A DNA stretch of 64,000 nucleotides, from assembly GCA_034509925.1 (NCBI GenBank), contig CM067537.1:108501-172500 (forward strand). Direction: 5' to 3'. The notes below the pieces were generated by a model. That model was not told the DNA's origin. It searched no databases and saw only the letters and a list, made by a program, of their open reading frames with translations. Below are positions 1-64,000 of this stretch, one piece after another (the stretch's first letter is position 1; every line of letters starts with the position of its first letter). A program made the position numbers and the translations under genes. Origin of the DNA: Hirudinaria manillensis. Taxonomy: Eukaryota; Annelida; Clitellata; Hirudinida; Hirudinidae.

Positions 1-599
1 GCTTTATTTCATACTCTTACAGAGTCCCGCAAAAATTCTTTTTTTATTTTTAATCTACAAATTGTACAAAAACTTTCGCAAATATTCCACCAGCGAATAA
101 ACAACGCTTAATCAAAAACTTAATACTTCATTCAAACATCTGACCGTACAGATTAACTTGGACAAACCCATGAATTCTTATTACAATTCAATATAATAAT
201 AATAATTCTAATAATACTAATCACAATAAATGTCAAAATAATAATAATAATAATAATATTCAATTTTAAAGTTTAAATTTGAAATGAGGCCGTGAGGTCA
301 TATGTCATAGGTTATCATCCTAGCCGAGCAACCAATGATTGTTTGCCTCATTTTCTGTTTGCATAATTAATTACTTTCATGTGTAAATAAAAACAAATTT
401 AGGGATGCTTTGTTTAGCTTTATTATATTGTACGAAGTGGCTGGGACGGAAATGGCTATCTTTTATTAAAACCTAGTTACCATGGTGACCGATTGCCTCA
501 TTTATCAATCAGCATTCGTTTAATGAATTATTTTAACTAACTGATTTATATATAATATTAATACGTTTATATGTATTGTATTTATAGCTATTTATATTT

Positions 600-697
600 A
601 TAATAAGAACATCATAATTATAATAAGAACATCATAATTATAATAAGAACATCATAATTATAATAAGAACATCATAATTATAATAAGAACATCATAA
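600..697. repeat. 20-base tandem repeat, about 5 copies
   Basis: The unit taataagaacatcataatta is repeated essentially without change about five times. It lies in non-coding AT-rich DNA. Confidence 0.9.
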
Positions 698-951
698 ATT
701 TCTTTATCGGTTTCAATGCAATTCATGCAGACGACAAAATCGCCCGAAAATGGCTTATAAATGGCTTATTTATTTCATCGTCTCCTCGTTCAGAGACTGG
801 TGACAGTCACAAACAAACAAAGAAATAAATAAATAATTTATCAAAGGTTAGTTTGACACAAGCATTTAAAATATCCATTTAAAGAATCCTTTGAATGCGA
901 AATACAATGTGGTCTTTGGATTCCGGTCAACAATATCAATGTTATTGCAAT

Positions 952-1078
<127 letters not shown>

Positions 1079-1345
1079 TAATGAACTTTAATTAATATGT
1101 TTTGTTATATATTAATAATGATATCGCTGATGCAATTAATATGAATTATTAAAGACCACGTTGTATTATTGTTATTATTATCATAATCAGTATCGTTATT
1201 ATCGTCGTCATCATTATCATCATTATTATAATGATTATCATTATTATTATTATTATCGCTCAAAGCTTGACTTGCGCGTGCCTTCGCATTTCAACAACGT
1301 AAAGAGTTCTTGACATTCATGTAATAACAACAACAACAACAACAA

Positions 1346-1402
<57 letters not shown>
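1346..1402. repeat. (AAT)n microsatellite
   Basis: A pure AAT run of about 19 units follows a short (AAC)n run, suggesting AAC to AAT motif drift. Confidence 0.95.
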
Positions 1403-1403
<1 letters not shown>

Positions 1404-2265
1404 CGTCAATGTTTTGCTAAGTTGAGAGGCTTTTATGAAACTATGGCAGTGCACGCTTTGTGACGACACGATACGCGAGCATCCAAAAAGAAAGACTTAA
1501 ATAGGATTTATAAGAATAACTTATCATAACTTATATAAGAATCCAATCGTTTTAACAACGTAATACATAAAAAGTAAATTGTTTACAATTAATTAATAAT
1601 CTTTATTGGTTCACGAAGTATAATTTCCCTATTTAAAGTTACGAGTGACAAACAAAACAGCACGTGATTAATAAAACAAATAATTCGAGAAAACAAAATT
1701 CAGTTTCTACATTCAATTCGGAAATCGCAAAGTAGGAGCTGTAATAATATATATATAATTATATATATATTTAACTAATGTTTAGTAGATAATATTTAAT
1801 AAATGCTTGACTGATATTTATTATCCCCAATAAGAATATTTTATTATCCTCGATGCTTCCAGGTAAAGCAGACCAGATTTTGCTCGAAGGACTTTAATGA
1901 TTCCACAAGTTTCTTTCTAAAACATTTATTTCATGCTTCTGTCGTTGAAGATAATATTTCGTTATGTGATATTAATAACGACTGATAAGTCAAACTGGTT
2001 ACCACGATGCTTTCGGCTTTGTGACATTATTTTGCTTATAACGTTAACTGACATTAAAAAGTCAAATAATATTTTAGCGCACGGTTAGACAGGCTTTTGT
2101 AAAACCTTTTAATAACGTCACCACGGCTTCGCAAAAACGAATTCTTAATCGTTGGATTATTTCCACCATGCAACACCGTCAACATTCACGTGACGATACA
2201 ATCAACTTGTTTTGTATTGCCTCAATCCCATGTCCAACATATAGCCGAACAATTAAGTTAGGCGC

Positions 2266-2267
<2 letters not shown>

Positions 2268-2305
<38 letters not shown>
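2268..2305. repeat. (AAT)n microsatellite
   Basis: A short AAT run of about 12 units in non-coding DNA. Confidence 0.9.
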
Positions 2306-4652
2306 GTTATTTCTATGGCGCCATATATGTCATATTATAACAATTTCCAATTTTAATAAAACATTTTAATGGCTACGTTAACCAGCCAATAAAATCAGAG
2401 CAATTAATCAAAGGTCATGAATATTAAAAAGGCCGTTCCAGCGCCTTTCATACTGCGAGGAGTTCAGATCTCCGAACCTTCGTTGCTAATCCAGTTGCAT
2501 ACGATACGCGTACAAAGCCCATCCAGACGCTTTGTACACCACGAAGCTCGGCCTTGCGCTGCGCAATCGATACGACGATTCGAATTTAGAAAATGATTCA
2601 ACGTTTTCTGAACTAAATTACTAAAAACCATTAAAAGCAATTTGACTGTGCAGAGCATTAATTTATCTTGAGTTGCAAGGTTTGTGAAGCATTGCACTGT
2701 TTTTATAAATTCACGATTAAAGCAAACTAAAGTAACAGAAATTCGAGTCGAATGTCAACAATCAAACGTACAAAATTAATATAATAATGGATTAATCACT
2801 TAATACCGCCACTTATAATAAGTTGTTACATCTTATTCAGCTGAAATGTTTGGTTTCGTAAAAGGTAAACATTTATCAACGCAATAACTTATACAATAAA
2901 TGCAATTAACCGTGACTTTTGCACAAATGAATGCCACAGTTGAACACTTTTGAATTACCTGATAATTTATTTTAATCCAGTTAATCGTCAAAAACCACTG
3001 AAATTGCAATCCACAAGGTTTCTTGTTGAAATTAGACTGCAAACTCTAAATGGTCCGACAGAGCAGTTTGTAACAACATTCATATGAATATATAACTATA
3101 ACATTCATATGAATATTCGTCCCTAACGACATTCACATGGCCGAGCGACGAGTATCTAAAAATACAACATTTCGTTTGCAACTCGAATCGCACGCCTGCA
3201 CACGTCCAACCTCTTGTTTTTATACTTTCCCAGCAATTCTTTCCACACGCACGTTTTTCAGAGCTTTTATAGTCGGTCAACAGATTGGATCGTAGGACGT
3301 GGAGCTAAAATTATTATTGAGATTCATTGGTCGTCAAAACAATTATCTCTCGAAAGTTTCGTGAAAGCGACACCCAACCCGACCATCACCAACCACCATC
3401 ATCATCATGAGATTATTTTGCACTTAACTAATACCAAGCGGATTCATCGGCGATGTTTGACAAACCTAATAAATGTTTTCGTCTTCCAAGCAGTCTTCCG
3501 TCAGTCTCGGTCCGACTCGATTGTTGAAGCAATCCACATTTTCACCACCTCGACCATCTCCAGAGAACGAGGAACATTCAGCCCCACCATTGTTTACCAA
3601 TTTCGATTTTTTTCTCATTTCAGGAGTTGAAACAAACAAATAAATTAAAACTTTACGCATTCAATCAACCGCATTTCAAGCGAGCGACGCCATTACAAAT
3701 CGTTATCATCACAAGCGATGTCGTCACGATCGCCACCCGCAATGCGACTCATAACTTCGCCCATATTATTATTATTCCATATCCATAATCCTTTCCGAAT
3801 AACCCAATGCAACTCTTCATTTTGCTTCAAAGAACTTAATAAATTTTCAAGTAATTAATCAATAAAAGGTAACCAGATCTGCAGACAAATAATTCATTGC
3901 AAAGACAGCACTTTAAGCATCGACTTTGAACCGACGAGCAAAAAGAAAATGACTTTTGAAACGTCATCATCCTTGGCATCAAAAATACAAAACACAAACG
4001 CAACTCGTTGCCGAGTCTGTCGCTTCCGCCACGATTCAGATGCATTCCGTCTTAGATTTTGTCTGCAAAAAGATTTGGTATCGAGCCGACGGCGAATGGA
4101 ATTCGTAAAACGTGCCGCGAGTCGGACGTCGCGTAATTTTGCCGACGAGTAGAGATAAAAAATAATTCATCACAACGTAAAGCAAGACAATAATAACAAT
4201 AATAATATTAATGGAACATCAGAGCATGTTCAATACTGTTCAAGCCAAGGAAAGTAAAACAGCTTTCCTATGGATTCCTATAATTTTGATTATATATTCT
4301 TAATTGTACAATAAGCCTAAATTACATGCAACTGCCAGAATATTGCAGATTCTAAAACCAAGGGCATGAAAACCTGAAAACAAGCTTTTGATGATAAATA
4401 CCTTTCACGAGAACCAAAAAATATTGACTCATGAAGTACAAACCTAAGTGCCAAAAAATTCAGGGCAGACCACAGTACAGATCGAAGAAATTATTTTAAA
4501 GTATTTGATGCTCGCTTCTACCGAAGTTTCTAATACGTACGGCTACAAAATCGAACCGTGATTGCAATCCTCACGCCTTCTGCAGAGATCTGAAAAGGTT
4601 CTCTTGTTATCAATTAATTACTAAATATGCATAAAATATGCAAGCAACAAAC

Positions 4653-6425
4653 CTAAAGCTCTGTGAAATAAGTTTCCCTTTCGATGCCTAGTTCCCTGAA
4701 AAGGACCGGACACAAAAGTAAACCGCATGCGGTCAGCAGGGAGTAAGTCGCGAACTTGTACGGCAATTCCACCCGCAGACTTCTTCTGGCTTCGACGTCG
4801 TCGGTTTTGAGTCCGTTGAGCTTGCAGACGACGCCCAGGACGAACGACCCGATCAAAAAACGACACGCCACCAGCACGACGAGACCGAGCGAGGTCCTCG
4901 ACGAGGCGGCCAGCACCCGCTCGACCGTGAGCGCGGCGATCGGGAAAGGAGGGTCGAGGGCCGAACCCGAGGGCACGGGAGACGCGGCGGAGACGTTCGG
5001 GAAATTGTCGAGAGTGGAATTTCGATGGAGAAAACTCCCTTCCGTCCGAGAGGCGATGGTCGCAAGGGACGTTCGACCCGATCTGCAGCCGAGCCAATGA
5101 GACAGGAGTTGGCCGCAACATACGGCGACGATGACGGTCGTGTCTCCTCTGGCAGTCGAACGAGCGCTCTTAGGAGATGGGTAGAAGATGCAAAGAGCAA
5201 GAGGCACAATGAGGCACAACAGGAAGGATAGGAGACCACCCTCAAGGACAAAATGATCCACCATGTCCATCAAGGACCAATTGAAACAAACAAACATTAG
5301 GGTGAAAACATAAACAAGGCCTGCCAAGACATCCTGTCCAAATAAATCAGTGATAAATTCATATTAATTTGAAATTAATAGTTATATTAATAACACATAC
5401 ATCTGTCAAGAGTTTTGAATAACAACAAAAAACCATTGTTGCATTTTCCCCAGTTTAATGTTTACTCAAATATTTATAAGTTCACTCTTTTCAACTTATT
5501 TTCCTAAATTGTCTTCAATTCAAACCTCTGAAGGTTTGGCAATATCAAAATTAAAGCACTCACAAGTACAGAGTGCATCCCCAAATAACATCTGCTGCAA
5601 CACACCAATGCACACCACAGAAATGCTCCAGCCAAGGTAACCTCAGAAGGAAACTATAAAAAACGTTGTATTTCAAGAACAAAATAAGATGTTGACTCAA
5701 AATTTGGTTATTAACGGAAATGTTGATTTGTCTTTAAACTCTAAATTTAACTATTTAACTATATTATATAATAAATTATAATGGTAATAAATTATATAAT
5801 GGTAATTTAACTGTATTATATATAAAAAGTGAAGTAGCTACAATAACAAATAGCCACTTACAATATATCTTTCTTTTGTAAGAAAATAGATCCCAAAAGG
5901 AATACCAGCTCCCACCATAGCATGAGTAGAAGGCATTCCATATTCCAATGCATACCTTTCTTCCATACGGACAACTGGAGGTGAAGCAGGCCTTGGAATT
6001 TTAAGTATATCCTTGGTGGCCTGACCCAAATACATAAAGAGACCCCAAAAGAAACACAACCGCCTGCCAACGTATCCGTCTATATTCCAAAACCAAAATG
6101 GAAAAAAGCAAATATAAAATATTTCATTCCCCAGGTTCGAACCAAAGCAAAAAGTATGATACAGAAATCTGTTGGTAACTTTGAAGTTCACACTCCCGAA
6201 ATCGGATTTTGAATTTTTATTGCATTCTGTTTCCGAATGACAGCCTTTTATATGCTTTCCTTTTCTCTTAGAAATATTTACTGCATCTGAGGGCCCGAAA
6301 TCACTGCTCGACGATATCCTAGTGCCGATATCAACAGTTTCTGGTTCGTGAATAATGACGCCGCAAATTCGTTGGAAATCAGCAACTAATTTTGGGGAAT
6401 GTAGAGCGGATAATATTTTACTCAT
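4653..6425 (-). CDS. SGPP1: Sphingosine-1-phosphate phosphatase
   Basis: The enzyme dephosphorylates sphingosine-1-phosphate in the ER membrane. There are three exons on the minus strand, 6425-5862, 5653-5564 and 5333-4653, all joined in phase 0 with GT-AG borders, giving about 444 residues, close to the roughly 440 of animal SGPP1. All three lipid-phosphatase motifs are present: KDILKIPRP near residue 138 (K-x6-RP), PSTHAM near 165, and [11 protein letters not shown] plus D near 208-219 (SR-x5-H-x3-D). The last motif is split, its Asp being the first codon of exon 3. Exon 3 carries the C-terminal hydrophobic segments. The start at 6425 is the first ATG of the long frame; the 80 or so residues after it are poorly conserved, as in the family. 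SGPP2 is the alternative; length and the long N-terminus favour SGPP1. Confidence 0.93.
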
Positions 6426-7614
6426 GCTGAGCTATATGGACGGTTGCTTTGAAGCCAACGAATTTGTTTGAAAGGATGCCGGGATCAGGTTCCGCCTCAA
6501 AACAAAACAAGAGGGGGGGTCTAGACCAAAGATTGTATATGTCTCATATTGTAAGTCTTCACTAAAGGTTTTGTCCTACTTAAATAATTATTAGTTTAAA
6601 AAATATGAAATATATACAATTTAAATTTTAAGCATTAAATCTTATTTGTGGTCAAGCTACAATTTCTCATCCAAATTAATGTGTTACTACCCATCACTAG
6701 TTAATATTTATCAACGTTATGCTACTGCATGCGAAACGTCTCGTGTCGGCTTGAGGTGTTATTTCTGGCTTACCCCATGACCATTCAGCTTGTCAGAATT
6801 GTAGTACAAGGTCAACCAAACCCTTTTTCAACAACAAAACGCATACATTTATTTACTCCTATTAGATTTTAGAACTGTAGCCAGGCATTGTATAGTACTT
6901 TCATGGATCTTTACATCAAACTTATTACCTGAATATATTAATCTTTAAAAAAATAACTATACCTTCACTCTCCTAACTAACTAAATTTATTCATTAATAA
7001 ACGATTCTAAAGTGACCATTTTGAGACTTTGTCCCTTCTCAAGATAAGGTCTTCCTCTATCCAATCAAAGTACAATCACGTTATTAACCAAAATATAAAA
7101 CAAAAACATTTAATTCTTCTGAATATCTTACCAATATATAGACATGCCAGAACATCAATATACTTCTTTTTTTTGAGAAATTATACATTAGTTTATGAAA
7201 TGCGTACAATTTCTTAACATGTACCTATGTCAAATGAACACATACACAATCAACGTTATATGTGGTACATTAGCTTTAAGGGTTAGATAACCATATTTCT
7301 TTTTATAATCTGCATTCAACAATCTGGCTGAGTAACATGACATATTATAAAAGTACTAAATATGAAGATACTGCAATGGTAACAAAGCTCCGTGAACATG
7401 TGCACATGTAATACAGGCAAAACTGCCTCGACTAATTTGTCAAAAGAATACAAACAAAAAGCTAAGGGATGTTTTGGAATTAATTAATAAAGACATAACA
7501 AAAACAAGCCTGGGACTTACAAAACAAATTAAAGCAAAACAAAACAAACGATTCCTACGTGCATTCGATCAAGAATGTTCGGCATAACTCTATCGAATGA
7601 GCACAAGCGAGGGA
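6426..7614. other. Intergenic region
   Basis: This lies upstream of the phosphatase start and downstream of the stop of the next minus-strand gene. It is AT-rich and contains no frame with recognisable content. Its right-hand part probably holds the 3' untranslated region of the AT-hook gene. Confidence 0.5.
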
Positions 7615-10600
7615 TCACAACCCAGGATGCTCGACAATCAGATGTCTGTCGAGCTGAGAGAGATCCTTTATAGGATAGTGACAGCTGAGGCAGCTCAAAT
7701 CACTGGCAACATTGAGAGATCGAAACCTGCTCCTTATCGTATTTGCCCTGCATTTGGATGCACTCGAAGGGGAGGCTGATTGCCTAGGGGTTGATCTCAA
7801 AGGATTCATCATTAGACTGGTGGAGGGCAATGAGTTCGGGGAAGGGGGATGCTCGAAGAGAAGAGGAATTTCAACAACCTTGGTGGAGGCGAAAGGAAGC
7901 ACATCAATATTCTCAATTGCTCTGCTTGCTGCAGGATCTGTCGTGGTGACGGTGGAGTTAGAATTTAAATTATTCGAGACTGTTTTACCAAGACTAATGG
8001 TGACGAGAGCATTAATCCCTTCGTCGGATAAATCTTTGGAATCGACCCTCGTGACGTCTTTTAAGAGGAGTGATGATTCCACTCCTGGGTCGTTAAAAGC
8101 TGCACCTACTGCAGATATCTTGGAAAATGGTGTCATCGCACTGTCGTGAACTCGGTCATAAGATGAAGCATCAACTCCGACCAGACTTTTAACGGCCGTG
8201 CAAGTAACGACACCTGCAGAACTGCAAACGACATCTAGTAAAGGACAAGATACGGTCGTCGTCAAAGTTGTGGAGGCGATCTGGGTCGAGGTAGGAACGT
8301 CGCTTTCATTACGATCAGTATTAAGTGCAATGACTTTTGTCGAAAAATTTACACCATCGGCCGCGTCGGACTGTAGTCCTACCGAATCCCTTGCAGACGA
8401 AAGGAGACCGTCATGGATTCTACGGTCAGTCAAACTAGGGGTGGGAACAGCAGTCGCATTTTTGAAGTCGAAGATTGCATCCAACTTCTCGGATTCGTCG
8501 GATAAGAAAGAAGAAATTTTGATAGCACCTAGATTTTTGTCTGACTGCGATAAAGACGAAGAGGAGAACGGCAACGAAGCGAGCAAAGAAGACGAGGAAC
8601 GAGGGTCAGAACAGACCGAAGAATCGAATTTAGTATTCGTAGTCGACATCAACTCTTGGACGGCATTCTCAAAATTTAGGGGAGGAGACGTCGGTAAATA
8701 TAAAGGATACGACACATTCGAGGACTCGTCCGAAAAAGATGGCGAGATCGACATCTTTGGATTCTGAGACAACCACGTCACTGTCAAAGAATGCGTCGCT
8801 TTCGACGTCGACTGAGGATAAGTCGACGTCAACATCGCCGAAAGCGACATGGTATCTAAATTCGGAATGAAAGAAGGATTCGATAAAAACGTTTTCGAAG
8901 GAGAAGTCGACGACGACGGATCGGACGTCGATAAAAAAACGACTTTTGTTGCCGGAGTTAAAAAAAGAAGCGAACTCGAGGGTTCCAAATGACGGGGCAA
9001 CGACGTCGTCGGACCCGACGTCGCAAGAAGCGACGACAGAGAAGATACGGACGAAGACAAAGCGAAAGTCGATGAACGGGCCGAAGATCCCCGGAGAGAG
9101 TCGGAGTTCGACGGAAGGGACGATCGCGGGATCGAAGATGACGATCGAGGCCACAAAGGCTCGGAACGCGAGAGACCGCTCGCGGCTTCGGAAACTGGTG
9201 CCGATGAGGGCGTGCCGGAAGTATCGCGAGACGAAGACAGCCGGACGAAAGAGATCGAAGGATTCGGATCCGTAGGCGAGCGACGACGAAAACCGTTCGA
9301 TTGCAATTCGACGTCCGGCATCCGTCGTCTTCCGTCGAACCGTTCTACTAGAACCCTCAGTCGCCGACGTTTCACGACTCTGGCCAAATCGAGTCGGGGC
9401 AAAGATACTTTGACGATGCCATTCAATTTTTTGTCTTCGCCAACGGACTGTTGGCAGAGCACAATCGGTTCCTTTTCTTTGGTTTTCTTTGATCCGAAAC
9501 GACCGGCCGCTTCTTCGTAACGAGGTTCGTACGAATCGACGGAGTTGTCGCCGGCAGTCGAGACGAGACCGTGCGAGTCTTCAGAAATATCAGATTTTTG
9601 GTGGCCGACGTCCGATATTATCGATCGATCGTCGCCAGTGGTAACGTCTATTTCTTCTACCGGTACGACTACGTCTCCAAGGGATATATGGCCGAACTGC
9701 TTGACATCGTCGACGGACGATTCTCTGTCGACGACCCCCTTGATTAAGTTCTGGCAGTCTTTCTGGACCTTTGATGAAATTGTTTGGGATTTATGCTTTG
9801 AGCTTGGCATTTGATTGGAGTCTCTTTTATCTAGAGGATCTTTTGTAACCTTTTCAACCCCTGAAACATCATCTTGAAACAATAGAATGGTTTGAGAATT
9901 GAGTACATCATTTGTGAAAATATCCATTGAAGAAGTGCAAACATTCCTGATTGCATTAACAGGCTCTTCTTCAAACCCTAACTGGCATCTATTATCTTTG
10001 CAACATGTGGCACTCATGCTTTTTCCTTCAATAGAGAACCAATTGGCATTGGGCAATCGATTAGAATGAATACCAAAATACATCGTGCAAGTAAAGGTGT
10101 CCGACTTTCTCGCAACGGAGTCTGCGTCGCCTTCGGATCCGATCGAAGCTTCGGGAACTTCTTCCGTCTGCTCAGAAATTTCGAAGACGGCATTGCATTT
10201 TTCGAGATTCGGACATTCTTGCCTGGTTCCCGCAAGTCGATCGTCAACGGAAATATGTAAATCATTATTTCCTATTTTTTCATAAAGTACCTCGTTAGCA
10301 GATACATAGTCATTATCATCACTTTCGAGGTCATTCCCTGAAGTGTTTTCCTTTCTGCAACGCTCCTCCGAGTCGGATTCTATAACTCGATCCCAGCCAT
10401 TTCTGCCTATTTTTTCTTGACTTATCCTGAAATTTGTTTCTATTACGACGTCGTCGTTTACGACTTCTGAGCTCGTTTTTGACGGGACGTCGTCGGAACA
10501 TCGGAATCCGGGACCGTCGTTCGTAATGCACGGTGGTTCACCCGAACCGGAGGCACGAGTTCTATCTCCGTCGGAAAACTCCTCGACCTTCGTCAACTCC

Positions 10601-13600
10601 GGAAAGCTCGAGCGCGACGCCGAATTGCCAATCGCCGCGTCGGCACGTGGTCGCAAATCGTCCGCGAGCGTCTCCTTCGGACCGCGCGCGCCTTCGTCGG
10701 CTCGTTCCTTTTCTCTGCGTATTCGCAACAACTTGTCCTTTAACTTCTGTTTGCGGACGGCTAAAAAACTAGAAGATCGAATAGATTTCTGTTTATCAGG
10801 AGGGAGCGATGCACGCGCCCTCTGCTTTTTTCTCGTACATTTTCCATTTTCCGAATCGGTTGCGGGAGGCTTACGGTCGGATCGAGTGCTCTCGACCGAG
10901 GCGAAGTTGAACTCGTCGAGTTGCCTTCTACGTTTCCGTTTCCCGGCGGTCGAGAAAGTCCTCCCCCGAGGATCTCGGCGGTCGGAACCTTCCGACCCGC
11001 TGCAATCGTCGGCCGTCACGGTGACGAATCCGCGATCCGAGTCGTCGCGGGTCGAAGGTCGTAACCTCGGCCTTCCTCTCTTTCTCTTGACTTCCTCGAA
11101 TTCCGGAGATTCCGATGCGGTTTCGTTTCTAGCCTTTCTGCGTCTATTATTAAATTAAGTACAAATTGAAGCTTAAAAAAGCAAAAAGCTTGAAAATCAG
11201 TAAGAAGTATTCAAATATATTAAGAACTGTTGTATCTTGATTTAATTACAACATTGCTATCGTTGTGGTTCCAGTTCAAAACATTAACCTTATTATGTCA
11301 TTTAACTAAAGATTTGCTCACCTGATTTTTCTGAAACAGTTCCTCTTGAAGTCCCAAACCCAGCGAGATTCCTCGTAGTGCCGAGCCATGAGAAGTTCGA
11401 GGTCGCTCCAATTTCCCTCCGACCTCCACCTGGGATCTCGAAGGCGTTCGACGGCTCTTTTAATTTCCTCAAAAACGTCTTCCATTTCCACGACTTTTGT
11501 ACTTTCCAGACGTACGCCCTTCTGCGCGAGAAAAGACGAGTCGCCGGACGGCTCGACCTCGAGAAAGGGAAGGTGAACTTTCGTCTCACTCTGATCCAAT
11601 TGATCTGCAGGGAATATTTATAGCAAGTTGTCAGTATTTTTGACTGATTTCAGAGTGCAATGAATGTCAAACAAATAAAAAGCAGTGTTCGGATGCAGGT
11701 ACTTCTATAGAATTGAAAAAGATTCTCGCCTTCGTCTCCCCGACCGTTCTTTGAATCGCTAAAATAAAATTCACGATCCAAAAAAGCAAAAGCTGACCTT
11801 GTGATTTCATCTCTTTAGTGGATGCACTTTTGAGGAACAGATTTCTAATGGAATCGAAGCTCAAGTTGCTCGGTTGAAGAAAAGCAGAAGACAAGAAGCA
11901 CGACTGGAACGAAATCAATCTCGTGAACGTCGTCCGTGCCATGAAATTAATCGGGGTTAGAACCCGTCGGAATGCGAGTCAGAAACGTCGCTTCGTTCTC
12001 ACGAAGTATTGCAAAAGTGCAGCTTCGATACAATCATTGTTTTCATCATCACCATCGATTGTTCAAATTTTTACGCTCAAAGCATGAAATCGACGTTCCA
12101 ATTCCGACGTTACTAGTGACTCGATTAATTGAACTGAACAACGAAAGACAGTAAAATATAATATCCAGTATATCATAATATCCAACATAATATAATATCC
12201 AGTATATCATAATATCCAACATAATATAATATCCAGTATATCATAATATCCAACATAATATAATATCCAGTATATCATAATATCCAACATAATATAATAT
12301 CCAGTATAATATAATGGCATTATAGCAACACATTCAATCCAATTTATTATGAAGTATATCTCTAGGCTAGCAATGAAGAATGCCTACGTACTGCAGCACG
12401 ACAGTTCCTTTTTTTCCACCTCGCTTGAATTAAAAAATATTTTTGCAACTTAATGAACAACTGACCGCGGCAACGTCGTTTCGTCCGGCGAGCTTGGAAA
12501 CGTCCACGAGCACCTTGCAGATTGCGGACATATTTTCCAAAGTTCCACCCTCTTCTACGTTCGATCTCCCCAGGAGCGTACTCCCCACGTAATGTCTGAA
12601 TCTCTCCTTCTTCAGAAGATCCAACAAAATCGAGGAACCGAGCCGAAGACGGTGCCCCCCGTGCTATAAAATCGATCGGGGTTTAAATCGAGCGTTAAAA
12701 AATGGATGACAAAAATTTGAGTACAAAAGCAACTGCTTCGAACGAAAATCGATACAAAATATCGCGACCTCCGACAGCATCTTTTTCGCCAGCACGATCG
12801 TCTGCCGAACGTTTGTTCCGTCTCCGACCAATTCCCTCATCAACTCCACGGGCGGGTCGGACCCTTCGCCGACCCCCCCGTCGCGAAGGACGGCGTCTTC
12901 CGTCGCCTTCTCGTCCTCCCGACGGAAGCGATCGCCGAACGTCCGCTCCGAAAACGGGGACTCGAATTCCTTACGTTTTCCCCAGTTCCTTTCCACTTCC
13001 AGCCATTTGCCAACCAGCATCTTTGAATAAGGAATAATTGTTGCATTAAAATTCTATTAAACATTATAATATTATGACATTCAACATGTTTGAATGCAAT
13101 TTTCCTTCGACTCGATCATAAACCTGCATTTGACAAATCGAACGTCCTCATAAAAGAACTGACCTCCAGTCTGGAGACGTCCAAAATCTCCCCTTTTCTC
13201 CACGCCATTAGCAGTAGGGTCCTAAGAATCGTTGGGTGATATTTTTGGAACATCTCGGGAAACTCCGCGAATCCGTAACCGGTCGCGTGAAAGATTTGGA
13301 CGGCAATTTGAAGAGGAATTTTTGAGCACTTAAATAAAATTAAAAACTTTAAATTAGGTTGACACTGCATCAAAAACTACTCATTTATAATTAAATATCA
13401 TGATATTTTTCTCGTCTTTTAAAGATCAATCTTCTTAATATTTTATCTTTTAAAGCAGGATAAACCTCACTAGCTCGTAGAAAAGATCCCGGAAGCGACT
13501 TCGGATTTTATTTCCGTCGACTCTTCCTCCGCGACCCGCGTTTTCCGAACCGTCCTCGACGGGAGGCTCCGACGGATCCCCCGATTGCCGGAGACTCGAC

Positions 13601-14970
13601 GCTCCGTCGACGTGATCTTCGAGTTCGTCGGAAAACGTTTTTCTTTCGCGAAACATTCGATCGCTCGTCTCCGTGCATTCCTCCGTGGACGTTAAGGAGT
13701 CGTTTTCAATGCATCCGCGGTCTCCGGGATCGCAAACGACTCTTATTTTCTTCGTCTGCGAGTCGACGAAAGAGTCTACTTCGTCGATGCTCCTCTTCCG
13801 AAACGTTTCCTTCGCGACTTCTCCCGCGTCGCGATCCGGACGGACGGAGGAGTCGTAGGTCGGGTCGACCCGGGACGCGTCGGACGACGTCCCGACGGGA
13901 TCGAGGAAGCCGAAGTGGCAGGCGAGGTGCAGAAGGAGGGTGATCGCAGAAGCGTCTTTGGACACGACTCGATGTCCGATCGCCCATCGAAGCAGGTTGA
14001 ATGCCAAATGGAGGCAATCGTGTTCCAACAAGAACTTGAGTCTCGACCGAAGCGACTCCGGTTGCTCGGTCACGGTCAGGAACTCGAGTACTGACGAACG
14101 AAAGAAAGAAAAAAAATTCGACGACGAAAAGCAGCGACCGACTCTCGATCGATTTGAATTTTTCTGGTCCGTTTTAATGAGACGACATTAATTGATTTTT
14201 ATTTCATCACAAACAGACGGCTCCAGAGACCACTAATACCATTCAGAGATGTGCCATGAAAATGTTGCAAAAGTGGGACGAGAGTATTAAGAGTAAGACG
14301 GGAACTTTGAAAAATAAGACGGGAGTGAATGAATTAAACATTAAAAGACTGGAATTAATGTAGCCTGTAAATGTTACTTTAGAACACATTATAAAGCAAG
14401 AGACTTGGATGGCAGCGATCGATTTCATGCAATAATTTGGAGGACTTCGTACGTACCTTCCGTTCGGTCGACGACTTCGTCTCTCAAAAGCGCTCCCAGC
14501 GTCGGATGATTCCAAGGATCCCTCGAGATCCTATCCAAAGACACGAGGTAGGAAGCGTCCAATCCGAGACCCGCTCGCTTAACTTTCGAGAGACAGGATT
14601 GAACGACGGAAGAGAACAGATTTTTGGAAGCAAGCAAATAGGGTGCAGTATCCGCATCCTCTGGATTAGTTATGAACAGATCGAAGCATCTCCTGAATTG
14701 CATTTGCCATTATTGAATTAAATAATCTCAATAATGGCATTAAATAGTTTCAATTTTGCATGTACAAATAAAATTCTGTCCTATAAAATCAACATTTTAA
14801 ACAGTGTTAAGAAAAACTGACAGATAAAAGAGCTTTATGGGCACAATGGATTGCAGTCCAGGTTCTCCAGGAAAGGCACACCTTATGTTGATATACGAAC
14901 ACAGAGAGACGCTAATGATGTTGATCTTTGATTGCAGAGGTAATGACTCGAGCAGAGCCCTTGAGATCAG
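7615..14970 (-). CDS. Large nuclear protein with helical N-terminus, AT-hook and C-terminal C2H2 finger (ZNF292/RLF-like?)
   Basis: Nine exons can be chained on the minus strand: 14970-14822, 14692-14457, 14090-13471, 13328-13164, 13020-12769, 12663-12466, 11903-11798, 11604-11322 and 11143-7615. All phases agree, giving at least 1845 residues; the first exon or exons upstream of 14970 are not identified. The small exons encode alpha-helical, HEAT/TPR-like sequence. The last exon codes for about 1176 residues. It starts with a basic stretch containing an AT-hook core (KRGRPRLR), is Ser-rich and acidic through its middle, and ends in one finger (C-x2-C ... H-x4-H) directly before the stop. Many small helical exons followed by one giant finger exon are typical of ZNF292/RLF/ZNF654, so a chromatin or transcription role is inferred. 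The family assignment is from architecture only. Confidence 0.6.
12151..12313. repeat. 32-base tandem repeat, about 4-5 copies, intronic
   Basis: The array alternates ccagtatatcataatat and ccaacataatataat blocks. It lies in the intron between the exons ending at 12466 and starting at 11903 of the AT-hook gene. Confidence 0.9.
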
Positions 14971-17900
14971 CTAGAAATTAGCTTAAAACTATCAGCATAA
15001 ATATGATCATATATGGAAATACTCTGCAACAAGTATCTGGATCCATCAAAACAATTTTCAAATTTAAGTAGTTAAAACTAAAATACTATTATACACAAGA
15101 AGTTTGTATTTGCACTAAACCTCAAAACGTATAATCACTTAATCAGAAACATTTTAGCAATGTTGCCAAAACCAGTAATCCAACAAAATGCTTATACGAC
15201 AATGGAAAACTGGAAAAACTTCTTTAAGCTTTTCTCCAAGGAATTGCAGTTTTTAATATTTGCCACTCATTACAATATCTGTCATCGTTATTACTCTATC
15301 CAAAATATTGCTGTTTCTGGATGTGACAGGCAAATCAAACGCAATGGTATCTGGTGAAGCGACAGGCATGTCAGTTCTATGCAGAGTAAAGTGGTTATGG
15401 GTTGGATAGGATGCATGAACAGTCACTAAAAGTCGTTAAAAGTAAGGTGGCTCCTGCTCTTGGTCAACGCTCAAACTGTAACCGAAGCTCAAGTTTGAAA
15501 AGTACTACCCGCTTTCTTCTTTTTAATAATTTGAAAAAAATCGAAGCAATTTTATTCAACTCAAATCAAGATATTTACTTTGTTCAGTTGGTCATAGAAC
15601 TTGTACCGGTTTTTGGGTGTGAACTTCTTGATACACTTCTCGACCAAACTTTCCAAATGCTTGTAAAATTTAACACAAGCCATATCCATCAAAGGGTTAC
15701 GTCAATTTGCATCGCCGCTTACTGGACACTCCGCAACAAAGATAGCGATAATGCATTTAAATAAAACATTTGACAGCTTGTTGATATTTTGAAAAGTTAA
15801 TCTTCTTTGAGCGTAAGTACATAAATTACATTTTTGACCTTTCAAAGTTATGTTAGCAATAAAGTCGCGCTTAATTCTGCCAAATATTACTCAGTGCGAC
15901 ACGGTGTGCAATCGTAGAGGGTTATGAACATTAAAAATAAACAAGTAAGTGACGAATGTCAATTAATAAATTGCTAAACAAATAAAATGTAATAATAAAT
16001 AAATTAATTTAGAGTAGATTATAGGTGCGCTGCATTACTCGCGATTTCAAGAACAAATGTTCTCGTTGAGTAATGTTGCCCAGACCTGTAATGTTCTTCT
16101 TAGACATACTTCACTGGAATAAAGTTCAGCATCATTATCATCACTCTAACTGAAGTGGCGTTTCTGTCTGGTTCTGTATTGTCCAGAGACTTGGGAACAG
16201 ATTATATGGCCCTTGTCAAAGACCAATCCCAATGGTCGATGGAGAGTTGCGATACTATTTGAATTAATGTGTTCAATCTGGAATAGATCAAAATGCACTT
16301 TGCCAGAGATTGGATTGTGCTTTAGAAATCTCAATTGACGTGTATTTTCGTAACAAGCTGAAATATCATTTATTTCAAGCAAGTGTGACGAGTCGATTTA
16401 TAACATTTCTAAATAATTATTTCGCAAGGCTCAGGCTTAACTTTGCTTCTTTGTTTCATTCTGTGACTTCTCATAAAAATGATGATTTTGTTCACAATTC
16501 AAACTCTTTTTGGAGTAATGCTTTACAAGCACGAAAGTTAATTATTAAATAAATTACTCCAAGAAACTAAATAGCCTCCGTTGATTGAACTGAAAAAGGT
16601 TTCTAGAATGAAAGGATGATTCAATAAGCATTTGAATTGGTCAATGTTCTCGAAAGAGTTGGCAGCATTTTGGCATTCCTGACGATGTTCGTTCAAACGT
16701 AAAAGAATTCAAAACTGCCTGCACGGCTTGCTCGCTTGTAACAATCTCTCTACTCGCGATTCCTGCTGAACTACAGCGGGGCTGGAAAGCTCTAAATTTA
16801 GTCTCGAACACAAAACGATGCTTGTTCTGGATCGCATCTTCCTCAAGAGCAATCTCGGAGTTATGCCATTCTCATTTTTTTCTCAAGCTACTTCTTTGGC
16901 TCGCTTCCGCTAATCTTCAAGAACATCGTGTCTCCTGCTATTTCCAAGCTATGCGTGTTTTAATTCTTTCAAACAAATATTTCCCAGTTTCATTCGTTAG
17001 ACTCGGAGCTGACTTCATTGCTCGAGAAGAATGCGCCATTATTTTGCATTAATATCCATTTTATAAGCATTTCTTTAAAATAGTTAATTGTAGGAGTGTT
17101 AAATAATAAACCACGACATTAAAAAGTATCAAATAGCTCTGCTGTCAAGGAGGCAAAATACATGGAATGGAATGATAATTTAAGACAAATAAAATAAACA
17201 CTATTACACATTAATAAACCAATGAAATTAATAACAAAATAAAAACTTTGTAACTCGAGAACACTAAGCGAATTTTGAAAGTACTGAATGAGTATTTAAG
17301 ATTTCATTTAAGTTACTGAGAGCGCTAGCCGCATGAAATCCTATTCCCTTTACATCGGCTTTGCATCATCATCGAAAATCCTTGAATGCATGCATGCAAT
17401 CGAGGTGAATGCAGCTTACGGCTGCATTATTAAAACCTGACTTCCCCCAGAAACTCCTTCACTACATACCTCTGCCTTCCTTACAGCCGGTTGTTCGTTG
17501 TTAATAAGCTGTGCAAGAAGGTAACGGACATTTACTTTCTAGGTTGTACTGGTTTGTTTGATGACATTTTTACTGGTTTATCGTCCATTTCTTATTTATG
17601 GATTCAAGTCAACAAAGCATTCAATTGCTCTGAAGTTTGATCAAGCGAGACATTTCATCACTGGGATTCTCATTCTTGCTCGTTTGTCTGGCAACAACCT
17701 TAATCCACACTGAGAATAATCTAATAAAATAATCTGTTAATTAAACAGTCACTTCGGTCATATGTTCGCAGAATCGTATATTCATTAAATAATTTTGTTT
17801 TAAATCCTATATTCTCAATTATCTCAGACTAATCAAAATCTTCGATCACAAAGAGCATTTAAGACGTCTAAAATATCACCAATTAATTCGTAAATTCATA

Positions 17901-18072
17901 ACTTTACGTAGGATACCAACAGTTAAACTTTTAAACACTTCATTGCTTTTTAACAGATTTTGTTTTATCATCGACAGAAGACCGTTGCGAGATCTCATTC
18001 GATCGGAAGAAACAACCAACCGCAAATCACTTCACGACTTCATTTGCGAAAATCGACGGAATTTCATCGAAA
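14971..18072. other. Intergenic region, possible missing 5' exons
   Basis: The stretch separates two divergent genes. It should hold the first exon(s) of the minus-strand AT-hook gene and the 5' untranslated region of the plus-strand rod gene. An acceptor-like tttttaacag near 17948-17958 may mark a leader exon of the latter. Frames at about 15402-15764 and 16822-17052 are open but show no recognisable domain and no partner exons. Confidence 0.4.
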
Positions 18073-21000
18073 ATGCCAAAGTCAAAAAAGGTCGGTGAAG
18101 TCGTAGAGGATGGAGGGGAGCAGGAAGTGGTCGTCGCCAGCAGCACCGCAACGTCTTCGGTCCTCAACGGAGCAGACGGCGAGGTGGTCGTGGTGAAGGA
18201 AAAGAAAAAGAAATCCTCCAAAACTGCCGAGGTTCCCGAAGAAGAGTCGTCGGTTAAAACGACGGTCGTCGAAGAAGTCGGCGGTAGCGTCGGCGAGGTC
18301 AAATCTGTAGTCAACGCGGAAGCAACCTCCGACGAAGCGTCAGTCGCTAAAGTGGCGGACGAAGAACCGCCGAGCGCTCCCGTGGTGACAACTTCGAGAA
18401 AATTCGAAGATGCCTCCCACTTCGAAAGCGAACTCGGAGCTCCGAAGACCGTCGCTTATTCGGCGAGTTTTTCCTCCAAGGGCGGGGCTTCGACCGAAGT
18501 TTTTGCAGGCCTTCTGGACACCGAGAGAAGTTCGGCTGTGAAAAAGGTCTTGGATACTTCCAACATCACCTCGCCCGGTCTCAGGATGCTTTACGACGTG
18601 AGTTTACAATTTCCTTCCAAACAATCACTTTGCTTCTGAAATAATCCAAAGAAACGGTGACTAAAAATATTGCAAGGTCAGAATAAAGTCCCCAACAAAA
18701 TCAGTCGATTGTTTCTTGATTTTCAATAAAACATTCCCGATTCTATCGCGAATTTACAGATGCAAGTTTAACCTCCAATCCAACAAGTTGTTTCTAGAGT
18801 TTTATTTATCGCCACCACAGTAGCATTTGCCTTATTTTCTTGAGACCGTATCTAGAATTATTTTTCCAATTTTAACATCTGGTAACATTTGATCTCTGAA
18901 GATGTGTGATAATATTTACCTATTAATCACGATATTCATCATTCGCTGCGTTGCAAATATTTTAAATCCGAAAATAGTTTTTTAAATATAAAATATTATT
19001 CTGAACGAAACAATTTGATCCAAGGTCGAACGCCATCTTTCGTTTACTTTTTTCATTCAAATCTTAACAACGAGATTTGCGAAAGCTTGAAAATTCTAGA
19101 AAAAACCTGGCGAGAGATTAAATTCGCTGATCTGAATTTTATATGAAATTATTGCAGTCGCGAATCAAAGAGTTGGAAGATGAGCTGGACTTGGAAAGGG
19201 CTTCAAGGATCAAGGTAGTGACTGCCACTTTGACGATCGGTAATTTTTCACTATTGCATCAATCGCGCGCTCATTTTCGCACCATTGCAGTCGGAACGCC
19301 AAAGGAACGAGCTTCAAAACGACCTGACCATTTTGTCCGAAAGACTCGAGGAAAGCCACGATGCTCACAGAAGACAGGTGACCGCTCGACTCGATGTTAA
19401 TCGATTAGCGAATGTTGTCATAATTCATTTGAAATTCTTGCAGGCCGATCTAACCAGGAAGCTGGAGATGGATTTGACCAAACTACAGAGGGAGTTGGAG
19501 GAATGTCACGGACAGAACGAATCTCAACTTTCGTCGTTTCGCAAGAAGCACCAGGAGGCTGTCAACCAACTCAACGACCAGTTGGAACAGGTCCAAAGAA
19601 GCAGGCAGAAGTAAGAAGAGTTTACTGCTCTGATTCTCACGACTGCTATAAAGAATTGAACATTACATCTTCACTTAAACAATTACGAAGGAGTTGCACG
19701 CAATTATTAGAAATGGCTCGTGACAACCCATCTATGATAATGTCGATTCGAGCTATCTCTCACGGATAACCTCGATTAAAAGCATTTTTAATAATTTGAT
19801 GAATGTTATTTAGGAGCGAAAAAGAAAAGAATCAATACAAAACAGAAGCTGATGATCTCAAGAGCCAATTGGAACAAGCCAACAAGAACAGAGTAATGAC
19901 TAGGCGGATGAACATTAAAATATAATTTTAATTATAATTTTATCAAAACAACATCTCGCATGCATTTTCTTCATTAATAACGACGACCTTAATCTGTTAC
20001 TAGTCCTATTCGGAGAAAGTAGTAAAGCAACTGGAATCTCAGCTCAACGAGGTCAAGGGGCAATTGGGCGAAGTTCACAGGGCTCTGACTGAAAGCCAAG
20101 CGGCTCGAGCCCGACTTCAGACTGACAATGGCGAATTGATCAAGAGGTTCGAAGAGACCGATGCACAGCTTCAGCAGGCGGGGAAGGCAAAGTCTGCCGC
20201 ACTGAAACAAATTGAAGAACTTAAGGTGACCTGTTTTTATGTTGAGCAATAATCAGAATAACAATACTATCTTATATGCTAATAACCTGCGCTCATGTTA
20301 GCATTTTGAACTGGCCACCGGCTATAAGGTCATTATAATGATCTAAGTTACGCTGGTCATAACCAGGAAAGACTAATGTTAGCCAATCGCAGATTAAAAC
20401 TAATCACAAACTACTTCGAAACCAGCTCGCCATGGATGACGAAGCTGCCGTTCGTTCGAAGCTGATCTCTGACAACAGAGTCCTCCAGGCTAACTTGGAG
20501 CAGCTCCGCGACCAACTCGACGAAGAGTTACATTTCAAGGAAGAACTTCAAAGGCAGCTGTCAAAAGTGGCATCCGAGGCCTCGAGTTGGAAGCAGAAGT
20601 TTGAGAATGGGGAAGGCAATATTAGACCCGAGGAAGTCGAAGAACTCAAGAAGAAGCTGGCTGCCAGGTCTTTAACATCAAATTACAGTTACAATGTCTT
20701 TCATAAAAATGGCACTAAAAGTTTAAAGTTTAATTACCAAAATCTCGACAGGATTCAAGACAGCGAAGCTCAATTGGAAGCAGTGGTGAGCAAGGCAGTC
20801 AGTCTCGAGAAAGCAAAAAGCAGACTTGTTTTGGAGAACCAAACTTTGCAGGCCGACTTGGAAAAGGTTGGTATCGTAGAAAGTTTGTAATTACATTTAA
20901 AACGAAATAAATAACGCCGACAAATTATCAAATTGAACTCTTGAACTTCGTCGTCCGATGCCAGCTGCAGGCAATCAACGTTCAGAACGAGAAGAGACAG

Positions 21001-24000
21001 AGGCAGTTTGACAAGACCTTGGAGGAGTGGAAAAAGAAAGTTCACGATCAGCAAATGGAATTGGAAAGTTTCCAGAAAGAAGCCAGAAACAGTGCCGCAG
21101 AAGCCTACAAAGTCAAGTCGCAGTTGGAGGAAGTTCAAGAGGTCGTCGATGGGCTGAAGAGAGAAAATAAGAACCTTTCTGGTATTTGACGACGATGACA
21201 TGAGTTAACCAAGACGATTGTTCAATACCAAATTTTTACCCCGCACCAGAGGAAATCTTCGAGCTGACAGACCAACTTGGCCAAGCCAACCACCGCTTCA
21301 CAGAGCTAGAAAAGCTATCGAAGCGCATCGAGGCCGAAAGGGACGAATTGCATGCCACACTCGAGGAGGCAGAAAAGGCTCTGGAGAAAGAGGAGGGTAA
21401 ACTCCAACAAAGTCTGCAGGAGGTGGCTACTCTCAAGGAAGAAAGTACCAGAAAGTTGGCTGAAAAGGAAGAAGAATTCGAAGTCGTTTGGTGAGGACTA
21501 ATCGACATGCCGTTGGAAATAAATTATGCACGACCCATTTAATAACGCAACCTATAAATAATATGGAACATGTACGAGTAACTTCCTATCGATCAAGTTT
21601 ACAGTTATTCCACGAATAGAAAGCAAATCAATTGATTGATCGAACATTATGACAGCTCTCTTTAAGCAGCAAAACAATTCTTTTTGTGTCCAGCAAAAAT
21701 CAGCAAAGACTCATCGACACCCTTCAGGTTGATCTCGAGACTGAGGTGCGTCACAAAATTGAAGCCCTAAAGAACAAAAAGAAGCTGGAGCAGGCCATCA
21801 GCGACCTCGAGGGTGCTGTTGAAGTCGCCAATAGGGCAAAGGTCGAGGTAAGCAGCCTGGATCTACAACTTTGCGATGGCGAATATAACATTTTATGGAA
21901 ATAATAGAATGTATGACTGTAACGAATCGACGTAATCTTCGCTTCCAGGTGGAAAAGAACTTCAAGCGCTTCCAACAGCAGACGTTGGATATCCAGAGAC
22001 TACTCGAAGAGGAACAGAGGCAGAAAAACATCGCCGTAAAGGAAGCTTCCTTGGCTGAAAAGAGGGTATCGACATAAATAGTCAAAACAGTAGTGTATAT
22101 TGTAAATAATCAATTAAGGCGTGTATATAAAAAAACCCTTGAGATACATTGAAAGAACTAAAAAGTTGAGTAACGTCTTCAATAAAATCAGATCGTGCAG
22201 TTGGCTGCTGAGCTGGAGGAAGTCAAGTCTCAACTGGAAGTCCTGGAAAGGAACAAAAGAATCCAAGACGGAGAAATACAAAAGGTCACTGATTTGGCCA
22301 ACGAACTCCAGACGAACAACTCTCAATTGGCAGGAGCAAAGAAGAAGTTGGAGCTCGACGTCCAATCGTTACACGTTGGTAGAATGTGTTTCATTCTATT
22401 AATTAATTACCATATATTAGTAAAATATAGTCGCATATAAATCCGCCACCAGATGTAATCGATTATTATATGCATGTTGTTATATGCTCTGAATTGTTTT
22501 ATGAATTTGTTCCCAATGCCAGTCTGACCTCGAGGACAGATCAAACGCCCTGAAATTGGCAGAGGATCATTGTCGCAAGGCCGTCAATGACGCCGCCAAA
22601 GTAGCCGACGAACTGAGACAGGAACAGGATCACTCCCTGCAAATTGAAAAACTGAGGAAGGCTCTTGAAGGACAGGTGGTTGAATCTAACGGATAGATGG
22701 AGACCGATTGAGAGAATGGATGCTTGCACGAAAGAAATCAAAGAGCGAATTCCGAAGCAATTGCTTGAATTATCCAGGTTAAAGAACTCCAAAGACGTCT
22801 CGATGAAGTAGAGGCTGCAGCTTTACAAGGTGGAAAAAAACAAATCCAGGCACTCGAGCAAAGGCTCAGCGAGACCGAAAAGGAGACCGAGAAGGAGCAG
22901 CAGAGACACACAGAGACCCAGAAGGTCATAAGGAAGCAAGAAAGGAGGTGCGTTTGAGACGTTTTACAAAAAAGAAACTCACAATCATAATTAATTATTC
23001 GCTTAAAATTTATTATAAGTTATTATTTATTATAAGTTATTTGTTATTATTTATTATAAGTTATTTGTTATTATTTATTATAAGTTATTTGTTATTATTT
23101 ATTATAAGTTATTTGTTATTATTTATTATAAGTTATTTGTTATTATTTATTATAAGTTATTTGTTATTATTTATTATAAGTTATTTGTTATTATTTATTA
23201 TAAGTTATTTGTTATTATTTATTATAAGTTATTTGTTATTATTTATTATAAGTTATTTGTTATTATTTATTATAAGTTATTTGTTATTATTTATTATAAG
23301 TTATTTGTTATTATTTATTATAAGTTATTTGTTATTATTTATTATAAGTTATTTGTTATTATTTATTATAAGTTATTTGTTATTATTTATTATAAGTTAT
23401 TTGTTATTATTTATTATAAGTTATTTGTTATTATTTATTATAAGTTATTTGTTATTATTTATTATAAGTTATTTGTTATTATTTATTATAAGTTATTTGT
23501 TATTATTTATTATAAGTTATTTGTTATTATTTATTATAAGTTATTTGTTATTATTTATTATAAGTTATTTGTTATTATTTATTATAAGTTATTTGTTATT
23601 ATTTATTATAAGTTATTTGTTATTATTTATTATAAGTTATTTGTTATTATTTATTATAAGTTATTTGTTATTATTTATTATAAGTTATTTGTTATTATTT
23701 ATTATAAGTTATTTGTTATTATTTATTATAAGTTATTTGTTATTATTTATTATAAGTTATTTGTTATTATTTATTATAAGTTATTTGTTATTATTTATTA
23801 TAAGTTATTTGTTATTATTTATTATAAGTTATTTGTTATTATTTATTATAAGTTATGACATGCTTTAAACTGGGAAACGTTTCAAATTCAAAATTTCAGA
23901 ATCCAAGAACTCCACTTCCAACTTGACGAGAGTCAGAAGGAGCAAGAGAAATTGAACGCTCTAGTTGAAAAGCTCCAGGTCAAAGTTCAGGGTTACAAGA

Positions 24001-24847
24001 AACAAGCCGTTGAGGCGGTGAGAATTACCTAATTAATTATTTTTTTTTTAGTATTGCAAGGCAACATCCAATCGATCGTTTTTCACTCTCAAAGCAACGC
24101 CTTTCGCTTACAAATCGAATTTTTGCAGGAAGAGATTGCAGCTCTGAACGTGGCCAAATACAGGAAGTTACAGCAAGAATTGGAAGAATCAGAAGCAAGA
24201 GCTGAAATAGCCGAAAGTCTTGCAGGCCAATACCGCTCCAAGACGAGAAGCTCCTTATCAAGAGCTGAATCGGTGATTGTTCCTTATGAATCTTCGAGCG
24301 AAGTTCCAATTAGGAATTATTTATTCTAATATATATTAATTTATAATAATATTCGATAATAAACCATCAAAAGAAAATTTGAAATTGCCTAGATGCGAAA
24401 GTAACAATTCAATGAGAATGATTCTCGAAGCAAATGCAATTACATCTAAATTATCCAATCAGCTTGCAGCGACGCCATCCGTTCAAATCCAGTCTTTACC
24501 TGGAGTGACGGTCAAAACCACTCGCTACCTGGAAACAAGAACCGATCTCCAGTGATCCGTCACACTAAACCCACCTGCCACCTTTAGTCATCAACTTTTA
24601 CAGGTAAAGAATGAACCCCTTTTCGTTCAATTTGCGTCACAACCGCTAACAGTTCTCATAGCTTGTTATTTGATCCAGTTTAACTATCTATCTATGAATA
24701 TCGATCGTAATAATACTAATAAAGTTAGAATAATGTACAAATAATAATCCATGATGATTAGTAATTAGTGACTCACGTTATCCTTTGCAGGTTTCAGAAG
24801 ATGAATCGTTTCACCTCCGTCAACAAGCAGAAATTATTTCTACCTAA
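18073..24847 (+). CDS. Myosin-rod protein, catchin/myorod-like
   Basis: This encodes a filament protein made of a non-motor head joined to a myosin heavy-chain tail. Exons: 18073-18597, 19158-19214, 19291-19377, 19444-19610, 19814-19892, 20004-20225, 20426-20667, 20752-20866, 20971-21181, 21250-21490, 21694-21847, 21949-22065, 22192-22374, 22523-22675, 22778-22947, 23900-24017, 24129-24272 and 24463-24555. Phases agree throughout, giving about 1025 residues. Residues 1-175 are unique: Lys- and Glu-rich, Ser/Thr-rich, without coiled coil. The remaining 820 or so residues are heptad coiled coil resembling the distal myosin rod, ending in the typical [20 protein letters not shown] region. There is no motor domain upstream in the window. 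In molluscs catchin/myorod comes from an alternative promoter inside the myosin gene. The donor after 20667 (gtcttt) is weak. Confidence 0.9.
23010..23857. repeat. 24-base minisatellite, about 35 copies, intronic
   Basis: The unit is ttgttattatttattataag plus ttat, almost perfectly conserved. It fills the intron between the rod-gene exons ending at 22947 and starting at 23900. Because 24 is a multiple of three and the unit lacks stops in one frame, it generates a false frame of about 300 codons. Confidence 0.97.
24463..24555 (+). CDS. C-terminal exon a of the myosin-rod gene
   Basis: Acceptor ccaatcag is followed by 30 codons and TGA, in phase 0 with the exon ending at 24272. The tail is Thr-rich and mildly basic ([15 protein letters not shown]). 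After the stop the exon appears to run to a donor at about 24603 (acag|gtaaag), so a 3' untranslated intron is likely. Confidence 0.6.
   Translation, partial: LAATPSVQIQSLPGVTVKTTRYLETRTDLQ
24791..24847 (+). CDS. Possible alternative C-terminal exon b of the myosin-rod gene
   Basis: Acceptor tcctttgcag is followed by 18 codons and TAA, also phase 0 with the exon ending at 24272. If exon a is skipped, the protein ends in an acidic tail ([18 protein letters not shown]). If exon a is used, this is 3' untranslated sequence. Insect muscle myosins use alternative C-terminal exons in a comparable way. Confidence 0.4.
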   Translation, partial: VSEDESFHLRQQAEIIST

Positions 24848-25525
24848 TGAGGCTTAGAGCAATCGATGCATATTAATAGTTTATTTAATCTTCATGGGTA
24901 CCATTGTCGTTGTTTTGCCCGGAAACTGATCTACTTCTTCCGGTATGCGAGTCCTAATGAGATTCGAGTTGGTTCACCTTTATCGTCCACCCGCTCTGCT
25001 TTTTCGTTCATTCTTAATTCAGTTTTTTGAGGTTCAATTTTTTCAATTTTTGTCAATATGACGTAAAAACGAGTTAAAACCGTTGCTTCCTAAGACCTGC
25101 TAACTCTTCGGTTAAAAAACAAACAAACCAAACGACTAAGTAACGATATGAAACGTTAGATTATAAAATCCAAAATCTTCATCAAAATCTAACAAAATGG
25201 CTTTGACAAGTGACAGCAGACAAGTCATCATTTAAGTAATCATTTGACAAATTAGACATTCTGACGAACCTCAACCTTTATCTGCACTTGGAGTCAAGAC
25301 GACACTGCAATGATTGCAAAGGGCAATGAGTACAAGTGAATATGACTAGAGTTGACGGATATGTTTTTAATCAGTTTTATGTTATGCATACGTTTATCAT
25401 CGATTTGATTAATTACATATAAAACAGGTAAACATTACTCTCAATTTAAATGTAAATTTATAATAAATAGCAAATCAATTACACGTTATCAATGTACAGC
25501 GTATATGCTAAGCATTATCGTTATC

Positions 25526-25605
25526 ATGCAGACCACTCGGTTGCATAACAATTCGTAAACAAGAACTTGACTCGGTTGCATAACAATTCGTAAACAAGAA
25601 CGTAC
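25526..25605. repeat. Direct duplication of about 32 bases
   Basis: The segment containing ctcggttgcataacaattcg plus taaacaagaac occurs twice in direct orientation. The second copy abuts the donor site of the last recognised DRC5 exon. Confidence 0.9.
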
Positions 25606-28449
25606 CTCCTTTCCATAGGCTGCTTCTTGGCATTGTTTAAATTGAGTTTCTCGCTGAAGCAGAAGGCAAAGTCGGGGTCGAAAGGCAAGCCCTTGAGCTT
25701 CAGTTTGATGATGGTTTCGTTGTACTGAATGCCCTTCAACAGGTACTTTATTCCCTCCTTCGAATTACAAGGTCGCATTTGTACTTTTTAATTCGGTCGG
25801 TCGATTCTTAACCAAGTACAAATAATTAAACTTATCGATCGTTATTGGGCAGCTTAGAAAGGTCACCAAAAAGGTCACCATCGTTATTCTAGAATTGGCA
25901 GACAGGCTGAGCGACGAAAGAGCCTGAAAGTCTTTCATTCCACTTGCAATGATGAAGCAACATTCGTCGTCCAAAAGGTTCGCCGAGAGGTTCAAATTAT
26001 CGAGTGTCGAGTTCAAACGCAGGGCGATGTTCATCATCCTAATGGCTCCATGGCCGAGAAGATTGAGACGCAGGTTTAATTTCTTCAGTGATTTGTTGGA
26101 CTTGAGGCCCTGGGCAATCGCCATGCCCCCCTCCGAGTGGATCTTGTTATCGCAGAGGTCGAGAAAAATCAGGGAAGTGTCATCCCTCAGAAACCTGGAA
26201 TTACACGACATTTTGGGCAGTTTGAAACTTTCATATCAACGATTTATTGCTACTACTTAAGAATTGCATCAAGAACTGATTGAAATATTTCGATGTTAAT
26301 GTGTAAGTATTTTCAAGAATTGCACGAATATAGACAAGAAATGACCGTTTACATCAACAATCGCCTAATTTGCACTTGAAACCACCAACTTGCCAATGAG
26401 CCTTGCTCCGTCGTCTGAAATGTTATTGTGGGCGAGACACAAGGCATTCAGAGAGCACCAGTTGGTAAGACTTGCCATGAGGATAAAAACTTTTGCATCG
26501 TTGATTCTGCTGTGACTCAGTGTCAGGGATCTGAGAGAAGTTGTGTTCTTCATCATTCCACAGAGACTTTGACAGTCTTTTGTGGTGCAGTAAAACATGG
26601 TCCAATCAAAATTGAGGCCGCAGTTGTTGACACCATATTTTATGGACAGTTCCTTTAATTTAAGTATTTTAATGATTATCTTCAAATGACTCGTGAAATG
26701 GTTCAGAAATGGTTCAAACCACTGTTATCTCATTAACTCTAGATTTTTCTTTACCTCTAATTCAGTGAAATATTCTCCAAAAGCTTCGAGATCAAGATGC
26801 TCGTAGTTTGATTGGGTCTTCCTTCCCTGGTCATCGTATTGCACCTGTTCCTCTCCATCACCCAACTTGATCACTGGTATCATCAATTGATCCAACGTCA
26901 ATCTAACGACAAATCTGAAACAATTTCATAAGCAAAATGCTCCAATTTGTGGGTCGTAGAGGTATAAAAATAAATTATTAAAGTTGCTAATTTATAAAAT
27001 TTAAAAATAAAAAAAACAAACAAAACTAATAAAGATCATCTCATCAGTTAAACCAGTCATAACCGACACAGAAATTAAAACAAGATTTGACTAAAAATTG
27101 ATTCAATCACTCTTCACCCTCGGAGATAAAATGGCCGCATGCACAGACCACCCATCCATCCTCACCAGAACCAAATAAGTTCAAACGAACTTTCCCCCAA
27201 CTGAAACTTCTTCCAGCAGTTTTTTAAAATCGTCTGTCAGAGGCACAAAGCTGCAGATGCGATCTTGGAGGTAAGTTTCAAAGAACAGTCTCCTGTAACT
27301 GTCCCCGTATTCGGCCATGTCCATCATCTTGAAAGCTCGAGTACCAAAATAATTTTCACTTCTGCAAGTATTTAAGTAAGTAAGAACAGTCAATGATAAT
27401 GGAGTTTCATGCAGTGTTTCCAAATTATTAAACGGCATTTCTCAACTTAAACGGGATTTCTACATAAATGAAAGTTGTTAAAACTTTTCACTGAAATTAC
27501 AAAATCGTGCTCCTTTTGCAAGTCGTGGATTATGTTCGAAATATTAAAAACGTAGATGAGTCATTGAATCTCCACATTTGAGGGTAATTTTTGTTAATTA
27601 GTTAATAATTATAACCGATTTAAGCAGACCCTCTCGAATACCATTACGACCTATTCTTCCAATATCCCTCGGCTTCGATTCTGCCCGCCACTATCGAGAG
27701 AGGAAGATCACAGCTGAGATGTTGGATGATGTAGTTTTGTTCTTCGGTTGTCAAAAGATTCAAATCTATCGGGTCGGCTAGAAAAATAAAATGCGAATAG
27801 AATTAAGAAGTATGCAAATGAATCAAGGAACCACAAATCCATGATAAATATTCCGATCTTAATGACACCCTTTATGCTTAGAACTGATCCCCATAATCGA
27901 TATTTCATAATTAATCTTCTCTTTTTGATGATTAATATCACAAATAGTGACAGAATTCAAGTTATTAAGCATTAAAAACAAAATGCTGACTGCTAAAAGA
28001 AGCTGCTATAGCTTTGAGTGACATTTCGTGGAGGCTCTGAACATAATTGAGGTTGTAGGACAAGATCTCCGCCACTCCTCTTCTAGTTTTTAATGTCGGA
28101 CGGTAAAGACCAACTTCAATCAAGACGGTGCTCGATTCTACCACGCTTTCTCTCAAATCTTCACTGCTTGCTTCATCTTCTAAAAAGCCCTTAATGAGTC
28201 ATTTAAAGAAAATTATTTCCTTAATTTGTATTTTGAGGTAAAATCAGACGATTCTGATTCTTGAACTAAAGAGGTTTTATATTATCTTCCAAATTCGTCA
28301 TGCATATTACGCGCAACAAGTGACTAAACCCGATCATATTACACAGAAATTACTTTGTAATCTTCTTCCTCTTCATCGTCTTCATCATATTCCTGGTTAT
28401 CTTCCTCCTCGTCATCATAGGAAATAGTTTTATTGACCGAAGATTCCAT
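25606..28449 (-). CDS. DRC5: Dynein regulatory complex subunit 5 (T-complex-associated testis-expressed protein 1)
   Basis: A leucine-rich-repeat subunit of the nexin-dynein regulatory complex, which controls ciliary and flagellar beating. Exons on the minus strand: about 28449-28345, 28179-27991, 27777-27651, 27361-27191, 26914-26755, 26652-26390, 26194-25879 and 25757-25606, giving roughly 495 residues; human TCTE1 has about 500. The N-terminus is a run of Asp/Glu. Family landmarks include a segment with HLSCDLPLSIVAGRIEAEGYW, a block with YGVNNCGLNFDW just before the repeats, and LRRs such as LDLCDNKIHSEGG and LNLRLNLLGHGA. The junction of exons 1 and 2 and the final few codons are uncertain; a tiny last exon near 25300-25270 is possible. 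Confidence 0.85.
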
Positions 28450-29205
28450 GCCGCCTGTGTTTCTCTATTCTGCAGAGCTTCTGAAGTGAAAAAATTGAAA
28501 TAAGTGAATCTGAGTAAATCTGATGTATCAGTTACTTTTCATTCAACTATTTCTTCTCGTTAAGATACATGATATTGTTTTCAGTATGTCTATCAATAAT
28601 ACTTTTTAATGAAAAAAATGCAATGATAGGCCTCAAGAAACCTTTCAAAGTTGATTTTCGATCAAGACAGCTTCCAACACCACAACTTCGAAATATGCCC
28701 CCAAACACAACAGAACGCAAAATGAGGTGGCAGTTCAAATTTAATTCTAATGACAGACAAAGAAATGTTTGTTTATTTTTTATTTATTACCAATTATTAT
28801 TTAAAAACATAGATTGTTGTGGATGTTTATATAATATTTAAGTATTTTTTACAGTTTAATTTAAAATACATAAACATAAATCATATTGTTTATAAACTAG
28901 TAAAACAGTTACAAAAAACACCAATAAAAAAATTATAAAATTTTATTAATTTCTAAAAAAATTGCAATCGCGGGAAGTTCGACAAAAGTAAGTTTTGTTT
29001 ACTTTCAATATTTCGGACTAGCATCGATCTGGGCTAAAGTCGTCTGCTTTTGAGAGGATTACTTGGCTGTAGTAAATTACATTTATGAATTTTCATTTTA
29101 TGTAAAAAGTTATTAGTATTGAAGAATCTCAGCATGCCAAATGGCTATTTCTAATCTGTTGTTTTATTAGATCTAGCCCATCATTTCATTTTAGGAAAAA
29201 TCCAG
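28450..29205. other. Divergent intergenic region
   Basis: This separates the start of the DRC5 gene (minus) from the start of the helical-repeat gene (plus). It is AT-rich. No promoter motif is distinct enough to call, but it must hold regulatory DNA for both genes if the starts are right. Confidence 0.4.
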
Positions 29206-32200
29206 ATGGACTGGTCTGAAGGTGAATTGAAAGAACGACATTTTGAGATTTTGCCCCAATTACTCGTATCCTTGTTCTAAAATTTAAAAAATGATATAGG
29301 TTATTGGTAGTTTTGCTGGTTAATTATAAACATAAATTTTGTAAAAGGTTGCGTTCGTCTAATCATCTTCAATGTTGAATATCTGCTACATACTTCACTA
29401 TCAATTTCTATATTATTTAAACCTTGACCAATTGATGCATTGATGGCTAACAGACTGCACTAAATACAAGAAAGGATGCCAACAGTTAGTTTTTTTTAAT
29501 TTGCTACAAATGATTTAGTGGTATGACCAATTAGATTGTACTTAACAAGCTCAGGTTGGTAAATGAATCAATGTTTTTCTTTCCGGAACCGTTTCAGAAG
29601 CATTGGAAGTCGTGTTCTCGTCCGTCGTTTCGATGGTTCCCGTGGAATGTCTCGAAGAAGTCATATTCTCTGAATTCTGTCACTTGGTGCGAAATGAAAG
29701 ACGCTCATTTTGGATGCTTATTTCATAAATCTTTCTCGAACTTCAGACAAGTTTTTCATTTTTGCGTAACGAACGATCGTGCAAATAAATATAAACTGTC
29801 GTCTCGTCTGCTCATCACTGGAATTTTGGAATTTCAGACGGCAGATTATTACTGCGAGTTGATCGGTTCTGCGGAGCAGTCGTTGTCGTCGAACGACGAG
29901 GAGGAAGAAAACGCGTCGAGTCGAGCGGGGAGTTTCATAGAAGTAGGAAATGAACTTTCATTGTTGTTTCAAAATGTTTAATTCAAACAAATAATTATTT
30001 TCATTACATTGGTTTTAACTAATGTCATCAATTTTTTATTTGCCTAGTACTTGAATATGTGATGTTATAATTATTTAATGTCATAATTTCTTGAAACTAA
30101 TTCATGACACGTCACTTAGGCATGTCTCGAAGTCCTTCGTAGCATCTCGAACTGCACGGAGTACCTGGCGACGGTCGTCGGGGAACTCAGGGCTTCGGGA
30201 ATCAAGTCCCTCGCGACGGGTGCCCTCGTCATCGTCGAGGAAACTTACAAGCATTGCCAGGTGATGATGATGATGATTTTGTCGTGAAATTTTTGTAATC
30301 GACAAAAAGCTTTTGTTGGATGGTTTTGAATAGCAACAGCAACACTTCACATTTCCATTTTTGACAGAACAGTGCAACCACTTATGGAGTAATGTTTAGT
30401 GCCATGTCTACGCTGTTATCAGAAATGTTCAAGAAGTCGTTCGACTTACATTCCGTGAGTTGTTGACGAACGGTCGTGAAAATTTGTCGACGTCGTTCGA
30501 CGTTCCGATTGTCGTTTCAGGGTTTGTTGAGGCTCGTCGAAGAGATGCATTTTGAAAGAGAAGAAGAAAAGAATGGTGACATGGAGATACTTGCTTATGG
30601 TAACTCACCTATGATGATGATGATGACGACGACGTCGTTTTAAAGCTTAATTGACCGTCGACGACTCGTTAATCGATCGACAGTGGCAAACAAGTCTGCC
30701 GTTCTTTGCGACCTCGTTTCGAAGATCGACAGGAATGCAACCATCGGTCCTTGGAAGTTCATATTCAGGTTAGTTTTGCTTCTATGGAAGCTTATTGACT
30801 TTATCACTATCATCAATATCGTCATCATCATCATCATCATTATGTTCATATTCAGATGATTCATGCTTTATTGGAAGCACATTGAGCACGTTATCATCTC
30901 CAACAGGATTTGCAACGGTTTCAACCTGGAAACGATGCTCGATTCCAACGTCATCGTCACGATCCTCCTCAGGCAGATCACTTCCACGATGATAGAATTG
31001 AAGGTCGTTGTTGTCGTTGTCGTCGGCATTAAACGTTCTTTAACGAGAAATCCGTCGACTCGTTCGACCTCAGGAGACGCGACGTTCGGAAGACGAAGGT
31101 CGGAAAGAAGAACTCGAGAGGTCGTGCAAGTTCGTCGACTTCCTCTTCCGCATCCTCGGCTTCGTCGTGGAAAAGTGTCGTCGGACTTTAGGAGGAACGA
31201 CGGAAGAATTGGCGGAGTTCGTTTTTAGGATTAAAGAGTTGAGTGAAGTTTTGTTAGGACTTTGTTTACACATTTCTTCTTTTGTTATTATTAATTATTA
31301 TTATTATTATTGTCATTAATTATTATATTATTAAATATACCTTTATCTTCGTCAAAGCATCTCCGTTCGTGACGTGCGGGGTCTTCGGTTCGGGGATCGA
31401 AACCTCGCTCTCGACCTGAGACGTTCCGTTTCCGTGGCGACGGATTCTCTCGTCGGGTTGCTGGCGGACGACGACGAGTTCCTGATGACGATCACATCCA
31501 AAGGACGTTTCGGTGAGGATGATGCCATTTGTAGTTGTATTTTTACAGTCTTTAATTTCTTATAAATTGTTATTTAAATTCATTATAAATTGTTATTTAA
31601 ATTCATTATAAATTGTTATTTAAATTCATTATAAATTGTTATTATTAGTTGAATATTATTGTCATTTGATTGATTGATTTATTTATTTATTTCTGAACAC
31701 AAACTGAAGGGCCACTTACATGCAGGGGATGAAGAGAACAAAACTTATGTGAAACAAAATGTCATTATTTCTTAAAAGAATTAAAATTCAAATCACAGGA
31801 AGTGAAGAGGCGTTCAAGAGGCTCTCGATCCTTCTGGCGATTCTGAGACGTGCAGAGTCGATCAATGTCGGTGGGTGGTTTTGAATCTGCTTGTTGTTGT
31901 TGTTGAAAAAATTTAAAAGTCGTTGCAAATGAATTGCTTTTAATTAATTACTTATTGCTTTTAATTAATTACTTATTGCTTTTAATTAATTACTTATTGC
32001 TTTTAATTAATTATTTATTGCTTTTAATTAATTATGTGTTTCTAATAATCCCTTTATCATATGTTAACGTATAAACGTCGTTTTATCGTTTGCAGCTGGA
32101 TGGTCGTCCGATGCTTCGAAGACGAACGAGTCGTTGACGAACTGCGTCCTCGTCAGACGTGCCTTCGAATTGATCGACGAATGTTCGTTCGACGTCGAAA

Positions 32201-34987
32201 ACCGAATTCGCTTTTTTTTGGGCGGCTCCCTCTCGTCGACGCGTCCCTCGTCCGTCGGATCCGACCGCCTCGAGTGAGCGGGCGACTCGCGCGACCGAAT
32301 TTCTCGAGACGTAACTTTCCGATCGTTTCAGGACCCCCTACGAAGAGGCTCTGAGGTCGATGGGCGCGTACGTCGTCAAACTTCACGAGAGGCACTTTCC
32401 GGAAATCGTGGGTACCGCTAAATGCCGATTCACTTCGATGACGTTTTTGTCTTAATTTGGTTTTGCTAACCTAATCTAATATCATTTAATCTGATTTAAT
32501 ATAATGTAACGTTGCAGATTTCTGGGACTAAGAATACTATTTTCTTATATTATTATATAAGTTATTTTCTGTTATTTAATTCAGTAATTCCTTGTTATTG
32601 TTACTCTTTGTTTTTGTTACCAATTATGGATGAATTTTACAATTTGTAGGAGGACATTCTACTAGAAAATCTGTTCCACACTCACTTTTTAAATTCTCTG
32701 ATGTCCTCTGACCTGTGGTACTTCCTGGCCAGGTAAGCACATCAATCAATCAATCATTCAATCAATCTGTGATGTCCTATAAATTATTTCTTTGATGATT
32801 TCCTCTTAAACATGTTGAAATGATAATATATTTTTCTTATTAGGCTAAATTCCTTTGAGAAGCAATTGTTATTTTTTGATTTACAAATTTAATTATATCT
32901 TTGCACTTGTAACCCTCCTAAAGAACTTTTTCCTGTGCAAATGAATTTTGCACCAATTGGCATTTATTTATTTCTTATGGCAATCGAGGTTAACACGTCC
33001 TAATTAATATTATAACGTTAACACGGGCATAGCAAATGCATCGGCAACGTTGTTATAATATATAGCAAATATATCGACAACGTTTTCGTACGATGTTCCA
33101 TCGAAGGTCATCTCCCAACAAGATCGTGTGGCGACACTTCTCGACTCTGCTGAAGTTGTTGGAGAATTTGATAGAAGTTCGAGGCAACATTTTTCAAGTA
33201 AAACACAAAAAAGGGGTAAAAGGGGAAACTGACAGACTTAAAATCAACCACTTCGCAAGGACAGAAATGATGCTGAGATTGACCGTTAAGAGAATGTTTC
33301 GTCTTCTGACGACCGAGCAGCAGGCAAGGCTTTGGAATCTTTTTGGTTTCTTTGGAATGCTCGACTCAGTTGCTTTCGTAGGTTGCCGCGTTCGACGCCA
33401 GTCCGATCGTGCGGACGACGGTTCCTCCCCCCGGACGCGCGGAGACGAGGAGCGTTTCCGGTCGAAGGTTTCGCGACTGCGTTTCTAATCTTTCCGTGGC
33501 GCTCGACGTCGTGTCGACGAAGAAATCTTCGAAGGACTTGCATTCATTGGTTGGCATAAATTAACAATTCATTAACTATTTTTATTACTTTGATTAAGTA
33601 TTTCGTATTTTCGACGGCAGTTGAATCACTTGCTGCCTTTACCTCGCCTGCTCCACCCGACGGATGCTTCCGACCTTACGAACCTGAGGTCGATCCTGGA
33701 AAAACTACTCCGAACGATGCTGCGTTCGGTGAAATCGGAATTCCAGGTTCGCGACAGGATCGTGTCCTCGGCCCTCTCCGTGCTTTCGGAGCTGACGGCG
33801 ATCTCGAAAGGCGCAGGTTTGCAATCTCGCAACGTCCAAAGTTCCTACGAAGGACTGACCCGAACGGTTGGTTTTTCCTTAAATCGAATTCTTGCGGAAC
33901 CCTTCAGCGGCATCGTATCCTCGTCATCGAAAATGATCGTCCGAACGCATGTTTTAATGTCGACGTTAGATTCGGTTCCTGATAGAATCCGTCAAAGACC
34001 GGTCGTCGAACGACGAGACTCGAAGTCGTTTGATTCTGTCCTTCTGTCCGTTCATCGCGTCTCTGTCGAGGTTCGAGTTCTCCTGCAAGGTCTGCCGATT
34101 CTTTAATGGTCGTTTGTCGACGCTTTTAAAAACCGCACGTTTCCAAACGAGCGACGCGTTTGTTCGTTTAGAGCGTCGCATTAAGTCGAGCAATCGTTCG
34201 CGTGATCGCCAGGATTCGGGCCCGGTCGGAGATGCGCTGCGATCGGTCGCGGAACTCACGACTCTCTGCTCTGCCGTCCGACAGCCTTTCGTGAAAGAAC
34301 ACTCGTTGCAAGTCTTCGCAGACTTCCTTCGTTGCACCCCGAACGACGAGATACCCCTCCTGATAGGACGATCGAAACTGGAGGGGGCAGCGACGGTGAC
34401 CCAGTTCGTGCAAAAGGTGAGCGGAACGTTAATTTTCGATCGGGTTTAAAAACGTTTTTCGGATCTTTGACGAGAAACGACAATCGAAGGTCATAATTTA
34501 TTGATTCCTTTGTAACAACATATTGATTCCATGCAAAATGATTTCTTAAACATTTTCATTCAAATCAGTTGATCGAAAGGTCCGAATCCGTCGGATATTT
34601 TGAGGACGTCGCCATGGAAAATTTAAATTCATTCGTCGACGGAGATGCCGAAGAGGATGACGAAGAAGAAGAAGATGATGATGAGGAAGAGGTTATAATT
34701 TGTATACTTTTGAATATCAAGATGAAGATAGTAATTAACGATGACGACGAACATTGTAACGATCAATCGGATCGAATGACGAACCTAAATTAACGCACGC
34801 ACTTCAACGTCGACAGCATCTTAACGACGATCGAAGGTCGGACGAAAAATCGAACGTGGACGACGTCCTGTCGACGATTGAAAGTTGTTTGGAGTCCTTG
34901 AAAGCTTTTGATGGCCACGTTCTGCTGGAAGAAGAACGAAGAATTAGATTGACGCGCATCAACAAGGCATTCGAGGACCTGCTTTGA
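29206..34987 (+). CDS. Helical-repeat (HEAT/ARM-like) protein, possibly FIRRM/C1orf112-like
   Basis: About 20 small exons chain on the plus strand. Firm ones are 29206-29265, 29454-29484, 29598-29686, 29838-29942, 30120-30260, 30368-30454, 30521-30599, 30684-30768, 31074-31252, 31358-31512, 31799-31870, 32096-32273, 32332-32407, 32650-32732, 33107-33323, 33382-33549, 33621-33866, 34569-34691 and 34817-34987. Less certain are one ending at 31003 and one spanning roughly 33980-34415. The product is about 1000 residues of amphipathic helices, with an acidic stretch (DDEEEEDDDEEE) near the C-terminus. The start exon (MDWSEGELKER) and helices around GPWKFIFR recall FIRRM, a FIGNL1 partner in recombination, but this is recollection of style, not a motif match. 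No clear acceptor opens the exon ending at 31003. The exon ending at 33323 uses a GC donor. Confidence 0.6.
31562..31640. repeat. 23-base tandem repeat, 3-4 copies, intronic
   Basis: The unit ttgttatttaaattcattat plus aaa repeats in the intron after the exon ending at 31512. Confidence 0.9.
31937..32034. repeat. 21-base tandem repeat, about 5 copies, intronic
   Basis: The unit ttttaattaattacttattg plus c repeats in the intron before the exon starting at 32096. Confidence 0.9.
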
Positions 34988-36036
34988 CTCTTTCTTGGCA
35001 AAGAAGGGACTTCAATGGATATAAGTTTACCACTTTATATGGATATAAGTTTACCACTTTATATGGATATAATTTTACCAATTTAACATCTCGTCGGCCT
35101 GTTAATTGTTATTTATTCGATCGGTTCTGATCGTTACGTTAACCCTTCGTTATTTGGAAAAACTCGTGCGGTTGCACGTCGCCCTCGGATGCCGAAAGTT
35201 CCGTCGTTTGGACTCGAGTAGACAGAAGAGTCGCCGTTGATTCACGTCGCAATGAAAAGAACTGTGATGACGTGCACCAGGAACCTTGCAATGGATGACG
35301 ACGATGACGTCATGGTGGGTACTACTTTCCACAGCGGTGATGACGACGAGGCAGCGATCGGTTGGTTCGATCTTCTGCCAATTTCTGAGTATCAATGTAC
35401 GAGATGACAATCAATGTAATCACATTCATTGGTGATCAACAGAGTGAATGTTGGACAAGTGACAAAAGGCAAGTCACAGGTAGGTATCTACTCAACCCTA
35501 CCATACTTCCTGACTGGAAATCTGGGGTAAACCGATAAAACTTATGCCTGTTAATTGTCTCGCCTGTCACTTATCCAGGTACCCAGTGGGTGTGACTGGG
35601 ATGCAACAAATGTTTAACTCGAGTCAGCTATGTTTGTGTAGGGCTTTGAGAATTAAGAAAATGAATTAATGCACTCTGCCGTGCTATATCTATAATACAA
35701 CAAGTTGCATGTGAGGCACATTTTCGGTGGAAAAATGAAAATTTGTACCTGCTTCGAGGAAGTGGTCATAGAAAGAATAGTCATCTGTTGTTGGCTGGAC
35801 AAAATTCACTTTTCCAAGTGGTATGTACTCTGTAAGCATTTCGTTAAACTTTTTAGCGAACAAATTATATATAGATTGATAATTATGGACTGGGAAGACG
35901 GGATTTTAGTATCTCTGGTTGATCGAAAGATGTAATATCACGTAATGACGTTATATCTAGTGTGCTAATGTGATATCTCTGCAGTAATCTCAGCTACCAG
36001 AGTTTGATGGGTGATTTGTATTAAAATGTCAATAAA
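34988..36036. other. Convergent intergenic region
   Basis: Between the stop of the plus-strand helical-repeat gene and the end of the minus-strand Ig gene. Three copies of a tatggatataagtttaccac-type unit occur at about 35016-35080. No gene is visible. Confidence 0.5.
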
Positions 36037-39000
36037 TTATGAAACAAAGTGCTTTGCCAATGAACCCAATAGATGCATCTCTTCCCTGGCAGTTCCGTGA
36101 TCGTTTTCCGCAATGCACCAGTAACTCCCATAATCCTGGTCTCGTAGATGTTCGATGCGCAAGCTCAAGACGATCGTATCTGAAGTGTGGACGTCTTCTG
36201 GACCCATGTATTCAAAGATTTCCACGGAATGACGAGAAACGTCTTCTCCTGAAGTTCGCGCCATTTTTCTCAGACCTGAAGTTTGACTGCTTTCAAAGAC
36301 GTAGAAATTTCTGGCCGTTTTATTTTGGAGGTGGTGGTGGTGATGATGATGGACGCGATGATTGATGATCGCCTCGGCTCTTGGAAACTTGTGACGTTTG
36401 CTCGATGCCAACGTCTTCTTGTTCGATGGGAAGATGGTGCCTATGATGGCGGGAAACGACTGAGGTCTGAAAATCTGGCCATCGTAGCGTCTCCAATAAT
36501 TGATTTTATGAGGTTTCGATTCGATGTTACAGTCCATAATGACCTCCATGTCCACGGACTGTTTTAACCTTCTCGTCGGTAGATGGATTTTTGGCGGATC
36601 TGTGAGATAAGCCAGTTGGAAGTGTATTTTACAATATTTCTTTTAACAGAGACAATATTAGCATGTCTAAATTAGAAATACAAGAACATACAGCCTTCAA
36701 AATTCACAAAGTTAGTTAATACTCTTCAACACCAATTCATGAATATCTTTATAAAGATTCCTCTTAAATTTGAGCAGCACAAAAATATCCAAAATGACAA
36801 CATTTCCGACTGACTCACACTCGACGACCAGTTGGAATTTCCTGTAAACAGGTGCTTTGACACCGTTGTCGGCGGCACATTCGTAGGTGTCGCTGCAGCT
36901 TCTTGAAACGTTGTGCATCTGGAGGAAGCCACCTGCAGTATCAAAACACAGGTGTTCTAAACGACTGAATCTTCAAATAAATGGTGCACTCGATGATCCT
37001 AATCTTCGGAATGTATGGCTAATAATTAATTGCATGGAGTTTTATATATTCCTACTTTCTATCAATTAACTGCAGACCATGATTTAAAATAAAATATTGT
37101 CAATTGTAAAAACTGTTTGGAATTATAACATTGAATATTTGAATGTTGAATATTTCTAGCAAATAGAAATAGATGTTGTAACTTAAAAAGACATTACAAC
37201 TCTTAATACGGTTCCCGACTTGAATCGTTGTGAGGGCAAAGGGTTTCGGAATGAAGTCTCCTCCAAGTAACTACTGGCTTTGGATGACCAGAGGCCTTGC
37301 ACCTGAGGGTGGCCAAGTTGCCTTCTTTGACGTGGACGACCGCCGGACTCGAATCTGTGATCTTTGCAGCAACTAAAACAAACATTCGAGATTCAAAAAA
37401 CTCGATTTCTTGAGGATTAATGTTGTGTCATTATTTAATTATAATTATTCTGGAAACACCCGGGAACCGACGTATTTATTTCCTTCATCTCCAACGCTTT
37501 CAAGTCTAATGAAACGTAAGTGGTTGTCCGAGATTTGTGGAGTGACACGGGGTGTAGCATGAAAATTTATAAATATAACTTGTAAGCAGTTTTAGCATGA
37601 TGACCTCGTTTTGAGGTGCATTCCTTGTGTCCTTGTGGGATCGTTATTTATCAACTACGCAGTTTTCAACGTGGAATTGATTAACAAAGATGGATAAATG
37701 GATTGACAAGAAAAAATGAACGAAGTTAATACCTCTAACGAGCAGATTGACCACTTTCGTGATGACCGGACTGACATTGACGGAGCACATGTAACTGCCA
37801 GTGTCAGTGACCCTGACCTCTCTGATTTGAAGGTCCCAGTTCCTCTTTGAAGTTTTTTTGACCGATATCCTCAGATCTTCGGTAAGGGTTTTGTTTTCAA
37901 AGCTCAGAGTCAGGGAATCGGATTTCAGCCACGCCACCTTTTGGCAGTCGAGAAAACTTTTAATTGGTCATCGAACTTATAACATGTACATTAATTAATA
38001 GTATGCATAGCAACATTATTAATTAATAATGCTTTAATCAATATACAAACTTTGTACGTCACAAATGGTTTGGCATAATTCTGTCAACCTCTTAAAATCC
38101 AACAAAAGGAAAAAAAACGCACCCTTATCTTTACCTTGACAACTCAATTATCGAAACGTCAACAAACTCTTAATCTCTGCTAACGTCACGTGATATGGCG
38201 TGACGCGCCAAAAATTATCCACTGTGGTTGGATGAAACGACTATTCAAATCCGCCAATCACGAAACGCCGAAATTGTTCGACATCTGACGAACGTTTTAA
38301 ACTTATTACAACTAATTCAATTATTATTGACGGCAGTGTTAATTTAAATAGAACTTTAATAAATAAATTAAAAATTTATTTTTTATTATCGACCTCTTTA
38401 AGTTATGACAAAGAATTTTGTTCAAACAATCGAATGACAACCAATCAGATTTGGAATATCAATCGACCTTGTAATCGGCCAAGTTTTCGATGTAGCAGGG
38501 CAGTAGGGCCGTTTGGCCTTCAATGACACTCACGTTGGCCAGTGGACTGTCGAACCGAGGACCACGAAGCAATGCTTCTTCTAAGAAGTGTTCAACACGA
38601 CTTAATTACTATGCTGATGAAAGTCACCAGAATAAGTAATAATAATAACAGTTAAATATTAATAATAACAATTAAATATTAATAATAACAATTAAGACCT
38701 GGTAAAAAGAAAACTTTATTTTGCTACAATAACGGTATAACCTGGTTGACCAGGTGGTTTAATTAAACAAGCACGTGGTTTCAACCTCACCAGTTTCGTC
38801 GTAATAGTCTGTCATGTAGGAAGTCCTTTCCACTGCAAAATGTGAGGAGGAGGAGGACAACGACGATGGAGGCGATGACGATGATTACAGTCACGATTGA
38901 ATTACTTATAACATATGCACGAGTGAATGATTGAGGGAAGGAGTGATGAATGAATAAGACTCAGACGATCAGGTGATCACTCATTCGACGTGGTGCATTA

Positions 39001-39255
39001 GGCACCAAGTGCTTTTTAATTTGTTTAGCGACTGCTGTCCTACAGATGGCGGTGATGAAGAAGAAGATGATGATGATGGTGATGATGGTGATGATGAGGA
39101 TGATGATGATGATAGTAATGGCGATGCTGATGAAGCAGGATGGTGATAATAGGGAAAGCAGTAATGATGCTGACTTTTTGGAGAAATTCTGCTCGAATTG
39201 CTCTCAATGTACTACAACAATAACGATAACAACAATCATCACCAACAAGCACGTG

Positions 39256-39308
<53 letters not shown>

Positions 39309-40256
39309 TATAATATTATTATTATTAATAATAATAACAACAACAATGATTAATTAACTTAATAATAATTTTTCATGAAGGAAATCGTGGACAGGAATTT
39401 GTTCAGTCGACCTTTTTGCAGTTCCTAAGGTCACGTAGTTTGCAGAGTTCATTTTCTATCACGAAAAGTAAATATTAAACTAAATATTCCTTGGAATGGA
39501 AAATAAATAAATAAGTAAATAATAAATAAATAAATAAATAAATAAATAAATGATTGAATTAATAACTTCTTAATTTTCAAAAGATTTTTTTTAGAAGTCT
39601 TTTTAATGCCAATTTTCCGACTTTTATGGAAACAAATGATGGATTTGTTGTTGAAATAAAATCCTAGCATCCAATGACCAGTCCAAGAATCAGACCAAAT
39701 AGTAAACTGAACAGAAGAAGCACAGGAGGTCAGACTCAACAAGGAGGGTCATTCATCACGCTCCACTGCACAATGGCCATGATGGATCTTCGACTTCCTT
39801 TGACAACTCCCTGGAAAAACCAGTGGAAAACCCGAACAGAAGCCGTGAAAATTAAAAGCCACGCAACAAGTTCTCAATTATTCACTCGTCATGTTTTAAC
39901 AACGCGTTCACCGTTCGGGGTCAGAGGTGAGCCTGCTAAAGAGGGGCGGTTCTACGAAAGGTCGCGAGGTCGTGACGAGCCAATAGAGAGGTCGAGGTGA
40001 TGAATAATTAATTAGATTTTCACCATTACCTAAATGGTGTCGTAAAGCATAAACACTTTCGTTTACTTTGCAGACGTCCTCACAACGATTATAAAAAACA
40101 AGGCTTAAGCAATAATGCTGTTCAAATACGACAATATTGTTTATGTTATAATTTATAACATTTACTTAAATATCAGAAGAAATAACATTCGTATTGCAGC
40201 CTTCGGAATCAGTTTACTGCAACATAATAGCAGTTGTAATTGTAACCATAATAATA

Positions 40257-40302
<46 letters not shown>

Positions 40303-40927
40303 TAATAATAATAATAATAATAATTAATAATAATAACAATAATAATAATAATTAGTAATAATAATAATAAATAAATAAAGCATGAAATATGATGAAATTA
40401 AAATGTTAGTTTTGATCGCGTTATGCAAGCATTGATGCTTTATTTTATAGCTGCCCGTGGATGGCTTTTGAAAAGAACGAAGCCTTTGTTGTTGCTGCTG
40501 TTATTGTTGTTGTTGTTATTGTTGTTGTTATTGTTGTTGTTATTGTTGTTGTTATTGTTGTTGTTATTGCTCTTTCCATGACAAATGCTTCAATTTTCGT
40601 CGTAGTTCTCGTCTCCATACTTTTACAACAACATGAAGTTGTTCATGACGATGATGACACTCGAAACAAGGGCGATGATGACATTTGTAGCCAGTGTCGG
40701 TCGATAATGATATTAATAAATTATAAAACAAAATATTTAAAAACTATTATATTATTAAAATATTATATTAATAAAATATTTTATTAATTTATAAAAAGAC
40801 GAAATCACTTGCCTTCGTAGTCGTACAAAGTAAGTCTTGTCGCCAAAGTCGCCATAATCATCATCATCATCGTTGTCACGATCATCATCATAACTGCCTC
40901 CGTAGTAGTTGTAGTTGTCGCTATCAT
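36037..40927 (-). CDS. Three-Ig-domain cell-surface protein, lachesin/DIP/IgLON family
   Basis: A probable cell-adhesion or recognition protein. Exons on the minus strand: 40927-40813, 38832-38791, 38580-38468, 37937-37733, 37372-37220, 36932-36819 and 36599 to about 36037; phases agree, giving about 430 residues. The first exon encodes a Met/Ile/Thr-rich hydrophobic leader usable as a signal peptide. Ig1 spans exons 3-4 (GQTALLPCYIE, VAWLKSDS, DTGSYMCSVN), Ig2 exons 5-6 (LATLRCKASGHPKPVVTWRR, DTYECAADNGV), and Ig3 is in the last exon (VIMDCNIESKP, INYWRR, DYGSYWCIAENDHG). Sequence and domain number fit lachesin, neurotrimin and DPR-interacting proteins. Ig3 carries an unusual insertion of about 85 residues with seven consecutive His. 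No hydrophobic GPI signal follows Ig3, so a further 3' exon may exist. The first intron has a GC donor. Confidence 0.85.
39264..39345. repeat. (AAT)n/(ATT)n microsatellite, intronic
   Basis: An AAT run passes into ATT and back, forming a potential hairpin. It lies in the first intron of the Ig gene. Confidence 0.9.
40254..40372. repeat. (AAT)n microsatellite, intronic
   Basis: A long, slightly interrupted AAT run in the first intron of the Ig gene. Confidence 0.9.
40488..40570. repeat. (TTGTTGTTA)n compound microsatellite
   Basis: TTG-rich units with regular TTA interruptions, in the first intron of the Ig gene. Confidence 0.9.
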
Positions 40928-41751
40928 TTTCTTCTAAAATCTTTCACATCTGACCTTTCACCTTAAGTCTGCATTCAAAATGGAAATTAAAATTAATTTG
41001 AAATCAAATGACAATAATAAGTTGTTTTTCAAATTTTATTTTGCAACATCATAATTTCTTAACTATTTATACTTTTACCGAATATGTTTAAATATTTTCT
41101 TATATGTTTTCCACCAATTTGCAGGTTCAATAAATAAATAAATGTGCAGCCCAATTTAAATAATTGTGTATTTATATTTTTAACTTTATCTTCGAAATGC
41201 CCACAATTATTGCTGCATTAAAATTTAATTATATTTACATTATTATTATTTTTTTTATTATTATTATTACTATTAGTATTATTAATATTAATATTATTTT
41301 ATTTTAATAAAATATTATTTACCGTTTTAGGACAAGCAAGCCAAGGATGTCGCTTCGACCAACACGTGCGACTTTATAAGGATTTTCAGTTTGACAAACG
41401 AGGTCTGCGGATGCCTTGTGAATTGATGCACTTCATTGAATGCATTGTGAATTATACAATATGTTATGAATTAATGCATGAACCGTGTATATTATGAATT
41501 ACTTGGGCGGGAGGCAAAATTGTGATACATAACCTTTTGTATGTAATTTAAAATATATTTTAATTGTTCTACAGAATAATTGAGTTGATTTTGTAAACGA
41601 TTCTTCGTGAACAATCAAGTAAATAGGGCTTGTAAATGGGCAGTCACCTGACCTCTGACGTCATCTGTGACGTCACAAGGACGATGAATGTCAACCTACA
41701 ATTTATTAAAGCGAACAGAAAAGGCAAATAACCTTTAGCCGTAACCTATCA

Positions 41752-41898
41752 TTATATTATGGATATCACATATTATGGATATCACATATTATGGATATCA
41801 CATGTCATGGATATCACATATTATGGATATCACATATTATGGATATCACATATTATGGATATCACATATTATGGATATCACATGTTATGGATATCACA
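41752..41898. repeat. 16-base tandem repeat, about 9 copies
   Basis: The unit atattatggatatcac repeats with only occasional changes (atgtcatgg, atgttatgg). Each unit contains the palindrome gatatc. Confidence 0.95.
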
Positions 41899-42230
41899 AG
41901 TATCCTTTACGAAGTGAGACTTGCATTCTTATACCTCAATACTTGGAGGTCATCGCGTCTACCCTTTGGCCACACCCTTCGAGCACCCCTCGACCACGCC
42001 CACCTCTCCCCGTCCTGCTATTCGTGGAAGCGAGCGTCGAGGCATGGAAATGTTAAAAGCTCATGTCTCAAAGCATTGTGTCGACGAGAACTATTTTCTA
42101 AAGCTTCTCGCAGAGGGCGCTAACAACACTCCATCTAACTCTCGACATTCGTTAGTCTCTCCCTCTTCTTGTCATGGAAACTCTTCGACGTGTTGACGCC
42201 ATTTTTTAAATGACGTCGACAATAATAATA

Positions 42231-42245
42231 ACATTAATAGTAATC

Positions 42246-42330
<85 letters not shown>
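42231..42330. repeat. (AAT)n microsatellite
   Basis: An AAT run of about 28 units with flanking imperfect copies. Confidence 0.95.
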
Positions 42331-42684
42331 TATTATGATTATAATAACAGTAATCACCAAAAATAAAAAAAATTATGACAATGATAATAACATTGATGAT
42401 GCATAAGTTATTACAAATAACATCCCATTTTCCATAAAGAAAAAGTTTGGCAATTTACAGACAAACGGGTTACAAAATAACAAATTGAGAAATTATTAAT
42501 ACAATAAATAAATAAATAAATAAATTATTAATGCAAAATATTTTTAGCCGACGCCACCTGAAACCTTAATTACATCGACGGACATTTTATTGATTTTCGA
42601 AAAGAAATGTTTAAATTAAAAAAAACAAATAAATGAAATTATGAACAAAATCCTTTCCAAGTCGATCAGAATTCAAGTGTTCCA

Positions 42685-45600
42685 TCAAGAAGCCATTTTC
42701 TCTCGAATGTATTTGCGTATGACACGTCTCTTCTTCAGTATTCGACGTTGGATCGGACTTTTAGAAAATAATGCATTCTTTACTCAAATGTGTAATTCAA
42801 CAATTGTAATATTTAATAAATTATAACAATTATAATATTTAATAAATTATTACAGATGTTTAATAAATATATCATTTTATAAATAATGTTTATTTATGAT
42901 CTCACCGATGCACTCCATTGTATACCGCAACAGCAACCGACGACGTAATGAAACTGAAGATAATCAACAAGACCAGATAATCATAATAATATCTGTATAT
43001 TTCCGAGAATATTCCTCCTAATAAAATGTATTTCATAGCAAATGTTAGAATTTTGAAATAAAAATAAAATTTGATAAAATATTAGAGATATTCGATTCCG
43101 AATGTAATCGGAAAACAACGTAACATCGTTAAAAACACTATGAAAGCTAAAAATTAATAAACTCTTCAAAGTAACAATTGCTACCGTAGCACTCTCCGCT
43201 GGACAACGAAACATATCCAGGATGACAAATACAAGAGAAGGATCCATTGAAGTTCATGCAAGTTGAAGAATAATCGTCGCATGGATTAAAGATACACTCG
43301 TCAAAATCTGCAAAGTAAAGTAGAATCTCAAATTCCATCAACACTTAAGTGGTCGGCCTCAGTTTAAACCTACTACAGCAACGTTTATCATACAAGCTTT
43401 ACCGTTTAAAAAATGTTTGTGGATTTATTTTTTTTATAATATTCGCACGTCCAAAGAACGTAAATCGATGAAACCAAATATGAAATTGCGCCGCGTGCTA
43501 ATCTTTGAAGTCCTTTTTAACATATCGCGGTTTTAATAAAATTTTTTTTTGCTTGCCAGCGATTACCCTGGCGATGGAAAACCAGCTTCGTTTCCGAAAG
43601 AAAGGCAACGGTTTAGTACCTCGTTCGAGACAGTAGTCACCGAAGAAGTCCGGATTGCAGTGTCCATCGCAGAGTCTGTTCACGTCGTGGGTGCCGGCGC
43701 ATTGAAAGATTTCCGAGCAAGAAGAATAAATGAAGAATTCTTTGTTGTGGTAACAACCTAAGTGCAGAGATGCCCGAATAAGAGACGTGATTTGCTCAAC
43801 ATTTGCTCAAAAAGTAGAGACCTGCGTAAACGGATGCGTAGTCTGAACCGCAGATTTCTTCTGGATTTCCGATGCAATTTTGTCCGCATTCTATGGCAGA
43901 AAACACTCGGATTTCGCTGACATTTTCACCACACAAGCAGAGATTATTGTTTTCACGATCATTAAGTCTCTGCAATGATATTTCACAATCGCATTTCATT
44001 TCCGATGTTGTGCCAGTATTTTTGACAGAAAACTTGCCCCCACAAATACGTGGAAAGACTTGGAACATTCGTTTAAGCAAACACCAGCAGACATTTCACT
44101 CGTTGCGACACCTATGGCCGAGTAATTGGTTATGGATTTCGAACATCCTACGTATAATGGCAGAGGAACTTTCACTGTTTGATAAAGCAAGGTTACAATA
44201 AATCATTGTAAATCAGTCATAAAACATTTCTAAAAATCATTTCAAGGTGAACTCTTGAATCAACAAAACTCATTTTTCATTCCATTCGTGTTTCAATATA
44301 CCTCGTATATATATATATATTATATATTCAACGTGTATATATATATATATATATTATACATTCAACGTAGCCATGGCAACGGCGTTTGACCTGCTCAACT
44401 TAAAGACCATTGGATGGCAAATACTGACTCAAATAGAAGGAATAAAATGTTTTCCCTCCACAGGTCTTAACACCCGTGGAGCACTTCACGTCGCAATTCG
44501 ATGAATTGCTTAGAATATGGTTAGACAATGAGTACACGCATCCGCAATATTTGTTGGCCTGCAAAAATATATTTATTAATTAATTATTTATTTATTTATA
44601 TTTATTTATCTATTTAATTTATATAATTTTATATATATATATATAACATATATATATAATAATATATAATATATATATATATATATATAACATTTCACTC
44701 GCTGCGACACCTCTGGCCGAGTAATTGGTTAGGGTTAGGGTTAGTTTTATGGATATCTGCTGATGCAATTAGAAATAACATGTGTTTATGTGTCTGTTAC
44801 CACGCATGTGTAGGAATAGAGAATAACTTTATAATATAATATAATATAATATAATATAATATAATATAATATAATATAATATAATATAATATAATATAAT
44901 ATAATATAATATAATATAATATAATATAATATAATATAATATAATATAATATAATATAATATAATATAATATAATATAATATAATATAATATAATATAAT
45001 ATAATATAATATAATATAATATAATATAATATAATATAATATAATATAATATAATATTTGACTAAAAATTCAATGAAAAGTCTCAAAAGTTGGAGAAACG
45101 AATGAGACAGAAATGACAAATTATGCTACCTTTATGGCAACGATAGCATAACCTCTATTGAGGCAGGTAATCTGACATTGTTCCCAATCCATTTTGCCCA
45201 CCATATGAGCAGAATTAAAGCAACCGATATAAATTAAAAGCCTTTCTTCTGGCAAACCTGAAATTACCGGCACTTGTTCGCAGTTTTACGATGAAATGCA
45301 GAAGAATCGTAGACTACCAAAAGTATGGACTTCGATCTCGGCTACGTCGAAGCCTTCGTTTTTTAACGATTCGATGTCGATTGTCGAATACAAATTCTTC
45401 GTCAGAGCACAATTCACCCTCATACCCGTCGGAGAATCTGTCGCACGGTCGTGGTATTGCGAGCACAAATCCTTTAAAGAACCTTCCCTTCTATAAACAA
45501 GAAAAAAATCTAATTGGCCTCGATCATTTCCTGAAAAAAAAAAAATTAAAACGTCGATGTACGACATAATTTCTCATCGTATTCAATTTCTCATTCAAAA

Positions 45601-46020
45601 ATCTTCTGCACGAGAAGATGACTCGAATGAAATAGCTTTAAGATCGAATCAACAACAAGGACTCCAACCATTTCCTCCAAAGACCACGACGTAATTTATT
45701 TCGTATTTCGAAACCAAGTGAACTCGAACGGAGGCATTGACAGGACACTTGCCAGTCAAATGCTCGACGTTGAATTTGTCCCCGTCGAATAACGTTTTAG
45801 GTGCCGACGTCTGACTGCAATAATCGCCAGTTTTGTGCAACGCAACGTTTATGCCATCTGATTCGATTAAGTAAAGCAATTAATTCTGTTAAAAATTCAA
45901 TAATTCTTATAATTTAATCTCCGATTGCATCTTTTTTGACTTTTCTCAAAACTCGAAAATATTACTTAATATGCGGATGAATAACAGACAAATTAGTTTG
46001 CAAAAGCACTTCCCCTGCAT
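42685..46020 (-). CDS. WSC/EGF single-pass receptor A
   Basis: Eleven exons on the minus strand: 46020-45966, 45857-45669, 45530-45318, 45257-45130, 44558-44429, 44174-44050, 43969-43822, 43757-43620, 43307-43185, 43017-42906 and 42757-42685. Every junction keeps phase and the protein is 477 residues. Domain order: signal peptide (1 to about 18), a galactose-binding/discoidin-like domain (about 19-152; INVALHKTGDYC, KTLFDGD, YVVVFGG, GQLDFFLV), two WSC domains (about 153-330), a Cys-rich EGF-like unit (GFFG-type core FFGDYC), a calcium-binding EGF (DFDECIFNPC), a transmembrane helix (about 430-450) and a basic cytoplasmic tail (RRILKKRRVIRKYIREKMAS). WSC domains bind carbohydrate in yeast and animal proteins, so a glycan-sensing or adhesion role is inferred. 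I know no named protein with this order. Confidence 0.82.
44690..44731. repeat. Intronic copy of a 42-base piece of a WSC exon
   Basis: Positions 44690-44731 match 44091-44131, inside the WSC2 exon 44174-44050, with about two mismatches in 42 bases, in the same orientation. The copy sits in an upstream intron, at the edge of an (AT)n tract. Confidence 0.85.
44830..45055. repeat. (TATAA)n pentanucleotide array, about 45 copies
   Basis: A pure ataat/tataa run in the intron of WSC receptor A between the exons ending at 45130 and starting at 44558. Confidence 0.97.
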
Positions 46021-46475
46021 GGTGCAACCGCGACCAACCACGTCGTCAAATTGCAAAAATTTTAAATCGGGATTTCATCAATAATTTCTTAAATGCTTTG
46101 TAAATATCCTCAACAGATCTCGCTATCGAACGAAGTTTGTTTACATGTTTTTTTTTTATGACGTCATGAGGTTGTTGAGTGTTCGTCTTTGTTTCTTTCA
46201 GGCACGTTTAAACCAACGAACGATTCATTTTTACCTTTTGATAATACTTTTAATAACTTCATAAACAACACATTAAGTACCATGCAATCGACCAACACCA
46301 AATAGATGTTTGTTTTATATTAATAACAATTATTAATAATAATAATTTGTACACATCCATCAGGCATTAATAAAATATTTGTATTAAATTTCCAAATTCC
46401 CTCCTTCGATTTTCACGACAGACCGAACCTTTCTGTCCATCCATTTGAACTAACAAACGAGAATGGACTCAATAG

Positions 46476-46477
46476 TA

Positions 46478-46524
<47 letters not shown>

Positions 46525-46557
46525 TATTATCATCATTATTAATATTATTATTATTAA

Positions 46558-46611
<54 letters not shown>

Positions 46612-46713
46612 TATTATTATTATTATCATCATTATTAATAATATTATTATTATTAATGTTATTATTATTATTATTACTATTATTATTATTATTATTAATA
46701 TTATTATTATTAA

Positions 46714-46752
<39 letters not shown>

Positions 46753-46762
46753 TATTATTAGT
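46476..46762. repeat. Imperfect (ATT)n array
   Basis: About 290 bases of ATT with scattered ATC, ACT and AAT interruptions. It lies between the transmembrane exon of receptor B and the leader exon of receptor A. Confidence 0.95.
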
Positions 46763-46796
46763 ATTGTTATCCATAACTTTCAATTGAAACATCAAG

Positions 46797-49691
46797 TTAC
46801 CGAAGAAATACAAGCAGAATGAGCACCAAGAACAAGGGGATGATGACATAAAAAGCCATTTTTAAAAAGCTCAAAATAATGTCAAATTCAACGACAAATG
46901 CTCCCTCTGGTGAAAATATTTTAAAATTTCTAATTAAACATCATTATCATGTATCATTAATAAATTATTAATTAATCAACTTTTATTTTAAAAGATAATT
47001 AGGTCAACGAGATGAATGTACAAATATGAACCTAAACATTTGCCATCATCTCTTGTTTTCCAAAACCCTGCCTTGCAATCGCAGGCAAAGGATCCAATGA
47101 TATTTCTGCAGATCGATGACCTGATATCGCAGGCCTCGAATTCACATTCGTTAATATCTGAATAATTTATAGATTTATAATATTTATAGATATTTCAATA
47201 ATAAATTTACATGGAATGGTTAATTAGCGTCATCGGGTAATGGCAATGGTTGCGTACACACACACACACACACACAACTGTACGGAATCATTCGCAAAAG
47301 GACACTTTTGCTACCTTCTCCGATGCATTGATCGCCAAAGAAGCCAGTTTCGCAAGGACCACCGCAGGCTCCGTGCATGTCGTAGGACGGGCAGTGGAAC
47401 AACTCGGAACACTTCACAAAGCTCTGCAGTCCATCGAGTTGCAAGCAAGCTGGTTAATAATAAAAAATGGCTCGGGAATGAACGAAGCAAGTGATGTTAT
47501 TTAAGAAATAAAACGAATGATTTCATCGGGCTTTTATCTACTCGAATAAACCGAAGCGTGTTCTTTTCCTCCGCACGTTTGGCTCTGATTCCCCGAGCAC
47601 GTGGAGTTACAATTTAGGACGTCGACGAGAGAAAAATCATCGATGTTTTGTTCGCACATGCAAAAATCTGCATCCTTCGTTTAAAAGAAATTTAAATTCA
47701 CTTCCAAATTATTTTTGGATGTTGCGAGAAAATGTTTCTGGAAATCCCCAAGAACTAACTTGCCTCTAGAAGGGCAATCGGAAAAGAGTCGCATTGGTGC
47801 AAACACTTTTCTACAGTCATGTTCGTCTCGAGCTCTGCATTGTTTGTGTATCCAAAATAGGTCTTCACGCAGCCCTTGTAATATGGCAATGGAATTTTTA
47901 CTGCAAGTAAATGAACAAAATACACGTTGCACAACAATACAAACGAAGTACACATTATAACCATCAAGTCAGTCCTGACTTACGAAGGTAACCGACGTGG
48001 CTTTCTTTGCAAAGTCTGCCATCGCATCTCGCGAAACAATCGCGAGTGGAAACCTTGCTCTCCGAATACATAACTGAGTTCGTGATGCAACCACAGTATC
48101 TGCCATCCTTGAAATTAATAACGATTTCGGAGTAAATGATAAGAATTGAGTAATTTTTTAAAATTAACAATAAATTTATTTTGACGAATGTTTTTATAAC
48201 AAAGTTGTTTTGCATCAAAATGATTTAATGTTTTCCATTTTTCAGTCCCTCTTGCTGTGATAGCTTAAAGGATGTTTAACTTACAAGCTGCAAAGTAAAG
48301 GAGTGAGATCACATAAAATATACCTTACGTAGAATATACTAACTATTTAAGATATATCTTACAAAAATAATAATAATTAAATTTCATAATTATATGAATA
48401 GAATAACATGCTAATATTATAATTAATGCAGATGTTCCAAACCAATTCCGAGTTGGAAAATAACATTCATCCGTTCTAAGCCATTCGTCCAGAATATAAT
48501 AATAATATATTAATAAAATAATAATAATTATTATTATAATAATAATATATTAATAAAATAATAATAATTATTATTATAATAATAATATATTAATAAAATA
48601 ATTATTATTTTAACGATAGCAATAGTAACAATAGCAATTATAATAACCGTATAGAATAATGCAAAGTAGTAACCTTAATGGTAACAACTGCAGAATTCAT
48701 TTCCAAACAAATGTTTTTGCAACTCCTCAAATCCAATTCACCAAGTTCAAAGACTTTTCCGAAGCAACCGACAAATGGCAACGCATTTCCTTCGATCAGT
48801 CCTAAATCTATGGAAAAGCATAAGCAGAGGAGTATTTCAATCGAAGATTAATAATAATAATAATTCAGGTTATTAAAGTGGCGTATGTCCGGTGGACTTC
48901 AAGGCCACGCACACCTCAAGACGCACGCACGCACACACGCACCCACCCAGCACGTGAACTTCAATTTCTGTAACGTAAAGACCGTCATTCTTGAGAGATT
49001 CGATCAGAACTCTCGAGTACGTCTTTGTTGATATTTTACAATTCACTCTCAGCCCACGATCGGCTTCTTTGGCGTTCACCACACCGGGATATTGCGAGCA
49101 TAAGTCTCCAGCAGAACCATCAAATCTTTGAACGAGAAAGAAATCTAACTGGCCGCGAGCACTCTCTAGAAAAAATAAATAAAGCTTTGACTATTTTTCC
49201 TAACCCACTCATTTCCAATTAAAATATAAAATATATTTAAAAGATTTTAAACGTAAACTGACCTTCTCCACCGTAGACAACAACAAAATGTATTTCGCAA
49301 CCAGAATGCAAATCAATTTCTATATAAGATTTGTCATCGCATTTCCCTGTCATACTTATGACGTCATTCCTGTCACCATCAAAGAGCTTTTCTGAGACTG
49401 GTTCCTTGCCGCAGTAAGTGCCAGTTTTAAGGAAGGCAACATTTATTGCAACCAACTCTGTAAGTTGAATTGTTTTAGATCATCATTTACAAAATCAAGA
49501 AAATATAAAATTATAAAAATTTCCAAACTGGAAATCTCAACATAAGGCTTCATGCTGAGAAGGAATGCAAGAAATGACACGAATAAACTAAAGATTATAA
49601 ATTGAACTCGTTTTGTGAACCGACACTGGCCTGGAAATATTCGTAGAAGGAAAAGTAGAGTCAATGCTTCACTGAGACACATGCCAGACAT
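46797..49691 (-). CDS. WSC/EGF single-pass receptor B, tandem paralogue of A
   Basis: Exons on the minus strand: leader near 49691-49610, about 49443-49263, 49165-48947, 48807-48674, 48107-47984, 47900-47760, 47667-47542, 47449-47315, 47157-47032 and 46906-46797. The domain order equals receptor A: signal peptide (MSGMCLSEALTLLFLLRIFP), galactose-binding-like domain (INVAFLKTGTYC, KLFDGDR, FVVVYGG), WSC, WSC, EGF-like (ETGFFGDQC), calcium-binding EGF (DINECEFEAC) and a transmembrane helix (YVIIPLFLVLILLVFLR). Internal introns match A in position and, except at one WSC2 junction, in phase, so the pair arose by tandem duplication. Unlike A, the frame stops right after the membrane helix (TAA at 46799-46797), although a donor (cg|gtaact) there could lead to a tail exon near 46440. 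The leader-exon junction is not resolved. Confidence 0.8.
48495..48612. repeat. Tandem repeat of about 44 bases, 2-3 copies, intronic
   Basis: Copies built from ataataatatattaataaa and taataataattattattat blocks, in the intron of receptor B after the exon ending at 48674. Confidence 0.85.
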
Positions 49692-50388
49692 CACTTGGAA
49701 GATAAACTTGGGCGATGCATTCTTAGAGGCTTAACGACATCATACTAACCTTAGAAAGTGAAGCATTATTTAATGCTAACTAACTCTTTATAACGAGCAC
49801 TAAATACATATTTAATAATATAACATGTATCCGAATATTAGAACCAAATATTTACATTCTCAGATGACGTTTCGAACGTTAATACTGCCGATGTTTTGAG
49901 TTTATAACTCGATCACTGACTATCAACGTGAATTCTTTTCATTTGCCAATGTTTTTGATAATAACTAACCTGGCACAGGCACCCCATCCGCACGCCACCT
50001 CCAACCCATCTGCACACCACAGTTCCGTGTGTGTCCGAGTCTCATGCCCAGGACAAGACCCCCCTAACCCACCTCCAATCCATCTACACGCCACCTCGAA
50101 CCCATCTACACGCCACCTCCAATCCATCTGCACGCCACCTCCAACCCATCTACACGCCACCTCCAACCCATCTACACGCCATCTACACCCCATCCGCACG
50201 CCACCTGCAACCCATACTTTAAAATTTGCAATAGTAATTATCAGAGCAAATATAAGCAAACTATTAACTAGACTGGCACACAAAATAAACAACGTTCACA
50301 ATCGAAGAAGTTGTTGATAGCAATTTATTGTTTACACATACACGTGCTACTCATTATTACTGATTGAAACATTCTCGTTCAATCATCT
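49692..50388. other. Intergenic region between receptor B and UFSP2
   Basis: This should hold the promoter of receptor B and the 3' untranslated region of UFSP2. Its main content is a C-rich minisatellite listed separately. Confidence 0.5.
49978..50212. repeat. C-rich minisatellite, about 18-base unit
   Basis: Units of the type cacgccacctccaaccca plus tcta recur about ten times, with strong C-over-G bias on the plus strand, in sharp contrast with the AT-rich surroundings. Confidence 0.92.
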
Positions 50389-53300
50389 TTAGAAGTTCGT
50401 CGGTTTGATTGGCATGCACATGTTGTAAAAGCTGTTATCTTTCCAAAATTCTGGTCCTTTCCAGCCACACCAACCCTGCATAAATAATAATAAATCTCGT
50501 GAGCGATTCGATCGCAGACCTACGAACATCGAACGTCGACCTTGTTCTGAATGACTCCGACGTCCTCCGGTCCGACGTAATGAGGATCGAGGACGAGATA
50601 AAACACGTCGCCGGTCTCTTCGTTGAAGTCGATTCCAAGTATGGTGTGTGCCAATGCACCTCCGCCTGTTTGCAAACGACGGTTCAATAATTTAAAACTT
50701 TGAGAACCAAATAAAACAAACGACGAAACGCGACAAACGACTTCCCCGGACGTCGATTCACGACTCACCTATCATGATCGGAGTTCCCTGCTTGTCAAAA
50801 TGGTGTGCAATCTCCCTCACCTTTGACATCATCTCACTACCTCTGCTCACGTGGATGATCTTCGATTGGACCTGCAATTGCCACGAATTATCGATTCATC
50901 GTCGCCATGGTCGTGACGTCACGAGAAAGTAACCGACGTTGTACAAGCGGTCGAGAACGTAGGAAACCTCCGTCGAACCGATCCACTGCCTGGAATTGAT
51001 GAAGGAGGGGGGTTTATCCCCGACGTCCACCAGAGCCTGCGAAGCACACGAAGATCAGAATTCGGCGCGAATATTTCTCGTCGACGTCGTTCCACGAACC
51101 TGCTGAATTTCCAGGTGAGAAGGAGGCGACCTGCAGGCGAAACTCTGCATTTGAAGCCAAGATGCGATCGTCTGCAGGGAGCGATAGGCGCAACCCCATC
51201 CGTCGTCGTCGATTCCGTCCTGCATGTAGTGACGGTACTCGTAACTTCCCTTCACCAGACTCACTTTCCCGCGGGCTAAGGAAAGGAAATCGTGCGAGGC
51301 ACGGCGACTCGTTAATTCGTAGAATTTTAATTCGTAATCGGTTGTAAATAATACTAATTAAACATTAAAACGTGCAAGAACTATAATCTCTTGCCTTTGG
51401 ACTCGGACAACCCCAGGTGGACGTCGATGGGACGGGGGTCGGTTTCGACCCCGAGGAACCGAAGGGCGTTCGACCTTTTGAAGGTCGGGCAGGTCAGAGG
51501 CACGAGGAACTTCAGGTGCAAATCCCTGCGGACGGAAGCTGCCGGGAAGCGGTCGTTCGTTACACAACGAATTAGTCAATTATTATTCGCAGAAATAATT
51601 TGAGTAATTTCAACTTCGAGGACCTATTAGGATACTTAAAATTGTGTAAATACGATACGATACTTTAGGATGCACGGCATCATAAAATACGACGTAATGC
51701 AATCACGAATCATAAATGCCATGTTGTTGGGTGTTGTTATCGAACTGCATTTTTGACTCACACAATTAATACCACGAGTCGGTATTTATTTATTTATTTA
51801 TTATATTATTTATTCATTTATTATATTATTTATTTTATTATATTATTTATATAGTTATTGCATTGCAAACTCGACAAAATCTAAAAGACATCTCGTGACG
51901 TCACGAACCCAACTCGTCTTCTTCGGCGTCCTCGGGGTAGATGCAGGTGATGAACGTACAGGTGTCGGGAACCATGAAGTGATGGGGTTTTGGGATGGAA
52001 TAACTTGAATCCTGTTTAGTAAATGCACTCGATGAATATTCATTTCTTTTATAAAACTACGTTTTAAATTGTTTTTAATTTATAAAGTCCTTTTTTGCCC
52101 GTTTTTATCGGTCGTTCGACGAATTCACCTTTGCGGATCTGCCGATGAAATCGGAAAAAACTCGAAGTTGTCTCTTTATGGCCTCCGAGAAAACGTCTTC
52201 GCTTTCGTCTACGGTTTTCTCTCCGAGGTCGAGAATTAGAAGCAAGTCGAGGGGGAGGTCGAAGGTCACGAGATCGTATGTCACTAAAACAGATCGTTAA
52301 AACTATTAAATTAGGTGGAAACGTTTATGCGGCCGTCACGTGCCGTGGACATTTTGTACAAAATTGAAAATTAAAAAAGTTATTTTCATCTAAAGAAGCA
52401 TCTAAACGTCTCATGATTTCCATTCCCGAATTAAACTTCATTTTCGTTCCAACCGACCATGGTCGTGATGAAGGACGGGCACGCAACTCAGAAACCCCGC
52501 CCTGTCTCCGAGTCCCGCCCTGCCTCCGACGGACGTCTTCGTGAAAATTTCGACGTTCAAAACTTCCTGTCGGAACGAAAACGACTCGAATTTAAACGAT
52601 TAAAATGTAAATTCATCTTTCGAACGATTAGTTTTAGTATTTAGTAACAATTGGTTTTAGTATTAAAATTAGTAACTTCTGTCACGTTTCGTTCCAACTC
52701 TTCGAAACGGAAATCAAAGACCGTTTCGGGAACAACGTTCCGCAAAATAACTTTTCGTCGAAACTCAACTGACGAGCAACGGAAGGCGCATCCGACTTCC
52801 TCCGCTCTTCTCTCGTTCGACGGACGAACCTCGGAAGCGACTTCGAATCTCGTCGACCTTCGACCCGTCCGCGCCCTGCAAGAAGAGAGGTTTCGTGCCG
52901 ACGGATTTTTGCGTCACTTTGAAGCAGACGACGGAACTTCCGATCTGCAAGGCCAGTGCAGACATGGACGTCTCGAGACTCAACTTTCTGTCGGCTGACG
53001 AGGGTTAATAAAAGAGTTGCAGATTAAATAAAATAATAATAGAGAAATAAATAATAAATAATGGAGAAATAAATAATAAATAATAGAGAAATAAATAATA
53101 AATAATAGAGAAATAAATAATAAATAATAGAGAAATAAATAATAAATAATATAGAAATAAATAATAAATAATAGAGAAATAAATAATAAATAATAGAGAA
53201 ATAAATAATAGAGAAATAAATAATAAATAATAGAGAAATAAATAATAAATAATAGAGAAATAAATAATAAATAATAGAGAAATAAATAATAAATAATAGA

Positions 53301-54423
53301 GAAATTAATTTATTAATATGCATCAATGATCATCGATGCTTGTGGAAATACCTGAGTTGTGGGTGTCGTGAAAACTGAAAGGAAGCCTTGCATGGAGGTG
53401 GCATAAGACATAACTATGAAAGGAATAACAATGACAAGAATAACCAATTATAATTATTAATTAAAATAATAACCCAAACAAATTATTTATTTATTTACTG
53501 CCAAACAATGCAAAGCAACCTTTCGAATCACCATCTTGGCTCGTACACTAAGAACGCAAACACCAACTGCCCATGAACACCCACACCAACTACCCATGAA
53601 CACCCACACCAACTGCCCATGAACACCCACACCAAATACCCGTGAACACCCACACCAACTACTCTCAAATATTCTCACCGACTGCTCAGTTGTTGAACTT
53701 CTTCTTCCGATGCAAGTCTCGATTTGAATGAAGGACTCAGAACCGAAGAGCTCGGATCGAACCAACAGAGGCTCGGGTTCGGTCGGTCCCCTTCGTCCAA
53801 CACGCAGACGAGAACGTCCGACTTGGAATTTTTGGAGGCCAAGCGTTTCTAAAGGAGTCGGAATTCGACGTTGAAAATCAAATTAATATTTGGTAATGAT
53901 TCTTAACGATCCTAAATTTAAAATTTATAAACATATTTGTTGCTATGTCACCATCACTTTCAATAACTTTACAACCAGTTTCGTCACTCACATGCTGGGT
54001 TGAACCATTGGGAAATATCTTCTTGCAGAGATTTCTCACCACATTTGGAAGGTGAGCCTGTGGTGACTTGAAAAAGTACCCAACAATGTGGAAACCTTTT
54101 GAAAAAAATAACGAATAACTTTAAACAACGTACGCAATTTGAGTTCTACATTCTAGCTCTGTAATTGCATGCAATTTCAAAAATCCAAAAGCATAAAATT
54201 ATTCCAAATTAATAATATTAGACCCAAATTAACCTAATGGCAGGAGAGAGATGGCTTCGTCGAGCTGCTTTGCCAAGTACTTTGGATTGGATTGTTCAAA
54301 GGAATAGTGTCCATGTATGAGGAGACCTTGATCGATCTCAAACCCAATGAGAAGCCCGGAAAAAGGCTCGGATGCTTCTGCACATGCCGACACGAGTCTC
54401 TGTCCGAAGTTCATCATCACCAT
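50389..54423 (-). CDS. UFSP2: UFM1-specific protease 2
   Basis: A cysteine protease that matures UFM1 and removes it from substrates, mainly at the ER. Fourteen exons on the minus strand: 54423-54234, 54095-53992, 53848-53679, 53413-53352, 52994-52774, 52566-52458, 52283-52129, 52011-51909, 51538-51395, 51275-51100, 51036-50938, 50871-50769, 50665-50541 and 50475-50389. They sum to exactly 616 codons with all phases consistent. The catalytic Cys is in [12 protein letters not shown] near residue 448; the Asp-Pro-His element is in [10 protein letters not shown], after [11 protein letters not shown]; and the C-terminal block [11 protein letters not shown] is intact. At about 615 residues it is longer than the human enzyme (about 470) and close to insect and nematode forms, which have an extended N-terminal domain. 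The start at 54423 is the first ATG of the open frame. The exon ending at 51395 uses a GC donor. Confidence 0.95.
51783..51855. repeat. (TTTA)n-type low-complexity tract, intronic
   Basis: Tttatttatta units in an intron of UFSP2 just before (transcriptionally after) the exon 52011-51909. Confidence 0.85.
53028..53304. repeat. 21-base tandem repeat, about 13 copies, intronic
   Basis: The unit agagaaataaataataaata plus at repeats through the UFSP2 intron between the exons 53413-53352 and 52994-52774. Confidence 0.95.
53560..53668. repeat. 25-base C-rich minisatellite, about 4-5 copies, intronic
   Basis: Units such as aacacccacaccaactaccc plus atg repeat in the UFSP2 intron between the exons 53848-53679 and 53413-53352. 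Confidence 0.92.
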
Positions 54424-55954
54424 TAGTTTTCATTTGTTAATGACCAAAATTGTGAGAAAAGTTTCAAAAGAAAAGCATGGAACAACAAAATAATGAATGA
54501 ATATGCAATATCAGCCACGTTGATAGTAATAAGAAATTCAAAATCAAAGTAAAAAAATAAGCTAAGTTTACTAAAGGCCAGAATTAACCTTTTACTGTGA
54601 AAACAACCGTTCTGGTTAGAATTAAAAATGATAAAATACACCGCTCAAGTTAGCCTACAATACAAATTACATTTAAAAAATGAAATAGGATAAATCTACT
54701 AAATAGCAAATTCAATAACAAATCAATCAAGGACCCATTCTTAAATTTAACTCGATTGAAACAACAACTTGCAGTCGATACAATTTGATAAATTTATTTA
54801 CTCAGATAAAATGAGGTTTCACCTTAAAGGTCGGTTCAAAAAATAACACCTCCCCGATCATGACGAACACCTCAACACAGATTTTAAAATGTAAACATAT
54901 GGATGCTACAAACCACTACCATCTATATCGGGGAGTAATTAATAAAGATAAATAACCGAAAGAGCCTAATTGACTTAAAATTTGATATTTAAGCACTTTA
55001 ATCAGAATTGTGGCAAATTTCAAATCAATTTCTACTAATGGCCAGATGAAATGAGTGTCTAGAATGCTTCTGATAAGCAGGTTAAATCGAGTTCCAATTT
55101 GGAAGATTTATCACATATAAAAAAATGAGAATTTTATAAATTGCAAATATTTTAAAAATAAATTATCCAAAGTACTTATGTATAGGTTGACTTAGACGGT
55201 GATAAAAAGCTACTACGTCAACCCTAATCATGATCACCTGATCAGTGTTTAAATAATAAAGAAAATTGTCTTATGTAAGGCATAATTACGTAATATTTTG
55301 GTACAGCCTAGTGCCTAAAATATGAACTTTGCGATTTTTAATGAAATGTTTTGCTAGATGTGGAGTTGAAAACCCGATATCCGAATATCAGATATGCGAT
55401 TCAGCAATGTACACTTACTTGGATTAATTTGCTTTATTGATAAAATAAGTTGCTTTACTGAGTAGAATTGTCGCTGCGTATTTAAAATCAGTCATATTCT
55501 CGTGACTGGGTTTTCTTGCTGACAACCTATGGCATCATCTCTCGAAACATCTGTTTCGCTTCAAAGTCTCGATTTGATGAAAATAACAAAATCTTGACTT
55601 GTTCAGTCTCTAGCTTTTCAAGCTTTAACTTAATTTAACCCGTGAATTTTTTTACGAATCCAACATGCATTTTCAGTACAAGTAGTTAAGTTTCACACAA
55701 GATTTCTAAAAATATAATTAAATAATAATTAAATAAATTAATATTGCTAAACTTTACTTTATAAGTGCAATAACGACTAGTCAAACCCGTTTACAAAATC
55801 TGTGACATTATGTCATTCAAGTTTCATTTGGCCAAAAATAATAATATCATTTTTGTTTTTTTAATTAAATCATTGTTTTATTTCCATGTAGATTAAAGTT
55901 AAATGGCTATTAGAAATATAAATTTCAAACGTAGGAAATCCAGGCGCGCACTAC

Positions 55955-55995
55955 TGCTATATAAGCCATTGCTTAGAAGCCTAGATTAACTTTTG
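55955..55995 (+). promoter_or_regulatory. Candidate TATA promoter
   Basis: The sequence ctgctatataagccattg resembles a TATA box in a locally less AT-rich setting, and a putative transcript start would fall about 30 bases downstream, near 55990. It is the best-looking plus-strand core promoter upstream of muscleblind, but in AT-rich DNA such matches arise by chance. Confidence 0.2.
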
Positions 55996-57960
55996 ACATT
56001 TTTGGTGGTTGAGCGTTGTCGTCTGCCTCGAATTTTCATCGTTTGTAACATTTATAACGGATAGCAGCTTATCGGTCGTCCTCCGATTTTGTATTTTTGC
56101 AATAGTTGGAAAAGTTGATCGATTAGATTTTTGGTTAGCTTTATTTCTTTTTGCTATATTTTTTGAATGATTTTCACAGGCGACAATCTTATTTATCGCG
56201 ATGAAAGTTCTTAATTTTTACATTGTGCTAATGGTGCATATTCTAAATTTAAGTCTATATCAAGTGAGCTAATTTAAGCTAAACTCAAGTGACGTCGAAA
56301 ATACTTTGACGGTCGATTTTAAAATGGTAAAAAAATAATTAAAATGTGCAAGGCATTTGCATTTCTGTAGTCAGAAATTGCCATTTGCTCGACTGAAAGG
56401 CTGAAATTGCTTGACATCCTCATGCTTTAAAAATTTTCTCTAATCGTTTTGGGGGCTCTATCACATTAGTCAACATATTTTGATCATTTTCTACCACTTA
56501 ACGATTTAATCCATAAATATTTTTTCAATCAATTAGCATAATTACATTCCAATTTGGCTCATAAAAATAGAAAGTTACAGGTAATTTAAGTGCAATGTTA
56601 TAGCCATAAAGAAATCAAAGATAAGATAATCCAAGAAATTATTATGGAGCTGAGTTTGCTTCTTGAAAAGCAACTTAATTGTTTGGCATTTGGAAAACGC
56701 TTTTCCAAAAATTCAGTATCTAAGATTTCAATTGAATGCTCGGTTGTGTTTAGTAATCTTATGTCAATGTTAATAATATTAACAATAATTGTGTGAGTTT
56801 TAGCCCTCATTTTAAATATTAATAGATTAAATGGTTGGATATCATTAATAAATTTGTTCGAAGATAATTGATGACTAATAAAAACTACACGGCATTTGAG
56901 CTAGGATGTTCAGATGTTCAGGCTCACTCCAATAGCTAAGCTCTTACTTCCAAAGCAACTGGGTTTAATTGAAAAAGAAAAATCATTGGATGATGTCAGT
57001 GGTTAGGAGTGTACCTCCCTACCTGGTCGGGAGGCATCCCCAATGACAGTTTTTGTTTAAATTTGATTTCTAACTGATGTGCCCAGGACATTGTTTATTC
57101 GGATGCTAGTGAAGTGGAACATGATCAAATGACAGATGTCAACAGGAATAACATGGAGCAATGGTAGCATTAACGATGATTAACGTGGTTTGTAGGAAAT
57201 ACCTGATTGTGTTTTCCATACACAATCGCTGGCTGTAGCATCGTAATGATTTCAAAGACGCGCTCCCCAAGAATTTCGCCTATTCGTCAATATTACAATA
57301 ATACTTCAACGAAGCAACAACAACAATAATAAAAAAAACATGCCAACGGTAACGGCTGTAACAAATAATAACAAAGACATTTTAATTGACGGCTCTGCTA
57401 AGACGATGAAAAGGCTTCGGCAGTATTTATGAGAACCATACTTGGTTATCATTATCACCATCATTTATCGATTATCATCGTCGGCACGATGGGGCTTTGC
57501 TCATTCATGCTTGGAGATGGTGCATCCTTTTTTGGAGCATTAAATCAACAATTTGCCAATCTTTCATTCACTCACCATTAGGCACGAATGGAGATACCGT
57601 GATGATGTTGTTAGTGATTAAGGTTATAGAAACCATGGAAACTATAGTGGATTTAAGAGGAGAGGTAGATATACTTTGCATCTGGATGGAACGTTTTACT
57701 TATGGAACGCAGACGAAGATATGACAGCTGATGTTGGCAATATTTGTTTTGATTTCCATTACGACCTTAGCTAGGAATATCAAATAGTTGCTTAAAATCT
57801 TCGCGCTGAGGTAGAGGAATGGGGGAGGAAGAGGATAACTGATGATGACGACTACTACTTTACTTTTGCATCTGGTGGCATATTAATGTTATCATCTCAA
57901 TTTTTCATAACGAAGAGATTTATGATATGACATCTAGAGACTCCTGGCTTCTATCAGTCT

Positions 57961-58080
57961 ATGATGATGATGATGATGATGACGATGATGGTGATGATGA
58001 TGATGCCTCTGAGAAGGAGGAGGAGAGTGATGGTGCTGCGATGATGATGGTGGTGGTAGTAGTAGTGGTGGTGGATGGTG
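57961..58080. repeat. (GAT)n/(GGT)n compound microsatellite
   Basis: GAT runs passing into GGTGGTAGT runs. Confidence 0.9.
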
Positions 58081-60639
58081 AGAAAGTATAATAAATTAGT
58101 CAGCTCGGCTGTTTGCATATAATGCAGTCATTGTATGCTAACGACTGGAATTCCTGAACTCGTAGTCATCGCCGTCATCAGTATTGCTGTGGGTAGGAGG
58201 TTCTTTTAAAGGACACGTGCTTTTAGTTCTAACAAGGATAGATTATCATCCTTATCACTTTTCTTCTGAATAGTACTTGTGGGATTGAGAAGCTGATTCT
58301 GGAAGAATATTTTGGAAGCATTGCTCAAGTGTATCCTATCATTTCAACACCTCTCCTAAAAAATCTTTTTCGTTCACTTCTTTTTTCTGCTCGTTTGTCT
58401 TGTCTAGGTATCATTATCATTACTTTGTATCTGTTGCGTTTGCCTTCGGCAGTGCGTATTCCTCGGTGTTTTGTTTTTGTTAGGAATAGATGAATAACTC
58501 GCGGGGATGGTAATTATTTGCGCGTGGGCGAATTCTTAATTGGATGGCTGGACTGCATGATTTGCTTCGATGCAGTTACCGCGATGATGACGATGATGAT
58601 GATGATGATGACGATGACCGTGACGACGATGATAAGTATTAGTTTTTAATATGTTATTACAGTCATGATGATGATAATGATCATTAACAAAAAAAAATAG
58701 CACTGAGTTCTGCAAGGATAAACAATCGCTATTTCAATTAAGTAACAAATGTAACTTTGTCCAAATGACAATAATATTAATAAATATGTCATTGAAATTA
58801 GCCGGGAGAATGTTATGTTTTCAGCATGGCTATTTTTTTCACATCTTGGCAAAATAAACTCGGGCCGATTACAATAAATTCTGAAGGCCAACTTCTTAGG
58901 TAGTTCAATAACTTTAGTCAAATAATTATTTGAGTCAAATTATAATTTATGCCGTTGTTTCTGACAGTTTCTGTTGCTTATCGTTGTTTGAACAATATTC
59001 GTTTACCAAGTGCGGTATTATAACATGGTTATTATGTATGTTAATATTGTCGTCGTCGACATAATTTTTCATTGTTATAGAGGCTGTTGTTGTTAAGACG
59101 TCGTAACTAGGCCTTACGGCCTACCATAAAGACTTGCGTGGGACTTAAAACGGTCAAAACGTCTTATTCACCTCGAGGTGAAATTGCAAAAATGCTGAGC
59201 AACGTTGCTATGGTGATAATAATAATAATAAAATGAATAATGACATAAACATACTTTAGAAAGGGAGCACGTATTGCAACACTCTCCTGTTAATGCAGTG
59301 CAACGAATTGTGCGCTGTGACTGTACCAATCCTTTTGCCTGTTGCGTTATATATGTATGTTTACTGTATTATTTATAACCTATTATTGTTGTTGTGAATA
59401 GTGTGGTTGTGCCTAATGATAATAATAACAATAATAATCATCATCATCGTCATAATAATTAAGGGTGATAATGATTTTGATCCTGTTGTGATCTTCTACA
59501 GACTTCGAGACGTTTTGCTCTTGCAAGCATGCAATTAGATCCAAAGAGATGAACCAATTATGCCAGCTCTATCGCATCCTATACCTAGTATTATTGCTTA
59601 TCAAAGTTAATTAAAATTTATGCAAATTATGATCGCCTTATTGTGGGATAGATTATTTATTATCAATATTGGAATTAATGAATATAATTACTCGCTTATA
59701 ATATGTTTGCTTATATTTGCACTCGAGTTTCTAGGTTCGTAGTGCTGATATTATAAAATTTAATAACGTATATATATGCAGCGACAGCTTTGGCAATTGG
59801 CTGCTCGTTCAATTTCTTATCTCCACGTGCAGCAGATGAAATGCGATGCCAGTGAATTTGGAGATTCCGCAAGAGGATCGCTTTCTTGTCGATGGTTACC
59901 ACGACCAAGTTTTAAAGAAGTAGCAAGGTAATAAGCAAGGTCATCAATCACGCCCTTTTAATAATGCCAGATTCGCTTGCATCCACGTGGAGGTTCATTT
60001 AAATTCATTTCATTTCAATTCAAGTCTCCCAATGAGATCAAACTACGTCGACCGACGTGACCTCTGGCTTTAAAATGCTAACAATATTAAATTGATAAAA
60101 TGTAATCAATGCCGGCTTTAATATGGTTCATTGACATTTACCTATTCCTAGCGAAATGTCTTTAAAATTTGAATAAATAGCCGAGTATTTGTAAACTTTT
60201 AATTTGCAAATAATACTCAGACCACCTCAATAATCACAGGAACGGCAACAATCACAATTATTATTGTTAATAATAATAATAATAGAAAGGTCATATCTTA
60301 AACAAATAATAATGGAAAGGTCAAACAAATCTTAAACAAATCTTGCCACGAAATGATGGCAGTGGTTAAGTGGTAGTTGCAACTGAGTTCTTGGTGCTTT
60401 GGGCTTTTGGTATCAAAACCGAAGACAATTTGTATTATTAACGTTAAGATTGGAATTTGTATTTTTATGAGACGATATTTTAGAACCATTCGTCAATGAC
60501 ATAATATTAGGAAATGATGATCTTTTTCAACACGTTACAACAGGTTTGAACAGGTTTTGTTGTGCAACAACTGTACGTCCAATCGTACCTCTGATGATGT
60601 TTATTTAAGTAGTCAATGTAGTGAACGGAGCAAATATTT

Positions 60640-61025
60640 AGTAATAACTAGTGGTGCCCAGCCACGCGTTGCTGTGGCTCAATCTGATTAATTTGATAAG
60701 AAAGAAATTTTCTAATATGTTTATTTTTACATTTTCACAATGCTTGAGTTAATACGTTATTTTAAGCTTTTTAATGTCTCGCTAAAGTTTATTTACATAG
60801 ATTAGGCAGTGACGTTATCGTGGCAAGATGGCAGGATCTTCGAAAAACACTTATTTTTACATGCTGTATACATATACGCTGCATACACATATGAAACCTA
60901 TATACAAACACTCCTCTAATGGAGTACTATGTTGTGTCAAAATTTCAAAGCAATTGGTCAGGTACTTTCAGAGAACATTTGCATGTTACAAACACACATT
61001 GCATTTTTATTTACATAGATAACTG
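60640..61025 (+). mobile_element. Possible RTE-type LINE or SINE 3' fragment
   Basis: The segment holds a short conserved-looking box (cccagccacgcgttgctgtg) and ends with a tail of the style caaagcaattggtcaggtac ... acacacattgcatttttatt tacatagat. Both phrases resemble 3' ends of RTE-clade elements and their SINEs in invertebrate genomes. The motif tttatttacatagat occurs twice, at about 60788 and 61009, as in a tail with internal repetition. There is no reverse-transcriptase frame. Confidence 0.35.
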
Positions 61026-61073
61026 ACATATTAATAATAACTGAAGTGTTTAGTAACAATAAATAATAAATAA

Positions 61074-61138
61074 TTGATGATGATGATGATGATGATGGTG
61101 GTGGTGATGGTGGTGGTGATGATGATGATGATGAGGAT
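61074..61138. repeat. (GAT)n/(GGT)n microsatellite
   Basis: GAT units with a GGT-rich centre. Confidence 0.9.
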
Positions 61139-61242
61139 GATAACGTTGATGCTAAAAATAGTACTGAAAATTTGTTTGGTTGTCAAAAGGTCAAACGTTC
61201 ACTAGGACCATTCACGTTGGATTGAGTGGGTATTATTGGTGT

Positions 61243-61316
61243 TGTTATTATTATTATTGTTATTATTATTATTATTGTTATTATTATTATTATTATTATT
61301 ATTGTTGTTGTTGTTA
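61243..61316. repeat. (ATT)n/(GTT)n microsatellite
   Basis: ATT run with GTT interruptions ending in a GTT run. Confidence 0.9.
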
Positions 61317-62636
61317 AAAGGCAATAATAAGAAAAAAATTAATTTAAAAAGTGTCGTAATAAGAAGGCAATAAAAATAATCTTCATTGGTTCGTGGGACT
61401 TTTTAATAAAATTTGAAAATTGTGAAGTGGCTGTTTGAACTTTGTTTTTTTTTCAAGGCTGTTTAAGTATTATTTATGCTGCGCTCAACCACATCCATTT
61501 ACAACGTCTTGTGAATTTCACGTTCGATGTTGTGCCTATGTGTATGCTTCACCTGCGCATACAAAGAATGCAAGGATTACCTGTGATACATTTAAAAAAA
61601 CATTTAATTTGTTTAAAAAGTTAGCTACATCGACGTAAGGTGGCAGCAGCTGGGACTGCAATTCTCGTGGTTGATATCATTTACCTTTTCTCCACATGTA
61701 TTTACTCTCTTGTTAGGCTTAACATTGTTGTTGCTGTTGTTGTTGTTGTTGTTGTTGTTTTCTCGCTCTTCCAATTGATTCCTAATCATTAGCGATTCCA
61801 GTGATGTAGTGATGTTACGATGCCACGACATGGAAGTTTAATTAATGTTTAAATATCCACCGTGGCCATTAAACTTCCGGTCAAAGGGTGGGTAATCGGA
61901 ATGGAATCGTTAAAGTTTATCGATCGACCAAAAGAACCGCCGATGTTTTTATTTACAGTCTAGAAGCGACTTTTCATGCTCGATCAATTAACGTCTGGTC
62001 CTATTTTTAGTGACTGGTCCCCCTCGCCTTTCCTTCTCTCACTTTAGTCATCACTCTCTCGATATTCGAGTAGTGTGGGAGAATGTGCGGTCTGCTGCGG
62101 CGATTGTCGTCGCGTTTGCTATCATCATCAGCACCACCATCGCTGGCAGCAACCTCGTTGCAAGAGTTGCCTACGAAACGTGATTGAATATCCAATATCC
62201 AGTTTGGTCGCCGTTGAACCAACGATCGACTGCAACCTTCTCCAGGTGTTACATTCCGAATAGCTATTCTCTCAGATTCATTTCACATTCTTTCGAGATG
62301 ATAACGACGATGACGATGATGATGATCATTATTATTATGAAGTTGATGAAGGTGATGATGATGATGATGATGACCATCAGATAGTAACAGAGAATTGGTG
62401 AAAGTTAGTTTGAATGCACAGAGACTCGTTCACGTGTTAGTTTGCACACGCACGCACACTCGTTCACACGCACACACACTCGTTCACGTGCACCGTGGAA
62501 GGTCGACTGGCATCCTGGAAGTAAGACTAAACCGGTCCTCCGTAAATAGCTGAATAATGCAACATAATTAATGTTAATGAGCACCATTCGACTACTGAAA
62601 AGCCGTCCATAATAATAATGGTGATAATGATAACGT

Positions 62637-62637
62637 C

Positions 62638-62673
<36 letters not shown>
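62637..62673. repeat. (GAT)n microsatellite
   Basis: About 12 GAT units located some 100 bases upstream of the muscleblind start codon. Confidence 0.9.
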
Positions 62674-62773
62674 ATCGTATTTCTTGCAGAGATATCGCTC
62701 GGAGAAGTAAAATCATCTTAGATCGTAATCGACGTCTCCGTCCGTCCGTCCGTCCATCGCCTACTCGTTCGTC

Positions 62774-63322
62774 ATGTCCTCGATCTATTCGGCCGGTCAG
62801 CAGTGGAATCGGTCGGACGAGTCTCACGGCAGACGTTACCGACCGCTTCCCGACGGAAGGAGGGAAGAAGGCAAAGACTCCAGGTGGTTGACGCTCGAGG
62901 TGTGTCTCGATCACTTGAACGGCAGCTGCCAGAAGAAAGAGGAAGAGTGCACCATGGCCCACGTGCCCCACGGCGGTTCGACCCTGTCGTCCTCAGCCGA
63001 GTTCTCGCAAGACAGGAGAGTCATGTGCTGTTACGACTTCATCAAGGTGATTCCCGTTCGTTTCGCGAAGCCGTTTCGTCGCCGCCGGTCGTGGTCGTAG
63101 ACCTGGCGCCGCCGGAGGGGGTCGATCGATAGATGTCATACGTTGTTCCTTTTGCAGGGTAAGTGCTACCGCAAGGATCCTCCCTGCAAATTCTTCCATC
63201 CTCCTCCTCACTTGAGGGAGGTTCTACTCCACAACGGACGACAAAATCTTCTTCTCAAAAGTCAAAGGTCCCACCAAACCTACGGCGGCCTCCCGTTGGT
63301 GTCTCCTGCCGTCCTGCCCATG
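62774..63322 (+). CDS. mbl: Muscleblind, first two coding exons (gene continues past window)
   Basis: An RNA-binding regulator of alternative splicing. Exon 62774-63046 and exon 63158-63322 join in phase 0. Each carries one CCCH finger: C-x7-C-x6-C-x3-H in WLTLEVCLDHLNGSCQKK and the following residues, and C-x7-C-x6-C-x3-H in the second (CYDFIKGKCYRKDPPCKFFH), followed by the family signature HPPPHLREVLLHNGRQNLLL. The x6 spacing in finger 2 matches the Drosophila-type protein rather than the x4 of vertebrate MBNL. About 35 residues precede the first finger motif, more than in vertebrate MBNL1. The donor cccatg|gtacgt ends exon 2; downstream exons are outside the window. The ATG at 62774 is chosen because it opens the frame and sits just after a non-coding (cgtc)n stretch. 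Confidence 0.93.
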
Positions 63323-63497
63323 GTACGTCTACCGATATTTCTTTATCCACCTTTTGCCATCTTTTCTAACTTGTTCGGTGTGTTGTGTGATGAGATGATT
63401 TTTTAGAGCTCGTGATAAGATGATGTGTTCTTTTATGAACGTGAATCATTAATTACGGCACATTAAAAGTCTCCTTTAAGAGCCATTTGTTGTTAAA

Positions 63498-64000
63498 TGA
63501 CTGTAATATAAGTAATTGTAATATAAGTAATTGTAATATAAGTAATTGTAATATAAGTAATTGTAATATAAGTAATTGTAATATAAGTAACTGTAATATA
63601 AGTAATTGTAATATAAATAATTGTAATATAAGTAACTGTAATATAAGTAACTGTAAAATAAGTAACTGTAATATAAGTAATTGTAATATAAGTAATTGTA
63701 ATATAAGTAATTGTAATATAAGTAATTGTAATATAAGTAACTGTAATATAAGTAATTGTAATATAAGTAACTGTAATATAAGTAATTGAAATAAAAGTAC
63801 TTGTAATATAAGTAACTGTAATATAAGTAACTGTAAAATAAGTAACTGTAATATAAGTAATTGTAATATAAGTAATTGTAATATAAGTAATTGTAATATA
63901 AGTAATTGTAATATAAGTAACTGTAATATAAGTAACTGTAAAATAAGTAACTGTAATATAAGTAATTGTAATATAAGTAATTGTAATATAAGTAATTGTA
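63498..64000. repeat. 15-base tandem repeat, more than 30 copies, reaching the window end
   Basis: The unit taattgtaatataag, with variants taactgtaatataag and taactgtaaaataag, fills the muscleblind intron after 63322 to the window edge. Because 15 is a multiple of three it gives a false Asn/Ser/Cys-rich frame. Confidence 0.97.

Follow-up and report, generated by a model that had tools for sequence, protein, structure and literature searches.

A clustered family of putative surface receptors in Hirudinaria manillensis that joins a divergent F-type-lectin-like head to WSC and EGF-like modules

Introduction

In the polycystin-1 family, WSC domains are found on a surface protein together with lectin-like modules. 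We know of no large, clustered and fast-changing family of surface recognition receptors from annelids. F-type lectins have been reported to act in self/non-self recognition, and the available text of the same source describes mosaic members in which the lectin domain is combined with other domains and with transmembrane segments, and gives the fucose-binding motif of the family as HX24RXDX4(R/K) (PMC5712786). For a Kremen, a WSC domain with an internal phase 0 intron is described in the available part of PMC3927609.

Here we analyse two neighbouring genes, A and B, in a window of 64,000 nucleotides from Hirudinaria manillensis (assembly GCA_034509925.1, contig CM067537.1, positions 108,501 to 172,500), together with their relatives elsewhere in the genome. 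WSC, F-type-lectin-like and EGF modules are each already known; their combination and their expansion may be new.

Results

Genes A and B both lie on the minus strand within positions 42685..49691 of the window, and their spliced models have ten exons each (Table 1), which confirms the tandem gene pair of the original prediction. The two proteins are identical at 169 of 431 aligned residues (39%), with 47% identity in exon 2 and 57% in exon 3, the exons that encode the head. In order, the intron phases are 1,1,1,0,1,1,1,1,1 in gene A and 1,1,1,0,1,0,1,1,1 in gene B, alike at eight of nine introns or, if the first intron is set aside, at seven of eight; the sole mismatch is the intron within the second WSC domain, which is in phase 1 in A and phase 0 in B. 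All introns of gene A are GT-AG except for a GC donor after exon 1. This first intron is model-dependent, the GC donor (phase 1) having been chosen partly for its fit to B, and an alternative that joins a GT donor at 49608 to an acceptor at 49455 is in phase 0 and also keeps the frame. In these models the two genes are tandem duplicates with the same modules in the same order and with nearly identical intron phases, as had been proposed, and the 477 residues formerly given for protein A are corrected to 456.

Table 1. Positions within the window of genes A and B and of the modules assigned to their exons.
Feature	Positions	Strand	Basis
Gene A, 10 exons, 456 aa	46797..49691	-	spliced model
A exon 1, hydrophobic, signal-like	49631..49691	-	spliced model, boundary tentative
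A exons 2-3, divergent F-type-lectin/F5-8C-like head	49457-49263, 49165-48947	-	PDB profile match, hhalign to C11 modules
A exons 4-5, WSC 1	48807-48674, 48107-47984	-	Pfam: two WSC stretches in A
A exons 6-7, WSC 2, best WSC stretch	47900-47760, 47667-47542	-	Pfam WSC residues 252-325
A exon 8, six-cysteine EGF-like module	47315..47449	-	no Pfam match
A exon 9, EGF_CA	47032..47157	-	Pfam 39.1 bits, cut-off 27
A exon 10, putative transmembrane span, tail of about 1 residue, stop	46797..46906	-	read by eye
Gene B, 10 exons, 452 aa	42902..46283	-	spliced model
B exon 1, tentative	46283-46235	-	spliced model
B exons 2-3, lectin-like module	45857-45669, 45530-45318	-	identity to A exons 2, 3
B exons 4-5, WSC 1	45257-45130, 44558-44429	-	Pfam: two WSC stretches in B
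B exons 6-7, WSC 2	44174-44050, 43969-43822	-	Pfam; phase 0 joint, phase 1 in A
B exon 8, six-cysteine EGF-like module	43620..43757	-	spliced model; no Pfam match
B exon 9, EGF_CA	43185..43307	-	Pfam 33.1 bits, cut-off 27
B exon 10, putative transmembrane span, short tail, stop	42902..43017	-	read by eye

Pfam recognises two WSC stretches in each protein, scoring 49.3 bits in A (whole protein) and 36.2 bits in B against a curated cut-off of 27.8, the scan of B having used letters that lack three residues at the joint of exons 6 and 7. EGF_CA passes its cut-off once in each protein. Exon 8 of either gene encodes six cysteines with EGF-like spacing, yet has no Pfam match; its counterparts in two genes on contig C11 give weak EGF-type scores below cut-off, one of them EGF_Teneurin at 22.8 bits (cut-off 24.3). 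The proposed order of head, WSC, WSC, EGF, EGF and transmembrane span is upheld as an order, with the first of the two EGF-like exons left outside any Pfam family. At E values up to 0.1, WSC and EGF families are the only ones that Pfam lists for A and B, and neither a kringle nor a CUB domain appears at that threshold. The best PDB match of protein A is Kremen (E 1.4e-4, residues 250-366), and an NCBIfam search of protein A gave no match.

Beyond the EGF-like exons, a hydrophobic span can be read by eye in three of five paralogues, two of which continue into a short serine-containing tail before the stop; in the remaining two, nothing could be called by eye. These spans bear on the idea that the products are secreted, or confined to glands, and partly akin to glycerotoxin, which carries calcium-binding EGF, two WSC and CCP domains according to the available text of PMC5336659. 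We consider it very unlikely, because a hydrophobic span past the EGFs is read not only in those three paralogues but in A and B themselves, Pfam lists no CCP domain in either protein, and the available glycerotoxin text mentions no head of this kind.

Taken alone, the N-terminal head of A scores 13-15 bits with F5_F8_type_C_2 against a cut-off of 27.8 and has no significant Pfam match; when 19 heads were searched singly, that family was listed for one (E 0.042), and the lowest E value for any of them was 0.034, for Tudor-knot, likewise in one of 19. A profile built from the 19 paralogous heads finds the F-type lectin Sm-hPAF as its best match in PDB (E 3.7e-4, positions 5-136) and also matches fucolectin-related proteins there, so that by profile the head belongs with the F-type lectins, which are defined by a domain of about 140 residues related in sequence. 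When the profile of window-type heads (those resembling A and B) was compared by hhalign with four aligned heads from C11, the probability was 96% and the E value 3e-9 over 130 columns. Among these C11 heads, L008 passes two Pfam cut-offs (F5_F8_type_C_2 at 36.8 bits against 27.8, F5_F8_type_C at 30.6 against 28.2), and L052 matches the F-type lectins fish FBP32 (1.8e-9) and Sm-hPAF (5.5e-9). Split by exon, the window-type profile for exon 2 matches L051 at 7.7e-6 and L052 at 1.8e-4, but its E values for L008 and L050 are no better than about 0.05. The head is split across two exons in window-type and C11 genes alike, and the L008 gene (C11, about 2.65 Mb) reads by eye as a head in two exons followed by WSC, WSC, EGF-like, EGFs and a hydrophobic span, with a WSC pair that scores 107 bits. 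Because the profile matches an F-type lectin in PDB and aligns with C11 heads of which one passes the Pfam F5/8-C cut-offs, the assignment of the head as a divergent F-type-lectin-like, galactose-binding-like domain is supported. This agrees with the galactose-binding-like module originally predicted, and no profile result to the contrary was found.

The resemblance to F-type lectins does not appear to extend to their fucose-binding motif. The strict pattern occurs in none of 41 window-type heads; since it also misses the control Sm-hPAF, our verdict rests on a relaxed pattern, which finds this control, and on the alignment with Sm-hPAF. The relaxed pattern is absent from 38 of the 41 heads, and among the three that match (B, L013 and L067) the arginine follows an LDFF segment out of register in B and L013 and lies near the expected place in L067. 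Where the family profile is aligned with Sm-hPAF from PDB, none of the three basic residues of the latter is matched by a basic residue in the consensus of the family. The C11 heads match the strict pattern in none and the relaxed pattern in one of four cases; all four have the cation motif of small hydrophobic residues followed by DG and by N, D or S, of which window-type heads keep DG in 34 of 41, DG[NDS] in 13 of 41 and [VAI]DG[NDS] in one of 41. Judged by the relaxed pattern and the alignment, the F-type fucose-binding motif is not kept in window-type heads, and the head may therefore not bind sugar; sugar binding is putative.

The extent of the family was determined by searching the same genome (148.4 Mb, 23 contigs) with the two heads as queries, which gave at least 101 and at least 103 head-exon matches (with 150 of 181 candidates scored in one search and 150 of 171 in the other), merging to at least 127 exons. 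In the same assembly, contig C23 (15,581 bases) carries cox1 and reads best, by eye, with code 5; as read by eye, cox1 is followed there by Asn, cox2, Asp, atp8, Gly, Tyr and cox3, although ARAGORN found no tRNA on it. An atp8 separated from atp6 in such a setting is an annelid order, which makes an annelid source likely and fits the spiralian setting assumed in the original prediction. Grouping at most two exons on the same strand within 1.3 kb into a locus yields, among the candidates scored, about 78 loci including A and B; both head exons are present in 49, whereas the other 29 show a single one and may represent fragments, pseudogenes or genes split into halves. The family spans five contigs among the candidates scored, with 69 of the roughly 78 loci on C12, the contig of the window, and 62 of these 69 fall within 0.53-1.67 Mb in runs of one orientation. 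The A/B pair is the edge of a large clustered family. In a tree of 43 heads, A and B group with two genes at 0.25-0.30 Mb of C12 (support 90/86), both of which were flagged as long branches.

A scored WSC match lies within 3.5 kb downstream in at least 31 of the 78 loci (150 of 333 candidates scored in the WSC search). All 41 stretches that were looked at more closely, among them A and B and some near-identical copies, have one or more WSC exons behind the two head exons on the same strand, so that the association of head and WSC is not a matter of chance. An exon for the second WSC domain was also found in 35 of the 41, several stretches stopping early; exon 4 went undetected in seven, and exons 8 and 9 were seen in 16 and 10 respectively, many stretches having ended before them. 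One chance exon match, out of order, falls in an intron of B. Outside the C12 arrays, six WSC stretches were tested for a head upstream: one on C4 (L057) has it, and none was found within 3-4 kb of those on C11 at 3.3-3.6 Mb (L054, L055), on C2 at 4.2 Mb (L056, L058) or on C7 (L059). With no head in that range for five of the six stretches, some WSC receptors do without it.

The modules of closely related copies do not diverge in step. In eight of 12 close pairs, hand-picked from 33, head and WSC divergence are unequal (p<0.01), four in each direction: L015-L016 differ at 3 of 408 bases in the head and 21 of 255 in the WSC exons, L067-L068 at 39 of 408 and 8 of 486. These counts exclude gapped codons and any exon or intron more than 25% different, such as exons 6 and 7 of L015-L016. 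L024-L073 was dropped because it shares part of its tree path with L034-L035, which leaves 11 pairs, seven of them unequal. The pattern fits conversion or recombination between modules, and selection on single exons can contribute to it.

Clustered genes with unequal divergence fit a role in gamete recognition as well as in immunity. Proteins of this kind could be displayed on eggs, sperm or epithelia, where their diversity would serve fertilisation or allorecognition. About 78 loci on five contigs are nevertheless more than is known to us for gamete-recognition loci, and we regard a role in gamete or self recognition as unlikely. Fertilisation is, for its part, among the roles of F-type lectins named in the available text of PMC5712786.

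In these 11 pairs, whose tree paths are free of overlap, heads have a pN/pS of 0.66 and WSC domains one of 0.85. Heads (pN 0.039) and WSC domains (pN 0.037) are indistinguishable from the divergence of introns (0.036; p 0.4 and 0.71), and protein change in both modules is thus fast, near the intron rate. If L069-L070, which has diverged most, is set aside, pN of the heads is above intron divergence (p 0.0071), but pS exceeds it even more (0.059 versus 0.027), so that the excess does not single out selection. Positive selection was considered and dropped, as pN/pS lies below 1 and young duplicates also drift.

The same figures are relevant to the suggestion that these are adhesion or surface-coat proteins, which would make up a glycocalyx or attach to the animal's own matrix and whose variation would mostly reflect near-neutral turnover of young duplicates. 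Head and WSC pN at the level of introns, pN/pS below 1 and the short tails would all be expected of such proteins. Against drift as the whole account stands the pN/pS of 0.16 in the EGFs, a value based on three of the 11 pairs and ten changes, with pN below pS (p 0.0054) but not significantly different from intron divergence in those three pairs (p 0.14); it suggests that the genes are not simply drifting, and we judge a coat or adhesive function improbable.

Discussion

Our analysis has shown a particular module architecture in a large and clustered gene family, in which modules diverge unequally and protein change runs near the intron rate. The anatomy predicted for its members, with variable heads, an EGF stalk, a single span and a short tail, is that of recognition or adhesion receptors. 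Our best reading is of a diversified family of recognition receptors engaged in immune recognition, a proposal whose chances we consider evenly balanced.

On the immune reading, A and B would be type I surface receptors of a large, tandemly arranged and fast-diversifying family. The divergent F-type-lectin-like head and the two WSC domains would form the ligand-binding end, the EGF-like domains a stalk, and one membrane span would lead into a short tail in which no catalytic domain is recognised. The ligands of the heads would be glycans or glycoproteins, most probably from microbes or parasites, and signalling or adhesion would run through a partner. New copies would arise by tandem duplication, after which the binding modules would diversify singly, through ectopic conversion or recombination as the presumed cause of their unequal divergence and through fast amino-acid change.

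A bolder proposal, which we advance tentatively and hold to be somewhat doubtful, is that of an undescribed diversified recognition system, in which dozens of tandem receptors would carry an EGF stalk, two WSC domains and a head derived from F-type lectins but free of the fucose site. Conversion between neighbours would exchange both heads and WSC modules, continually creating new receptor combinations as a germ-line repertoire directed at microbes or self. Should its ligands prove microbial or allelic, the family would offer a testable receptor repertoire in a small genome. It would also show WSC domains combined with an F-type-lectin-like fold outside fucose binding. In the open-access literature we recognised no account of the order head, WSC, WSC, EGF, EGF and transmembrane span or of such an expansion, and no widely described animal family with the same order; the architecture can still be called unfamiliar, as it was when first noticed.

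Each of the closest described systems shares part of this organisation. The polycystin-1 family differs in that A and B have about 450 residues, one span and only WSC and EGF families in Pfam. Glycerotoxin of Glycera, also from an annelid, shares EGF_CA and a pair of WSC domains, but it has CCP and a large C-terminal part in which no domain is known, and no lectin-like head is mentioned in the available text (PMC5336659). With the F-type lectins (fucolectins, MsaFBP32, Sm-hPAF) the head is homologous by profile, whereas the fucose motif is absent from heads of the A/B type; moreover, the partners named for F-type lectins in the available text are CCP, C-type lectin, pentraxin and F5/8-C domains (PMC5712786), whereas A and B have WSC. 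Kremen (kringle-WSC-CUB with a transmembrane segment) differs in that A and B are without kringle or CUB by Pfam and combine a lectin-like head with two WSC domains. Like A and B as we picture them, Kremen is a type I membrane protein with WSC, and the phase 0 intron inside its WSC domain, as given in the available text (PMC3927609), has its counterpart in the first WSC domain of both A and B.

Further features of the leech genome

Coordinates of features in the window and in the own genome
Feature	Location	Strand
Long TATAA-type simple repeat	window ~44830-45056	
UFSP2 (UFM1 protease)-like exons	window 50400-51500	minus
Second large WSC gene array (L004, L005, L054, L055)	C11 ~3.33-3.62 Mb	
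Locus containing a mitochondrial-like stretch (L039)	C9:3024946-3029286	
Mitochondrial counterpart (L040)	C23:1-2871	

The simple repeat lies within an intron of gene B, and the exons directly upstream of gene A resemble UFSP2 by eye. Elsewhere in the genome, the mitochondrial-like stretch matches the mitochondrial contig at 99.7% identity, with 8 mismatches over at least 2,871 bases; it may be either a recent nuclear copy or a misjoin.

Between the stretches L060 and L061, 14 of the 123 bases of exon 7 differ (13 nonsynonymous changes and one synonymous), as against 5 of 197 in its flanking introns (p 0.0024, for a comparison chosen post hoc).

In the second WSC array, neither of the two tested stretches upstream showed a lectin-like head, and the domain order of L004 and L005, read by eye, is WSC-WSC-EGFs. 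In two other stretches (L001 and L002) the exon after the WSC exon looks, by eye, like a C-type lectin domain, and in a third (L003) the one after it looks, again by eye, like a xylosyltransferase.
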